Virus record (IMG/VR): IMGVR_UViG_3300035703_000208
Location: 1 to 38,188 of that record
Origin: a virus
Reading direction: 5' to 3' (one strand)
Length of the DNA stretch: 38,188 nt
Every line of letters starts with the position of its first letter. Within the stretch, counting starts at the first letter, position 1. Below the pieces are notes generated by a model. That model did not search any database and was not told the DNA's origin. It worked only from the letters and a program-made list of their open reading frames with translations. The translations under genes and the position numbers were made by a program. Of this stretch, positions 1 to 38,188 are shown piece after piece.

Positions 1-1
1 A

Positions 2-26
2 GGTAGAGGAAGTGTGCTCCGCTACC
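2..26 (-). repeat. Intergenic stem-loop, family copy 1
   Basis: A nine-base stem (GGTAG plus CGGA pairing with TCCT plus CTACC, one mismatch) with a seven-base loop. It starts right after the stop codon of the first gene. It shares the CGGA/TCC core with six other copies, so it is probably part of the leader of the next gene, which lies off the window. Confidence 0.6.
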
Positions 27-218
27 TTAATCAATTGCCTTGTCACACCGCAAATCAGCCACGGTCTGCGGGTGAAACTGCCAGCCGTCACGCCACCATG
101 TACCGTAATTCGCATAGTACGACACATGCCCACGATGCCAGACATTCGGCTGGAAGTCGTGCTCGAAACCGAGAGCACGCAATTCTTTTGGTTCCAGCCG
201 CAAATCACTTACAGACAT
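27..218 (-). CDS. Hypothetical protein, 63 aa
   Basis: I do not recognise the family. The start was chosen because GGAG sits six bases before this ATG; a longer frame from 311 lacks a ribosome-binding site and runs through a stem-loop. The protein is rich in aromatic residues in its second half (WHRGHVSYYANYGTWW), which suggests a compact folded domain. The gene is the last visible one of the left-end series that has separate leaders. A hairpin of GGCAC/GTGCC at 232-245 lies just upstream. Confidence 0.55.
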   Translation of the reverse strand: MSVSDLRLEPKELRALGFEHDFQPNVWHRGHVSYYANYGTWWRDGWQFHPQTVADLRCDKAID

Positions 219-258
219 ATCAATCTCCAAAGGCACCGGAGTGCCAATCCTCTGCTTG

Positions 259-396
259 TTAAGCGAGGTCCGTTTTTCGGACAAAAACTGACCCAGCAAC
301 CAACCACCCATGCTCCGATGCGGTAATCATCGCATCGTCGCCGATGTCCGCATCTTTCCGTCTCGCGGCGCTAATAATCCGTGCTCTTAATGTCAT
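259..396 (-). CDS. Small hypothetical protein, 45 aa
   Basis: A short open frame starting MTLRARIISAARRKDADIGD and ending in a TAA codon 40 bases before the next start. A purine-rich GAGAGGG precedes the ATG by four to five bases. The N-terminus is basic. The frame fills a gap that would otherwise be empty between two genes of the same operon. The family is unknown. The weak ribosome-binding site and small size make this a moderate call. Confidence 0.4.
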   Translation of the reverse strand: MTLRARIISAARRKDADIGDDAMITASEHGWLVAGSVFVRKTDLA

Positions 397-441
397 GTCG
401 CCCTCTCGACTGAGTGTGCTCCGATGCTTGTCCTGTTTGTG

Positions 442-627
442 TCACACGTCTTTTGGAATTGGGTGAATCAGATTTCCAATGAATGCAACCAGCGGCCAAA
501 ACAAAACAGCACCAATTGCAAGCGTCCAATCCGACCCAATCGCAGCAAGTCCGTTTACCGCAGACAGCATCAACACAGTCACACACTGCGTCGAATTGGT
601 CCTAAATGCCGACCGCAAACGATTCAT
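442..627 (-). CDS. Small two-helix membrane protein, 61 aa
   Basis: The ATG overlaps the stop of the upstream gene (ATGA), so translation is probably coupled. After a basic start (MNRLRSAFR) there are two hydrophobic stretches, roughly residues 15-33 and 36-54, the second containing WTLAIGAVLFWPLVAFIG. That gives a hairpin membrane topology. A holin is possible by size and topology, but the protein lies in an early-gene area and no lysin is adjacent, so superinfection exclusion is equally possible. The family is not recognised. Confidence 0.6.
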   Translation of the reverse strand: MNRLRSAFRTNSTQCVTVLMLSAVNGLAAIGSDWTLAIGAVLFWPLVAFIGNLIHPIPKDV

Positions 628-833
628 AGTGCTGCTTCTTTTTTCCACTCTTTAAGGCTCGTTTCACACACTGGGTAATCAATACCGGCAACAATTTCAT
701 GCACACCGTAGAGCACTTCACCGCGACGATTTACCCGCACGTCTTCGATTCGGACTTTGACCGTCTCTCCACTCACTTTTGTTACTGCGCAAATTTGGTG
801 CCGATTGAATTTGATTTGCCATGACTTGCTCAT
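624..833 (-). CDS. Hypothetical protein, 69 aa
   Basis: The start MSKSWQIKFN is chosen because the conserved leader AACATTGGGGA places its GGGG six bases before this ATG; upstream TTG and ATG codons in frame are poorer. The predicted content is mostly beta strand, with alternating segments such as QICAVTKVSGETVKVRIEDV and EVLYGVHEIVAGIDY, resembling a small SH3 or OB-like barrel. No family can be named. It is translationally coupled to the downstream membrane protein. Confidence 0.6.
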   Translation of the reverse strand: MSKSWQIKFNRHQICAVTKVSGETVKVRIEDVRVNRRGEVLYGVHEIVAGIDYPVCETSLKEWKKEAAL

Positions 834-838
834 CAGCA

Positions 839-851
839 TCCCCAATGTTTT
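839..851 (-). promoter_or_regulatory. Conserved ribosome-binding leader, copy A
   Basis: On the minus strand this reads AAAACATTGGGGA, ending six bases before the chosen ATG. The same 12-13 bases precede two other genes and one gene-less site in the window. Its GGGG element acts as the probable Shine-Dalgarno sequence. Confidence 0.6.
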
Positions 852-865
852 CAACTTTCACACAA

Positions 866-888
866 GCAGCGGAAGCGTCGACCGCTGC
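866..888 (-). repeat. Intergenic stem-loop, family copy 2
   Basis: Perfect seven-base stem GCAGCGG/CCGCTGC with a nine-base loop, between two early genes and 15 bases upstream of the conserved AAAACATTGGGGA leader. Confidence 0.65.
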
Positions 889-892
889 CTGT

Positions 893-1138
893 TCAGATCG
901 ATCCGCCAACCTCGTCGATTGACCGCCATTTCTTGCCGTCGAAGCTCGACCGCCACAGTTTCCCGTATCGCTGCACGAAGACTCGCTCCAACAGCATTCG
1001 CGTTCGTGGCTCGTGCTTCATTCGTACATCGCCGTGCTCATAAACGATTCCATCTGCCGGAAGTGCTCTCGCATCTGCAATCATCGACTGCACTTCATCC
1101 TGCAGCGTTTCTTCGTTAATGGCCGCTGGCATTCGCAT
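893..1138 (-). CDS. Hypothetical protein, 81 aa
   Basis: The start MRMPAAINEE is set by the conserved leader AAAACATTGGAGA, whose GGAG lies seven bases upstream. An alpha-helical N-terminal half (EETLQDEVQSMIADARAL) is followed by a basic, aromatic C-terminal half (RYGKLWRSSFDGKKW). No family is recognised. It has its own leader rather than the overlapping starts seen elsewhere, so it may be translated independently. Confidence 0.6.
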   Translation of the reverse strand: MRMPAAINEETLQDEVQSMIADARALPADGIVYEHGDVRMKHEPRTRMLLERVFVQRYGKLWRSSFDGKKWRSIDEVGGSI

Positions 1139-1144
1139 TTCAAA

Positions 1145-1157
1145 TCTCCAATGTTTT
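1145..1157 (-). promoter_or_regulatory. Conserved ribosome-binding leader, copy B
   Basis: Minus-strand AAAACATTGGAGA, differing by one base from copy A and holding the same position before a start codon. Confidence 0.6.
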
Positions 1158-1171
1158 CTTAATTTCATAGG

Positions 1172-1196
1172 GGCAGCGGACACCACGTTCGCTGCC
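1172..1196 (-). repeat. Intergenic stem-loop, family copy 3
   Basis: Perfect seven-base stem GGCAGCG/CGCTGCC with an eleven-base loop, directly after the stop of the preceding gene and before leader copy B. Confidence 0.65.
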
Positions 1197-1198
1197 TT

Positions 1199-1669
1199 TC
1201 AGACCAGACCAGCCGCCTTGAGAATCGCCGCCAAGTCTTCAGTCGATCCGGCAACCTCAATCTTTGCCAGCAACTTCCGTTCCTGCTGAGACACAGTAAA
1301 GCGATTCTGCCCGGCCCTGACTTCCTTCGTCGCGTTGTGCTTTGCAATCTCTTTCAGCATCTCGCGGAAGTCACCAGAGCATTCGCAGTTGTCCCAGCGG
1401 TTTCGCTTGTAACTTCCTTCCACTGCCAAGTCTGCTGGCTTTGCTTTGCGGACAGTTTCAGCCAGTTTCTTCCGAAGCTCAGCAGCTTTCTTTTCGGCCG
1501 CATCAAGTTGCACGATCATCCCAGACAGCTTGAGAGACTTCGTGAGGCTTTCTTCGGCTTTCTGCACATCCAACTCGCTCGGCTCGCGCGTCGCAGCGTT
1601 GTACCGCGATGCAAACTCACTCTTGACCAGTTCAGAGACACGCTGACGATCACGCAATGAAACAGCCAT
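1199..1669 (-). CDS. Hypothetical coiled-coil protein, 156 aa
   Basis: The ATG follows AAGG by about ten bases. Residues about 30-90 form a charged helix with heptad character (LDAAEKKAAELRKKLAETV), so a coiled coil is likely. The C-terminal third (EVAGSTEDLAAILKAAGLV) looks like a short helical packing domain. Two cysteines lie in NCECSG near residue 95. No family can be assigned. Three inverted repeats crowd its leader, which suggests special control of its expression. Confidence 0.65.
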   Translation of the reverse strand: MAVSLRDRQRVSELVKSEFASRYNAATREPSELDVQKAEESLTKSLKLSGMIVQLDAAEKKAAELRKKLAETVRKAKPADLAVEGSYKRNRWDNCECSGDFREMLKEIAKHNATKEVRAGQNRFTVSQQERKLLAKIEVAGSTEDLAAILKAAGLV

Positions 1670-1695
1670 TTCAGAACTTACCTTTCAAACAAGCA

Positions 1696-1711
1696 GCGGA
1701 ATCATTTCCGC
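1696..1711 (-). repeat. Intergenic stem-loop, family copy 4
   Basis: Perfect six-base stem GCGGAA/TTCCGC with a four-base loop, 27 bases before the start of the downstream gene. It keeps the CGGA/TCCGC core of the family. Confidence 0.55.
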
Positions 1712-1731
1712 CACAAAACACCCGCGTTTTC

Positions 1732-1756
1732 AACTTGTAAGAACGCCTTACAAGTT
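1732..1756. repeat. Perfect 25-bp inverted repeat
   Basis: Ten-base perfect arms AACTTGTAAG and CTTACAAGTT around the loop AACGC. It is AT-rich and unlike the GC-rich stem-loops next to it. It could be an operator bound by a dimeric repressor or an RNA hairpin in the leader of the downstream gene. No T-run follows it, so it is not a standard terminator. Confidence 0.6.
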
Positions 1757-1758
1757 CA

Positions 1759-1781
1759 GCAGAGGAACCACGATCCTCTGC
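1759..1781 (-). repeat. Intergenic stem-loop, family copy 5
   Basis: Perfect eight-base stem GCAGAGGA/TCCTCTGC with a seven-base loop, placed immediately after the stop region of the PAPS-reductase-like gene. Confidence 0.65.
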
Positions 1782-1785
1782 CTCG

Positions 1786-2535
1786 TCAGACGAAGCAAAC
1801 ACCGAGCGTACACTGCTGAATCTTGCCTTCCGACTCATCCACATCAATGTTCGCCTCGCTCAGCGGAACACGATCGTGATGCAGGAAGACAGCGTTCTGC
1901 TCATCGCTTTCCCGCACGTCCACATCCATTGCAATCGCTTTTTGCCAATGCTCCGGATAATTGTCGCGAATGTGCCGCCATTCCGCATTTCGCTTGTGTG
2001 GGCACATCCAACAGGCTGAGTGATGCGGCTGAGGCAATCCGGCCGACTCGATGATTTTCAGACATGTGGCCGTGTTGATCATCAGATCCACAAGAGGGCA
2101 AATCGTTGTCCATTTGCCCTCTGTGTTCCCGTGCATTCCCGCCCATCGCCGCCGCTCATCGAATGCGAAACCAATCCACCGCGTGCCGCTTTTGATTTCC
2201 TTGCTCCGCAGATAACGATCCACAACCCGACGCTTCCATTCGTTGCTGCAATAAGCCCGTGTCTTTCCAGTCGGTGTATAAACAGGCATCAGAGTCAACC
2301 CGTGATTGTCGTACAGGTCCACTGTCGCCAGCGAATGCGATGCAACCTCCACAGTGAGCCCGTGTTGTGCCAAAAACGGCTTGACGTGCTGTTCTAAATA
2401 TTCCCAAGTTGACGGGTTTTCCCGGCTTGTATCCGCCATCACGATCACGTCTGGACGCGGAAGAATGCCCCGAGCGACCAGGACGCAGATTGCTACGGTT
2501 TGCCGCCCGCCGCCATAGTTTAGAACTGTCGTCAT
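1786..2535 (-). CDS. PAPS-reductase / adenylyl-hydrolase-fold protein
   Basis: About 249 residues of the PP-loop superfamily found in many phages as PAPS reductase-like proteins. The N-terminal nucleotide loop reads NYGGGRQT in place of the usual SGGKDS, followed by VIVMADTSRENPSTWEY, typical of the fold. Later motifs include YCSNEWKRRVVDRYL and a CWMCPHKRNAEWRHIR segment whose cysteines may bind metal. The Lys-to-Arg change in the loop may mean an altered substrate. The cellular role of phage members is unsettled; DNA or RNA modification is one idea. The start is the ATG eight bases after GGGG of the conserved leader, not the one six bases earlier. Confidence 0.75.
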   Translation of the reverse strand: MTTVLNYGGGRQTVAICVLVARGILPRPDVIVMADTSRENPSTWEYLEQHVKPFLAQHGLTVEVASHSLATVDLYDNHGLTLMPVYTPTGKTRAYCSNEWKRRVVDRYLRSKEIKSGTRWIGFAFDERRRWAGMHGNTEGKWTTICPLVDLMINTATCLKIIESAGLPQPHHSACWMCPHKRNAEWRHIRDNYPEHWQKAIAMDVDVRESDEQNAVFLHHDRVPLSEANIDVDESEGKIQQCTLGVCFV

Positions 2536-2539
2536 TTGC

Positions 2540-2556
2540 ATTTCCCCAATGTTTTT
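2540..2556 (-). promoter_or_regulatory. Conserved ribosome-binding leader, copy C
   Basis: Minus-strand AAAAACATTGGGGAAAT, identical over 17 bases to the gene-less copy at 2965-2981. It places GGGG eight bases ahead of the chosen start. Confidence 0.65.
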
Positions 2557-2560
2557 GAAA

Positions 2561-2584
2561 GCAGCGGAACGGAATTCCTCTACC
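2561..2584 (-). repeat. Intergenic stem-loop, family copy 6
   Basis: GGTAGAGGAA and TTCCGCTGC halves around a short loop, with mismatches in the stem. It overlaps the stop codon of the ribbon-helix-helix gene and lies just before leader copy C. Confidence 0.5.
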
Positions 2585-2738
2585 TGTCCTTCTCACGCTC
2601 AGCCCTGATCGCCGCTGCGATCCGCTTGCCCTTGTCCTTACCCCATTTCACCGCAATCTTTTTTACGTCCTGCGGAACTCGCACGGTGAGTACCACAAGA
2701 ACTTCCGCCTTTTTCTTTTTCGGTCTGCCTTTGGCCAT
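2580..2738 (-). CDS. Ribbon-helix-helix DNA-binding protein, 52 aa
   Basis: A very small basic protein: a lysine-rich N-terminal arm (MAKGRPKKKK), then a strand (VLVVLTVRVP) and two short helices (QDVKKIAVKWG, KRIAAAIRAEREK). This order and length fit the Arc/CopG ribbon-helix-helix fold, whose dimers bind palindromic operators through the strand. It sits right after the repeat-rich region next to the primase-helicase and behind a strong promoter containing an inverted repeat. I infer a regulator of that promoter, of the repeats, or of both. The start codon lacks a clear Shine-Dalgarno sequence; the predicted leader is only about 12 bases. Confidence 0.7.
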   Translation of the reverse strand: MAKGRPKKKKAEVLVVLTVRVPQDVKKIAVKWGKDKGKRIAAAIRAEREKDR

Positions 2739-2751
2739 TTGTCGACTTTCT

Positions 2752-2807
2752 GCATACGTTTTATAACGGGGATTGACGGATAGTCAATGCGTTATTGTAT
2801 ACGTTTT
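2752..2807. repeat. Direct repeats flanking the promoter
   Basis: GCATACGTTTT at 2752-2762 and GTATACGTTTT at 2797-2807, 45 bp apart and on both sides of the promoter. They differ at one base and are candidate binding sites for the adjacent ribbon-helix-helix protein. Confidence 0.5.
2760..2787 (-). promoter_or_regulatory. Sigma-70-like promoter with overlapping operator
   Basis: Minus-strand TTGACT and TATAAA are separated by 16 bases, close to the sigma-70 consensus. The inverted repeat TTGAC-N5-GTCAA (2773-2787) overlaps the -35 box, so a repressor bound there would block RNA polymerase. It should drive the ribbon-helix-helix gene and the left-end genes. Confidence 0.65.
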
Positions 2808-2848
2808 GTCGAATGGTGGGCAGTCAAGGTTGTTCAGTAGTCTTTGAG

Positions 2849-3168
2849 TCGATTGTCACTGATTCGTTAAAAGAGCCAGACCAGAGGAAGGAACAAACAT
2901 CGCCAAACAAGTGACAATCGATAAAAGAGAGAGTAATCACTAAGAGAGATATATAGTTATTAGTATTTCCCCAATGTTTTTCACAAAATCATCTTGCCTA
3001 TTCCTCCCATTGCCCCAGGTCGATTGTCAGTGACAATCGACTCGATTGGCGTGACAATCGACTTCAGAAAACAGCCTTGGTTGATCAAAAACAGCAACTT
3101 GGTATTCATGCGATCAGTTTTTCTCGCTGAAAGATGCTTCCAGCTTTCGTTCGTCACTCGATTGTCAC
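2849..3168. repeat. Iteron-like array, candidate replication origin
   Basis: Six copies of the 11-mer TCGATTGTCA(C/G) lie in 320 bp: 2849-2859 (+), 2911-2921 (-), 3020-3030 (+, ending G), 3030-3040 (-), 3051-3061 (-) and 3158-3168 (+). The third and fourth form a perfect 21-bp palindrome, 3020-3040. AT-rich DNA lies at 2920-2970. The array directly follows the primase-helicase gene and its last copy overlaps that gene's stop codon. Apart from the leader copy I see no gene in 2740-3164. Origin function is inferred from repeats plus location; partition or repressor sites are alternatives. Confidence 0.6.
2965..2981 (-). promoter_or_regulatory. Orphan copy of the conserved leader (copy D)
   Basis: Seventeen bases identical to the leader of the PAPS-reductase-like gene, but followed by ATACTAATA where that gene has ATGCAAATG, and then by an early stop. 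No usable frame follows. It may be a relic of a lost gene or a transplanted regulatory sequence. Confidence 0.55.
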
Positions 3169-5360
3169 GCGATGGTTTCCGGCCTCTTGTACACTACTTT
3201 TGCGCGGCCTCCTTTTGCTGGCTTGATGAACTCTACAACGATCATTCCAGACTCCTGCAATGACTTCGCAGCCGCTGCAAATTGAGCTGTCGTAATCTTT
3301 TGATGGCTTCTGGCAATCTCTCGCTCTGTGATTTCCTCGCGAACCCTAAGCGCCGCCAGAATTCGTTCCTGTGCCTGATGCTGCTGCATATCAGCCACAC
3401 CATCTAGAAGAAGATTGCAGGAAGTCCGGGCGAGAAAATTTGACATCACCACAGCCCATTCAATGTCCTGATTCTCGATGTGAATCAATGCCCATTCGGT
3501 TGTTCCTGGGTCGTCTCGCAATCTTGCGGCTCGGTGAATCATTGCGAGCTTCATTGTTCTGGCTGCGACTCGGCACCAGACCCCAGCCCTTAGTTCTCCT
3601 TCCGAATCCATTCGTTCGCGAATCTTGTCGCTATGCGTCTGCCAGCGAGTAAACGCTTCGGGAGTCATTGCCAGCGTCTCAGGTGATGGAGTGTCACCCA
3701 TGAGTCCCTGTGTTGTCGGAGCCCATTCGATCCATTTTCGGACCTGACCCACAAGCCAGTCGCTTGGCGGCTGCTGCTCACTGATAACCATCTTCGGCCG
3801 GTCTTGGCAGACAAAGAACGCCAACCGACCGAACAAACCATCATCAACCTGATCGGCCGTGATTGACGAAAACACCTTTGGCGTCGTCAGTCCCAACAGG
3901 CACAAGTGCGGCTGAATGATTTTGTTTTTTGCCCCGGCGCTGTGTGCGGCTCCTCCGTAAGTTGTTCCTGCCTTTCCGTACATCTTCAGGAGGTGAGTTC
4001 CAATTTGCTTCAAATAGGCGTTTGCTCGCTTGTCCAGCATGGCTTCAAGCGTTTTGCCGAACTCATCGCAAACCCAAATTCCACAAGGCTTTTCCGCAAC
4101 GGTTGCCAGCAATCCATTCCCACTCTGAACGTCAGGAGGATGTGTCAAATCGTAACCAGTCGCAGCAATCAATTTCAGGATCGTTGTTTCGCAGGCTTCC
4201 TTGCCTGATCCTGTCGGAGCCATTACCACGTTGTAATCATTGGTTCTCAGATCAGTCTGGCTGCGAATTCTCCGGCCAAAGATCGTGCCGCAAAAACTCA
4301 GTGCCGTTGCCATGCCCATGACCGAGGAAGGGAACTGGGAAACCGTGCGATAGAACTCGTAAACGCCGCGGATCAATCCTTCCTGTGGAATCATGGCTTC
4401 CATGAACTCGGCAGTATCAGGTGGCTCAACATCACCGGCCAACATCTTTGACAGATCGACCGCGACTGGTTGCTTTCGTCCCAGCACGTCTTCAGGGACC
4501 AAACCAAAAGCCGCTTTGACGGGATCGTCATTGAATCGAGTGCAACAAAGGTAAGCAAATTTGTCGTATGAGCTTTCAGCCTTGAGCGGATCGCAGGACG
4601 TGGAAAAAATCCGCAGAGTTTTGGATCCGCCAAAGTTAACTGTTCCGCTGATGCTGCCTTTTGTTTTTCCTGCCCGATACCAGTCCTGAGCCTCTCCCCG
4701 ATTTCTGGCAAACTTCCAGCCATCTCCAGACAGAATCGCTTCCCATGTGTAAGACTGCTCGATGAAGTTCCGGGCCTTCGTCAACAGCGAATCACCAGAG
4801 GTATAGCGAGGATCGACAACAACCGCCTTTGCTGTCTTCTTTTCGCTTGTCGCCCGCATGTTCAGGAACTGCTTGTAAATCAGCTCCGGGAGCGGAGCCA
4901 CTTCGCAATCAAACGGCGAAATGATCCATTCATACTGAACACCGCTTTCATGGATTGATGGCGGAATCACGCTCTGTGCGGTATTGCACCCGAAGCGAAA
5001 CTCAACACCCATAAATCCAAACTTGGCACCTTCCAGAGAGAACTTTTCATCCCATTGGAACAGCCTGTGGACTGACTTAGCGCTACGATATGTTGGCGTT
5101 TTCGGATGACCGCAATCTTCCATCCACGACTCAACCAGCATTTCGCCTTGATCGCTGTCAAATTCAAGATCGATCAGGCCGCTGCGACTCCCCAACAAAA
5201 CCCCAACATTGCAGCCCACAGGCCACTGTGCAATCACTTCAGGGCTGTTGGTACATTTTGCTGGCCAGTCCTTGCCTAAAATAGAGCCGGGGTTTTTGGT
5301 CCCGGCTTCCATTGGACAAAGATGCCAACCGAGTTCAGCGAGTCGCAGCGCGTCAGACAT
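3165..5360 (-). CDS. Primase-helicase: PrimPol domain plus DUF3987 ATPase
   Basis: A 731-residue replication protein. Residues 1-150 match the bifunctional primase/polymerase N-terminal domain: GTKNPG near 20, the acidic pair in LIDLEFD at 62-68, and the hallmark PPSIHESGVQYEW at 133-145. A linker domain (WEAILSGDGW..GKTKGSISG) follows at 206-250. Residues 330-600 are a DUF3987-type ATPase with Walker A APTGSGKE (381-388) and Walker B WVCDEFG (429-435). The last 70 residues resemble a winged helix ending in a basic tail. It likely primes and opens the phage origin; no separate replicative polymerase is visible. The start overlaps the nuclease gene upstream by eight bases. Confidence 0.85.
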   Translation of the reverse strand: MSDALRLAELGWHLCPMEAGTKNPGSILGKDWPAKCTNSPEVIAQWPVGCNVGVLLGSRSGLIDLEFDSDQGEMLVESWMEDCGHPKTPTYRSAKSVHRLFQWDEKFSLEGAKFGFMGVEFRFGCNTAQSVIPPSIHESGVQYEWIISPFDCEVAPLPELIYKQFLNMRATSEKKTAKAVVVDPRYTSGDSLLTKARNFIEQSYTWEAILSGDGWKFARNRGEAQDWYRAGKTKGSISGTVNFGGSKTLRIFSTSCDPLKAESSYDKFAYLCCTRFNDDPVKAAFGLVPEDVLGRKQPVAVDLSKMLAGDVEPPDTAEFMEAMIPQEGLIRGVYEFYRTVSQFPSSVMGMATALSFCGTIFGRRIRSQTDLRTNDYNVVMAPTGSGKEACETTILKLIAATGYDLTHPPDVQSGNGLLATVAEKPCGIWVCDEFGKTLEAMLDKRANAYLKQIGTHLLKMYGKAGTTYGGAAHSAGAKNKIIQPHLCLLGLTTPKVFSSITADQVDDGLFGRLAFFVCQDRPKMVISEQQPPSDWLVGQVRKWIEWAPTTQGLMGDTPSPETLAMTPEAFTRWQTHSDKIRERMDSEGELRAGVWCRVAARTMKLAMIHRAARLRDDPGTTEWALIHIENQDIEWAVVMSNFLARTSCNLLLDGVADMQQHQAQERILAALRVREEITEREIARSHQKITTAQFAAAAKSLQESGMIVVEFIKPAKGGRAKVVYKRPETIA

Positions 5361-5904
5361 TCTTCTTCATTCCCTTGATGATCTGATCGTTAAGAAGATC
5401 CTGCTTCGTCTTTTTCTTAGGCTTCCACTGGACCGCGTTTCCAGCCTGGGACCACAGGCGCGAATAGCCGGAAGGAATCCAGTTCAACAGGCATTCCTCG
5501 CCACCACCTGACCCGTGAGACATATCCCACCAAGTAACTTCAGGGTTGGCTCCAAACTGCGCCGCAGAGCAACAAAGATCTGGAGACCATTTTTCTCCAA
5601 GGCCATCGCCGATGTACTGGCAAGATGCGTGATCCTTAAACTGCTCAAGTCGAAAGTAAGGCTTCACCTCAACTAGTAGCGTGTGGCTTCCATCCCGCTT
5701 GCCGTCTGTCTTTGCGCACTCACTGTGACCGCACGGAAACACCACCCGAAAATCTGGCGACCATCCCGGCAGATCAATCGGCTCGTACTCGTGCCGCCAT
5801 TTGATGAGATCAAAGAACGCAGCCCATCGGGCTTCAAGGCGTGACCTATATTGCACACCGTTGTACATAGTTGGATGTGCTTTAACTGTGTACTTAAACG
5901 TCAT
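5353..5904 (-). CDS. Putative PD-(D/E)XK nuclease
   Basis: A 183-residue protein with the elements of a PD-(D/E)XK nuclease: SRLEARWAAFFD (acidic residue in helix 1), GWSPDF (catalytic Asp) and LLVEVKPY (E-x-K). Phage proteins of this shape are common beside replication genes and are thought to resolve DNA intermediates, but the substrate is unknown here. GGAG precedes the ATG. It starts just after a terminator-like hairpin and runs into the primase-helicase, so the two form a unit. A lysine-rich C-terminal tail could bind DNA. Confidence 0.65.
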   Translation of the reverse strand: MTFKYTVKAHPTMYNGVQYRSRLEARWAAFFDLIKWRHEYEPIDLPGWSPDFRVVFPCGHSECAKTDGKRDGSHTLLVEVKPYFRLEQFKDHASCQYIGDGLGEKWSPDLCCSAAQFGANPEVTWWDMSHGSGGGEECLLNWIPSGYSRLWSQAGNAVQWKPKKKTKQDLLNDQIIKGMKKNV

Positions 5905-5914
5905 TGCTCACTCC

Positions 5915-5960
5915 AATAAAAAACCCCGCTGCGGATGGTAGAAGCATCACACAACGGGGC
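5915..5960 (-). terminator. Terminator-like hairpin before the nuclease gene
   Basis: On the minus strand CCCCG and CGGGG enclose a 26-base segment with an inner GATG/CATC helix, followed by TTTTTTATT. A further stem GTCGG/CCGAC lies at 5987-6011. The 5905-6026 gap holds only these elements. It could terminate or attenuate transcription before the nuclease and primase-helicase genes. Confidence 0.55.
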
Positions 5961-6026
5961 TGAGGCCATGGGCCTTGTTTTATTATGTCGGGAGTCTTCT
6001 ACACAACCGACAATGTTTAGTACAGC

Positions 6027-6464
6027 TTAGGTTATATGACTCGACGCCTCAGTGGATGAAAAACAATAATTCCCCTTTCGGAACTCAATCAGCATCGCCG
6101 TCAATCGCTCTGGTAACTGTCGCCCAGCCTCTTCGTGAATCTCTGCACAGCGTTCGGCGATTTCCCATGGGGTTAGTTCAGCCACCGATCGCTTGCGTAG
6201 TGTTCGACCACTTTCAGCGAGTTTTTTCATATCCCGCTTTTCCCTAGCTTCTGCCAGCTTTTCGCGATTGAGAGTCTTGAAAAGACACCCACAGTTGACC
6301 GGCGTTTTACCCCGGGCACGTCTCAGGTTCATGGTTGGTCTGTCGTAGACCTTTCCACAATCGCATTGGCACCTAGCGAACTTCTCATCGCTCTCGTACC
6401 ACGTTTTTACAATGACGATGTTTCCAATCCTGTCACCCGGGTCGATGTATCTTTTCGTGCTCAT
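6027..6464 (-). CDS. Zinc-motif phage protein with helical tail
   Basis: A 145-residue protein. Its N-terminal 60 residues follow a familiar phage pattern: a GD-x-IGN-x-x-V-like strand, then CQCDCGK and NCGC spaced about 25 residues apart, giving a likely four-cysteine zinc site. This module often occurs with AP2 or HNH domains in phage proteins and probably binds DNA. The remainder is a charged helical region (REKLAEAREKRDMKKLAE) and a short C-terminal segment. No catalytic motif is seen. The ATG overlaps the upstream stop (ATGA). Confidence 0.6.
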   Translation of the reverse strand: MSTKRYIDPGDRIGNIVIVKTWYESDEKFARCQCDCGKVYDRPTMNLRRARGKTPVNCGCLFKTLNREKLAEAREKRDMKKLAESGRTLRKRSVAELTPWEIAERCAEIHEEAGRQLPERLTAMLIEFRKGNYCFSSTEASSHIT

Positions 6465-6700
6465 GAGTATGCGTTCCCGTTTTTTTCGTCTTGTCGGTCC
6501 CAGTCCATCAGCGAACTGGTGTCTTCTTCTTTGGATGGCTTTGGCTCGCCAAACACAACTCCGCTTCGGGCCTGCTCAATGGCTCCGCGAAGTCGATTCA
6601 ATGGCAAATTCCGAATCTGTTCCGGAAGTTCACGACCGGTGATGTCGGCGTACTCTGCACAGAGTTGAAGGCGTTCCATCAGCTCAAAACATTCAGCCAC
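6461..6700 (-). CDS. Hypothetical protein, 79 aa
   Basis: It starts with GTG, six bases after a strong AAGGAG. The N-terminal 45 residues are helical (ECFELMERLQLCAEYADITG), and the C-terminal third is acidic and probably disordered. No family is recognised. It lies between the DEAH helicase and the zinc-motif protein in a tightly spaced operon, so a role in replication or recombination is possible but unsupported. Confidence 0.6.
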   Translation of the reverse strand: MAECFELMERLQLCAEYADITGRELPEQIRNLPLNRLRGAIEQARSGVVFGEPKPSKEEDTSSLMDWDRQDEKNGNAYS

Positions 6701-6710
6701 AATTCACTCC

Positions 6711-8417
6711 TTAGAACGGTATGTCATCTCCGATGCCTGAAAATTCACCGAACGATTCTTCCTCGATTTCTTCCGCCCACTCCGTCGGGATCTCGTCCAC
6801 AAATTCACACGACTGGATCTGGGTGTACTTGTCTTTTTTGATAGTCGTGATTTGTGCCGACATCCGGCCAGCGCCACGGTTCAATAGGCTGATGGCTTCG
6901 GCCACAGTCCCAGGCATCGGGGCCGCGGATCGGTTCTGCCACCACCCGAAAGCCTTCATGTGCGCGAAGCCTTCATGTTCAAAACAAACCCACTCGCTGA
7001 CCTTTGTCGTGAGCAATCCGCCTTCCGAGTCAACAGGCCTGCATTCGTAGTCGACTCGAAGCGTCGGTGGTGCGTCGGGATCATGCCGCTTGGTGTGTTT
7101 GCGCCAAGACGCACTGACGACAGTCCAAACTTCCGGAGGCGTTTGGCCTGTCAGTTGTGACGAGCCGTCCGCAGTTCCCTGATGATTGACAGGAAAGACA
7201 AAACCGCATTCGCATTCCCGAGCGTTCGATGCAACATCCAGACCGCAGGCAGGGCACGGTTTTCCGCGTCCGTTCAGCGCCGCCGCTCTCGCAGCTTGCC
7301 CGCGTTTTTCTTCCGACGCGCGGCCAAAATTCCTGTCGTCGATGCTGCCATGCCGTTTGATGTTCTCGCCAAAATCCAGAATCAGGCAGTTTGTTTTCGA
7401 CGGGTGAAGTCGCAGACCACGCCCGACGATCTGAGCGAACAGCCCAGGGGACATCGTTGCTCGCATGATTGCGATTGCGTCGACCGACTTGGCGTTAAAG
7501 CCTGTCGTCAGAACGTCGCAGTTCACCAACCATCGAAGTTCCTGATTTTTGAAACTTGCCAAGATGCCACTGCGCTCGATTGGCAGCGTCTCGCCAGTGA
7601 CAAGGCCAACACGCTCGCCTGATTCCCATGCAATTTTTTCTGCAATTTCTTCAGCGTGTTTTACTCCAGATGCGAAAATCAAAATTGACTTTCGATCATG
7701 ACATCGCAGGTAGGTTTCACGGCATGCCATCAACACGTTGTCGGCACCGCTGAAAACCGCCTGCATGTCCGACTCAATGAACTCCCCGCCGCGGGTCTTG
7801 ATGCCTTCCGTGTCAACTTCTGCGTCGGCCGCTTTGTTGGTGATCGGGCAAAGAAACCCCTGCTCAATTAGATCACCCGTGGAGGCTTCAAAGACAATCC
7901 GCTGAAAGAGTTTTGTTCGTCCGCACAGCGGGCCTTCGCCTGTACGGAATGGAGTCGCCGTGAGGCCGACAACACGACAGCGAGGATTCAACGACTTCAG
8001 TTCGTTGATGAACTGACCATACATGGTTTCATCGTCTTGACTCACTAAATGCGCTTCGTCGATGATGACCAGATGCCTCTCGCCGATCTCGCTGGCCTTT
8101 TTGTAGATCGACTGAATACCCGCCATCAGCACGTCGTGCGATGTCTGGCGGGAGTTCAGGCCGGCCGAATAGATTCCCACGCTAATCTCTGGCATCAGTT
8201 CCCGAAGTTCAGCCGCGTTCTGTTCGATCAGTTCTTTGCGATGCTGAAGAACAATCACGCGACCACCAAACGCCCGGGCCTGTTGAATCAGGAGGGCAAT
8301 CACCAGCGACTTTCCAGCACCGGTCGGAAGGACGATCAGGGGGTTTCCCTGTTCGTCTCCCAAGTAGCGCCAGACGGCTGTGTTCGCTCCGGATTGATAC
8401 CAGCGAGGCGTGAGCAT
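6711..8417 (-). CDS. DEAH-box superfamily 2 helicase with zinc ribbon
   Basis: A 568-residue helicase related to phage SSL2/UvsW-like enzymes. It has motif I LPTGAGKS (30-37), motif II IIDEAH (118-123), motif III GLTATPF (151-157) and motif VI IVGRGLRLHP (330-339). A zinc ribbon follows, with cysteines at about 388, 391, 402 and 404 (CPACG..CECG). The C-terminal 150 residues contain no recognised domain. It probably remodels forks or recombination intermediates using ATP. It shares one base with the upstream stop (TAATG), so translation is coupled. This helicase type commonly pairs with DUF669 and RecA-like ATPase genes, as here. Confidence 0.88.
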   Translation of the reverse strand: MLTPRWYQSGANTAVWRYLGDEQGNPLIVLPTGAGKSLVIALLIQQARAFGGRVIVLQHRKELIEQNAAELRELMPEISVGIYSAGLNSRQTSHDVLMAGIQSIYKKASEIGERHLVIIDEAHLVSQDDETMYGQFINELKSLNPRCRVVGLTATPFRTGEGPLCGRTKLFQRIVFEASTGDLIEQGFLCPITNKAADAEVDTEGIKTRGGEFIESDMQAVFSGADNVLMACRETYLRCHDRKSILIFASGVKHAEEIAEKIAWESGERVGLVTGETLPIERSGILASFKNQELRWLVNCDVLTTGFNAKSVDAIAIMRATMSPGLFAQIVGRGLRLHPSKTNCLILDFGENIKRHGSIDDRNFGRASEEKRGQAARAAALNGRGKPCPACGLDVASNARECECGFVFPVNHQGTADGSSQLTGQTPPEVWTVVSASWRKHTKRHDPDAPPTLRVDYECRPVDSEGGLLTTKVSEWVCFEHEGFAHMKAFGWWQNRSAAPMPGTVAEAISLLNRGAGRMSAQITTIKKDKYTQIQSCEFVDEIPTEWAEEIEEESFGEFSGIGDDIPF

Positions 8418-9373
8418 TAGATTGAATCCCGAACGATGTGACGCATATTCATTGCCAAGCCTGTAAGTTGCTCATCCAACTGCACACACCAGGCGGGATC
8501 ACCACAATCAACAACGGCTTTTCCAGCCGCATCGCGAATCGCATTCAACACCGCTTCCAGTTTCTCCAACTCCGGAGCAACTAAAGCGGCCTTCCGTGCT
8601 TCCTCTGCTTCCTTTTCCAGCCGCCTTTTCTCAGCCGCTTCTGCTTCTGCCTTCGCCCGCAGTTCGGCCTGATGCTTGGCGATTTCTTCCTGCTGACGTC
8701 GCATCTCAGCGCGTTCGGATTCCATTGCTTCGCGTTCGGCCCGGAGCTTTGCGGCTTCAGCAGCCCGCTCAGCGGTCAGTCGATCCTGTTCCGCTTTAAG
8801 CTCCTCCTGACGGATCCGGAGTTCTTCAGCTTGGCGTGCGTTTTCCTCCAGTCGCAGGGCTTCAAGTCGTTCGGCTTCGGCCTTTGCTTGGGCAGCAATG
8901 CGGCTTTCTTTTGCAAAAAAGAACTCGAAGTCAGTCGCATCCATTGCACCAACAGCCGCCAAGTCTGTGACGACAACGCCAGCCCCGCTCAGTCGTGCCA
9001 CACGCTCATTGAGGACAGCGGCCTTTTCGGCTTCCTTCGCCGCCTTCTCTTTGCGTTTGGCTTCTTCAAAGGTTTCTCGCTCAGCTTCCAGTCGAGACTC
9101 AACTTTGCTGATTCGTTCCGTCAAGGACTTCGCCGTCGCGTTCACTGTTCGCTGGTACTGCAAAGCTCCTTCGTTCAGTTCCTTGCGTTTCTTGTCGAGC
9201 TCAATTCGCAACCGCTTGACCGCTTTGTGAGCCTCTTCGACTCGCCCGATACCGTCCTCCGCGACCGTGAAATCTGCGTAGCTCAAAATCTGATCCACCA
9301 TCGGCTCGAAAGCCTTCAGCGCGTCCACAGCCTGCTCTGTCAGCGACTGCGGTTGTGATTCAATCACGTTCAT
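8417..9373 (-). CDS. Long coiled-coil protein in recombination cassette
   Basis: A 318-residue protein dominated by charged heptads rich in Glu, Ala, Arg and Lys, with coiled coils at about 45-115 and 155-265. Between them is a small globular insert (LSGAGVVVTDLAAVGAMDATDFEFFF). The C-terminal 50 residues are helical (LEKLEAVLNAIRDAAGKAV). The layout resembles DUF1351-like and nuclease-associated phage proteins, but I cannot assign a family. It may scaffold or tether DNA-processing enzymes encoded alongside. The ATG overlaps the previous stop (ATGA). Confidence 0.6.
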   Translation of the reverse strand: MNVIESQPQSLTEQAVDALKAFEPMVDQILSYADFTVAEDGIGRVEEAHKAVKRLRIELDKKRKELNEGALQYQRTVNATAKSLTERISKVESRLEAERETFEEAKRKEKAAKEAEKAAVLNERVARLSGAGVVVTDLAAVGAMDATDFEFFFAKESRIAAQAKAEAERLEALRLEENARQAEELRIRQEELKAEQDRLTAERAAEAAKLRAEREAMESERAEMRRQQEEIAKHQAELRAKAEAEAAEKRRLEKEAEEARKAALVAPELEKLEAVLNAIRDAAGKAVVDCGDPAWCVQLDEQLTGLAMNMRHIVRDSI

Positions 9374-9861
9374 AGCTTCCCTCTCAAGTCTTCAAAAAGA
9401 TGCACCCATTCGTGCGTTGCTGCGTGCCAGCAATCGCGATAAATGCCGTCAAGCTGACGGCGTGTGATTTTGCCCGCGCTAAACTGACTCAACGCTTCCC
9501 ACTCAATCGCCCCATGCTTGATGTCAGCACAATGGACCTTCAGAAGATCCACGCCACTGATACCCAGTGCAGACCGCAAAGCCGCGTCTGCATCGGACTG
9601 CTTTGCCTTCGTTTCATCTGCTTTCCATTCCCGAGTGATTTCGCCACTAAGGATTTCATGAGCGTCATGAACCAACGCCCACAGTTGCTCCGCTGGTGAG
9701 CACTCCGAGCAAATCCACCAAACCTCCAGCGAGTGTCTGCAGACTGTGCTTTCCGGATGCTGACCACCAAAGCGGTAAAGCCGGTGAAGGCAGTCAGCGA
9801 CCCATTGCGGATCGCTGACACACCTTTCCACCCACTGATCGACCTCAGTGATGAACCCCAT
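9370..9861 (-). CDS. HD-domain phosphohydrolase (YfbR-like)
   Basis: A 163-residue HD protein: CRHSLEVWW gives the first His, LVHDAHEILSGEI the HD pair with following Glu, and a downstream Asp lies in the HCADIKH region. The order and size resemble phage 5'-deoxynucleotidases of the YfbR type, which hydrolyse nucleoside monophosphates and adjust nucleotide pools. A nucleotide role therefore fits its place among replication genes. The ATG overlaps the upstream stop (TAATG); an in-frame TTG two codons earlier was rejected. Confidence 0.72.
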   Translation of the reverse strand: MGFITEVDQWVERCVSDPQWVADCLHRLYRFGGQHPESTVCRHSLEVWWICSECSPAEQLWALVHDAHEILSGEITREWKADETKAKQSDADAALRSALGISGVDLLKVHCADIKHGAIEWEALSQFSAGKITRRQLDGIYRDCWHAATHEWVHLFEDLRGKL

Positions 9862-10340
9862 TACCAAGGCTTCTTGACTGGGGCTGTTGCTGTGTCCTCA
9901 AACGCCTGTTCGACAAGCGACGGCTGCGCGGCTGGTGGTGTTTGCTGCAGTCGGGCCTTGTAGCCAGCGACTTCGTTCCGAGGGTTGCCGTTCTGATCCT
10001 TGCCGATCTTTACCTTTAGGGTAAATGGTTTGCCGTGCAGTTCTTCTGACGCCTTCGGATCAGGGACATTGACAGCGACGCACAACGCTTTCAGTTGGCT
10101 GCGTCCGATCTGCTCAGCCTGCGCTGACCTGTTCTTCACATTCAGCCCGTCAAACACAATGCGGTTCTGATACTGACCGCTCAGGATTTGCAGAGTCAGG
10201 TTCAACCGCTGACCTGTGCCGTCCTTCGTCGGCTTCATTTCCGACTTTGCCACAATCGCCGGATACTCGCCAGCAGGGATGACTTCAAAGCCTGCATCAG
10301 CTTTGACGTCCTTCAATCCAAGATCACTCAAACTTGCCAT
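9861..10340 (-). CDS. DUF669-family protein, probable ssDNA-binding partner
   Basis: About 159 residues matching the phage DUF669 pattern: FEVIPAGEYPAIVAKSEMK, then LNLTLQILSGQYQNRIVFDGLNV, then a helical segment (QIGRSQLKALCVAVNV). The family usually sits next to a RecA-like ATPase in phage recombination cassettes and is thought to bind single-stranded DNA. The C-terminal tail is rich in Pro and Gln, as in SSB-like proteins. GGAG eleven bases ahead supports this start; a longer upstream frame is only read-in from the intergenic region. Confidence 0.78.
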   Translation of the reverse strand: MASLSDLGLKDVKADAGFEVIPAGEYPAIVAKSEMKPTKDGTGQRLNLTLQILSGQYQNRIVFDGLNVKNRSAQAEQIGRSQLKALCVAVNVPDPKASEELHGKPFTLKVKIGKDQNGNPRNEVAGYKARLQQTPPAAQPSLVEQAFEDTATAPVKKPW

Positions 10341-10396
10341 AACCCACTTCTCCAAAGAAAAAACAAACCACTCAAACACCGACAACACACCACTGA

Positions 10397-11122
10397 TCAC
10401 TTAGGCCAAAAGCTCTGATAAGCCGCCCAGCTAAATTCAATCTCGTCAGGCATCGCCAAGCGGTTCTTGGCTCGCACGGCTGCAGTCTCCTGCGTGCGAA
10501 CGTATCGCTCAGAACCGCCGACTCCGATGGCTCGCTCTTTGTTGAATCCCTGATCTTCCTTGCGGACAAAAACGCGGTAGGAGGCGAACAAAACTTCATC
10601 CGACCATTCCTGCCACATCGCGCTGGCCGCGTCATGCAGAGCGGGCTGATATCGGTCATATGAATCTTGATCAGGGCTCTCGAATCTCTTGACGGCTGCA
10701 TGGGCCAGCAACACGATTGCCATGTCACGCTCGCTTCGGCAATGCTCCAGAGCCACCATGACCTTGTCCCAATACCGCAGGGCCTGCTTGTATCCGGCCC
10801 CATATCCAATGTCTGCGATTGAGTCCTTTCCGGCCGCTGTCGCCACCTCGTGATGAATCAGCGATTCCAGCCAGTCCATCGAGTCAATCACGACCGTGAA
10901 AAAATCATGCTTCTGTGTGCCCAGCCAAAGCAAAGCTTCCATCACAGCGCCGAACGACGTCAGATGCTGCGTTCGCTGGCAGTCGATGTTGTTCAGACCG
11001 TCTTCCAAATTCAGGATCACAGCCCCAGGGGCCTGTGAAGCCCATGTGCTTTTCCCAATGCCGTGCGTGCCGTAAAGCATGCACTTGCGGGGGGCCTTTG
11101 TTTTTCCGCTCAGAATCTTCAT
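10397..11122 (-). CDS. RecA-like / AAA_24 ATPase (Sak4-type)
   Basis: A 241-residue P-loop ATPase: Walker A GTHGIGKST near residue 20, Walker B VVIDSMD near 80, a helical segment with EVATAAGKDSIADIGYG, and a later FASY..VRKEDQG region. This is the pattern of phage AAA_24/Sak4-like recombinases, which act with a ssDNA-binding protein to anneal or exchange strands. The DUF669 gene next to it and the DUF1064 nuclease upstream complete the cassette. The ATG overlaps the DUF1064 stop. Confidence 0.82.
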   Translation of the reverse strand: MKILSGKTKAPRKCMLYGTHGIGKSTWASQAPGAVILNLEDGLNNIDCQRTQHLTSFGAVMEALLWLGTQKHDFFTVVIDSMDWLESLIHHEVATAAGKDSIADIGYGAGYKQALRYWDKVMVALEHCRSERDMAIVLLAHAAVKRFESPDQDSYDRYQPALHDAASAMWQEWSDEVLFASYRVFVRKEDQGFNKERAIGVGGSERYVRTQETAAVRAKNRLAMPDEIEFSWAAYQSFWPK

Positions 11123-11460
11123 CTCTTCTTACCCTTCTTCTTCAAACCAGTTTCCAAAATCACCACTCCAAACACTGCTTCCATCAATTTTTTCTTCAGG
11201 TTGTAAACAGGCGTTTTCATGCCCTTGACGTCTTCAACAACCTCTTTGCCGTTTTCGATGTAAACGAAGTCCGCAACGTATCGGCAGATCTTTTTTCCGT
11301 TCACGGTGATCACATAAGGCACCTGCAAACGCAGGTCTTTAATCAGTCCAGCCGCCTGAATGATCTTCAACGCGCCATAGCGTGCGGCCTCTGCCATGGA
11401 GTCAAACGTGATTCCGTCAACGACGGTTTTCTTTGCTCCGTACTTCGAACGTCGGATCAC
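11119..11460 (-). CDS. DUF1064-family nuclease
   Basis: A 113-residue basic protein with the family pattern: KYGAKKTVVDGITFDSMAEA, LQVPYVI, YVADFVYIENG and VVEDVKGMKT. The Asp of ADF and the E-D-V-K segment fit a PD-(D/E)XK active site. Related phage enzymes cut branched or recombination DNA. It starts with GTG, overlapping the csrA stop (GTGA), so it is coupled to csrA and sits first in the recombination cassette. A lysine-rich tail ends the protein. Confidence 0.78.
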   Translation of the reverse strand: MIRRSKYGAKKTVVDGITFDSMAEAARYGALKIIQAAGLIKDLRLQVPYVITVNGKKICRYVADFVYIENGKEVVEDVKGMKTPVYNLKKKLMEAVFGVVILETGLKKKGKKR

Positions 11461-11702
11461 GACTGCTCCCCCGGCAATGGCTGGCCAATGCGAACAACAC
11501 CAACCGGGCGGCGTTCCTGCTCAACAATTCGCTGGATCTCTTCGCGGTGGATAATCACCGACCTGTCAGCCTCAAAACCGATGCGGGCTTTTTCTGGCCT
11601 AACATCCACGACCATCACCTTAATCACCTGCGCGACCGCACTAGGTGGCACTGTGATTTGAACAACTTCATCCTTTTTTCGGGACAGGACTAGTATGCCC
11701 AT
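11457..11702 (-). CDS. csrA: CsrA-family RNA-binding regulator
   Basis: An 81-residue CsrA homologue: N-terminal ILVLSRKKDE, central strand KARIGFEA, and the conserved VIIHREEI that holds the RNA-contacting arginine. The rest is a short basic tail, longer than the usual 60-70 residues. CsrA dimers bind GGA motifs in mRNA leaders and control translation. The Shine-Dalgarno sequence here is GGAGG, so autoregulation is possible. Directly upstream is a structured region with several GGA motifs and a terminator. Phage csrA genes are known but uncommon; this one may retune host or phage translation. Confidence 0.9.
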   Translation of the reverse strand: MGILVLSRKKDEVVQITVPPSAVAQVIKVMVVDVRPEKARIGFEADRSVIIHREEIQRIVEQERRPVGVVRIGQPLPGEQS

Positions 11703-11725
11703 CGGGCACCTCCGTGACAGGTAAC

Positions 11726-11785
11726 AAAAAAAAAGAGGCCGCTCTATCCATGAGCATTTAACTAGGCTTTCACGCCTAGACCTCT
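11726..11785 (-). terminator. Branched terminator before csrA
   Basis: On the minus strand AGAGG...CCTCT closes over two hairpins: CTAGGC/GCCTAG and GCTC/GAGC, the latter with loop ATGGATA. Nine T residues follow immediately. The closing stem plus T-run fits intrinsic termination, and the branched interior is unusual. Confidence 0.7.
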
Positions 11786-11998
11786 AAGACCACCGAGCCG
11801 GGAGCGAACCGACTCGATCCACTGGACACTCTCGCGGATTCCCAAAGAGCTTCATGCCCTTTATGCCTGGGAGGTGGATAAAACATCCGGCGTCCCCTTG
11901 GCTCACCGGGTAATTGAGACGGCAGGAATTGCACCTGCTTAACTGGTTCCAGCCAGACAAGTCATGGCATACACCCCTCTGCTAATTGCTACGTCCTG
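11726..11998 (-). ncRNA. Structured non-coding RNA region upstream of csrA
   Basis: About 270 bases without a convincing gene but dense in stems, ending in a terminator. There are tRNA-like T-arm hairpins: GCAGG-TGCAATT-CCTGC at 11922-11938, and a seven-base stem with loop TTCGCTC near 11795-11815. Hairpins CTGG/CCAG and GCTC/GAGC carry GGA in their loops, and GGATGT, part of the CsrA consensus, also occurs. I could not fold canonical tRNAs: acceptor stems are incomplete. It may be degenerate tRNA genes or a CsrA-binding RNA. The function is inferred. Confidence 0.45.
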
Positions 11999-12080
11999 AG
12001 ACCTGTCAGGAAAAACACAATCAACGCCAGTCTTAGGGTCATCAGCGTGTCACTGTCCACGCCGCGTCTCAACGCTGCAC

Positions 12081-12221
12081 TCAATAAACTCTCGGCCATC
12101 GCCCCCGCACCCAGCGTTGCGACTCGCGACGCTTCCGCCGTTCGGCTTTCGTTTCGTGTGCTTCAATGCAGATGCTGGCACAGAGGATTCCGGCGAGGAC
12201 GCAGAAGAGAATTTGGATCAT
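12081..12221 (-). CDS. Small single-helix membrane protein, 46 aa
   Basis: The protein starts MIQILFCVLAGILCASIC, a hydrophobic helix, followed by a basic Arg/Lys-rich tail (KAERRKRRESQRW). The ATG overlaps the upstream stop (ATGA) and GGAG lies six bases before it, a strong case for translation. It is likely an N-out or N-in anchored small membrane protein of unknown role. It is the last gene before the structured RNA region. Confidence 0.65.
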   Translation of the reverse strand: MIQILFCVLAGILCASICIEAHETKAERRKRRESQRWVRGRWPRVY

Positions 12222-12574
12222 TGTGGACTCCGTTCGTAGATGGCCTTTAGCCGTTCGTATTCCGCTCGTTCCCCTTCACGCTCACGCTCTTCGGCTTTCT
12301 TTTCCTGCTCCTCAAACAGCTTAATTCTGCTTTCATCCATCAAGCGATGGTTGCGGATAAACCCCAAATCAAAACCGTTGTAGATCAGCCACTTGACCTG
12401 ATAGCCTTCATGCGTGTTTATGTAGGCCTCGTCCTCTTCCGCATCGGCATCGATCGTGGCGTACGCATCGCCAGAAAGCAGGATCAGGACAAAAGAGTCG
12501 CGTGTGTAAACCTGCTCAATTGTTCTGCCATTGGCCTCTTCTGAACCGATGTCGAGATGTTCTCTAACAATCAT
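12218..12574 (-). CDS. Hypothetical protein, 118 aa
   Basis: The start is fixed by AAGGAG just upstream and an ATGA overlap with the preceding stop. The first 70 residues are mixed alpha/beta and acidic (YATIDADAEEDEAYINT), followed by NGFDLGFIRN. The last 40 residues form a strongly charged helix (EEQEKKAEEREREGERAEY), probably coiled coil. No family is recognised. Confidence 0.6.
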   Translation of the reverse strand: MIVREHLDIGSEEANGRTIEQVYTRDSFVLILLSGDAYATIDADAEEDEAYINTHEGYQVKWLIYNGFDLGFIRNHRLMDESRIKLFEEQEKKAEEREREGERAEYERLKAIYERSPQ

Positions 12575-12897
12575 GGTTGCTCCTTCAACTTGTAGGTGGT
12601 TGCTGTCTTCCCTGTGACTTGGCATTTGCGTTCACCGCACTCAACAATCCGGCCAGCGCGGACAAGCTCCAGGGCTCGCTTGCGATAGGATTCGTTTGCA
12701 CCGCCACCGAGCAGCACAGCGTCTACTGCGACTTCGTTGGCTGTTGCCTCTTTCAGAAATCGCAGAGACCGCACGAACAGTTCTTGATACCGGCCGAGCT
12801 TTGGTTCCGTTTCAGCCGCTGACTTTTGGCTGGTGAGCTTGTCAGACTTGCGGGAGATTTTTGCGGGGGTGTCGAAGGAGAGGGTTTTCTGGATCAC
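12571..12897 (-). CDS. Possible winged-helix protein, 108 aa
   Basis: It starts with GTG, overlapping the upstream stop. The region from about residue 35 reads as helix-helix-helix-strand (QELFVRSLRFLKEATANEVA, ESYRKRALELVRAGRIVECG, TATTYKL), the order of a small winged-helix DNA-binding domain of the kind phage use for replication or gene control. The basic N-terminus is likely flexible. It could be a replication accessory or a regulator. Confidence 0.55.
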   Translation of the reverse strand: MIQKTLSFDTPAKISRKSDKLTSQKSAAETEPKLGRYQELFVRSLRFLKEATANEVAVDAVLLGGGANESYRKRALELVRAGRIVECGERKCQVTGKTATTYKLKEQP

Positions 12898-13178
12898 TTG
12901 GCACCCCCCGCCACAAAATCGGGTTCATCTTTTAGCACCACAGGAAAGCCAGCCTTTTGACAGACGCTTTCCGCCCATGCCTGAATAAACAAATTGCCGT
13001 GGTTCTTGGCGACCTGTGCGACTTGCTGAGCAAACTCAAGCAGGTCAGGTGCAGCCAGAAAGACGTTTGTCAGTGACTTGCCGTCTACTGCAATGACAGC
13101 GAGCAAGTGCCCTTCGGCGTCAAGAATGTCGCCGTCACTGTCAAGTGAGAGGGGAAGTTGTGGAGTGTGGTTGCTCAT
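12894..13178 (-). CDS. Hypothetical protein, 94 aa
   Basis: A mixed alpha/beta small protein. The first 40 residues give an acidic beta region (LDSDGDILDAEGHLLAVIAVDGK), and residues 45-75 are helical (APDLLEFAQQVAQVAKNHG). This combination is common in phage early genes that annotation lists as hypothetical. No function can be given. The start and stop overlap both neighbours, showing a translationally coupled series. Confidence 0.6.
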   Translation of the reverse strand: MSNHTPQLPLSLDSDGDILDAEGHLLAVIAVDGKSLTNVFLAAPDLLEFAQQVAQVAKNHGNLFIQAWAESVCQKAGFPVVLKDEPDFVAGGAK

Positions 13179-13441
13179 TTGCCACCCCCGATTCCGAGGG
13201 CGATGTGCTGAGCGGTTGTGGTGTCTGGCTGCTGATCACGGAAAGCAATCAGTGCGTCTGCCGCCCCGTAGCACTGACGAGCGATTGTCTCGTCAGGCAT
13301 GCGGTTATCTGTCGTGAAAAATCCCGCAAGTGCCTGGCCTGCAAAGCAGTCGCGAAGGCTCATGCCCGGAGTGCAGTAGTTGCCACCGGGGAGCATGCGC
13401 GGGAATGCGGGGCCGGATTCGTCGATTGGTTGGTTGCTCAT
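13175..13441 (-). CDS. Phage hypothetical protein with GMSLRDCFAGQAL motif
   Basis: An 88-residue protein whose segment GMSLRDCFAGQALAGFF, followed by CYGAADALIAFRD, matches a widespread small phage family of unknown function (usually GMTLRDYFAAQAL). The ATG overlaps the stop of the homing endonuclease (ATGA). The in-frame upstream extension lies within the endonuclease gene and was rejected. Confidence 0.7.
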   Translation of the reverse strand: MSNQPIDESGPAFPRMLPGGNYCTPGMSLRDCFAGQALAGFFTTDNRMPDETIARQCYGAADALIAFRDQQPDTTTAQHIALGIGGGK

Positions 13442-14136
13442 GCTGTCACCTCGTCGGCGACGTGCTTCCATGAGTGGCCTTGAATCACTGACTCAACAGT
13501 CTTCTGATTTGCTCCAATCGCGGCTGCAATCTGGGAGGCGAATCGGCCTTCTGCTTTCATGCGGCGAATCGTTCGAACGCTCTCTTCCGTCAATGCGGTG
13601 TAGCGGTCATGAATCAAGGCATGTGCAACAATTTCCCGAGAAGCTTCGAGTTCATCGGGGAAGTTTAGGCGAGCAAACTCCCCAAACCATTCAGCGGCCT
13701 TGACGTCATAGGCTCGGGCGGCCGTTTCTTCGGAAGTAAAGACGCGGGACCATCGCTTAGCATTGTTCCCCAGCGAAATCGACGCTTGAAATTTGCCGTT
13801 CGATTTACGGTTAACTCCCTTAAAGCAAGATGTCATTCCCTCAGTCTTGCGGCGGTTAAACTGGTTTTGTGACCGAGTTGCCAGCCGGATGTTTTCACGA
13901 CGATTGTTGAGCCCGTCTCCGTCGCGATGATCAACAAATGATTCTGGAAACCCAAGCAGCATCCTGTGCATCAGAGCAGGCCTCTTTGCCTTGCCAATGC
14001 CAACGTTGGTCGCTGCGTAGGACGTGTGACCATCCTTAAACGCAAACCATCTGTGCCGAGTCACCCACTCATCAGCCACGTCAATTGTGGCAAACAGTCC
14101 TCGCGAAAGCGGGACGCGCAGAATCTCTGCGTCCAT
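13438..14136 (-). CDS. HNH-AP2 homing endonuclease
   Basis: A 232-residue free-standing endonuclease. The HNH core contains LMHRMLLGFP, FVDHRDGDGLNNRRENIRLA and a RSQNQFNR segment. The AP2 DNA-binding domain follows (SCFKGVNRKSNGKFQASIS, ETAARAYDVKAAEWFGEFA). The C-terminal 45 residues look like a helix-turn-helix (TVESVIQGHSWKHV). GGAGGT lies seven bases before this ATG. It interrupts a run of small operon genes and is probably a selfish mobile gene. A strong hairpin sits just ahead of its ribosome-binding site. Confidence 0.88.
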   Translation of the reverse strand: MDAEILRVPLSRGLFATIDVADEWVTRHRWFAFKDGHTSYAATNVGIGKAKRPALMHRMLLGFPESFVDHRDGDGLNNRRENIRLATRSQNQFNRRKTEGMTSCFKGVNRKSNGKFQASISLGNNAKRWSRVFTSEETAARAYDVKAAEWFGEFARLNFPDELEASREIVAHALIHDRYTALTEESVRTIRRMKAEGRFASQIAAAIGANQKTVESVIQGHSWKHVADEVTA

Positions 14137-14221
14137 AAATGCACACCTCCGTGCGGCTCCGCATTTGCGGCCCCGCACTCCGTTGCATCACGCTCGACGA
14201 TGTCGAGTTGTCGCCTGAAGC

Positions 14222-14329
14222 TCAGGCTGCGTGACAAGTCTCAAAACAAAACCAACTAATTGAGTTATCAGGCTCAATCAACTGATCGGCATATTCTTCC
14301 GCGTGCGGTAGTTTGTCAATGTCAGGCAG
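14222..14329 (-). other. Possible 35-codon frame lacking an ATG start
   Basis: The frame reads LPDIDKLPHAEEYADQLIEP and continues to a TGA. It begins at a CTG overlapping the excisionase-like stop; no ATG, GTG or TTG suits it. The composition looks protein-like, so it may be a non-AUG gene or a remnant separated from its start by the homing endonuclease. The remaining 14137-14221 holds a GTGCGG/CCGCAC hairpin. Confidence 0.25.
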
Positions 14330-14510
14330 ACTCTTTTTTTCTGCGATCGGGAAGATTTTCGATTCGTCGAATATCGTCTGTCGTCAAAACGCGATCTCTC
14401 CCAAGTAAAACGCCGATTTCGTGCTCTCGGCAAATTTGACGGATGCGACTGTCAGTCACGCCGATTTTCGTCGCGGCCTGCTGAACTGAGAATAGTTGTT
14501 GAGTTGCCAT
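14322..14510 (-). CDS. Small helix-turn-helix protein, excisionase-like
   Basis: A 62-residue protein with SVQQAATKIGVTDSRIRQIC, a textbook helix-turn-helix of the MerR/excisionase type, and a basic wing (LGRDRVLTTDDIRRIEN). Size and position beside attP and the integrase suggest an excisionase or a direction factor. The start was chosen because GGAG lies seven bases upstream. A transcriptional regulator is the alternative. Confidence 0.65.
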   Translation of the reverse strand: MATQQLFSVQQAATKIGVTDSRIRQICREHEIGVLLGRDRVLTTDDIRRIENLPDRRKKESA

Positions 14511-14551
14511 GATCATGCTCCGTAAAGTACCTCATGCGGAAGTGAGTGTCT

Positions 14552-14650
14552 ATGAAAAAAGAGTCCGAAGATTCTGATAACTGCCGAGACTTGTGATTCA
14601 GGCAGCGACATCGCCTCACGGCAAAGTCAATCTTCAAACTCTTTTTTCAT
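14552..14650. repeat. 22-bp inverted repeat beside attP
   Basis: ATGAAAAAAGAGT-CC-GAAGATT (14552-14573) faces its reverse complement with TT in place of CC (14629-14650), leaving a 55-bp spacer that also has CTGCC/GGCAG. Only the two central bases differ. It directly adjoins the tRNA-Leu fragment, so it may hold integrase or excisionase arm sites, or be a terminator in either direction. Confidence 0.6.
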
Positions 14651-14702
14651 TGCACAAGCCCGGGGTCGAACCGGGATGGGTGTTACCCCACTAGCTCCTG
14701 AA
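14651..14702 (-). other. attP: attP core: 3' half of a tRNA-Leu(CAG) gene
   Basis: On the minus strand the anticodon loop TTCAGGA begins a run that follows tRNA order: stem GCTAG, a long variable arm (TGGGGTAACACCCAT), T-arm CCCGG-TTCGACC-CCGGG, acceptor CTTGTGC and A73. The CAG anticodon, long variable arm and A73 indicate tRNA-Leu. The 5' half is absent. No CCA is encoded. This is the usual form of a phage attachment site that restores the host tRNA on integration, and the integrase lies 165 bp away. Confidence 0.8.
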
Positions 14703-14866
14703 TGGACCGCGACGCTACCCCATGGGTAGTGTCACGCTAGCTCATGTTTACGCGGGAAGCCCCGCATTCCTACTTGACCGAAACAGTCATCCCGACACAC
14801 AAATTTACCCGAAGTTATTTGGCCTACGTTTCCCAGTGAAAGGAGTCACTCACTGGAGTCCACACC
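14703..14866. other. Integrase upstream region with attachment arms
   Basis: The gap has no gene. It holds a 15-bp inverted repeat CTACCC-CAT-GGGTAG (14716-14730) and a CTAGCTC direct repeat of the tRNA-derived copy, at 14737-14743 versus 14691-14697, 46 bp apart. These are candidate arm or core sites. The integrase start has a GGAG eight bases upstream. Confidence 0.45.
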
Positions 14867-15736
14867 ATGTCTCTCATTCAAGCCGCTCGCGATTATTGCA
14901 CCCGTCGCAGAATCAAACCGGTCCCCGTTTATTCCGCTCAGCGATTTGCTGCGGTGGTCGGTGATCTGGAGCCGTCGCAGATCACTCAGGAAACGCTGGA
15001 GCGATACGCCGCAAAGGCCACCGATTCCGTTTCGACGATCCGCGGCACAATCAAGGATGTGCTGACACTCTGCAAAGCTGCCGGGGTGACCGGCCTGCAT
15101 CAGTTTGTGCGGAAACCACAACCGACCCCAAAGCCAACGCCGATCGACTCCATTGAAAAGGCTTGGCCGTTCCTTGCCCCGTGGTCGTGCCAGTTGGTCG
15201 TGCTGATGTACTGGACAGGCCTTCGGCTGGATGATGCGATCGAATTGCAGATCAGGGGCATCGACCTTGAAGGGGACGCAATCCGCTGGCAAGCCAGCAA
15301 AACCGGGAAAAACCATTGCTGGCCGCTGGCTCGCTGGATGCGACCATTTTTAAATCCGGTGGTAAAACTGCCGTTTATTGCGTCCAACGATCACGCTCAG
15401 GTAATCGTGCGCGGCGAACTCCAGCGAGTTTCTGAACTGGGAGGCGTCTCGCGAATCATGCCGCAACAGATGCGGCAACGCTCAGTGCAGGAATGGACGC
15501 GAGCCAACGCCACGGCCGGAGCGATTGTGCATGGAATGGGGCTCGGTGTCATGAGCCATTATTTGGACCCGCTCATGGTCCTCGAATCAGCAGCTCCCAG
15601 AGTCCGCCTGCCAGCCTGCTTTGGCGGAACGCAATCCCAGAGCACAGAAGAGGCTCTCATCAGCTCGTTTCGACGGCTGGATCTATCCGCCCAGGGGCTC
15701 GTGAGCATGACGGCAGATCGGCTTGCGGCTGGGTGA
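14867..15736 (+). CDS. int: Tyrosine-type site-specific integrase
   Basis: A 289-residue tyrosine recombinase. Catalytic features: Arg120 in TGLRLDDAIEL, Lys145 in SKTGK, an Arg in QMRQRSVQEW (203 or 205), His222 in HGMGLG and the nucleophile Tyr232 in SHYLDP. The N-terminal 90 residues are the SAM-like core-binding domain; there is little room for an arm-binding domain. It is one of two plus-strand genes. With the tRNA-Leu attP beside it, it inserts the phage into a leucine tRNA gene. Confidence 0.87.
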   Translation: MSLIQAARDYCTRRRIKPVPVYSAQRFAAVVGDLEPSQITQETLERYAAKATDSVSTIRGTIKDVLTLCKAAGVTGLHQFVRKPQPTPKPTPIDSIEKAWPFLAPWSCQLVVLMYWTGLRLDDAIELQIRGIDLEGDAIRWQASKTGKNHCWPLARWMRPFLNPVVKLPFIASNDHAQVIVRGELQRVSELGGVSRIMPQQMRQRSVQEWTRANATAGAIVHGMGLGVMSHYLDPLMVLESAAPRVRLPACFGGTQSQSTEEALISSFRRLDLSAQGLVSMTADRLAAG

Positions 15737-15740
15737 AAAC

Positions 15741-15768
15741 GCAAAAAGCCAACCCTCGTGGATTGGCA
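15741..15768 (-). terminator. Intrinsic terminator between convergent genes
   Basis: Minus-strand GCCAATCC-ACGA-GGGTTGGC, an eight-base stem with one G-T pair, followed by TTTTTGCGTTTT. It ends the minus-strand transcript of the genes at 15.8-16.3 kb and lies just past the integrase stop, so it may also block transcription into the integrase. Confidence 0.8.
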
Positions 15769-15818
15769 TCATAAAATATCACAAACCTAGTGGGAGATAG
15801 TGTCTGTACGGCCCCCGT

Positions 15819-16076
15819 CTACTCATGCCGCTTGAAAAGCCTATTGCCAGTCAGCTTGACGCGCACCGCCTCTTGAGTTCCCCGCTCAAAGTTGTCCGGG
15901 ATCACGCAGCCCAGATCCCGGAGCATGGCGACGATTCTTCGGGCCTGCTTGTCGCTGACGCCTAAAGCCGCTGCCAAGTCCTTAAACGTCGTGCCTTTGC
16001 AGAGCAGGGCTTCCGCCTGCATCGTCTGCCGGATGTCGGCTAGACGCTTGCCTAGCGTGTTGTGTGAGTCGCTCAT
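15819..16076 (-). CDS. Winged-helix regulator candidate, 85 aa
   Basis: The ATG overlaps the upstream stop (ATGA). Residues 20-55 read TFKDLAAALGVSDKQARRIV followed by MLRDLGCVIPD, the order of a helix-turn-helix with wing. The C-terminus is basic (VRVKLTGNRLFKRHE). It is the best candidate for a small phage repressor or activator in the lysogeny area, although no CI or Cro family can be named. Confidence 0.6.
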   Translation of the reverse strand: MSDSHNTLGKRLADIRQTMQAEALLCKGTTFKDLAAALGVSDKQARRIVAMLRDLGCVIPDNFERGTQEAVRVKLTGNRLFKRHE

Positions 16077-16264
16077 CGCATTGGCCCTCCGCGGCTTGCC
16101 CAGCGATCCGCACGGGCCTTTGCCTGCTCCAGTCGCAGCCCGCCGAGATGATACGGCAGGACGTTGCCAGCAGCGTGGCACATGCTGACAGTGTAGCTGT
16201 CTGGACCGTCTTCAGTGACGACGGCGGACACGCCCAGCTTTTCGTTCTTTGCTTCGTAAACCAT
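16073..16264 (-). CDS. Hypothetical protein, 63 aa
   Basis: A ribosome-binding site AGGA precedes the ATG. The N-terminal 30 residues look beta-rich (LGVSAVVTEDGPDSYTVSMC) and are followed by a basic helix (LEQAKARADRWASR). No family is recognised. It is coupled to the winged-helix gene downstream, which suggests a partner function. Confidence 0.55.
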   Translation of the reverse strand: MVYEAKNEKLGVSAVVTEDGPDSYTVSMCHAAGNVLPYHLGGLRLEQAKARADRWASRGGPMR

Positions 16265-16316
16265 GGCTTGTTTCCTAAAGTGGATATGTTTATCTGTTTG
16301 TCTGGTCTGGCGGAAA

Positions 16317-16339
16317 GCCCGACCCCGAAGGGCCGGGCT
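16317..16339 (-). terminator. UUCG-capped terminator hairpin
   Basis: GCCCGGCCC-TTCG-GGGTCGGGC on the minus strand, a nine-base stem flanked by AAA and TTT. In this orientation the central pair is G-T; in the other it is an A-C mismatch, which supports minus-strand use. It separates two tiny gene units. Confidence 0.7.
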
Positions 16340-16351
16340 TTGGTGTAATGA

Positions 16352-16495
16352 TTAAGACTGTTTTGACCATGTCTCATAATCAGACATTGACTCAAAGGCC
16401 ATCCACCCGCCTTCGACCTTTACAACAATCGCGGCCCACGGTGCCAATTCGTAAGCCTGTTCTTGTGTTTCGCAGTTTAATGCTTTGCGTCGCAT
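16352..16495 (-). CDS. Small hypothetical protein, 47 aa
   Basis: It starts MRRKALNCETQEQAYELAPW after GGAG at seven bases, with a strong terminator right after the stop. The content is mixed with four tryptophans, including GGWMAFESM. No family is recognised. It is the second of a run of very small genes each closed by its own hairpin. Confidence 0.6.
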   Translation of the reverse strand: MRRKALNCETQEQAYELAPWAAIVVKVEGGWMAFESMSDYETWSKQS

Positions 16496-16521
16496 TGCAT
16501 CTCTCCAAAATCGTGTTGATG

Positions 16522-16547
16522 TAAAAACAGCCCCTCCGAAGAGGGGC
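16522..16547 (-). terminator. UUCG-capped terminator hairpin with T-run
   Basis: Minus-strand GCCCCTC-TTCG-GAGGGGC then TGTTTTTAC: a seven-base GC-rich stem, tetraloop and T-run. It closes the 48-residue gene. Confidence 0.8.
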
Positions 16548-16564
16548 CTCCTTGCCCGGTCGTC

Positions 16565-16711
16565 TCAGTTGTGTCCGACACTCTGCAGGTGTCGTGTGCT
16601 GCCTACGATCACTGCGGTGTAGCGTCCGTTTCCGATGTGGATGACCTTGCATGCCTTGCCAGTTTCGCGGCTCATCTTGTCGGCCATCTTGGTTGCTTTT
16701 GCTTCTGACAT
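16565..16711 (-). CDS. Small basic hypothetical protein, 48 aa
   Basis: The start MSEAKATKMADKMSRETGKA follows AAGGAA. A lysine-rich helix leads into a beta-type half (ACKVIHIGNGRYTAVIVG). The fold cannot be named. Its promoter carries a TATAAT box about 50 bases upstream and overlapping operator repeats, so it is probably the first product of a regulated transcript. Confidence 0.6.
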   Translation of the reverse strand: MSEAKATKMADKMSRETGKACKVIHIGNGRYTAVIVGSTRHLQSVGHN

Positions 16712-16760
16712 TGTTCTGTTCCTTGGTTTGTTGTTTGGTTTTGTCCTCGTCACGTGGGTA

Positions 16761-16788
16761 ATTATACACACCGGACGGAGTCCGTCTA
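16761..16788 (-). promoter_or_regulatory. Promoter with TATAAT box
   Basis: TATAAT (16761-16766) lies 16 bases from TAGACG (16783-16788), a weak -35. The spacer and -35 overlap an inverted repeat, as expected of a repressible promoter feeding the small genes at 16.7-15.8 kb. Confidence 0.6.
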
Positions 16789-16791
16789 GAC
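16774..16791. promoter_or_regulatory. Operator candidate O1
   Basis: GACGG-AGT-CCGTC followed by TAGAC. It is repeated 58 bp away with only its three central bases changed, and covers the spacer and -35 box of the promoter. Confidence 0.6.
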
Positions 16792-16831
16792 GTAGTCAAA
16801 CAAAATCAGAAAGTTTTTCTAAAATAGTTTC

Positions 16832-16849
16832 GACGGCGACCGTCTAGAC
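16832..16849. promoter_or_regulatory. Operator candidate O2
   Basis: GACGG-CGA-CCGTC followed by TAGAC, same orientation as O1. The 58-bp spacing and identical flanks point to cooperative binding of one regulator to both sites. Confidence 0.6.
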
Positions 16850-16890
16850 ATATCTCCGACTGAGTGTGTGATATTTTATAGGTCCGGAAA

Positions 16891-16973
16891 CGAAGCCAGA
16901 CCGTGAGGTAGCCCCACGGTCTGTCCCACAGCTTCGCTGATCGGCCTCGCTTTTTATCCGCTGCCGCCGATCA
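16891..16973. other. Structured intergenic region before the plus-strand gene
   Basis: A nine-base perfect stem CAGACCGTG/CACGGTCTG with outer CGAAGC/GCTTCG is followed by an eight-base stem TGATCGGC/GCCGATCA around a loop containing TTTTT. It may be a plus-strand leader, a small RNA or a terminator. The rest of the 16712-17040 gap holds the operators and no gene. Confidence 0.5.
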
Positions 16974-17040
16974 TAAATGATTTTCGCTTGACTTACTGCG
17001 ATGATTATGAAACCCTGGGTCTCTGGAGGGCCTACACACT

Positions 17041-17316
17041 ATGAAGCTTCAAGACGTGTTTTTGTTCGTGTTCGTCATGGTTGGCACTGCCGTTATCACG
17101 TTTTCCGCTTGCCAGATCGAGCGGAAAAAGGACATGCTGAAGTGTACTGTCATTCGCATTGTCGAGTCCAAAGAAGACGAACCCACCGCTAAAGGCTCGC
17201 CGAAAGTGCCGTACACAATTGTGCAATACTCGCCGCAGTGGGAAGTGTTTGTGATGCCCGGCAAACTCGGTGAAGAGGGACAGATTGTGCATTTGGATCC
17301 TGTGATGGTGCGTTAG
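17041..17316 (+). CDS. Small membrane-anchored protein, possible moron
   Basis: A 91-residue protein. After MKLQD there is a hydrophobic helix (VFLFVFVMVGTAVITFSAC) ending in a cysteine in a loose lipobox (F-S-A-C), so it may be a lipoprotein or a simple anchored protein. The rest is a soluble beta-rich region. GGAGGG precedes the start. It is plus-strand within a minus-strand genome near the lysogeny control region, so it may be expressed from the prophage, for example in superinfection exclusion. Its stop overlaps the stop of the converging tail gene. Confidence 0.6.
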   Translation: MKLQDVFLFVFVMVGTAVITFSACQIERKKDMLKCTVIRIVESKEDEPTAKGSPKVPYTIVQYSPQWEVFVMPGKLGEEGQIVHLDPVMVR

Positions 17317-19490
17317 AGATCATTCTCGACTTGCTGGCCGTAGGCGTAGACAAAATCGCCGCGGCTCCATGCGTATTGTGGGTACTGCAATTCCGTTCCA
17401 CCGCCAAGAGGAACGCCCCATGTGCGACTCCACGCAACAGAACCGCCTGATCGGCTCCACGCCACAATTCCGGCTGGGTTGTATGCAACGGCGTTTCGCG
17501 TCTCGATGGTGATTCGGCCGCCGGTCAAATGACTTGGAGTGATATACCCTGCGGCAGCTCCGGCAGGATTTGCAAAGCCTCTGAACTCAATTTCAAGCCC
17601 GCGTTCGAGATGCGAAACATAATCATTGTCCAGCGGCAAAATTGCTGCTGTTGAGGCCCATGGAAGAGTAGCATTTGACACGACGCCTTCAGTGTTTTCT
17701 GGGTAAACACCCAAAATGGCCGTTTTTATTTCTGCAAGAGTCGCTGTCCATGCAAGCCACGCAGTAACGCCGCCTGTAAACCGCAAACGGAACTCTGTGG
17801 CGTTCGTGAACCGACTGCCTGGGACCGTGCGAAACCTCCAAAAATACGGTCGGCTGTTTGTGGTTGTTGTCGTTGTTCCATAATACTCGTAGCGGAATTG
17901 CGGAGTGTTGTTGTGCACAATCGCAGTGCCATAAATGTTGGTTGCGTCTGTGCCAATATGAAAATTTCGTCCAAGAAAAAACTCGTCGCCATCCACGTTT
18001 GTATCTACGCCAAACAGATAGACTCGCTGGTTGAACTGATTGCGAAATCCTTGAGGGTACTCGATTTTTTTTGATGAGTCATTTTCGAGCAAATATGTTT
18101 CGCCTGTATTGTTTAGGTTCACCGTGCTGATGCTGTATGAAGCATTGGCAAGCTCAGTAACCGTGCCGCTGGTCATGTCGATGTGTGCGGCAGCTTTGTA
18201 GGTTCCAGCGTAAAGCCTGTTTTGAAAGTTGACAAGCAGTTTGCCCTGCTCCACTGAATAGCTGCCGAGCAGGTTGAGTCGGGGGCTGCTAAATGCCGCA
18301 CCTCCAATAGCGTTGGCGAACTTTTGCCAGTTGTTCGACCATGTCGTCCCCGGCGTCCACGCTTCGATGTATCTGAATCCAGTTCCAATAATGCCGAGCG
18401 TGTCACTTGGTCCGGACACCATGTGAAAAATGTTTTCATTGGCATTTACTGTTACTGTCGGCACTGAAGCTCCGGCAGCAATCAGTTTCTGTGCGGTGAT
18501 GCTGGTTGATGCTCCAAAGATTCTGCCAACCGTGTTAAGAATCTCCCCTGTGCTGGTGCTGTAGGTCGTTGCTGCGCCTTCTGTTGGTACAGTTCCAGTG
18601 CCTGTGATTTGACACGTTCCTGGTGCTTCTTCGTCTAGGACCGTGCCGGGAAACGATGGCGGCTGAGGCGATCCAGTCGTGCATGAATCATTGAGTAGAT
18701 TCCAGACCGATCCGTCCCATTTGTAGAAACTGGTGCCAGTGCCAGGCGTTGTCGCCGTTGCTGTGCTGTCAATGCGAATTGCTGAGATGTCGCCACCAGC
18801 AACGCTCCACGTGCATGACAGGTTGATCTTTGCTAGTGGCCATGGCCCGCCTGTTGCGGTGGCAGATGTGCAATCAGCCGTTGCGGCAAACGCAGCCGCT
18901 ACGGCACTTGCTGATGCGTTGTAAGGCAGAGTGACGATTTCGGATGATGTGCGCGTGCGAAAGTAGACGTTGCCAGTTCTCTGGTTGTGGCCGTAAAGAA
19001 CGTAATCTTTGTTTGCCGTGTTGCTCGTAAAGTCTTCAAATTCCACCACAGGAACACGTCGGCCTGCGATTACATAATCGCCACCGCTCAACGCGGCTGT
19101 TTCGTTAATGTCTAGGCCGTTAAACATGGCAAACGAGCCATTAGCTGAAATTGACGCAACGAACATTCCTTCCAATGCGGCAGACTCAATTGTTGTGCCG
19201 TCAAGGCTGTCAAGTTTGTGCAGTGTCAAACATTCCGCTGCGTTTGCGCTCAATCCGGCGGCTCTATCGCCGGCCGATTGCCATGTTGAGCCAGTGTTTG
19301 CGGCAAGCACGTATCGATTGAGCGTTGCGGAAAGATCTGGGACGATGCCGCTGATTGCGTCAGATCCGTAGTGATGTCGCCAGAACGAGCCAGGGCCGAA
19401 TTCCCAAATTGTTGCGCCGTCAGCTTTGTCCATGCCTTTGATTGTCACGGCTGACAGTTCACAACATCCGCAAGACAATTGCATCAGCAT
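17313..19490 (-). CDS. Large distal tail protein
   Basis: A 725-residue protein, low in charge and rich in Thr, Ser, Gly and Asn, typical of phage fibre or tail-tip beta structure. Two regions share a beta-sandwich-like pattern: about 195-245 (NVYFRTRTSSEIVTLPYN) and about 590-640 (EFRLRFTGGVTAWLAW). I do not recognise a family. It ends the tail gene series, after the tape measure and several small tail genes, so a receptor-binding or tail-tip role is likely. The start follows AAGGT by six bases; longer frames read back into the preceding gene. Confidence 0.6.
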   Translation of the reverse strand: MLMQLSCGCCELSAVTIKGMDKADGATIWEFGPGSFWRHHYGSDAISGIVPDLSATLNRYVLAANTGSTWQSAGDRAAGLSANAAECLTLHKLDSLDGTTIESAALEGMFVASISANGSFAMFNGLDINETAALSGGDYVIAGRRVPVVEFEDFTSNTANKDYVLYGHNQRTGNVYFRTRTSSEIVTLPYNASASAVAAAFAATADCTSATATGGPWPLAKINLSCTWSVAGGDISAIRIDSTATATTPGTGTSFYKWDGSVWNLLNDSCTTGSPQPPSFPGTVLDEEAPGTCQITGTGTVPTEGAATTYSTSTGEILNTVGRIFGASTSITAQKLIAAGASVPTVTVNANENIFHMVSGPSDTLGIIGTGFRYIEAWTPGTTWSNNWQKFANAIGGAAFSSPRLNLLGSYSVEQGKLLVNFQNRLYAGTYKAAAHIDMTSGTVTELANASYSISTVNLNNTGETYLLENDSSKKIEYPQGFRNQFNQRVYLFGVDTNVDGDEFFLGRNFHIGTDATNIYGTAIVHNNTPQFRYEYYGTTTTTTNSRPYFWRFRTVPGSRFTNATEFRLRFTGGVTAWLAWTATLAEIKTAILGVYPENTEGVVSNATLPWASTAAILPLDNDYVSHLERGLEIEFRGFANPAGAAAGYITPSHLTGGRITIETRNAVAYNPAGIVAWSRSGGSVAWSRTWGVPLGGGTELQYPQYAWSRGDFVYAYGQQVENDL

Positions 19491-19494
19491 TGTA

Positions 19495-19857
19495 TTACCT
19501 TGCCGCCATAGGATCGCAGTCGCCAAAGAAATGCCAGTGAGCGTCAATCCATCGAGCATAGCCAAACGTGTTGGCAACATGGCTTACGGCTTCGGCATGA
19601 TTCCAAACGGTGATCTGCTGAGCGGTTTCTGTGTATTCTTCTTCGGTCGTGTCCCACTCGCAAACCGTCGCGAGACAACTCGATGCTCCGGTGAGTGCAT
19701 GCGAGGCCGCAGGCAGAACGGCGTCCAGAATGACAACGAATTGCCGCGACTCTGGACGTTTGGCAATCTCTGTGAACGCCTGCTGACGGGTGTCAATGGC
19801 TTGCAGCAACGCCTCGGCGTCATCTTCTCGAAAACCGTAAGTGCGTTCGTTTGCCAT
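19495..19857 (-). CDS. Hypothetical tail-region protein, 120 aa
   Basis: A 120-residue protein with a helical N-terminal half (DDAEALLQAIDTRQQAF) and aromatic C-terminal half (WIDAHWHFFGDCD). No family is recognised. It starts two bases after the preceding stop and lies four bases before the large distal tail gene. A structural or assembly role is inferred from position only. Confidence 0.55.
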   Translation of the reverse strand: MANERTYGFREDDAEALLQAIDTRQQAFTEIAKRPESRQFVVILDAVLPAASHALTGASSCLATVCEWDTTEEEYTETAQQITVWNHAEAVSHVANTFGYARWIDAHWHFFGDCDPMAAR

Positions 19858-19858
19858 T

Positions 19859-20707
19859 TCAAACTCTCAGGAAGTCAGCAAATGCAACCTGTGGGTATTG
19901 GTCGAACTCTAAAATAGCTGGCTTGTCTCCGACTGGCACCTTGCCACCTGCTCCATTGAGCCCGCCAAGAATCACGTTTCCATTGTCGTCAAGATATGGC
20001 TTGTGTTTGTTGTCAGACAGATACGCTGTCCCGACATCCAGCCGCTTGTGTTTCCACGTTTTTGAATTGTACCGAATTGCGTAACGAGTAAGCCGCCGTC
20101 GTGCGCCGTAGTAAAAGCCAACCACTGAGGACATCACTGTGCAAAGCAGAGTATTGACGGCCTTGCCTTTAAAGATTTCAAGATTGACGATTTCGTTGCG
20201 GTCTAGCACTTGTTCGTCAGTAATCGTCGCAGCCTCAAATTGATAAAATTCCCAAATCAAAATAAACCTTGACCGTAGAATTCCCGTTTCAAATGGCTGG
20301 CCGGCACTGTTAGCAATAGCATCGCCGTCAACGTCTTCCGTCAAGATTTCCTGAAAGCGCTCAAACTTGGTTTCGTAAATTGGCACCCACAACGTCGGAT
20401 CACCACTCACCGCTTGCGTGGTTTGTCGCTCGTCTACTTCGCTGGAAAATGTCGCTGTCACGTCCCACAGTGTGCGCTGCTCTGGTCGCCTTACGGCGTC
20501 TACGCTTCTGCAAATTGCCGCGCCGTTAGAAGAGACTGTTGCTCCAACCTGCGGGAGCCCTGGTGCTGACAATACAGTCAAGCGATCCTCAGCGACATTC
20601 GTCGTGCGCACGAGGTAGTGATACGCCTCATCCAGCACGGGAATTCCGCCGGATGATCGCACTGAGGATCGTGCTTCACTGCGTTCACCGAGGATTGTTG
20701 CTGGCAT
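19859..20707 (-). CDS. Tail-region protein, 282 aa
   Basis: The start MPATILGERSEA shares bases with the preceding stop (TAATG), so coupling is probable. The content is mixed beta with several aromatic strands (RSRFILIWEFYQFE, VGFYYGARRRLTRYAIRYNS). It lies between the tape-measure module and the distal tail protein, in the position of tail tip or baseplate genes. No motif names it. Confidence 0.55.
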   Translation of the reverse strand: MPATILGERSEARSSVRSSGGIPVLDEAYHYLVRTTNVAEDRLTVLSAPGLPQVGATVSSNGAAICRSVDAVRRPEQRTLWDVTATFSSEVDERQTTQAVSGDPTLWVPIYETKFERFQEILTEDVDGDAIANSAGQPFETGILRSRFILIWEFYQFEAATITDEQVLDRNEIVNLEIFKGKAVNTLLCTVMSSVVGFYYGARRRLTRYAIRYNSKTWKHKRLDVGTAYLSDNKHKPYLDDNGNVILGGLNGAGGKVPVGDKPAILEFDQYPQVAFADFLRV

Positions 20708-21111
20708 TATGGCACCTGCACCCCGGTCGCCTGCACAGATAAATTCAACTGAGTCGTCGTCGCTGCTGTTCCAAGCCGCGTCACCCAATCGCCGGTCGAC
20801 CGATCGGCATTCGGCATAATGCCGCCAGCAGTATCAGAAACCAAATACGTTTCTCCGACCGTCATTGTCGTGCCGACAAGAATGATTGCACCAGAAAACG
20901 CAACCACTCCATAACCGTCAGCGACGCCAGGTGTCATCGCGATACCTTCAGCCGCGGCAAGTTCTGACGATGCGTTAGCATCCGCAGCGACGTACTTGCT
21001 GGAGCTTTGCGCGACTGGCTGGCCGACTGACACTGTTCCGCCATATTGCACAACTCGCAACTGTGTTGATGCTGTTGGCCTTACTGCTGTAATTCCACTC
21101 AAATCAGCCAT
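20707..21111 (-). CDS. DUF2190-like small structural protein
   Basis: A 134-residue, Ala/Thr/Gly/Val-rich beta protein with the layout of DUF2190-type capsid cement proteins: RVVQYGGTVSVGQPV, then AEGIAMTPGVADGYGVVAFSG, then MTVGETYLVSDTAGGI. The resemblance is by pattern only. Cement proteins usually lie near the capsid gene; here it follows the tape measure, so a tail-surface role is possible. The ATG overlaps the tape-measure stop. Confidence 0.5.
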   Translation of the reverse strand: MADLSGITAVRPTASTQLRVVQYGGTVSVGQPVAQSSSKYVAADANASSELAAAEGIAMTPGVADGYGVVAFSGAIILVGTTMTVGETYLVSDTAGGIMPNADRSTGDWVTRLGTAATTTQLNLSVQATGVQVP

Positions 21112-23354
21112 TAGCGAATCCTCCGAAAACCGTTTTCTCTGGCCTCTCGCAAGAGGTCATCCATAATCTGAATTTGCCGATCGTGCTTTGCGTTTGCTGC
21201 TGCCTGCTCTTTGAAAAGCTGCTCCGCTTTCCATGCAATCATGACATCGCCCGGAGTCGGCTTTTCCGGCACCGCCTCAATGCCAATCCGCTGGTTGACC
21301 TGATCAGCCGCAAACTTTGCCGCCTCTGCGGATCCAACTTCCATCCCAGCCCCAGGACCGGCCGCAACGTCTTTGCGTCGCTGCATCTGCTCTTCTTCGC
21401 GCTTGGCAAAGAAGTCAATGGCTGCTTTGCGAGCACCTTCCAAGTCACGCTGAAATTGTTCTTCTGCCTGCTTCGCGGCTTGTGCCTGTGCTTTCTTTGC
21501 GTCCTCGATCGCCTTGAGTCTTGCATCTCGCTCTTTTTCGATGTTTTTTTGCTGCTGCTTCCACGCGTCTTCCATGGCTTTTTTCTGGTCTTCAATGGCT
21601 TTGGCTCTTGCGGCTGCCAGATCTTTTGCGGCCTGTCGTTCAGCTCTTGCGACTTCGTTGACGCCTGCCACTTTTTGCTGAAACTCGTCGTTCAGGGCCA
21701 TTCGCTTATCAGCTTCGAGCTTTCTTTCTCGTTCCTCGACACGGTCAAGAAACTCGTTAGTTTTTTCAAATCCGAACTCGCCCTGTTTCATTTTTTCAAA
21801 ATCTTGCATCAGGGCCATGGTAAACGCCATGCCCTTTGCAAACAGCCCAATCAGTGTGATGGCTTGATCCATCAATGGCTTCAGGTCTTCTGATGCATCA
21901 AGCAACTGAATGACCAGCGGCCCCAGTGCCTCGCCTGCGGCTGCAAGTTTCTGTTCCAAATCGCTTAGAGCGATATTAAGTTTGCCGCTGACGGTCTGAG
22001 CCAGCCGATCTGTCATTCCGTCAAACAAGCCGCCAGCGCCGGTTGCGTCTTCAAATGCCTGGCGAACTTCCTGAGACGAAATGCCGCCGTCCTCCATTCG
22101 CTTTTTTAGCTCAATCAGGCTTTCGCCAGTTGTCTTGCTGATTTGCTGCAGCGGGTTGAACCCAGCATTGATCATTTGCAGAACATCTTGCCCCATCAGC
22201 CTTCCGGCTGCAGATGTTTGCGAGAACGCCAAAGCGAGCATCTTGAAACGCTCATTGTTTCCGCCTGTTGCATCGGACAACATTTGCAGGTTTTGTTCGA
22301 CATCTTTCGCAGCGACGCCGAAACTCATCATTGTCTTAGCAGCGTCGGCCGCGCCGCTAAACGTGATCGGTGATTCAGCAGCAAACTTTCGGATCTGCTC
22401 GAACAGCAACTGGCCATCCGCTGCAGATCCTGTGAGCACCTCAAAGGCAATTGTTGCATCTTCAACCTGTGATGCCAGATTGATTGCTTTTGTAACAGTC
22501 TGGAAACTCAAATAAGCTGCAGCCATGCCCTTAATTGCAGTCAAGGCACTGTTGGTGCTGTTCTGAGTTTCCTTGAGCGTTTTGTTTGACCGCTCAACAG
22601 CCCTGCGGAATGTTTCCTGATCAATGGCACCTGCGCGCAATAGTTGACGGTATTCACTAATGCGGCGGTTGTGGGACTCCTGTGCTTTTTCTACGGACTG
22701 TGTGAGCTGCTTGCCCTTTTCCATTACTGCTTGATGTTTTTTTTCCGCTTCTGCCTGCCGGTCTTTTTCTTCTTTTAGTCGTTTGGCAGCAGCAATCGCG
22801 GCAGGGCTTGAAGCGATGGAATCCAGCATAGCCTTGTTGGCTCGCTCAACGGCTCTGTTGTGTGTTTCCTGTGAGATCGCGCCAGATCGCAGCAATTCTT
22901 TTGATTCATTGATCTTTCGAAAATACGCCTCTTGCGCGGTTTCGAGCGACTGAGTAATCTGCCGGCCTTTTTCTAAAACAGCTTGGCGTTGCTTTTCAAT
23001 TTCAGCGAGCCTTGCTGTTTCTTCTTTTTGTTTTCGTGTTGCTTCCGCTGCAAGGGCTGCAGTCCGCGCTGTTTCTGCCTGAGCTTTTGCAATCGCCTCA
23101 GTCGAATACTGGCCTTGCTGATGCTTTTTGTTGAGCATCTCAACAGCGTTCGCGTACTGTGCGGATTGCTTTCCAGATTCGGAAAACGCTTTGTTCAGCA
23201 GGTCGAGTTCCTGCTTAAACTTTTCCGCAGGCGGGACCGATTGCCGCATAATTGCCGCAACTCGATTGACCTCTGTTCGCGCAAGATCCGCACCTGCAGA
23301 AAAGTTGCTGGCGTCCATGCCGAGACGGACATTGAGTGCGGTGATCGTTGTCAT
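21111..23354 (-). CDS. Tail tape measure protein
   Basis: A 747-residue protein, alpha-helical and coiled coil for most of its length. The centre carries the tape-measure domain pattern: VEDATIAFEVLTGSAADGQ, FAAESPITFSGAADAAKTMM, LMGQDVLQMINAGFNPLQQI. A segment of about 57 residues is duplicated at 124-180 and 208-264 (EKGRQITQSLETAQEAYFRK and EKGKQLTQSVEKAQESHNRR). By the usual rule of 0.15 nm per residue the tail would be about 110 nm long. The C-terminal half is another Lys/Arg/Glu/Ala coiled coil. Confidence 0.9.
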   Translation of the reverse strand: MTTITALNVRLGMDASNFSAGADLARTEVNRVAAIMRQSVPPAEKFKQELDLLNKAFSESGKQSAQYANAVEMLNKKHQQGQYSTEAIAKAQAETARTAALAAEATRKQKEETARLAEIEKQRQAVLEKGRQITQSLETAQEAYFRKINESKELLRSGAISQETHNRAVERANKAMLDSIASSPAAIAAAKRLKEEKDRQAEAEKKHQAVMEKGKQLTQSVEKAQESHNRRISEYRQLLRAGAIDQETFRRAVERSNKTLKETQNSTNSALTAIKGMAAAYLSFQTVTKAINLASQVEDATIAFEVLTGSAADGQLLFEQIRKFAAESPITFSGAADAAKTMMSFGVAAKDVEQNLQMLSDATGGNNERFKMLALAFSQTSAAGRLMGQDVLQMINAGFNPLQQISKTTGESLIELKKRMEDGGISSQEVRQAFEDATGAGGLFDGMTDRLAQTVSGKLNIALSDLEQKLAAAGEALGPLVIQLLDASEDLKPLMDQAITLIGLFAKGMAFTMALMQDFEKMKQGEFGFEKTNEFLDRVEERERKLEADKRMALNDEFQQKVAGVNEVARAERQAAKDLAAARAKAIEDQKKAMEDAWKQQQKNIEKERDARLKAIEDAKKAQAQAAKQAEEQFQRDLEGARKAAIDFFAKREEEQMQRRKDVAAGPGAGMEVGSAEAAKFAADQVNQRIGIEAVPEKPTPGDVMIAWKAEQLFKEQAAANAKHDRQIQIMDDLLREARENGFRRIR

Positions 23355-24051
23355 GTAAAGCCAAACGCCTGCTTAATAATTTGCGACTGAACTTGCTTAT
23401 TCTTGATGCCGCCCGTTTTGACCTTGGTCCGTTTCTGCCATTTCATCGAGTCGCGAGGCATAAAATCGATGACGCCGAACGTTTCCGTTTTGACGCCTCG
23501 TGATGCCGCCAGCATTGCCGTGTTGGCGTGCATCATTGAGGCAAGGTTTGCTGTTTGCTCCCAATGCGATCCAAACGGTTCACACTGGTAATAAGCCCAC
23601 CACAAATCAAACACCCGATCAGAAATAGAATCCAACCACGTTTCCGGATTGTCGATTCCGAGTTCTAAGCAGACTCGACAGGCAAACCGGAGACGGTGGT
23701 TTCTGCGGACTCCCCCAGCACTTGTGGTGCCTCGCTGCGATTTGCGAACTGCTGACACTCTTCTGACAAAGCCTGATAAAACTGCAGATCAAGAGATCCG
23801 AGCTGCTTTGTTTCACTGTCCTTAAACAGCCGCTCGCCTTCCTCGTCAATCCACATCCGAGCCACAAGTAGCAAAATGGCATCGCTCAGGTTTTTCGCCT
23901 GCCACTTTCCTTCATTGTCGACCAAAGACATCTGGTACTGCGAATGCTCCAACGGCGTCGGCCGCTGAAGACGCACTTTGTGCCCGCAGATTTCGATATC
24001 CTTTGTAGCTCGTTTTGTCAGCCGGCCTAACGTCGCTCTCGTTAGTGTCAT
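23351..24051 (-). CDS. Tail assembly chaperone fusion by -1 frameshift
   Basis: The second chaperone frame (WAYYQCEPFGSHWEQ, tail region typical of T-like extensions) is open from within the first chaperone but has only a poor GTG start. Moving from the first frame to the second needs a -1 shift. A five-G run in the codons CTG GGG GAG at 23712-23716 is the best slip site found, though it is not a perfect X-XXY-YYZ heptamer. Such G/GT frameshifts are general in long-tailed phages, and the fusion would be about 233 residues. It sits in the expected position before the tape measure. Confidence 0.6.
23665..24051 (-). CDS. Tail assembly chaperone (G-like, unshifted product)
   Basis: A 128-residue, mainly helical protein between the tail tube and the tape measure, the usual place of the G chaperone that coats the tape measure during tail assembly. 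The mid-region ILLLVARMWIDEEGERLF and QFYQALSEECQQFA are amphipathic helices. The ATG overlaps the upstream stop (ATGA). Assignment rests on position, size and the adjoining -1 frame. Confidence 0.65.
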   Translation of the reverse strand: MTLTRATLGRLTKRATKDIEICGHKVRLQRPTPLEHSQYQMSLVDNEGKWQAKNLSDAILLLVARMWIDEEGERLFKDSETKQLGSLDLQFYQALSEECQQFANRSEAPQVLGESAETTVSGLPVESA

Positions 24052-24317
24052 TCTTGCTCGTCCTCGTCATCAGGAATCAAATCAGGATCAACAGGCAATG
24101 CAGCCCCGCCAATTTGCAGACGTGCCGCATTGCTGACAGCTTCGATCAACTCGGCTTTCGTCGGTTCGTCCATGAACACAATACACGCCAGCCAGGCACC
24201 CTCGTACTTTCCGAGGTAGCCGACGTGCGTTCCGTCGCACATGACAATCCATTGACTGAAGTCAACAAGCTGCCCAGTGGTCGATGTGCCAATGTGATCT
24301 TTGAGTTCAATTTGCAC
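24048..24317 (-). CDS. Hypothetical tail-region protein, 89 aa
   Basis: An acidic protein with a strand-rich first half (HVGYLGKYEGAWLACIVFMD), a helix (TKAELIEAVSNAARLQ) and an acidic tail (DPDLIPDDEDEQE). It lies between the tube and chaperone genes. No family is recognised. Confidence 0.55.
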   Translation of the reverse strand: MQIELKDHIGTSTTGQLVDFSQWIVMCDGTHVGYLGKYEGAWLACIVFMDEPTKAELIEAVSNAARLQIGGAALPVDPDLIPDDEDEQE

Positions 24318-24318
24318 T

Positions 24319-24771
24319 TCAAGTCTCTCTTGTGAATGCCAACGATTCGCCGGTCATTTTGAGCGTGAATTCGCTTTCCATGGTTTCGTTGTTGACGAGC
24401 TGCGGAAACGCGACGCGACTGAAAAACGCACTGCCTGCGATGTTTGCGCGAGTCACGCCAGACGTAGCCGTCGAAACCTGCGGCAATGTGATTGTCGCTA
24501 GAGCAACATTCCCGTTGACAGTTGGGACGCCCACAGTCGGCGAAAACAGATTTACGCCGCTGACTTCGTTGGGCACTGCGAGATCGTGCGGGTCAACTCG
24601 CATAAATCCAGTGTCGAGCAACAGGTCCACGGCACGCTCGCCAATTGTCCATTCGCCAGGATTGATGGATTTGATATTGCCGACCCATGCCGTCGTGACG
24701 CCAGTTGTGAGCGTTCCGGCCAGAGTGATCGTTGCAGAGTTGCCGGTCTTGAATCGTGTTCCTGTGGGCAT
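24319..24771 (-). CDS. Major tail tube protein candidate
   Basis: A 150-residue beta-rich protein. Its position between the tail completion gene and the chaperones is that of the major tail protein, and features such as ATITLAGTLTTGVTTAWVGN fit the tube fold, in which a beta barrel forms the hollow tail. Sequence alone is not diagnostic. A strongly expressed structural protein is expected. Confidence 0.65.
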   Translation of the reverse strand: MPTGTRFKTGNSATITLAGTLTTGVTTAWVGNIKSINPGEWTIGERAVDLLLDTGFMRVDPHDLAVPNEVSGVNLFSPTVGVPTVNGNVALATITLPQVSTATSGVTRANIAGSAFFSRVAFPQLVNNETMESEFTLKMTGESLAFTRET

Positions 24772-25200
24772 TTAGTAGCTCTCCTGATATGCAATCATGT
24801 AGTCGAAAATCGTCAGGTATCTATGCTCCTGTGATCCATCCGTTGGCCGCTCATCCAGTGTTTGGATTCCCTCGGTGATCATCACAGATTCAATAAACAC
24901 CCCGCCCATTGCTCCGGTGTAACCCTGTAGACTGCTCGTTCTGACTGCCTCTGCAATCAGGTTTGCGCCTGCTCGTGTCGAAGCAAACGCTGTAAACTCA
25001 ACTCGACTGCGAGCGATGCCCGCCAATCCGTTAATCAGGTGATCGTGTGTAGTGCTGATGATTGAGTACGTCAACGCGCCGCCCGTTCTGATCGTGTACC
25101 CTTGTGGCAATACGTCAGGGAAGATGCGAGTCGACACCAGCGCAGCCACGCCGCTGTTTGCCGCAAGATATCCCCTAACTGCACTGCCAAGATCCGCCAT
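24772..25200 (-). CDS. DUF3168-family tail completion protein
   Basis: A 142-residue protein starting MADLGSAVRGYLAANSGVAA with RIFPDVLPQGYT, typical of the DUF3168 head-tail joining/tail completion family. The C-terminal half has the beta strands RSRVEFTAFAST and YLTIFDYMIAYQE. The neighbouring gp10-like gene and tail tube make this assignment firm. Start and stop overlap both neighbours. Confidence 0.75.
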   Translation of the reverse strand: MADLGSAVRGYLAANSGVAALVSTRIFPDVLPQGYTIRTGGALTYSIISTTHDHLINGLAGIARSRVEFTAFASTRAGANLIAEAVRTSSLQGYTGAMGGVFIESVMITEGIQTLDERPTDGSQEHRYLTIFDYMIAYQESY

Positions 25201-25709
25201 TACTTTGCCATCCGATTCGCAGCCGCTTCAATTCCTGCCTTAAGTGCTGACGTGACAGCCGCAGACGCCGCTGATTTTGTTTCGTCGGCCGTTCTTTTCA
25301 CAAACTGATTAACCTGACGAATCGTGCCAGCATCACGGCCCCACAGCACTTTTCGTTTGTGATCCTTGGAAAACAGATTGCCATGCCCGCCGCCGTCGCT
25401 GTAAGACGGACCGACAAGTCCAACAGCCCCGTTGACAGTGCCGTACTTCATTTTTCGCCGCACGACTGCCTTGATAGTTGTTTTGAGTTTTTTCGCCCCT
25501 GACCATCTGCGTCTTGTTTTTGCCGATTGCTGCTGTCTAGATCCGTCGCTTTCTGGAGTGTTAGCAATCATCGCCGTCAAAACTGGCTTTGTGCCAGCGT
25601 CGATGGCTTGCTGAGCAACAGTGTTTTGCACTTCCAGTGCAAACTTCTGCAGCTCTGCAATCAGCTTATCGCCGCCAATCAATTCCATTCCAACGGATAC
25701 GCGAGCCAT
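25200..25709 (-). CDS. HK97 gp10-like head-tail protein
   Basis: About 169 residues with the gp10-like order: ELIGGDKLIAELQKFALEV, an A-rich helix, VLTAMIANTPESDGS, then a basic middle and a GHGNLFSKDHKRKVLWG segment. The family caps the neck and tail tube during head-tail joining. The high Lys/Arg content in the middle is unusual but within the family range. Confidence 0.75.
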   Translation of the reverse strand: MARVSVGMELIGGDKLIAELQKFALEVQNTVAQQAIDAGTKPVLTAMIANTPESDGSRQQQSAKTRRRWSGAKKLKTTIKAVVRRKMKYGTVNGAVGLVGPSYSDGGGHGNLFSKDHKRKVLWGRDAGTIRQVNQFVKRTADETKSAASAAVTSALKAGIEAAANRMAK

Positions 25710-26056
25710 CAGACCACCACCGATTTGCAGTAAAGTTCTCGATACCGATCCATGCCCTGAACTGGCTTAACGTGAACAATCCAGTACCGCTCGCCGTTAA
25801 GGTCAACGGCCATCTCTGGTGTGTAGCCAGGTCGATAACGAACTGTGAATATGGCACTGATTCCGGCCTCCACTTGTCGCCCTCGTGCCCCTTCACCGCC
25901 TGTCGTTGGCTCGAACGCCGCCGGCTCATCAACAAGCCACGTTGTGAGCGTGACAACTGGCTGGCCTGCCGCGTCCTGCGTCGTGCCTTCCACGCTGACT
26001 GTGATTCGGTGCCGCATTTTGCCTAGGCGGAATTTGCGTTCAGGGCGAAACGTCAT
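25709..26056 (-). CDS. Head-tail adaptor protein (PF05521-like)
   Basis: A 115-residue protein with the pattern RLGKMRHRITVSVEGTTQDA, PVVTLTTWL, FTVRYRPGYTPEMAVDLNGE and RYWIVHVKPVQGMDRYREL. This is typical of the phage head-tail adaptor/closure family that binds the portal-proximal ring. It overlaps the connector stop. Confidence 0.82.
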   Translation of the reverse strand: MTFRPERKFRLGKMRHRITVSVEGTTQDAAGQPVVTLTTWLVDEPAAFEPTTGGEGARGRQVEAGISAIFTVRYRPGYTPEMAVDLNGERYWIVHVKPVQGMDRYRELYCKSVVV

Positions 26057-26685
26057 GGGTAACTTGCCCTCATTTTCTTTGCTACCAATCTTTCGTAAGC
26101 AAGCCGCTCGCCAGATGCGGCAATCATGTCGCGGTCTTCAAATCGATTGGCGAGGCTCAATTTGATTGCCATCCGATCAAGTTCCGGACACGCCCGTGAA
26201 TCGCTGCCGTAACCTGCCGTGTACGTGATCCGGACAGCTTCACTTCGCTCTTGTGTCGTTGGTGCAACAAACGTTTTGAGGAATCGCACCTCATCACCGT
26301 CAAGATAATAATTCGATGACGCGACGGTTTGCTCAGTTCCGTTTTCGTCCATGTATTTGACTGACGACACGGCGATTGCGGGACGCACAGACAATCCAAC
26401 AACGTCCAAAAACTTTGGCAGGCGATGTTCGAGCGTGCGAGTGATCAAAGCAATTGAAGTATCACGCTCCCATTCTTCTCGGGCCGCTGCGATCATTGAG
26501 GCCAGTTCAATATCATGGCTATCGTCGCTTGCTCCGATGCTGAGCTGCGCTTTGGCTTCCGCGATTGTCACCGGCTCGCTCGTTGGTGGCGTCACGACTC
26601 GGATGGTGTGGCGGATTTCCTGATCCTTCTCCCGCGTCGCCCGTTCCGGATAGTAGTCTTGCCATGTTGTTCCGCTGCAAAACAT
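26053..26685 (-). CDS. Head-tail connector protein (gp6-like)
   Basis: Following the start at a strong GGAGGT seven bases upstream, the core begins VVTPPTSEPVTIAEAKAQLS, the family hallmark, then SHDIELASMIAAAREEWERD, TLEHRLPKFLDVVGLS and a C-terminal helix. This is a portal-ring adaptor of the HK97 gp6 type. The N-terminal 30 residues are not typical and overlap the preceding small gene in another frame; a later start is possible. Confidence 0.8.
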   Translation of the reverse strand: MFCSGTTWQDYYPERATREKDQEIRHTIRVVTPPTSEPVTIAEAKAQLSIGASDDSHDIELASMIAAAREEWERDTSIALITRTLEHRLPKFLDVVGLSVRPAIAVSSVKYMDENGTEQTVASSNYYLDGDEVRFLKTFVAPTTQERSEAVRITYTAGYGSDSRACPELDRMAIKLSLANRFEDRDMIAASGERLAYERLVAKKMRASYP

Positions 26686-26770
26686 CAAAGACACCTCCGC
26701 CAAGTACATCCAGTGCAAAACGAGCCCCAGCGCGATAGCCTCGCCAGTCTTGTGTCAGTTCTACCTGCAT
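26519..26770 (-). CDS. Small phage protein overlapping the connector gene
   Basis: The N-terminus MQVELTQDWRGYRAGARFAL matches a widespread small phage head-module protein (usually VRLLQDWRGYKAGEVLEL). The ATG overlaps the glycosyltransferase stop. The downstream half (GTGDAGEGSGNPPHHPSRDA) is unlike a fold and overlaps the connector by 167 bases, so the frame may be real but its C-terminus is odd. It may have lost its original end. Confidence 0.5.
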   Translation of the reverse strand: MQVELTQDWRGYRAGARFALDVLGGGVFDVLQRNNMARLLSGTGDAGEGSGNPPHHPSRDATNERAGDNRGSQSAAQHRSKRR

Positions 26771-27414
26771 GAGTCGATCCAATCGTTCGGGTATGCGTGG
26801 ACGGCCTCGTATGAAACAGGATCGACCATCACAACCATTTCTTCCATGTGCCCAATTCGCGTTTGCGGATCCAGATACACGGTGTTTCCAGCCGCTTCCC
26901 ACTGCTTCCAAAACCAGATGTCGTCATCGATTCGAAGGTCGCCCCATTCACCATTTTCATCCGGCTTTGACCAAAACCACGGCTTTGGCACATCTTTCAG
27001 TTTTCTGAGATCAAGTGCCGTCAGCCCAAAGTGTGCTGTTGACACTTGAAGCGGCTCGCCTCTGACCTCTGCCGTCGATTGTCCTTTGATGCTCGCTAGC
27101 ATCGTCTTGTTTCCACGCCTGATCTGCATGGATGCCAGTGCGTCGATGTGCGGATTTGCTTCCAGTGTTTCCAAAAGCCGCATGATGTCGGCGGATGTGA
27201 ACAGGGAATCGCCGTCACAAATCACCGCAATGTCGACGCCTTTTTCGACCGCATGTTGCAACATTCGCTGCATACATTGGCCGTAAAACACGCCTTGCGA
27301 ATCCTGCAAAGGAATCTTTGCCGCGACAAAAGCCGCGTCGATGTAGTCACGACAAAAACAATTTACATACCGCGGCGAGGTCATCATGCCGCACACTTTG
27401 ATTGATGTGGTCAC
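26761..27414 (-). CDS. Glycosyltransferase-like protein in head module
   Basis: A 217-residue protein of GT-A type: VDIAVICDGDSLFTSADIM carries the DxD metal/nucleotide-sugar motif, then LRKLKDVPKPWFW, DLRIDDDIWFWKQWEAAGN and VYLDPQTRIGHMEE follow. It lies between the capsid and connector genes. It could modify a structural protein or host surface sugars. It starts at GTG after GGAG. The family is recognised by motif only. Confidence 0.6.
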   Translation of the reverse strand: MTTSIKVCGMMTSPRYVNCFCRDYIDAAFVAAKIPLQDSQGVFYGQCMQRMLQHAVEKGVDIAVICDGDSLFTSADIMRLLETLEANPHIDALASMQIRRGNKTMLASIKGQSTAEVRGEPLQVSTAHFGLTALDLRKLKDVPKPWFWSKPDENGEWGDLRIDDDIWFWKQWEAAGNTVYLDPQTRIGHMEEMVVMVDPVSYEAVHAYPNDWIDSCR

Positions 27415-27441
27415 TCGTTTGCTCCGGGTGTTTATAAGTGA

Positions 27442-27885
27442 TCAGCCAATTGCGACAAAATCAGCTTGGCCGGTTGTGCCTGATGGCATCGTGTCCATCG
27501 TCAATTCGGCGACTGCAGCCAACGCAACAACGCTGTTGGTTGTGTGTGTTCCAGGAGTCGCAAACAAACGAATGTACCGCTTTCGCGTGCCGTCGTTGTT
27601 AATGTGGAACTTCGCGTCTCGGCCAGTCGCCGTTGACAGGGTCACAGACAACTGCATCGTGCTGGTGCTGATGTCTGTGAAGTCGCTGGTTGTGGTCGTG
27701 TCGGATTCCTGAATCTTGACGACGACAGGAGCCGCGTTTGTGTTGGCCGCGACAGAAGTAGTCAGGATGATTGTCGCGTAGTCAACATCCTTTAAATCCA
27801 CAATCGAGCCTGCCACGGTTGCCGTCGCGGCTGCCGTCTGTGCTGACAGTGCAATGACTGCCTGTGTTCTCTGATTTGGTTTCAT
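27442..27885 (-). CDS. Putative capsid decoration protein
   Basis: A 147-residue beta-rich protein, rich in Thr, Ala and Val (TVAGSIVDLKDVDYATIILT, NAAPVVVKIQESDTTTTSDF). It sits directly downstream of the major capsid gene, a common place for head decoration proteins. No family can be named. A head-fibre or jelly-roll decoration is the likely alternative. Confidence 0.5.
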   Translation of the reverse strand: MKPNQRTQAVIALSAQTAAATATVAGSIVDLKDVDYATIILTTSVAANTNAAPVVVKIQESDTTTTSDFTDISTSTMQLSVTLSTATGRDAKFHINNDGTRKRYIRLFATPGTHTTNSVVALAAVAELTMDTMPSGTTGQADFVAIG

Positions 27886-27927
27886 GTGATTACCTTATAA
27901 AAATGTGTGCGATTGGTTTTTGAAAGA

Positions 27928-27969
27928 CCGGAACGCCAGCAAGCCAGCGTTCCGGCCGGGTCCACCCGG
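27928..27969 (-). terminator. Tandem hairpins after the capsid gene
   Basis: CCGGAACGC...GCGTTCCGG (nine-base perfect stem) and CCGGGT-CC-ACCCGG lie in tandem after the capsid stop. The T-run is poor (TCTTTC), so they may stabilise capsid mRNA or act as a partial terminator. Confidence 0.55.
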
Positions 27970-27989
27970 AGCGACGAGTGGCTCAGATT

Positions 27990-29339
27990 TTAGCCCATCT
28001 GGATCATTAGCAGTGGGCCAGCCGCAGAAGCAGTTCCGCGTTCGTGAACGTTGATGTCGAATCGTTCTGTCACTCGCAACGCCAAGGCGTCCTGAGCAAA
28101 GTACAACGATTCGTCAGCTCGCAGAGTTACACCGCGACGTGTGCCCATTGTTGCGGCCATTGCGAGATCGCCGAAGTAGGCAATCTTAGTTCCGGTGCCG
28201 GCAGTCGATGGCAAGGTCTGGATGAAGCGGACTGGATAACCAAGGAACTGCAGAACTGGACCGCTGCCAAGATCCTGCACAGTGTTTCCACCAGCTGCCA
28301 TCTGTAGGCGACCCATTGAGGCATGGTAAACAGCTTTGTGGACGTACCATGCTGGCTGGATGCCTGGGAATTCGGGCAGCTTGCCAACCGCTTCCTGAAA
28401 CGTCGCGATGGTCAGGTTTGCCAACGCTGTAATGCCGGTTGCTGTGACGATTGAGCCGGCATTCAGTGCGTTTGCAATGCCAGTGATGCCGCCGTATGTG
28501 CTGGTAGCATCGCCGAGGAATCCGCACTGGTCTTCGCGCACCGCCAATGCGTAGGCAAATTCACGAGCGTAGTAATCGGCCACTGAAATGATGGAATCTT
28601 CATTCAGTTCACTGGAATACTGCGTCAATGCAGCCAGTTTCTTGGCCTCCAATCGCACCTGATCGAGTGCAGTGGTTGACGCCGTGATAGTGTCATTCTG
28701 GCCCACAAAGTACGTGGTGAATCCAGACACACGACGAGGCACCAGCGACACGTCAGAAGTCATTGGCCAGTTCATGGCATATCGCCGGAACATGCCAAAT
28801 TCTTCCTTCAGGTCAATCAGAGCGTTTTCCAACACTTCGGGCACAAGATAACCGCCCTTGCTGTTGTCGTCGCTGCTGTGCTGCATCGACACGCCATGAT
28901 CTTTCAACCACATTTTTGACTTGTCATCGTTGCCGATGGCAGCCATCAAGAAGCGGCCGGTCAGATAGGCGTTTGCCTCTGCGTCTGGACCTTTAAAGTG
29001 CTTGACTGTGCCGTGACGCTTGGCAGTTGCTGGAACAAGCACCCGAGGCGGCTCGGCTGTTGCAAGTGCTGTACTACCGCCTTGGCCACCGACTTCGATT
29101 GAGCCAATCGAGCGAACTCGTGCGGCTGAATTCTGCGACATGCGAGCGGCACGCTTTTCGTCGGCGTACAGTTTTTGCAGAACGCCAGGCTTGTCGTCAG
29201 TACCCTGAATGCGATCAATTTCGGCAGTTTCTTCTGCCGACAAATCGCGGTTTTCTTCCTTTGCGAGTGCGACGATGGCATCAACTTTGCCAAGTTCCTC
29301 GTCGATCTGCTCGCGAATTACTTTCAAATTCCAAATCAT
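27990..29339 (-). CDS. Major capsid protein (HK97 fold)
   Basis: A 449-residue capsid protein. The N-terminal 110 residues are a helical, charged scaffold-like delta region ending in a low-complexity stretch; the core begins near SKGGYLVPEVLENALIDL. Typical HK97 pieces include EDSIISVADYYAREFAYAL, ALAVREDQCGFLGDAT, VHKAVYHASMGRLQ and LGYPVRFIQTLP. The ClpP-type protease upstream may remove the delta domain. The ATG nine bases after AGGA was chosen over the upstream GTG. Confidence 0.9.
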   Translation of the reverse strand: MIWNLKVIREQIDEELGKVDAIVALAKEENRDLSAEETAEIDRIQGTDDKPGVLQKLYADEKRAARMSQNSAARVRSIGSIEVGGQGGSTALATAEPPRVLVPATAKRHGTVKHFKGPDAEANAYLTGRFLMAAIGNDDKSKMWLKDHGVSMQHSSDDNSKGGYLVPEVLENALIDLKEEFGMFRRYAMNWPMTSDVSLVPRRVSGFTTYFVGQNDTITASTTALDQVRLEAKKLAALTQYSSELNEDSIISVADYYAREFAYALAVREDQCGFLGDATSTYGGITGIANALNAGSIVTATGITALANLTIATFQEAVGKLPEFPGIQPAWYVHKAVYHASMGRLQMAAGGNTVQDLGSGPVLQFLGYPVRFIQTLPSTAGTGTKIAYFGDLAMAATMGTRRGVTLRADESLYFAQDALALRVTERFDINVHERGTASAAGPLLMIQMG

Positions 29340-29395
29340 TTTCACGGTTCCTTGAGTCGTTGTGATGCCGACTCAGGCCATGAAAAAAGCGGCGC

Positions 29396-29429
29396 AAAAA
29401 GTCGGCGAAGTGGTTTCGCTTTGACTTTT
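29396..29429 (-). terminator. Terminator-like hairpin ahead of the capsid gene
   Basis: Minus-strand AAAAGTC plus GCGAA paired with TTCGC plus GACTTTTT. The 29340-29498 gap otherwise holds GAGTCG/CGACTC just before the capsid ribosome-binding site and GCGGG/CCCGC; no promoter is convincing. Confidence 0.55.
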
Positions 29430-29498
29430 CCGGCCGCTAACGAGTTGCTCAGAAAAATATGTGTTCGGTGCGGGATGACTCCCCGCGTGCACATGACG

Positions 29499-29711
29499 TT
29501 AACGCACAACAAGCGTGCCGTCAATAGGTGTTAGTTTATATTTTTGCTCATGTGTTTCGAAGCCAATGTTTGCCTTAACTAAAAACTGGCATTCAATGAC
29601 TGGGCAAGAACCGTGCTCAAGCGTCAAAACGAGCCTTGTGGTTTTCTCAGGAATTTCTGGAACGGCATTTCGAAGCATCTGAAACAGATCAGCGTTTTCA
29701 TTCTTTACCAT
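29499..29711 (-). CDS. Small hypothetical protein, 70 aa
   Basis: AAGG precedes the ATG. The protein is helical at first (ADLFQMLRNAVPEIPE) then beta (TRLVLTLEHGSCPVIEC), and acidic to neutral. It sits between protease and capsid genes, where head-assembly cofactors or small decoration proteins may occur. No family is known. Confidence 0.6.
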   Translation of the reverse strand: MVKNENADLFQMLRNAVPEIPEKTTRLVLTLEHGSCPVIECQFLVKANIGFETHEQKYKLTPIDGTLVVR

Positions 29712-29722
29712 TGGTTGAATCC

Positions 29723-30391
29723 TTACCGGCCAAACATAGCCTTAATCTGCTGCAACCGAATTTCACGCGATGGCATATTAGCAGGCGTTCTGCTTCCTGC
29801 CGTTGGCTCGTTTGTCTTTTGGCCTTCCGGCTTGCTGCCATACATAGCCTTTGCAAACTTCGGAGCGTCGACAACTATATCACCGACCTCCGTAGCAAAA
29901 CCAGCGTCAACCGCTTCCTGTGCTGTGTACCACGTTTCTGCGTCAAGAATTGCCTTGATCTTTTTGCGATCCTTGCCAGTCCGCTCAGTGTAGGCGTCAA
30001 GAATCGAATCGCGATACTTGTCGAGAACGTCGGCCGTCTTTCGCAATTCCGCAGCACTACCCATCGCCATCGTCCACGGATTGTGAACCATCATCATGGC
30101 GTTTTTTGCCATGACGACGCGATCCCCAGCCATTGCGATGTAACTGGCAATTGAATAGGCTGAAGAATCGACAACAACGTCAACGCCGCCCTGATGCCGC
30201 TTGAGTGCGTTAAAAATTGCTCGCCCTTCGTCAACGCTTCCGCCTGGGGATGAAATCCGCAGAGTAATACGACGGCCGCTCATCTTTGCAAGGTCTGGCA
30301 AAACCGTTGCCGCATCAATCATGCCCCAAAAAGAGGAGCCAATTGCGTCGTAAAGAAAGATTTCGCCGGTTTCCAAATCAGACTGATACAT
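29723..30391 (-). CDS. ClpP-type prohead protease
   Basis: A 222-residue S14-family protease. It has ISSPGGSVDEGRAIFNAL (46-63), the nucleophile Ser80 in SSAYSIASYIAMAG, and His103 in MMMVHNPW; the acidic member is probably in the region before ETWYTAQEAVDAGFATEVGD. It cleaves the capsid N-terminus during head maturation, judging by its place before the capsid gene. The ATG lies within the end of the methyltransferase gene and is preceded by AAGG. Confidence 0.85.
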   Translation of the reverse strand: MYQSDLETGEIFLYDAIGSSFWGMIDAATVLPDLAKMSGRRITLRISSPGGSVDEGRAIFNALKRHQGGVDVVVDSSAYSIASYIAMAGDRVVMAKNAMMMVHNPWTMAMGSAAELRKTADVLDKYRDSILDAYTERTGKDRKKIKAILDAETWYTAQEAVDAGFATEVGDIVVDAPKFAKAMYGSKPEGQKTNEPTAGSRTPANMPSREIRLQQIKAMFGR

Positions 30392-31010
30392 GTTTTGCGA
30401 CCTTTTCGACAAGGGAGTCATGGACGAAAATAGAATTGACTCGTGTCGTCCCGAGTCGGGTGTAATTGTGCTGCTCTGCAAGAGTTTTCAGTGTTTCGGC
30501 GTTGTCCTGCACAGAAAACCCGCCATCAAAACGCACTCCAAGCAGCCACTCCGGAACACGCTGATTGATGTCTGTGTTTCTTTCGTGGCACTTATCAAAG
30601 TGCTCAACCATTAGGATTGCTGGTTTCTCGTAAGTCAAAACCTGTTCCATGATAACGCTGTCAATGCTGTCAACATCGATCACGCACAGCATTAAATTGT
30701 CACTTAAGTGGCAACTCGTGTTCAAACAGAACGCCGCTCGAAGATTTGCTTTTGGAAATTTGTCGTGCAGTTTTTTCAAAGACTCTGAATCTTTTTCGTA
30801 CAACACGCAATCAAGGCCATAGTTGTAAAACGGCTCAATCGTCAACGGCAGTTGCTCACCATCTCCCGCCCCAATCTCGACGCACTGGCCCGGCTGGTTG
30901 ATCGCGTTTGCCAACGCAACTAGAATGCCTTGCTCTCCAAACTGCCAGCCGCCTGACTTTTCGGTGAGCCATTCAAACTCTGGCCGGTCGGCCACAAATC
31001 CCCACGTCAT
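30378..31010 (-). CDS. SAM-methyltransferase-like protein
   Basis: A 210-residue protein with VEIGAGDGEQLPLTI as a likely SAM-binding motif I, DCVLYEKDSESLKKL as the next acidic loop, and LMLCVIDVDSIDSVI in the region of motif IV. This pattern resembles FkbM-type methyltransferases. Its place between portal and protease is unusual; it could modify a structural protein, a glycan or DNA. The ATG overlaps the portal stop. Fold assignment is moderate and the substrate unknown. Confidence 0.6.
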   Translation of the reverse strand: MTWGFVADRPEFEWLTEKSGGWQFGEQGILVALANAINQPGQCVEIGAGDGEQLPLTIEPFYNYGLDCVLYEKDSESLKKLHDKFPKANLRAAFCLNTSCHLSDNLMLCVIDVDSIDSVIMEQVLTYEKPAILMVEHFDKCHERNTDINQRVPEWLLGVRFDGGFSVQDNAETLKTLAEQHNYTRLGTTRVNSIFVHDSLVEKVAKHVSV

Positions 31011-32602
31011 ACTGTCGCTCCAAGTATGCTGTCAGTCAATTCTTCAACGCGTTCGCCCCACGACGCAGTCAGTTCACCGACAGCGTCTGGCAGTGCCTTT
31101 GCTGCTGTCTTAGTCATCAGTTCAATCAAGGCATCTTGCGACGCCTTGCAGTGTTCGGCCGCGGCATCAGAAGTTCCACCAAGTTCCACGCAAACGCTGG
31201 CAAGAGTGTCTTGCCATTTTGCATAGAACTTTTCGACTGCCGCGACTGGCGATTTTGTTTTCATTGCCGCCGTGACACGCTGTTGTTCAATTGCCAAAAG
31301 CGGACGCAAACGAGACACGACCGCACGGCGCTGAATGGCCTCTGTCTCTGGATCGTCTTCCGGCTCCGGATCTTCCGGCGTGTCCTCTGGCTCCTGTGCT
31401 GGCTGATCCACAGTAATCGCGGGATTCTTGTATTCGTCGCCGCCATCATATGGATTCATTTCCAATTTTTCGCGGGCTTCGTTCGGGCTCATTACTGTTG
31501 CCGCGATCAGCTTCGTGAGATATTCCGCCTGTTTAAGCGGATCCATTCGCATCAGGGCGTTGGTATTGAATTTGAAATAATGCGTCTCGCTGGTCAACTG
31601 GCGCTCTGTCAGCAGCGACCGATTGCAAGCAGCCTCGATGTGCACAAGCCAGCGATTGAGACAATTCGTTAAATACGCCAAGTGCTTTTCTGCAAGGCTG
31701 TTGTAAGAAACTGAGGAATCGTCGCCAAGAATCTCTTCAAGGCAAAACCACATTGCAGCCTCTTGCCGCTGGAACAGTCGTTGCTCAATCCACTGCGAAT
31801 CCTTGCCGCTCATTGACACCATATTGGCCTTGATGCCTTCGCGAAGCATCGCCGTCTTACCGCTGTTTTCCGCACCGTCGTGAGCTTCACGGAACATAGT
31901 CAGAAATTTTTTTGCTTCCTCTTCGTTACGAAACATTGCAGTAGGCGCTTCAAGAATCAGCGAACCGCTAAATCCTTTTTTGGCAAGATTTCGCACCTGA
32001 TCCTCTGCCGACAGCCCAGCGTCAAGACTGTTGCTCATCACCGCTGCCGCGTTGAGGCCTGCTATTCCATTGAAGCTCAACCCATGCACGAAAAACACGT
32101 CTTCATCCGGAAACCAAACGGTCTGGCTGTCAGATGTGACGCCGAGTTTTTTCGCCAAGGGTTCGTGCTGACACAAAACGGTTCCGTGCCATCGCTTTCC
32201 CTCGTACCATTCCGAGCTTGAGCGGTCTGGCAGCATTGGCCACAAGGCAACCGGCCTGCCGCCTTCGCGCTCAACCACGCATCGCCAGTTGCCGTACAGC
32301 AGCAAACTCGGCGCACCAAACATTTTCCACTCTGGAGCGGTCTGATAATCGTTTGGCCTCGTGTGAACGATCTTGTGTCCAGGATGAGACCGCTCAATGC
32401 TGCTGCCTCGCTCAAGTCGACGATGGCAGTTAATCGGTAACTGCGAAAAGTGTCCGGCAATTTTGTTGACGGCATACCAAACAGGCGCATATTCAATAGC
32501 GCGGCGAGGCGTTAGCTTAGACGTGCTAAACTCTGGCGAAGTACCAAAGAAAGCGCCCAAGCCGGAGCCAATTCGTGTCAAAAATCGTCGAAACAGTTCC
32601 AT
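31007..32602 (-). CDS. Portal protein (HK97 type)
   Basis: A 531-residue portal. It includes AIEYAPVWYAVNKIAGHFSQ, LLLYGNWRCVVEREGGRPV, LWPMLPDRS and HGLSFNGIAGLNAAAV, typical of the HK97-type portal family, and a C-terminal helical/acidic tail (PAQEPEDTPEDPEPEDDPET). Twelve copies normally form the DNA gate of the head. AAGG precedes the ATG. The acidic Pro/Glu tract near residue 400 is distinctive. Confidence 0.88.
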   Translation of the reverse strand: MELFRRFLTRIGSGLGAFFGTSPEFSTSKLTPRRAIEYAPVWYAVNKIAGHFSQLPINCHRRLERGSSIERSHPGHKIVHTRPNDYQTAPEWKMFGAPSLLLYGNWRCVVEREGGRPVALWPMLPDRSSSEWYEGKRWHGTVLCQHEPLAKKLGVTSDSQTVWFPDEDVFFVHGLSFNGIAGLNAAAVMSNSLDAGLSAEDQVRNLAKKGFSGSLILEAPTAMFRNEEEAKKFLTMFREAHDGAENSGKTAMLREGIKANMVSMSGKDSQWIEQRLFQRQEAAMWFCLEEILGDDSSVSYNSLAEKHLAYLTNCLNRWLVHIEAACNRSLLTERQLTSETHYFKFNTNALMRMDPLKQAEYLTKLIAATVMSPNEAREKLEMNPYDGGDEYKNPAITVDQPAQEPEDTPEDPEPEDDPETEAIQRRAVVSRLRPLLAIEQQRVTAAMKTKSPVAAVEKFYAKWQDTLASVCVELGGTSDAAAEHCKASQDALIELMTKTAAKALPDAVGELTASWGERVEELTDSILGATV

Positions 32603-32612
32603 ATTTGGGCCT

Positions 32613-34319
32613 TCAAACGATGAATAATGAACCTGTCGGACGCGATGGAGCCAACATTGCTAATCTAATGCCCATCAACAAAGCGACGGCAGCGTCTATT
32701 TTCTCGCTCGAATTCCGCTTATCCGGCATCATCTTACCCTGTGCGTTGCTGGTTGTCATCATGTTCAATGCACACCAACGCAAGATGTTGTCGGTCTTTT
32801 CCGGCGTAAACCTATTTTCGCGAATCGCTGCGGTAAGTTCCTGCATCGGCTCGTGGAACTGGTAGCAGTTCTGCGGCATTTTAATGACTTCAAGGCCTGC
32901 TTGTGACAGCTCATCACCCAATTGCGCCGCGTTATATGGGTCATAAGCCACGGCGCGAATTCCAATCTCGTCTGCAACCTTGAGAAACTCATCACGCAAC
33001 GCCGCGACAACGTACCGCACAACGGTCAGTTCGCCGCTTGCGATCCATCCGGCCCACGGCTGTTTCTTCAAGTCGCGTTTTGTTTCGTCGACAATGAAAG
33101 ACCGCGTGAATCCTTCGTAACGCCAGATTGTTTTCCCTTCCTCGTCTTCATCGACTGGAAAGCGAGCGACGACACCAAACGATGCCAAGTCATCACGGCC
33201 GCCAAGGTCGATTCCTGCTGTGATCGCGTCCGCATGTCGCCACGATGAAAGGGAATCGGCCATTGCGTCCCAATCGGCCGGAAGAATAAAACGCTCGCAG
33301 GCTGATACCTTGCGATTGCAGTGATAGCGGGTGAATCTGTTCAGCTCGACTGGTGAGGTTTTTGCCTTTGCCGCAGCCTCGCGAAGAAACTCCAGCCCGA
33401 TGGAAACACCTAGATTGGGATTTGCTTTCGGCCAAAGCCTTTCGTCGAGCGGATCGTCTTGATCATCCAGTTCAAAGATGTAGGAAAAATACGATTCGTC
33501 CTTGAACTCGCCGCGAGCCACGCCCGTCGCGTAGTCGTAATCCTCCTGCCAGAGCTGGCTTGTGTCGTCGCCAGCCGTCGTAAAATCGATAATTAAAGGC
33601 TGCGATCTGTTGCCGGATCCAGTCATCATTGTGTCATAAAATTTTCGATGATGTTCCCGCCATGCGTGTTTTTCGTCCATCAGCACCATGTGAGGATTTA
33701 ATCCGTCAAATGGCTTGTCACTTCCGACGCAGTGAATGTACCCCTTGTTGTGGCTGAACGTGATTTGCTTATTGATCGGTGTCGACAACGCTTTGACGTG
33801 CTCTGACTGGCTCCGCATGCGTTCGATTTCCGCATACATCACTTTCTGTGCCTGCTCTTTTTTTGTCGCACAGAGAACGATTTCCGCGACATCCTCCGGT
33901 CTGCCAGTAAATGGATTTACGTCTGCCATGCCGCCGTCGATTGCAATGCCAGATCCCAGTGTTGACTTGCCATTTTTGCGAGCCATCGTCCAGAAAACGC
34001 GGCGAAATCTGCGGCTGCGATCCTCGCATCGCTTCCAGCCGAAGATGTTCCAGATGCCAAACAATTGCCAAGGCTCAAGATTGAACGGCAGTCCTGAGCT
34101 TTTGCCGATCGAGTGTTTCAAAACTTCCGGGAAAAAATCGCAGTGAGCCGACGCCACGTCCAGCGAAAAGTAATAAGGGAACTCCGGGCTGTTCTGCCGT
34201 TCCAGATCATCAACGTACCGCTGAATTGCGGCCTTGTGCGAAACGCAAGACACAATGCGACCGCTCAGCACGTCTTTGACGTACTTGTCGATTGCCTTGT
34301 GTGCTTCGTGCTTTTTCAT
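32613..34319 (-). CDS. terL: Terminase large subunit
   Basis: A 568-residue packaging motor. Walker A ARKNGKST (113-120), Walker B HMVLMDEKH (210-218), the coupling region FTTAGDD (246-252), and the RNase H-like nuclease starting GIDLGGRDD (369-377). KIDAAVALLMG near the C-terminus supplies a later acidic residue. It belongs to the terminase_1 type used with HK97-like portals. The start overlaps the small-subunit stop. Confidence 0.92.
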   Translation of the reverse strand: MKKHEAHKAIDKYVKDVLSGRIVSCVSHKAAIQRYVDDLERQNSPEFPYYFSLDVASAHCDFFPEVLKHSIGKSSGLPFNLEPWQLFGIWNIFGWKRCEDRSRRFRRVFWTMARKNGKSTLGSGIAIDGGMADVNPFTGRPEDVAEIVLCATKKEQAQKVMYAEIERMRSQSEHVKALSTPINKQITFSHNKGYIHCVGSDKPFDGLNPHMVLMDEKHAWREHHRKFYDTMMTGSGNRSQPLIIDFTTAGDDTSQLWQEDYDYATGVARGEFKDESYFSYIFELDDQDDPLDERLWPKANPNLGVSIGLEFLREAAAKAKTSPVELNRFTRYHCNRKVSACERFILPADWDAMADSLSSWRHADAITAGIDLGGRDDLASFGVVARFPVDEDEEGKTIWRYEGFTRSFIVDETKRDLKKQPWAGWIASGELTVVRYVVAALRDEFLKVADEIGIRAVAYDPYNAAQLGDELSQAGLEVIKMPQNCYQFHEPMQELTAAIRENRFTPEKTDNILRWCALNMMTTSNAQGKMMPDKRNSSEKIDAAVALLMGIRLAMLAPSRPTGSLFIV

Positions 34320-34810
34320 CCTCTCCCCATTCGTGCCATGATCTTGGCAAACGGATCTTCTTTCTCATCGTCAAGTTTTAGGCTCGTCAGCTTCTGCCGA
34401 CTTGCAGGAGTCAGGCCCAGTTCTGGCAGCAGCTTGTTGAGTTGCTCGCGGAACTTGTGCATCTCTGCGACGTAGGCATTTTTTGTGATCGTAACATTGC
34501 CTTCCTTGTCGACTCCTTCAATTGCCAGCCCCGTCTTTTTGACCTTGGCCCGTGCTTCCATCCACTTTGCATAGGCAGTGCAATAGGCGACCAAAATTTC
34601 TCGCGTGTCTGATGAGAGAACGCCGTTTGTTTTCAGATCTGCACTCAGCTCGTTCCATTTTTCTGTCTCGACTTTACCAAACCAACTTGGCATGTCTGGA
34701 GCTTGACCGTCAGCCCGCGGTGCTGACTTCGCGCGTCGCTCAGGATGGCGACGAAATGCGCCGGTTGCCTCCTTTACTTCTTGTGCCAGTGGCTTTCTGC
34801 CTCGTGTCAT
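34316..34810 (-). CDS. terS: Terminase small subunit (P27 family)
   Basis: About 164 residues beginning with a basic stretch (MTRGRKPLAQEVKEATG). Later segments are PDMPSWFGKVETEKWNELSA, REILVAYCTAYAKWMEARA and PELGLTPASRQKL, which is the phage P27-family pattern. It recognises the packaging site and hands it to the large subunit. It directly precedes terL, and an HNH nuclease lies upstream, as in several cos-packaging phages. The ATG nine bases after GAGG was chosen. Confidence 0.85.
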   Translation of the reverse strand: MTRGRKPLAQEVKEATGAFRRHPERRAKSAPRADGQAPDMPSWFGKVETEKWNELSADLKTNGVLSSDTREILVAYCTAYAKWMEARAKVKKTGLAIEGVDKEGNVTITKNAYVAEMHKFREQLNKLLPELGLTPASRQKLTSLKLDDEKEDPFAKIMARMGRG

Positions 34811-34882
34811 TTTGGAAAACCTCAATTTTGGAGATGCATGCGTGCGCGAAACAGGGATATCAGGGGCCGTTCATTCTCAACA

Positions 34883-35221
34883 TTAAGACCGCCCCCCGGT
34901 CTGTCGTCTTGCCTCGTCTATCGACCTGTGACAAGGCACACACAATGACATTAAATTGTTCCATTCGAGCCGCAACCATGGTGCATCGGCGATTGGAATA
35001 ATGTGATGTACTTCTTCTGCCGCTGTTGCCTTGTCTTGCTTTGCACATTCTGCACAGAGCGGATGCTCTTTAATAAATCGCTGCTGTAACTGTTGCCAAT
35101 CCCATCCATAGCCTGCCTCTGTTGTGCCTTGCCGTTGTCGCTGCTTACCTCGTCCGCACTTATTACAAGCACTGCACTTTGCATCAAGTACAACACCACA
35201 TGGGCATAGCCTTAACCTCAT
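34883..35221 (-). CDS. HNH endonuclease beside the terminase
   Basis: A 112-residue HNH enzyme: an N-terminal four-cysteine zinc-like region (CPCG, CSACNKCG), then HPLCAECAK, EEVHHIIPIADAP and NLMSLCVPCHRSIDEARR. HNH nucleases beside terminases help the large subunit cut cos DNA during packaging in HK97-like and related phages. That role is inferred from position. The ATG overlaps the preceding stop. Confidence 0.85.
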   Translation of the reverse strand: MRLRLCPCGVVLDAKCSACNKCGRGKQRQRQGTTEAGYGWDWQQLQQRFIKEHPLCAECAKQDKATAAEEVHHIIPIADAPWLRLEWNNLMSLCVPCHRSIDEARRQTGGRS

Positions 35222-35928
35222 GTGTCAACCTGTGGTGCTCGAACCACACTGCATAAACCTTGCAAATACATCGTCGATGGTGATGTCGCATCTCGCAATG
35301 CAAATCGCAATGTACGCTCACTGGCAGTCACTGCTGACGGATAAGCAAACGTCACAACATTGTCATCTACACCACCAATGGAAATGTTTGCCGCACTTAC
35401 AACAGCAACGTCTGCACCGCTTAGCGTCTCGAAAATCACTGCAAGCGTCTTCCCGCTCAAGTCAACGGCCGTTGTACCGTCTGACTGGTAAACAGTGATT
35501 GCCTGGCTGATCGTCTCACCGACAACAGGCAGCAACGTTACTCCTGCACTTCGATTGGCGACGATCCCAACCGCAGGAAGCACTGTCACCGATGGACTAC
35601 CAACAGCGTCGGCGATCTCCTGAATGGTAGCGGAGTCCAGTTCCGCTGCCCCCGTCAGCACGTCCGCAACGACCGTTTCCCCAACTCCCAACCATCCTGA
35701 TTGGGGTACAAGTCCATCGGCATCAATTACCGCTGCTGAGAGTCTTTCAGTCCACGTTTCCGCGACTGTTGCACTGAACCAACCAGTCGGGTTTTCGTCC
35801 ACATCTTCAATTTCAGTCAATGCATCACCACCGGCATTGACCAAGGACTGATCCGACGTTTTCCGCAACCACAAGGCAAGCCCTGTCGTCCCGGATAGCT
35901 GTGGTGCAAATACTTTGACGGTGGGCAT
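35218..35928 (-). CDS. Fibre-module structural protein, 236 aa
   Basis: A protein rich in Val, Ala, Thr and Ser with a beta-sandwich style, from KVFAPQLSGTTGLALWLRKT through GETISQAITVYQSDGTTAVD to SERTLRFALRDATSPS. It appears built of two beta domains joined by a helix (DSATIQEIADAVGSP). It lies with the fibre genes before the HNH gene. I infer a virion-surface or tail-fibre accessory role but cannot name a family. Confidence 0.55.
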   Translation of the reverse strand: MPTVKVFAPQLSGTTGLALWLRKTSDQSLVNAGGDALTEIEDVDENPTGWFSATVAETWTERLSAAVIDADGLVPQSGWLGVGETVVADVLTGAAELDSATIQEIADAVGSPSVTVLPAVGIVANRSAGVTLLPVVGETISQAITVYQSDGTTAVDLSGKTLAVIFETLSGADVAVVSAANISIGGVDDNVVTFAYPSAVTASERTLRFALRDATSPSTMYLQGLCSVVRAPQVDT

Positions 35929-36116
35929 TATGATTTCTTCCGAGTCGGTTTCGCTGGTGGCGTGTCGTCAGGCGTCGGCACTGCATTGATTGCAGCAATC
36001 ACCGCTGCTCCAGTCTCGTTGATGTGCTGGATCTCCTGCCATCCCTTGCCCTGGCAGAGAGTTGCACATCCGATCTTAATCAGTTCCGTGGCTTGTTTTT
36101 TGGCTTCTGGTGTCAT
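35928..36116 (-). CDS. Small hypothetical protein, 62 aa
   Basis: MTPEAKKQATELIKIGCATL starts at an ATGA overlap with the upstream stop. A helical segment (GWQEIQHINETGAAVIAAIN) is followed by a Pro/Lys-rich tail (PTPDDTPPAKPTRKKS). It sits between two fibre-region genes and the family is unknown. A tail-fibre assembly helper is one possibility. Confidence 0.55.
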   Translation of the reverse strand: MTPEAKKQATELIKIGCATLCQGKGWQEIQHINETGAAVIAAINAVPTPDDTPPAKPTRKKS

Positions 36117-36532
36117 TCCTGCGGTGCGATCCATGCTGCTGCGAGATTTGTAAACGTGATTCCGGACGCTCCAATCGTGTACTCAAACGCAGCGTGTTTG
36201 TAACGATCTGGTAGAACACCCGGATACGCTGCATCAATAAAGGCGACCAGTTGAGCCGCATCAGTCAGAATGTCGATCGCTGTGCTCATCGGCATCGCGT
36301 CAATCACCGACTGAATCTCCTGCACAGAGTAGATTGAGCCACCACCGACAAATGCGGTGACAGGTTCCCCGTCAACTTCCGTTGTAACGTCGCTTCCAGA
36401 CACTCCCCAGAACGCTTCGTACGACGAAATAAATTGCTGAAGAATCAATTGTTCAAGCTGATTCGCCCGCAGAATTTTGTTCGTCGCGTGCATGTGCGGA
36501 TCGAACACTGGCGGTGGTACTTCGAACGGCAT
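36113..36532 (-). CDS. Hypothetical fibre-region protein, 139 aa
   Basis: A mixed alpha/beta protein (LEQLILQQFISSYEAFWGVS, QSVIDAMPMSTAIDILTDA, DAAYPGVLPDRYKHAAFEYT). It follows the tail-fibre-like gene by 12 bases. No family is recognised. Confidence 0.55.
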   Translation of the reverse strand: MPFEVPPPVFDPHMHATNKILRANQLEQLILQQFISSYEAFWGVSGSDVTTEVDGEPVTAFVGGGSIYSVQEIQSVIDAMPMSTAIDILTDAAQLVAFIDAAYPGVLPDRYKHAAFEYTIGASGITFTNLAAAWIAPQE

Positions 36533-36544
36533 TGATTTCGATCC

Positions 36545-37780
36545 TTAAACAAACGTAAGAGCCATGCGGCGAGTCGTGCCGTCTGATCCGCGATAGACTA
36601 GGTTTCCGGCAGTGTTGGAAGTCATTTCGATTGAGAATTGGTTGTTAGTTGTCAGCGTGACTGACGACGGTGGAACGTGAGTGAGTTGCCCTGCGAATAG
36701 CGTAGTCACTCCAGACAGTGTCATCACGATGGCGTTGTTTGTTCCGATGCGAAACGTGGAATTTTCTTGGTTGAGAATTGTAAACTCACCGCTTCCTCCG
36801 CACGAAAAATATGTGCCATCTGTTGTCGCAACTCCGATTTCAACACGATTGAACAAAAACTGACGCGTAAGAGTCGACTGTGAATGAAATGCGACTGCTG
36901 AGTTTGGTGTGCCTCCAAGTCCGACCGATGAAGCAAACGTCGCTAGCCCTGTAGGACTAATTGTTAATGATTCAGTAAACGCCCCCGCTGAGCTAAAATG
37001 CCCCAACTGCACAGGCCGGTTCGTCCCGCCACCAGTGCCAACCGTCGAGCCGATTTGGTGAGCCGTTGCGGTGGCTTTGAGGCAGAGGGATTCCCAAGAC
37101 GTGCCGCTGATGGTGCCGAAGATGTCGGCCTGCATCGGGGTTAGGCCGTTGCGCAGGATCAGGTTTCCGCTGGACGTAATGGCACCGCAGGTTAATGCAC
37201 CCCCAGCCGCCTCAGAAGCATCTACTATGCTCAAACCATTCGTAATTTGGGTTACAGAACCGACAACGACACGATTCGACCCATTGAACCGCAGCCGAAT
37301 ACCACTCGCAGTAGAATCAAAATATGACGATCCGTCAGAGTCCATTAAAAGGCGTCGCGTGCCGTGTCCGCCGATTGTTAATCCTGATGTGTTTATGACG
37401 CTTAGAGCTGTTATCGCTCCACACGTCAACGCATTTGCCCCGAGGCTCAACGCCCCTGTCATCGTGTCCCCGGACAATCTCACGTGATTGTCCCATGCCG
37501 CCCCCGTCCAAAACTCATGCCGCGAAGTCGTCGTATTCCACCGCATCGCAGACACGCTGCCGGTCGGACGCTCAGCAGTCGTGCCGCGTGGCAGTGTCAT
37601 TGCACCTGTGCCGGTCTGGCTGATTGCGACAAACGACGGCGAATCAGTCGTCGCAAGTCCAGCCGCTGCCCGGATCTCCGCTGCCGTTAGGATCTTCGAG
37701 AACCCCTTACCAGACGCAGCACGTCCCAGCACGCCGGGAGCCGACATTTGAATGCTGGATTGTGTTGCGTGACTGGTCAT
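36545..37780 (-). CDS. Tail-fibre-like protein
   Basis: A 411-residue, low-charge, beta-rich protein. The phage fibre signature HVRLSGDTMTGALSLGANAL appears near residue 100, and similar SGDTMTGAL motifs are typical of fibre shafts. The C-terminal half (SGEFTILNQENSTFRIGTN, SVTLTTNNQFSIEMTSN) looks like a beta-helical fibre end. It may bind the host receptor. Only one signature copy is clear, so the shaft is short. Confidence 0.7.
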   Translation of the reverse strand: MTSHATQSSIQMSAPGVLGRAASGKGFSKILTAAEIRAAAGLATTDSPSFVAISQTGTGAMTLPRGTTAERPTGSVSAMRWNTTTSRHEFWTGAAWDNHVRLSGDTMTGALSLGANALTCGAITALSVINTSGLTIGGHGTRRLLMDSDGSSYFDSTASGIRLRFNGSNRVVVGSVTQITNGLSIVDASEAAGGALTCGAITSSGNLILRNGLTPMQADIFGTISGTSWESLCLKATATAHQIGSTVGTGGGTNRPVQLGHFSSAGAFTESLTISPTGLATFASSVGLGGTPNSAVAFHSQSTLTRQFLFNRVEIGVATTDGTYFSCGGSGEFTILNQENSTFRIGTNNAIVMTLSGVTTLFAGQLTHVPPSSVTLTTNNQFSIEMTSNTAGNLVYRGSDGTTRRMALTFV

Positions 37781-37811
37781 GGAAAATCCCTAAAACCCTG
37801 TAAATCTGACA

Positions 37812-37834
37812 GCAGCGGAATCGAAGTCCGATGC
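37812..37834 (-). repeat. Intergenic stem-loop, family copy 7
   Basis: GCATCGG and CCGCTGC around a nine-base loop, with one mismatch, 32 bases upstream of the fibre gene. It repeats the family found at 0-2.6 kb, linking the two ends of the window. Confidence 0.55.
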
Positions 37835-37835
37835 C

Positions 37836-38054
37836 TTATTGATCCGCCTTATTGCCCTGTAATCGTCCGACAGCTGTAGATATTTCCGTGATTGTTGAAT
37901 GCAGGTCCTCTACACGACTATGAAGGGCCTTACGGTCTTCTTTGCATTCTTTCAACTCGCCTGTGAACCAAAGCCACATTTTGGCCACAGCTCCAGACAA
38001 TAGACCGCCCAACGCTGTCACGATTCCAAGGATGATTTCTGCCGAGATGTTCAC
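37836..38054 (-). CDS. Small membrane protein, holin-like candidate
   Basis: A 72-residue protein with one N-terminal transmembrane helix (IILGIVTALGGLLSGAVAKM) and a charged coiled-coil tail (ECKEDRKALHSRVEDLHSTI). It starts at GTG with AGGA eight bases upstream. Single-helix proteins with such tails occur as phage holins or spanin-like parts. No endolysin follows, so the lysis role is speculative. Confidence 0.5.
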   Translation of the reverse strand: MNISAEIILGIVTALGGLLSGAVAKMWLWFTGELKECKEDRKALHSRVEDLHSTITEISTAVGRLQGNKADQ

Positions 38055-38088
38055 ACTTGTATTCCTGCTATGTCATGATGCGCGATGG

Positions 38089-38187
38089 TTATTCAGTGAG
38101 ATCTTCCAATCTCAACAACCCAAGATTGACTGTTTCAGTTTCAACTGGAGTTGATTCCACTGATGGTTGCGGCGTTTGTCTATTCAG
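38089..38187 (-). CDS. Truncated gene at the right edge
   Basis: An open frame enters from beyond the window and ends with GLLRLEDLTE and TAA. Only 32 residues are visible, beginning NRQTPQPSVESTPVETETVN. The Pro/Thr-rich piece could be the tail of a structural or lysis protein. No start is present. Confidence 0.4.
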   Translation of the reverse strand: MNRQTPQPSVESTPVETETVNLGLLRLEDLTE

Positions 38188-38188
38188 T

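Follow-up and report, generated by a model that had tools for sequence, protein, structure and literature searches.

Repeat array beside a Prim-Pol/DUF3987 primase-helicase gene as a probable replication origin in a family of uncultured phages

The stretch of DNA analyzed here, hereafter called the window, is a virus record of 38,188 bp. Family matches were obtained, among others, for an SF2 helicase, a Sak4-like protein, terminase subunits, a portal, a head protein, and a tape measure, all encoded on the − strand; the terminase, portal, head, tape-measure, and other matches identify the window as a tailed phage. A nucleotide search of phages with the window returned no match. Pfam confirmed that one of its genes is of the PrimPol/DUF3987 type, as originally predicted, and Prim-Pol and DUF3987 are the only Pfam families found in the encoded protein (E up to 0.1). 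Immediately 3′ of this primase gene lies an array of short repeats, whose features are listed in Table 1 together with those of the surrounding region.

Table 1. Features of the array and its surroundings (positions in the window).
Feature	Position	Strand	Basis
Promoter-like TTGACT-16-TATAAA for the leftward genes, outside the iterons	2760-2787	−	Read by eye
Iteron TCGATTGTCAC, exact	2849-2859	+	
Iteron TCGATTGTCAC, exact	2911-2921	−	
Putative unwinding element, the AT-rich core of the array (50 bp, AT 0.74)	2947-2996		AT content
Iteron TCGATTGTCAC, exact, (+) half of the perfect palindrome	3020-3030	+	
Iteron TCGATTGTCAC, exact, (−) half of the perfect palindrome	3030-3040	−	
Perfect palindrome made of the two preceding iterons	3020-3040, extendable to 3019-3041		
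Degenerate half-site TCGATTGGCG	3042-3051	+	
Iteron TCGATTGTCAC, exact	3051-3061	−	
Degenerate iteron TCGTTCGTCAC, abutting the sixth exact copy and in 11-bp phase with it	3147-3157	+	
Iteron TCGATTGTCAC, exact, overlapping the primase stop codon	3158-3168	+	
Prim-Pol/DUF3987 primase-helicase, 731 aa, putative initiator	3165-5360	−	Family matches
Codons 657-731, encoding the C-terminal winged helix (putative iteron reader)	3168-3392	−	AlphaFold2 model, fold matches
SF2 helicase, the sole other conserved neighbor (23/24 loci)	6711-8417	−	

When the whole record was searched for exact TCGATTGTCA(C/G) sites, six were found, three per strand, all clustered at 2849-3168, and none elsewhere in the 38,188 bp. 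The count and both orientations agree with the six 11-mer copies first described, as does the overlap of the last copy with the end of the primase gene. The palindromes fared less well: of the two perfect 21-bp palindromes announced, one is indeed perfect, while the second pair, TCGATTGGCGTGACAATCGA at 3042-3061, is an imperfect 20-mer. Two degenerate copies raise the array to about eight sites, and phased copies at the place matching that of the degenerate iteron next to the stop are also found in two relatives (L007 and L008). Judged by 9-mers present at least three times, the 480 bp following the primase stop surpass all other 480-bp stretches of the window that were tested (0/307). Several copies of a short site are, as in iteron origins, clustered at one place.

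AT-rich DNA does lie within the array, as had been claimed, and its core is unmatched by any 50-bp segment located more than 200 bp upstream or more than 600 bp downstream of the primase stop; by its AT content, it qualifies as the adjacent unwinding region of an iteron origin, melting itself being putative. The core also contains one of four occurrences of AAAACATTGGRGA in the window (839-851, 1145-1157, 2543-2555, and 2968-2980 (−); 0.21 expected). The other three directly precede ATG codons; the copy in the core is like that at 2543 with ATA for ATG, and it resembles a decayed translation start. GA/CT dinucleotide tracts adjoin the AT-rich core within the arrays of four relatives (L007, L009, L010, and L011), more weakly in the window near 2926-2952. 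The cumulative GC skew, suggested as a check, declines steadily with no turn near 3.0 kb; it is uninformative here as an origin marker, since the recognized genes of the window are all on the − strand and coding direction dominates.

The C-terminal segment of the primase-helicase (82 residues) is confidently predicted by AlphaFold2 to be a winged helix (mean pLDDT 86.7). A fold search matched many generic winged helices; the P4 origin-binding domain is not among the matches listed, which excludes nothing. Close to its 3′ end, the primase gene of the window and of L007 to L011 retains TAGTGTACA (3188-3195, − strand, in the window) despite a varying first codon base. A second copy lies beyond the last site in L009 to L011, so that the array is flanked by TAGTGTACA in these three loci.

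Comparison with relatives had been set beforehand as a refutation test. Primase searches of viral contigs yielded 28, then 53 loci; removal of near duplicates left 24 non-redundant loci with downstream DNA, window included, with primase identities of 33-76% where measured. One has to keep in mind that these are mostly metagenomic contigs without known hosts and that the rows are not independent; no primase relative was confirmed in genome contigs, and thus no host is inferred. We called an array clear when its best 10-mer had at least five copies at no more than one mismatch in the 500 bp spanning the primase stop. By this definition, a clear array of sites of about 10 bp extends from the primase stop to about +300/+350 in 21 of the 24 loci, and in these 21 its 10-mer occurs at most five times elsewhere on the locus, mostly zero to two times. 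The repeats are neither absent nor scattered in the closest relatives (73-76% identity), four of the five having a clear array at the same place and the fifth (L010) three weak sites. L016 likewise has three weak copies, and in L020 the usual array is replaced by an unrelated 17-bp-spaced tandem repeat of AGGGTGAAGT, at about +330 to +440 after the primase stop. This repeat is also frequent elsewhere on the L020 locus, whose primase has a His at the Arg680 position.

The repeat sequence is clade-specific, with a shared form of four to five variable nucleotides, usually TGTC, then C or A; within each locus, repeat identity is kept. In many loci, the sites occupy similar places (near the stop, at about +75 to +160, and at about +240 to +350). 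The AT-richest 50 bp lie within 400 bp of the stop, unmatched outside the array surroundings, in 21 of the 24 loci; mean AT peaks at 0.70 at +160, flanking DNA having 0.44-0.51. The only conserved neighbors are the primase itself (24/24 loci) and the SF2 helicase located upstream of it, every downstream gene being found in 10 loci at most.

We also sampled 16 annotated phages whose primases are distant relatives (about 20-28% identity). In five of them, Achromobacter phage vB_Ade_ART, Rhizobium phage RHph_TM3_3_14B, Stenotrophomonas phage Bhz54, and Sphingomonas phages Kharn and Lucius, an array unmatched by other tested stretches of the locus was found no more than 300 bp from the primase stop, with AT-rich DNA nearby; the records of Kharn and Lucius give one host for both, Sphingomonas sp. 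PM2. The array of Eidolon is weak. No array was found at the primase stop in the other ten, namely nine phages plus Synechococcus phage Ssp-JY40, whose four copies at +395 to +458 start inside a small annotated gene and were excluded from the array count. DUF3987 primases, thus, do not generally come with this layout.

Taken from sequence comparison, these observations support the candidate origin originally predicted, an array with an AT-rich core being found in most of the 24 loci, down to 33% identity. We consider it likely that the locus is the replication origin of the phage and that its iterons are bound by the C-terminal winged helix of the phage's own primase-helicase; by the same comparison, an origin appears better supported than a repressor or partition locus.

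That the array is instead a set of operators, through which a regulator (an RHH-like protein, another phage protein, or the primase as autoregulator) controls the leftward or the primase operon, seems unlikely to us, although it has points in its favor: the array lies upstream of the leftward genes and of the promoter-like sequence, palindromic sites are operator-like, and the first gene downstream (2580-2738) was originally read as encoding a ribbon-helix-helix protein. That assignment found no support in Pfam or PHROGs. The RHH-like protein was rejected as array binder because its gene is not conserved beside the array in relatives, which makes the primase's own winged helix the likelier binder. 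(The gene at 1786-2541, − strand, has a strong PHROGs match to phosphoadenosine phosphosulfate reductase, E = 3.6e-38.) More generally, the downstream genes are not conserved while the array stays with the primase. The promoter-like sequence, which a stricter promoter scan missed, is not overlapped by iterons, and an origin therefore fits better than an operator; nor would an AT-rich core flanked by sites be expected of one. Finally, L010 and L011 are 94-100% identical from +335 to +535, downstream promoter-like region included, while their arrays and winged helices differ.

A still less probable alternative is an origin like that of plasmid pRN1, in which a large stem-loop of inverted copies, rather than repeated protein-binding sites, would be essential. 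The pRN1 authors proposed stem-loops for the Prim-Pol/helicase/winged-helix architecture (PMC4234260), and single strands of three of our arrays gave stronger folds than any of their shuffles (z −2.8, −4.6, and −3.6); such an excess, however, follows from inverted iterons anyway. Direct copies occur in most loci, and in L070 nearly all sites (6/7) are direct, which argues that a stem-loop is not required; repeat identity kept within each locus also points to repeated binding sites. As for a centromere-like partition site by which a plasmid-like prophage would be stably inherited, iteron clusters may serve as centromeres and the site is conserved in cis, but the array goes with the primase and not with a partition gene, and neither ParA/ParB nor another partition protein was recognized among the proteins scanned, which include part of the small ORFs, which makes this reading very improbable.

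The replication origin proposed here would work like those of SaPIs or P4, with an initiator of another family. Indeed, the SaPI Rep helicase (and SCCmec Cch2) has short iterons directly downstream of the helicase gene, which its C-terminal domain recognizes, and primase and helicase domains are both present in SaPI5 Rep (PMC7581432). Our array likewise lies directly 3′ of the helicase gene, with a C-terminal reader that is demonstrated in SaPI and proposed here; unlike the SaPI Rep families (DUF927 or Primase_Cterm/D5), however, the phage protein carries DUF3987 and not a SaPI helicase domain. In the alpha protein of satellite phage P4, primase, helicase, and origin-binding winged helix form one polypeptide, with repeats at ori (PMC4234260). 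The same combination is found here, the winged helix being a putative origin binder, but with a Prim-Pol instead of the bacterial-type Toprim primase of alpha. ORF904 of plasmid pRN1 has Prim-Pol, helicase, and C-terminal winged helix, with an origin region directly 3′ of its gene; this origin is a stem-loop without iterons, for which no specific binding was detected (PMC4234260). The phage protein shares the three domains of ORF904, its helicase part resting on the DUF3987 match and a low-confidence model, while its origin region differs by the presence of iterons, an additional stem-loop being possible. The primase-polymerase of phage NrS-1 is another phage Prim-Pol, with a weak sequence and fold match. 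As in lambdoid O/ori, the phage would have a cognate initiator/iteron origin, the pairing being putative here. The lambda origin, however, lies inside gene O, whose product acts via P and host DnaB and is no helicase itself, whereas here the array is 3′ of a primase-helicase gene.

On the model of SaPI Rep and P4 alpha, the 731-aa primase-helicase would bind the iterons of about 10 bp in several copies, each through its C-terminal winged helix; sites flanking the AT-rich stretch would let the helicase domains assemble over it and melt it, and the Prim-Pol domain would then prime on the exposed strands. The array would act as the main origin.

Three observations point to the winged helix as the putative reader of the iterons. 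Two are cases of exchange, both noticed rather than pre-specified. Over 50-bp segments, L010 and L011 are 0.86-1.00 identical from −2600 to −250 and 0.94-1.00 from +335 to +535; between −250 and +335, that is, over winged helix and array, identity is 0.44-0.80. Their proteins have 97-100% identity over residues 1-640 and 70% in the winged helix. Winged helix and array, thus, seem to have been replaced together, with sharp boundaries; the sites of L010 being few, weak (n = 3), and degenerate, this pair illustrates co-replacement and not two well-defined repeat types. In the second case, the array of L085 is like that of L013 (30-bp segments 0.69-1.00 identical, from +12 to about +315), while its body is closer to that of L087. 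Of the six residues private to L013 and L085, four belong to the winged helix (Arg680Ser among them), and a TTTC core is found in no other locus. The array of L085 seems to have been exchanged together with the winged helix, with a diffuse boundary: the breakpoint with L087 is unclean, the winged helix of L085 having private residues in common with L087 and with L013 in equal number. Another coincidence, Arg684Ser in L045 against its TGCC core, concerns a single locus and was dropped as evidence.

In the six-member clade formed by L013, L014, L046, L056, L085, and L087, iteron distance correlates with that of the winged helix (residues 657-731, r = 0.62), and more so with that of residues 690-731 (r = 0.71, p = 0.003 of 720 permutations); protein segments outside the winged helix reach r ≤ 0.32, so that repeat divergence follows that of the winged helix and of no other segment. 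In a family-wide partial Mantel test, the winged helix (partial r 0.27) did not stand out from other segments (up to 0.53), and joint transfer of winged helix and array could be explained by linkage of adjacent elements alone. We only tentatively suggest that initiator winged helix and origin travel as one exchangeable, co-adapted cassette with fast turnover of specificity, possibly driven by competition or decoys. Ectopic copies of the lambda origin block lambda growth (PMC4488673), and a lambda/P22 rep-region hybrid escapes related plasmid-borne inhibition (PMC3349717); phages of one origin type might similarly have to face competition or decoys on the part of their relatives and of satellites.

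This origin family was not found described in the open-access literature, most subscription papers being outside this coverage. The present analysis gives a family of uncultured phages its probable origins and the initiator likely to act on them. It also predicts where origins may be sought in other Prim-Pol/DUF3987 phages, 5 of the 16 sampled cultured relatives carrying an array at this place. Stem-loops, and not iterons, had been suggested in print as the assembly sites of replication proteins of the Prim-Pol/helicase/winged-helix type, a view with which our reading contrasts. The matched winged helices and iterons make a ready test set for changes in initiator specificity, and, should the cassette reading be true, the clade-specific pairs would constitute a natural set for reading the initiator-iteron specificity code.
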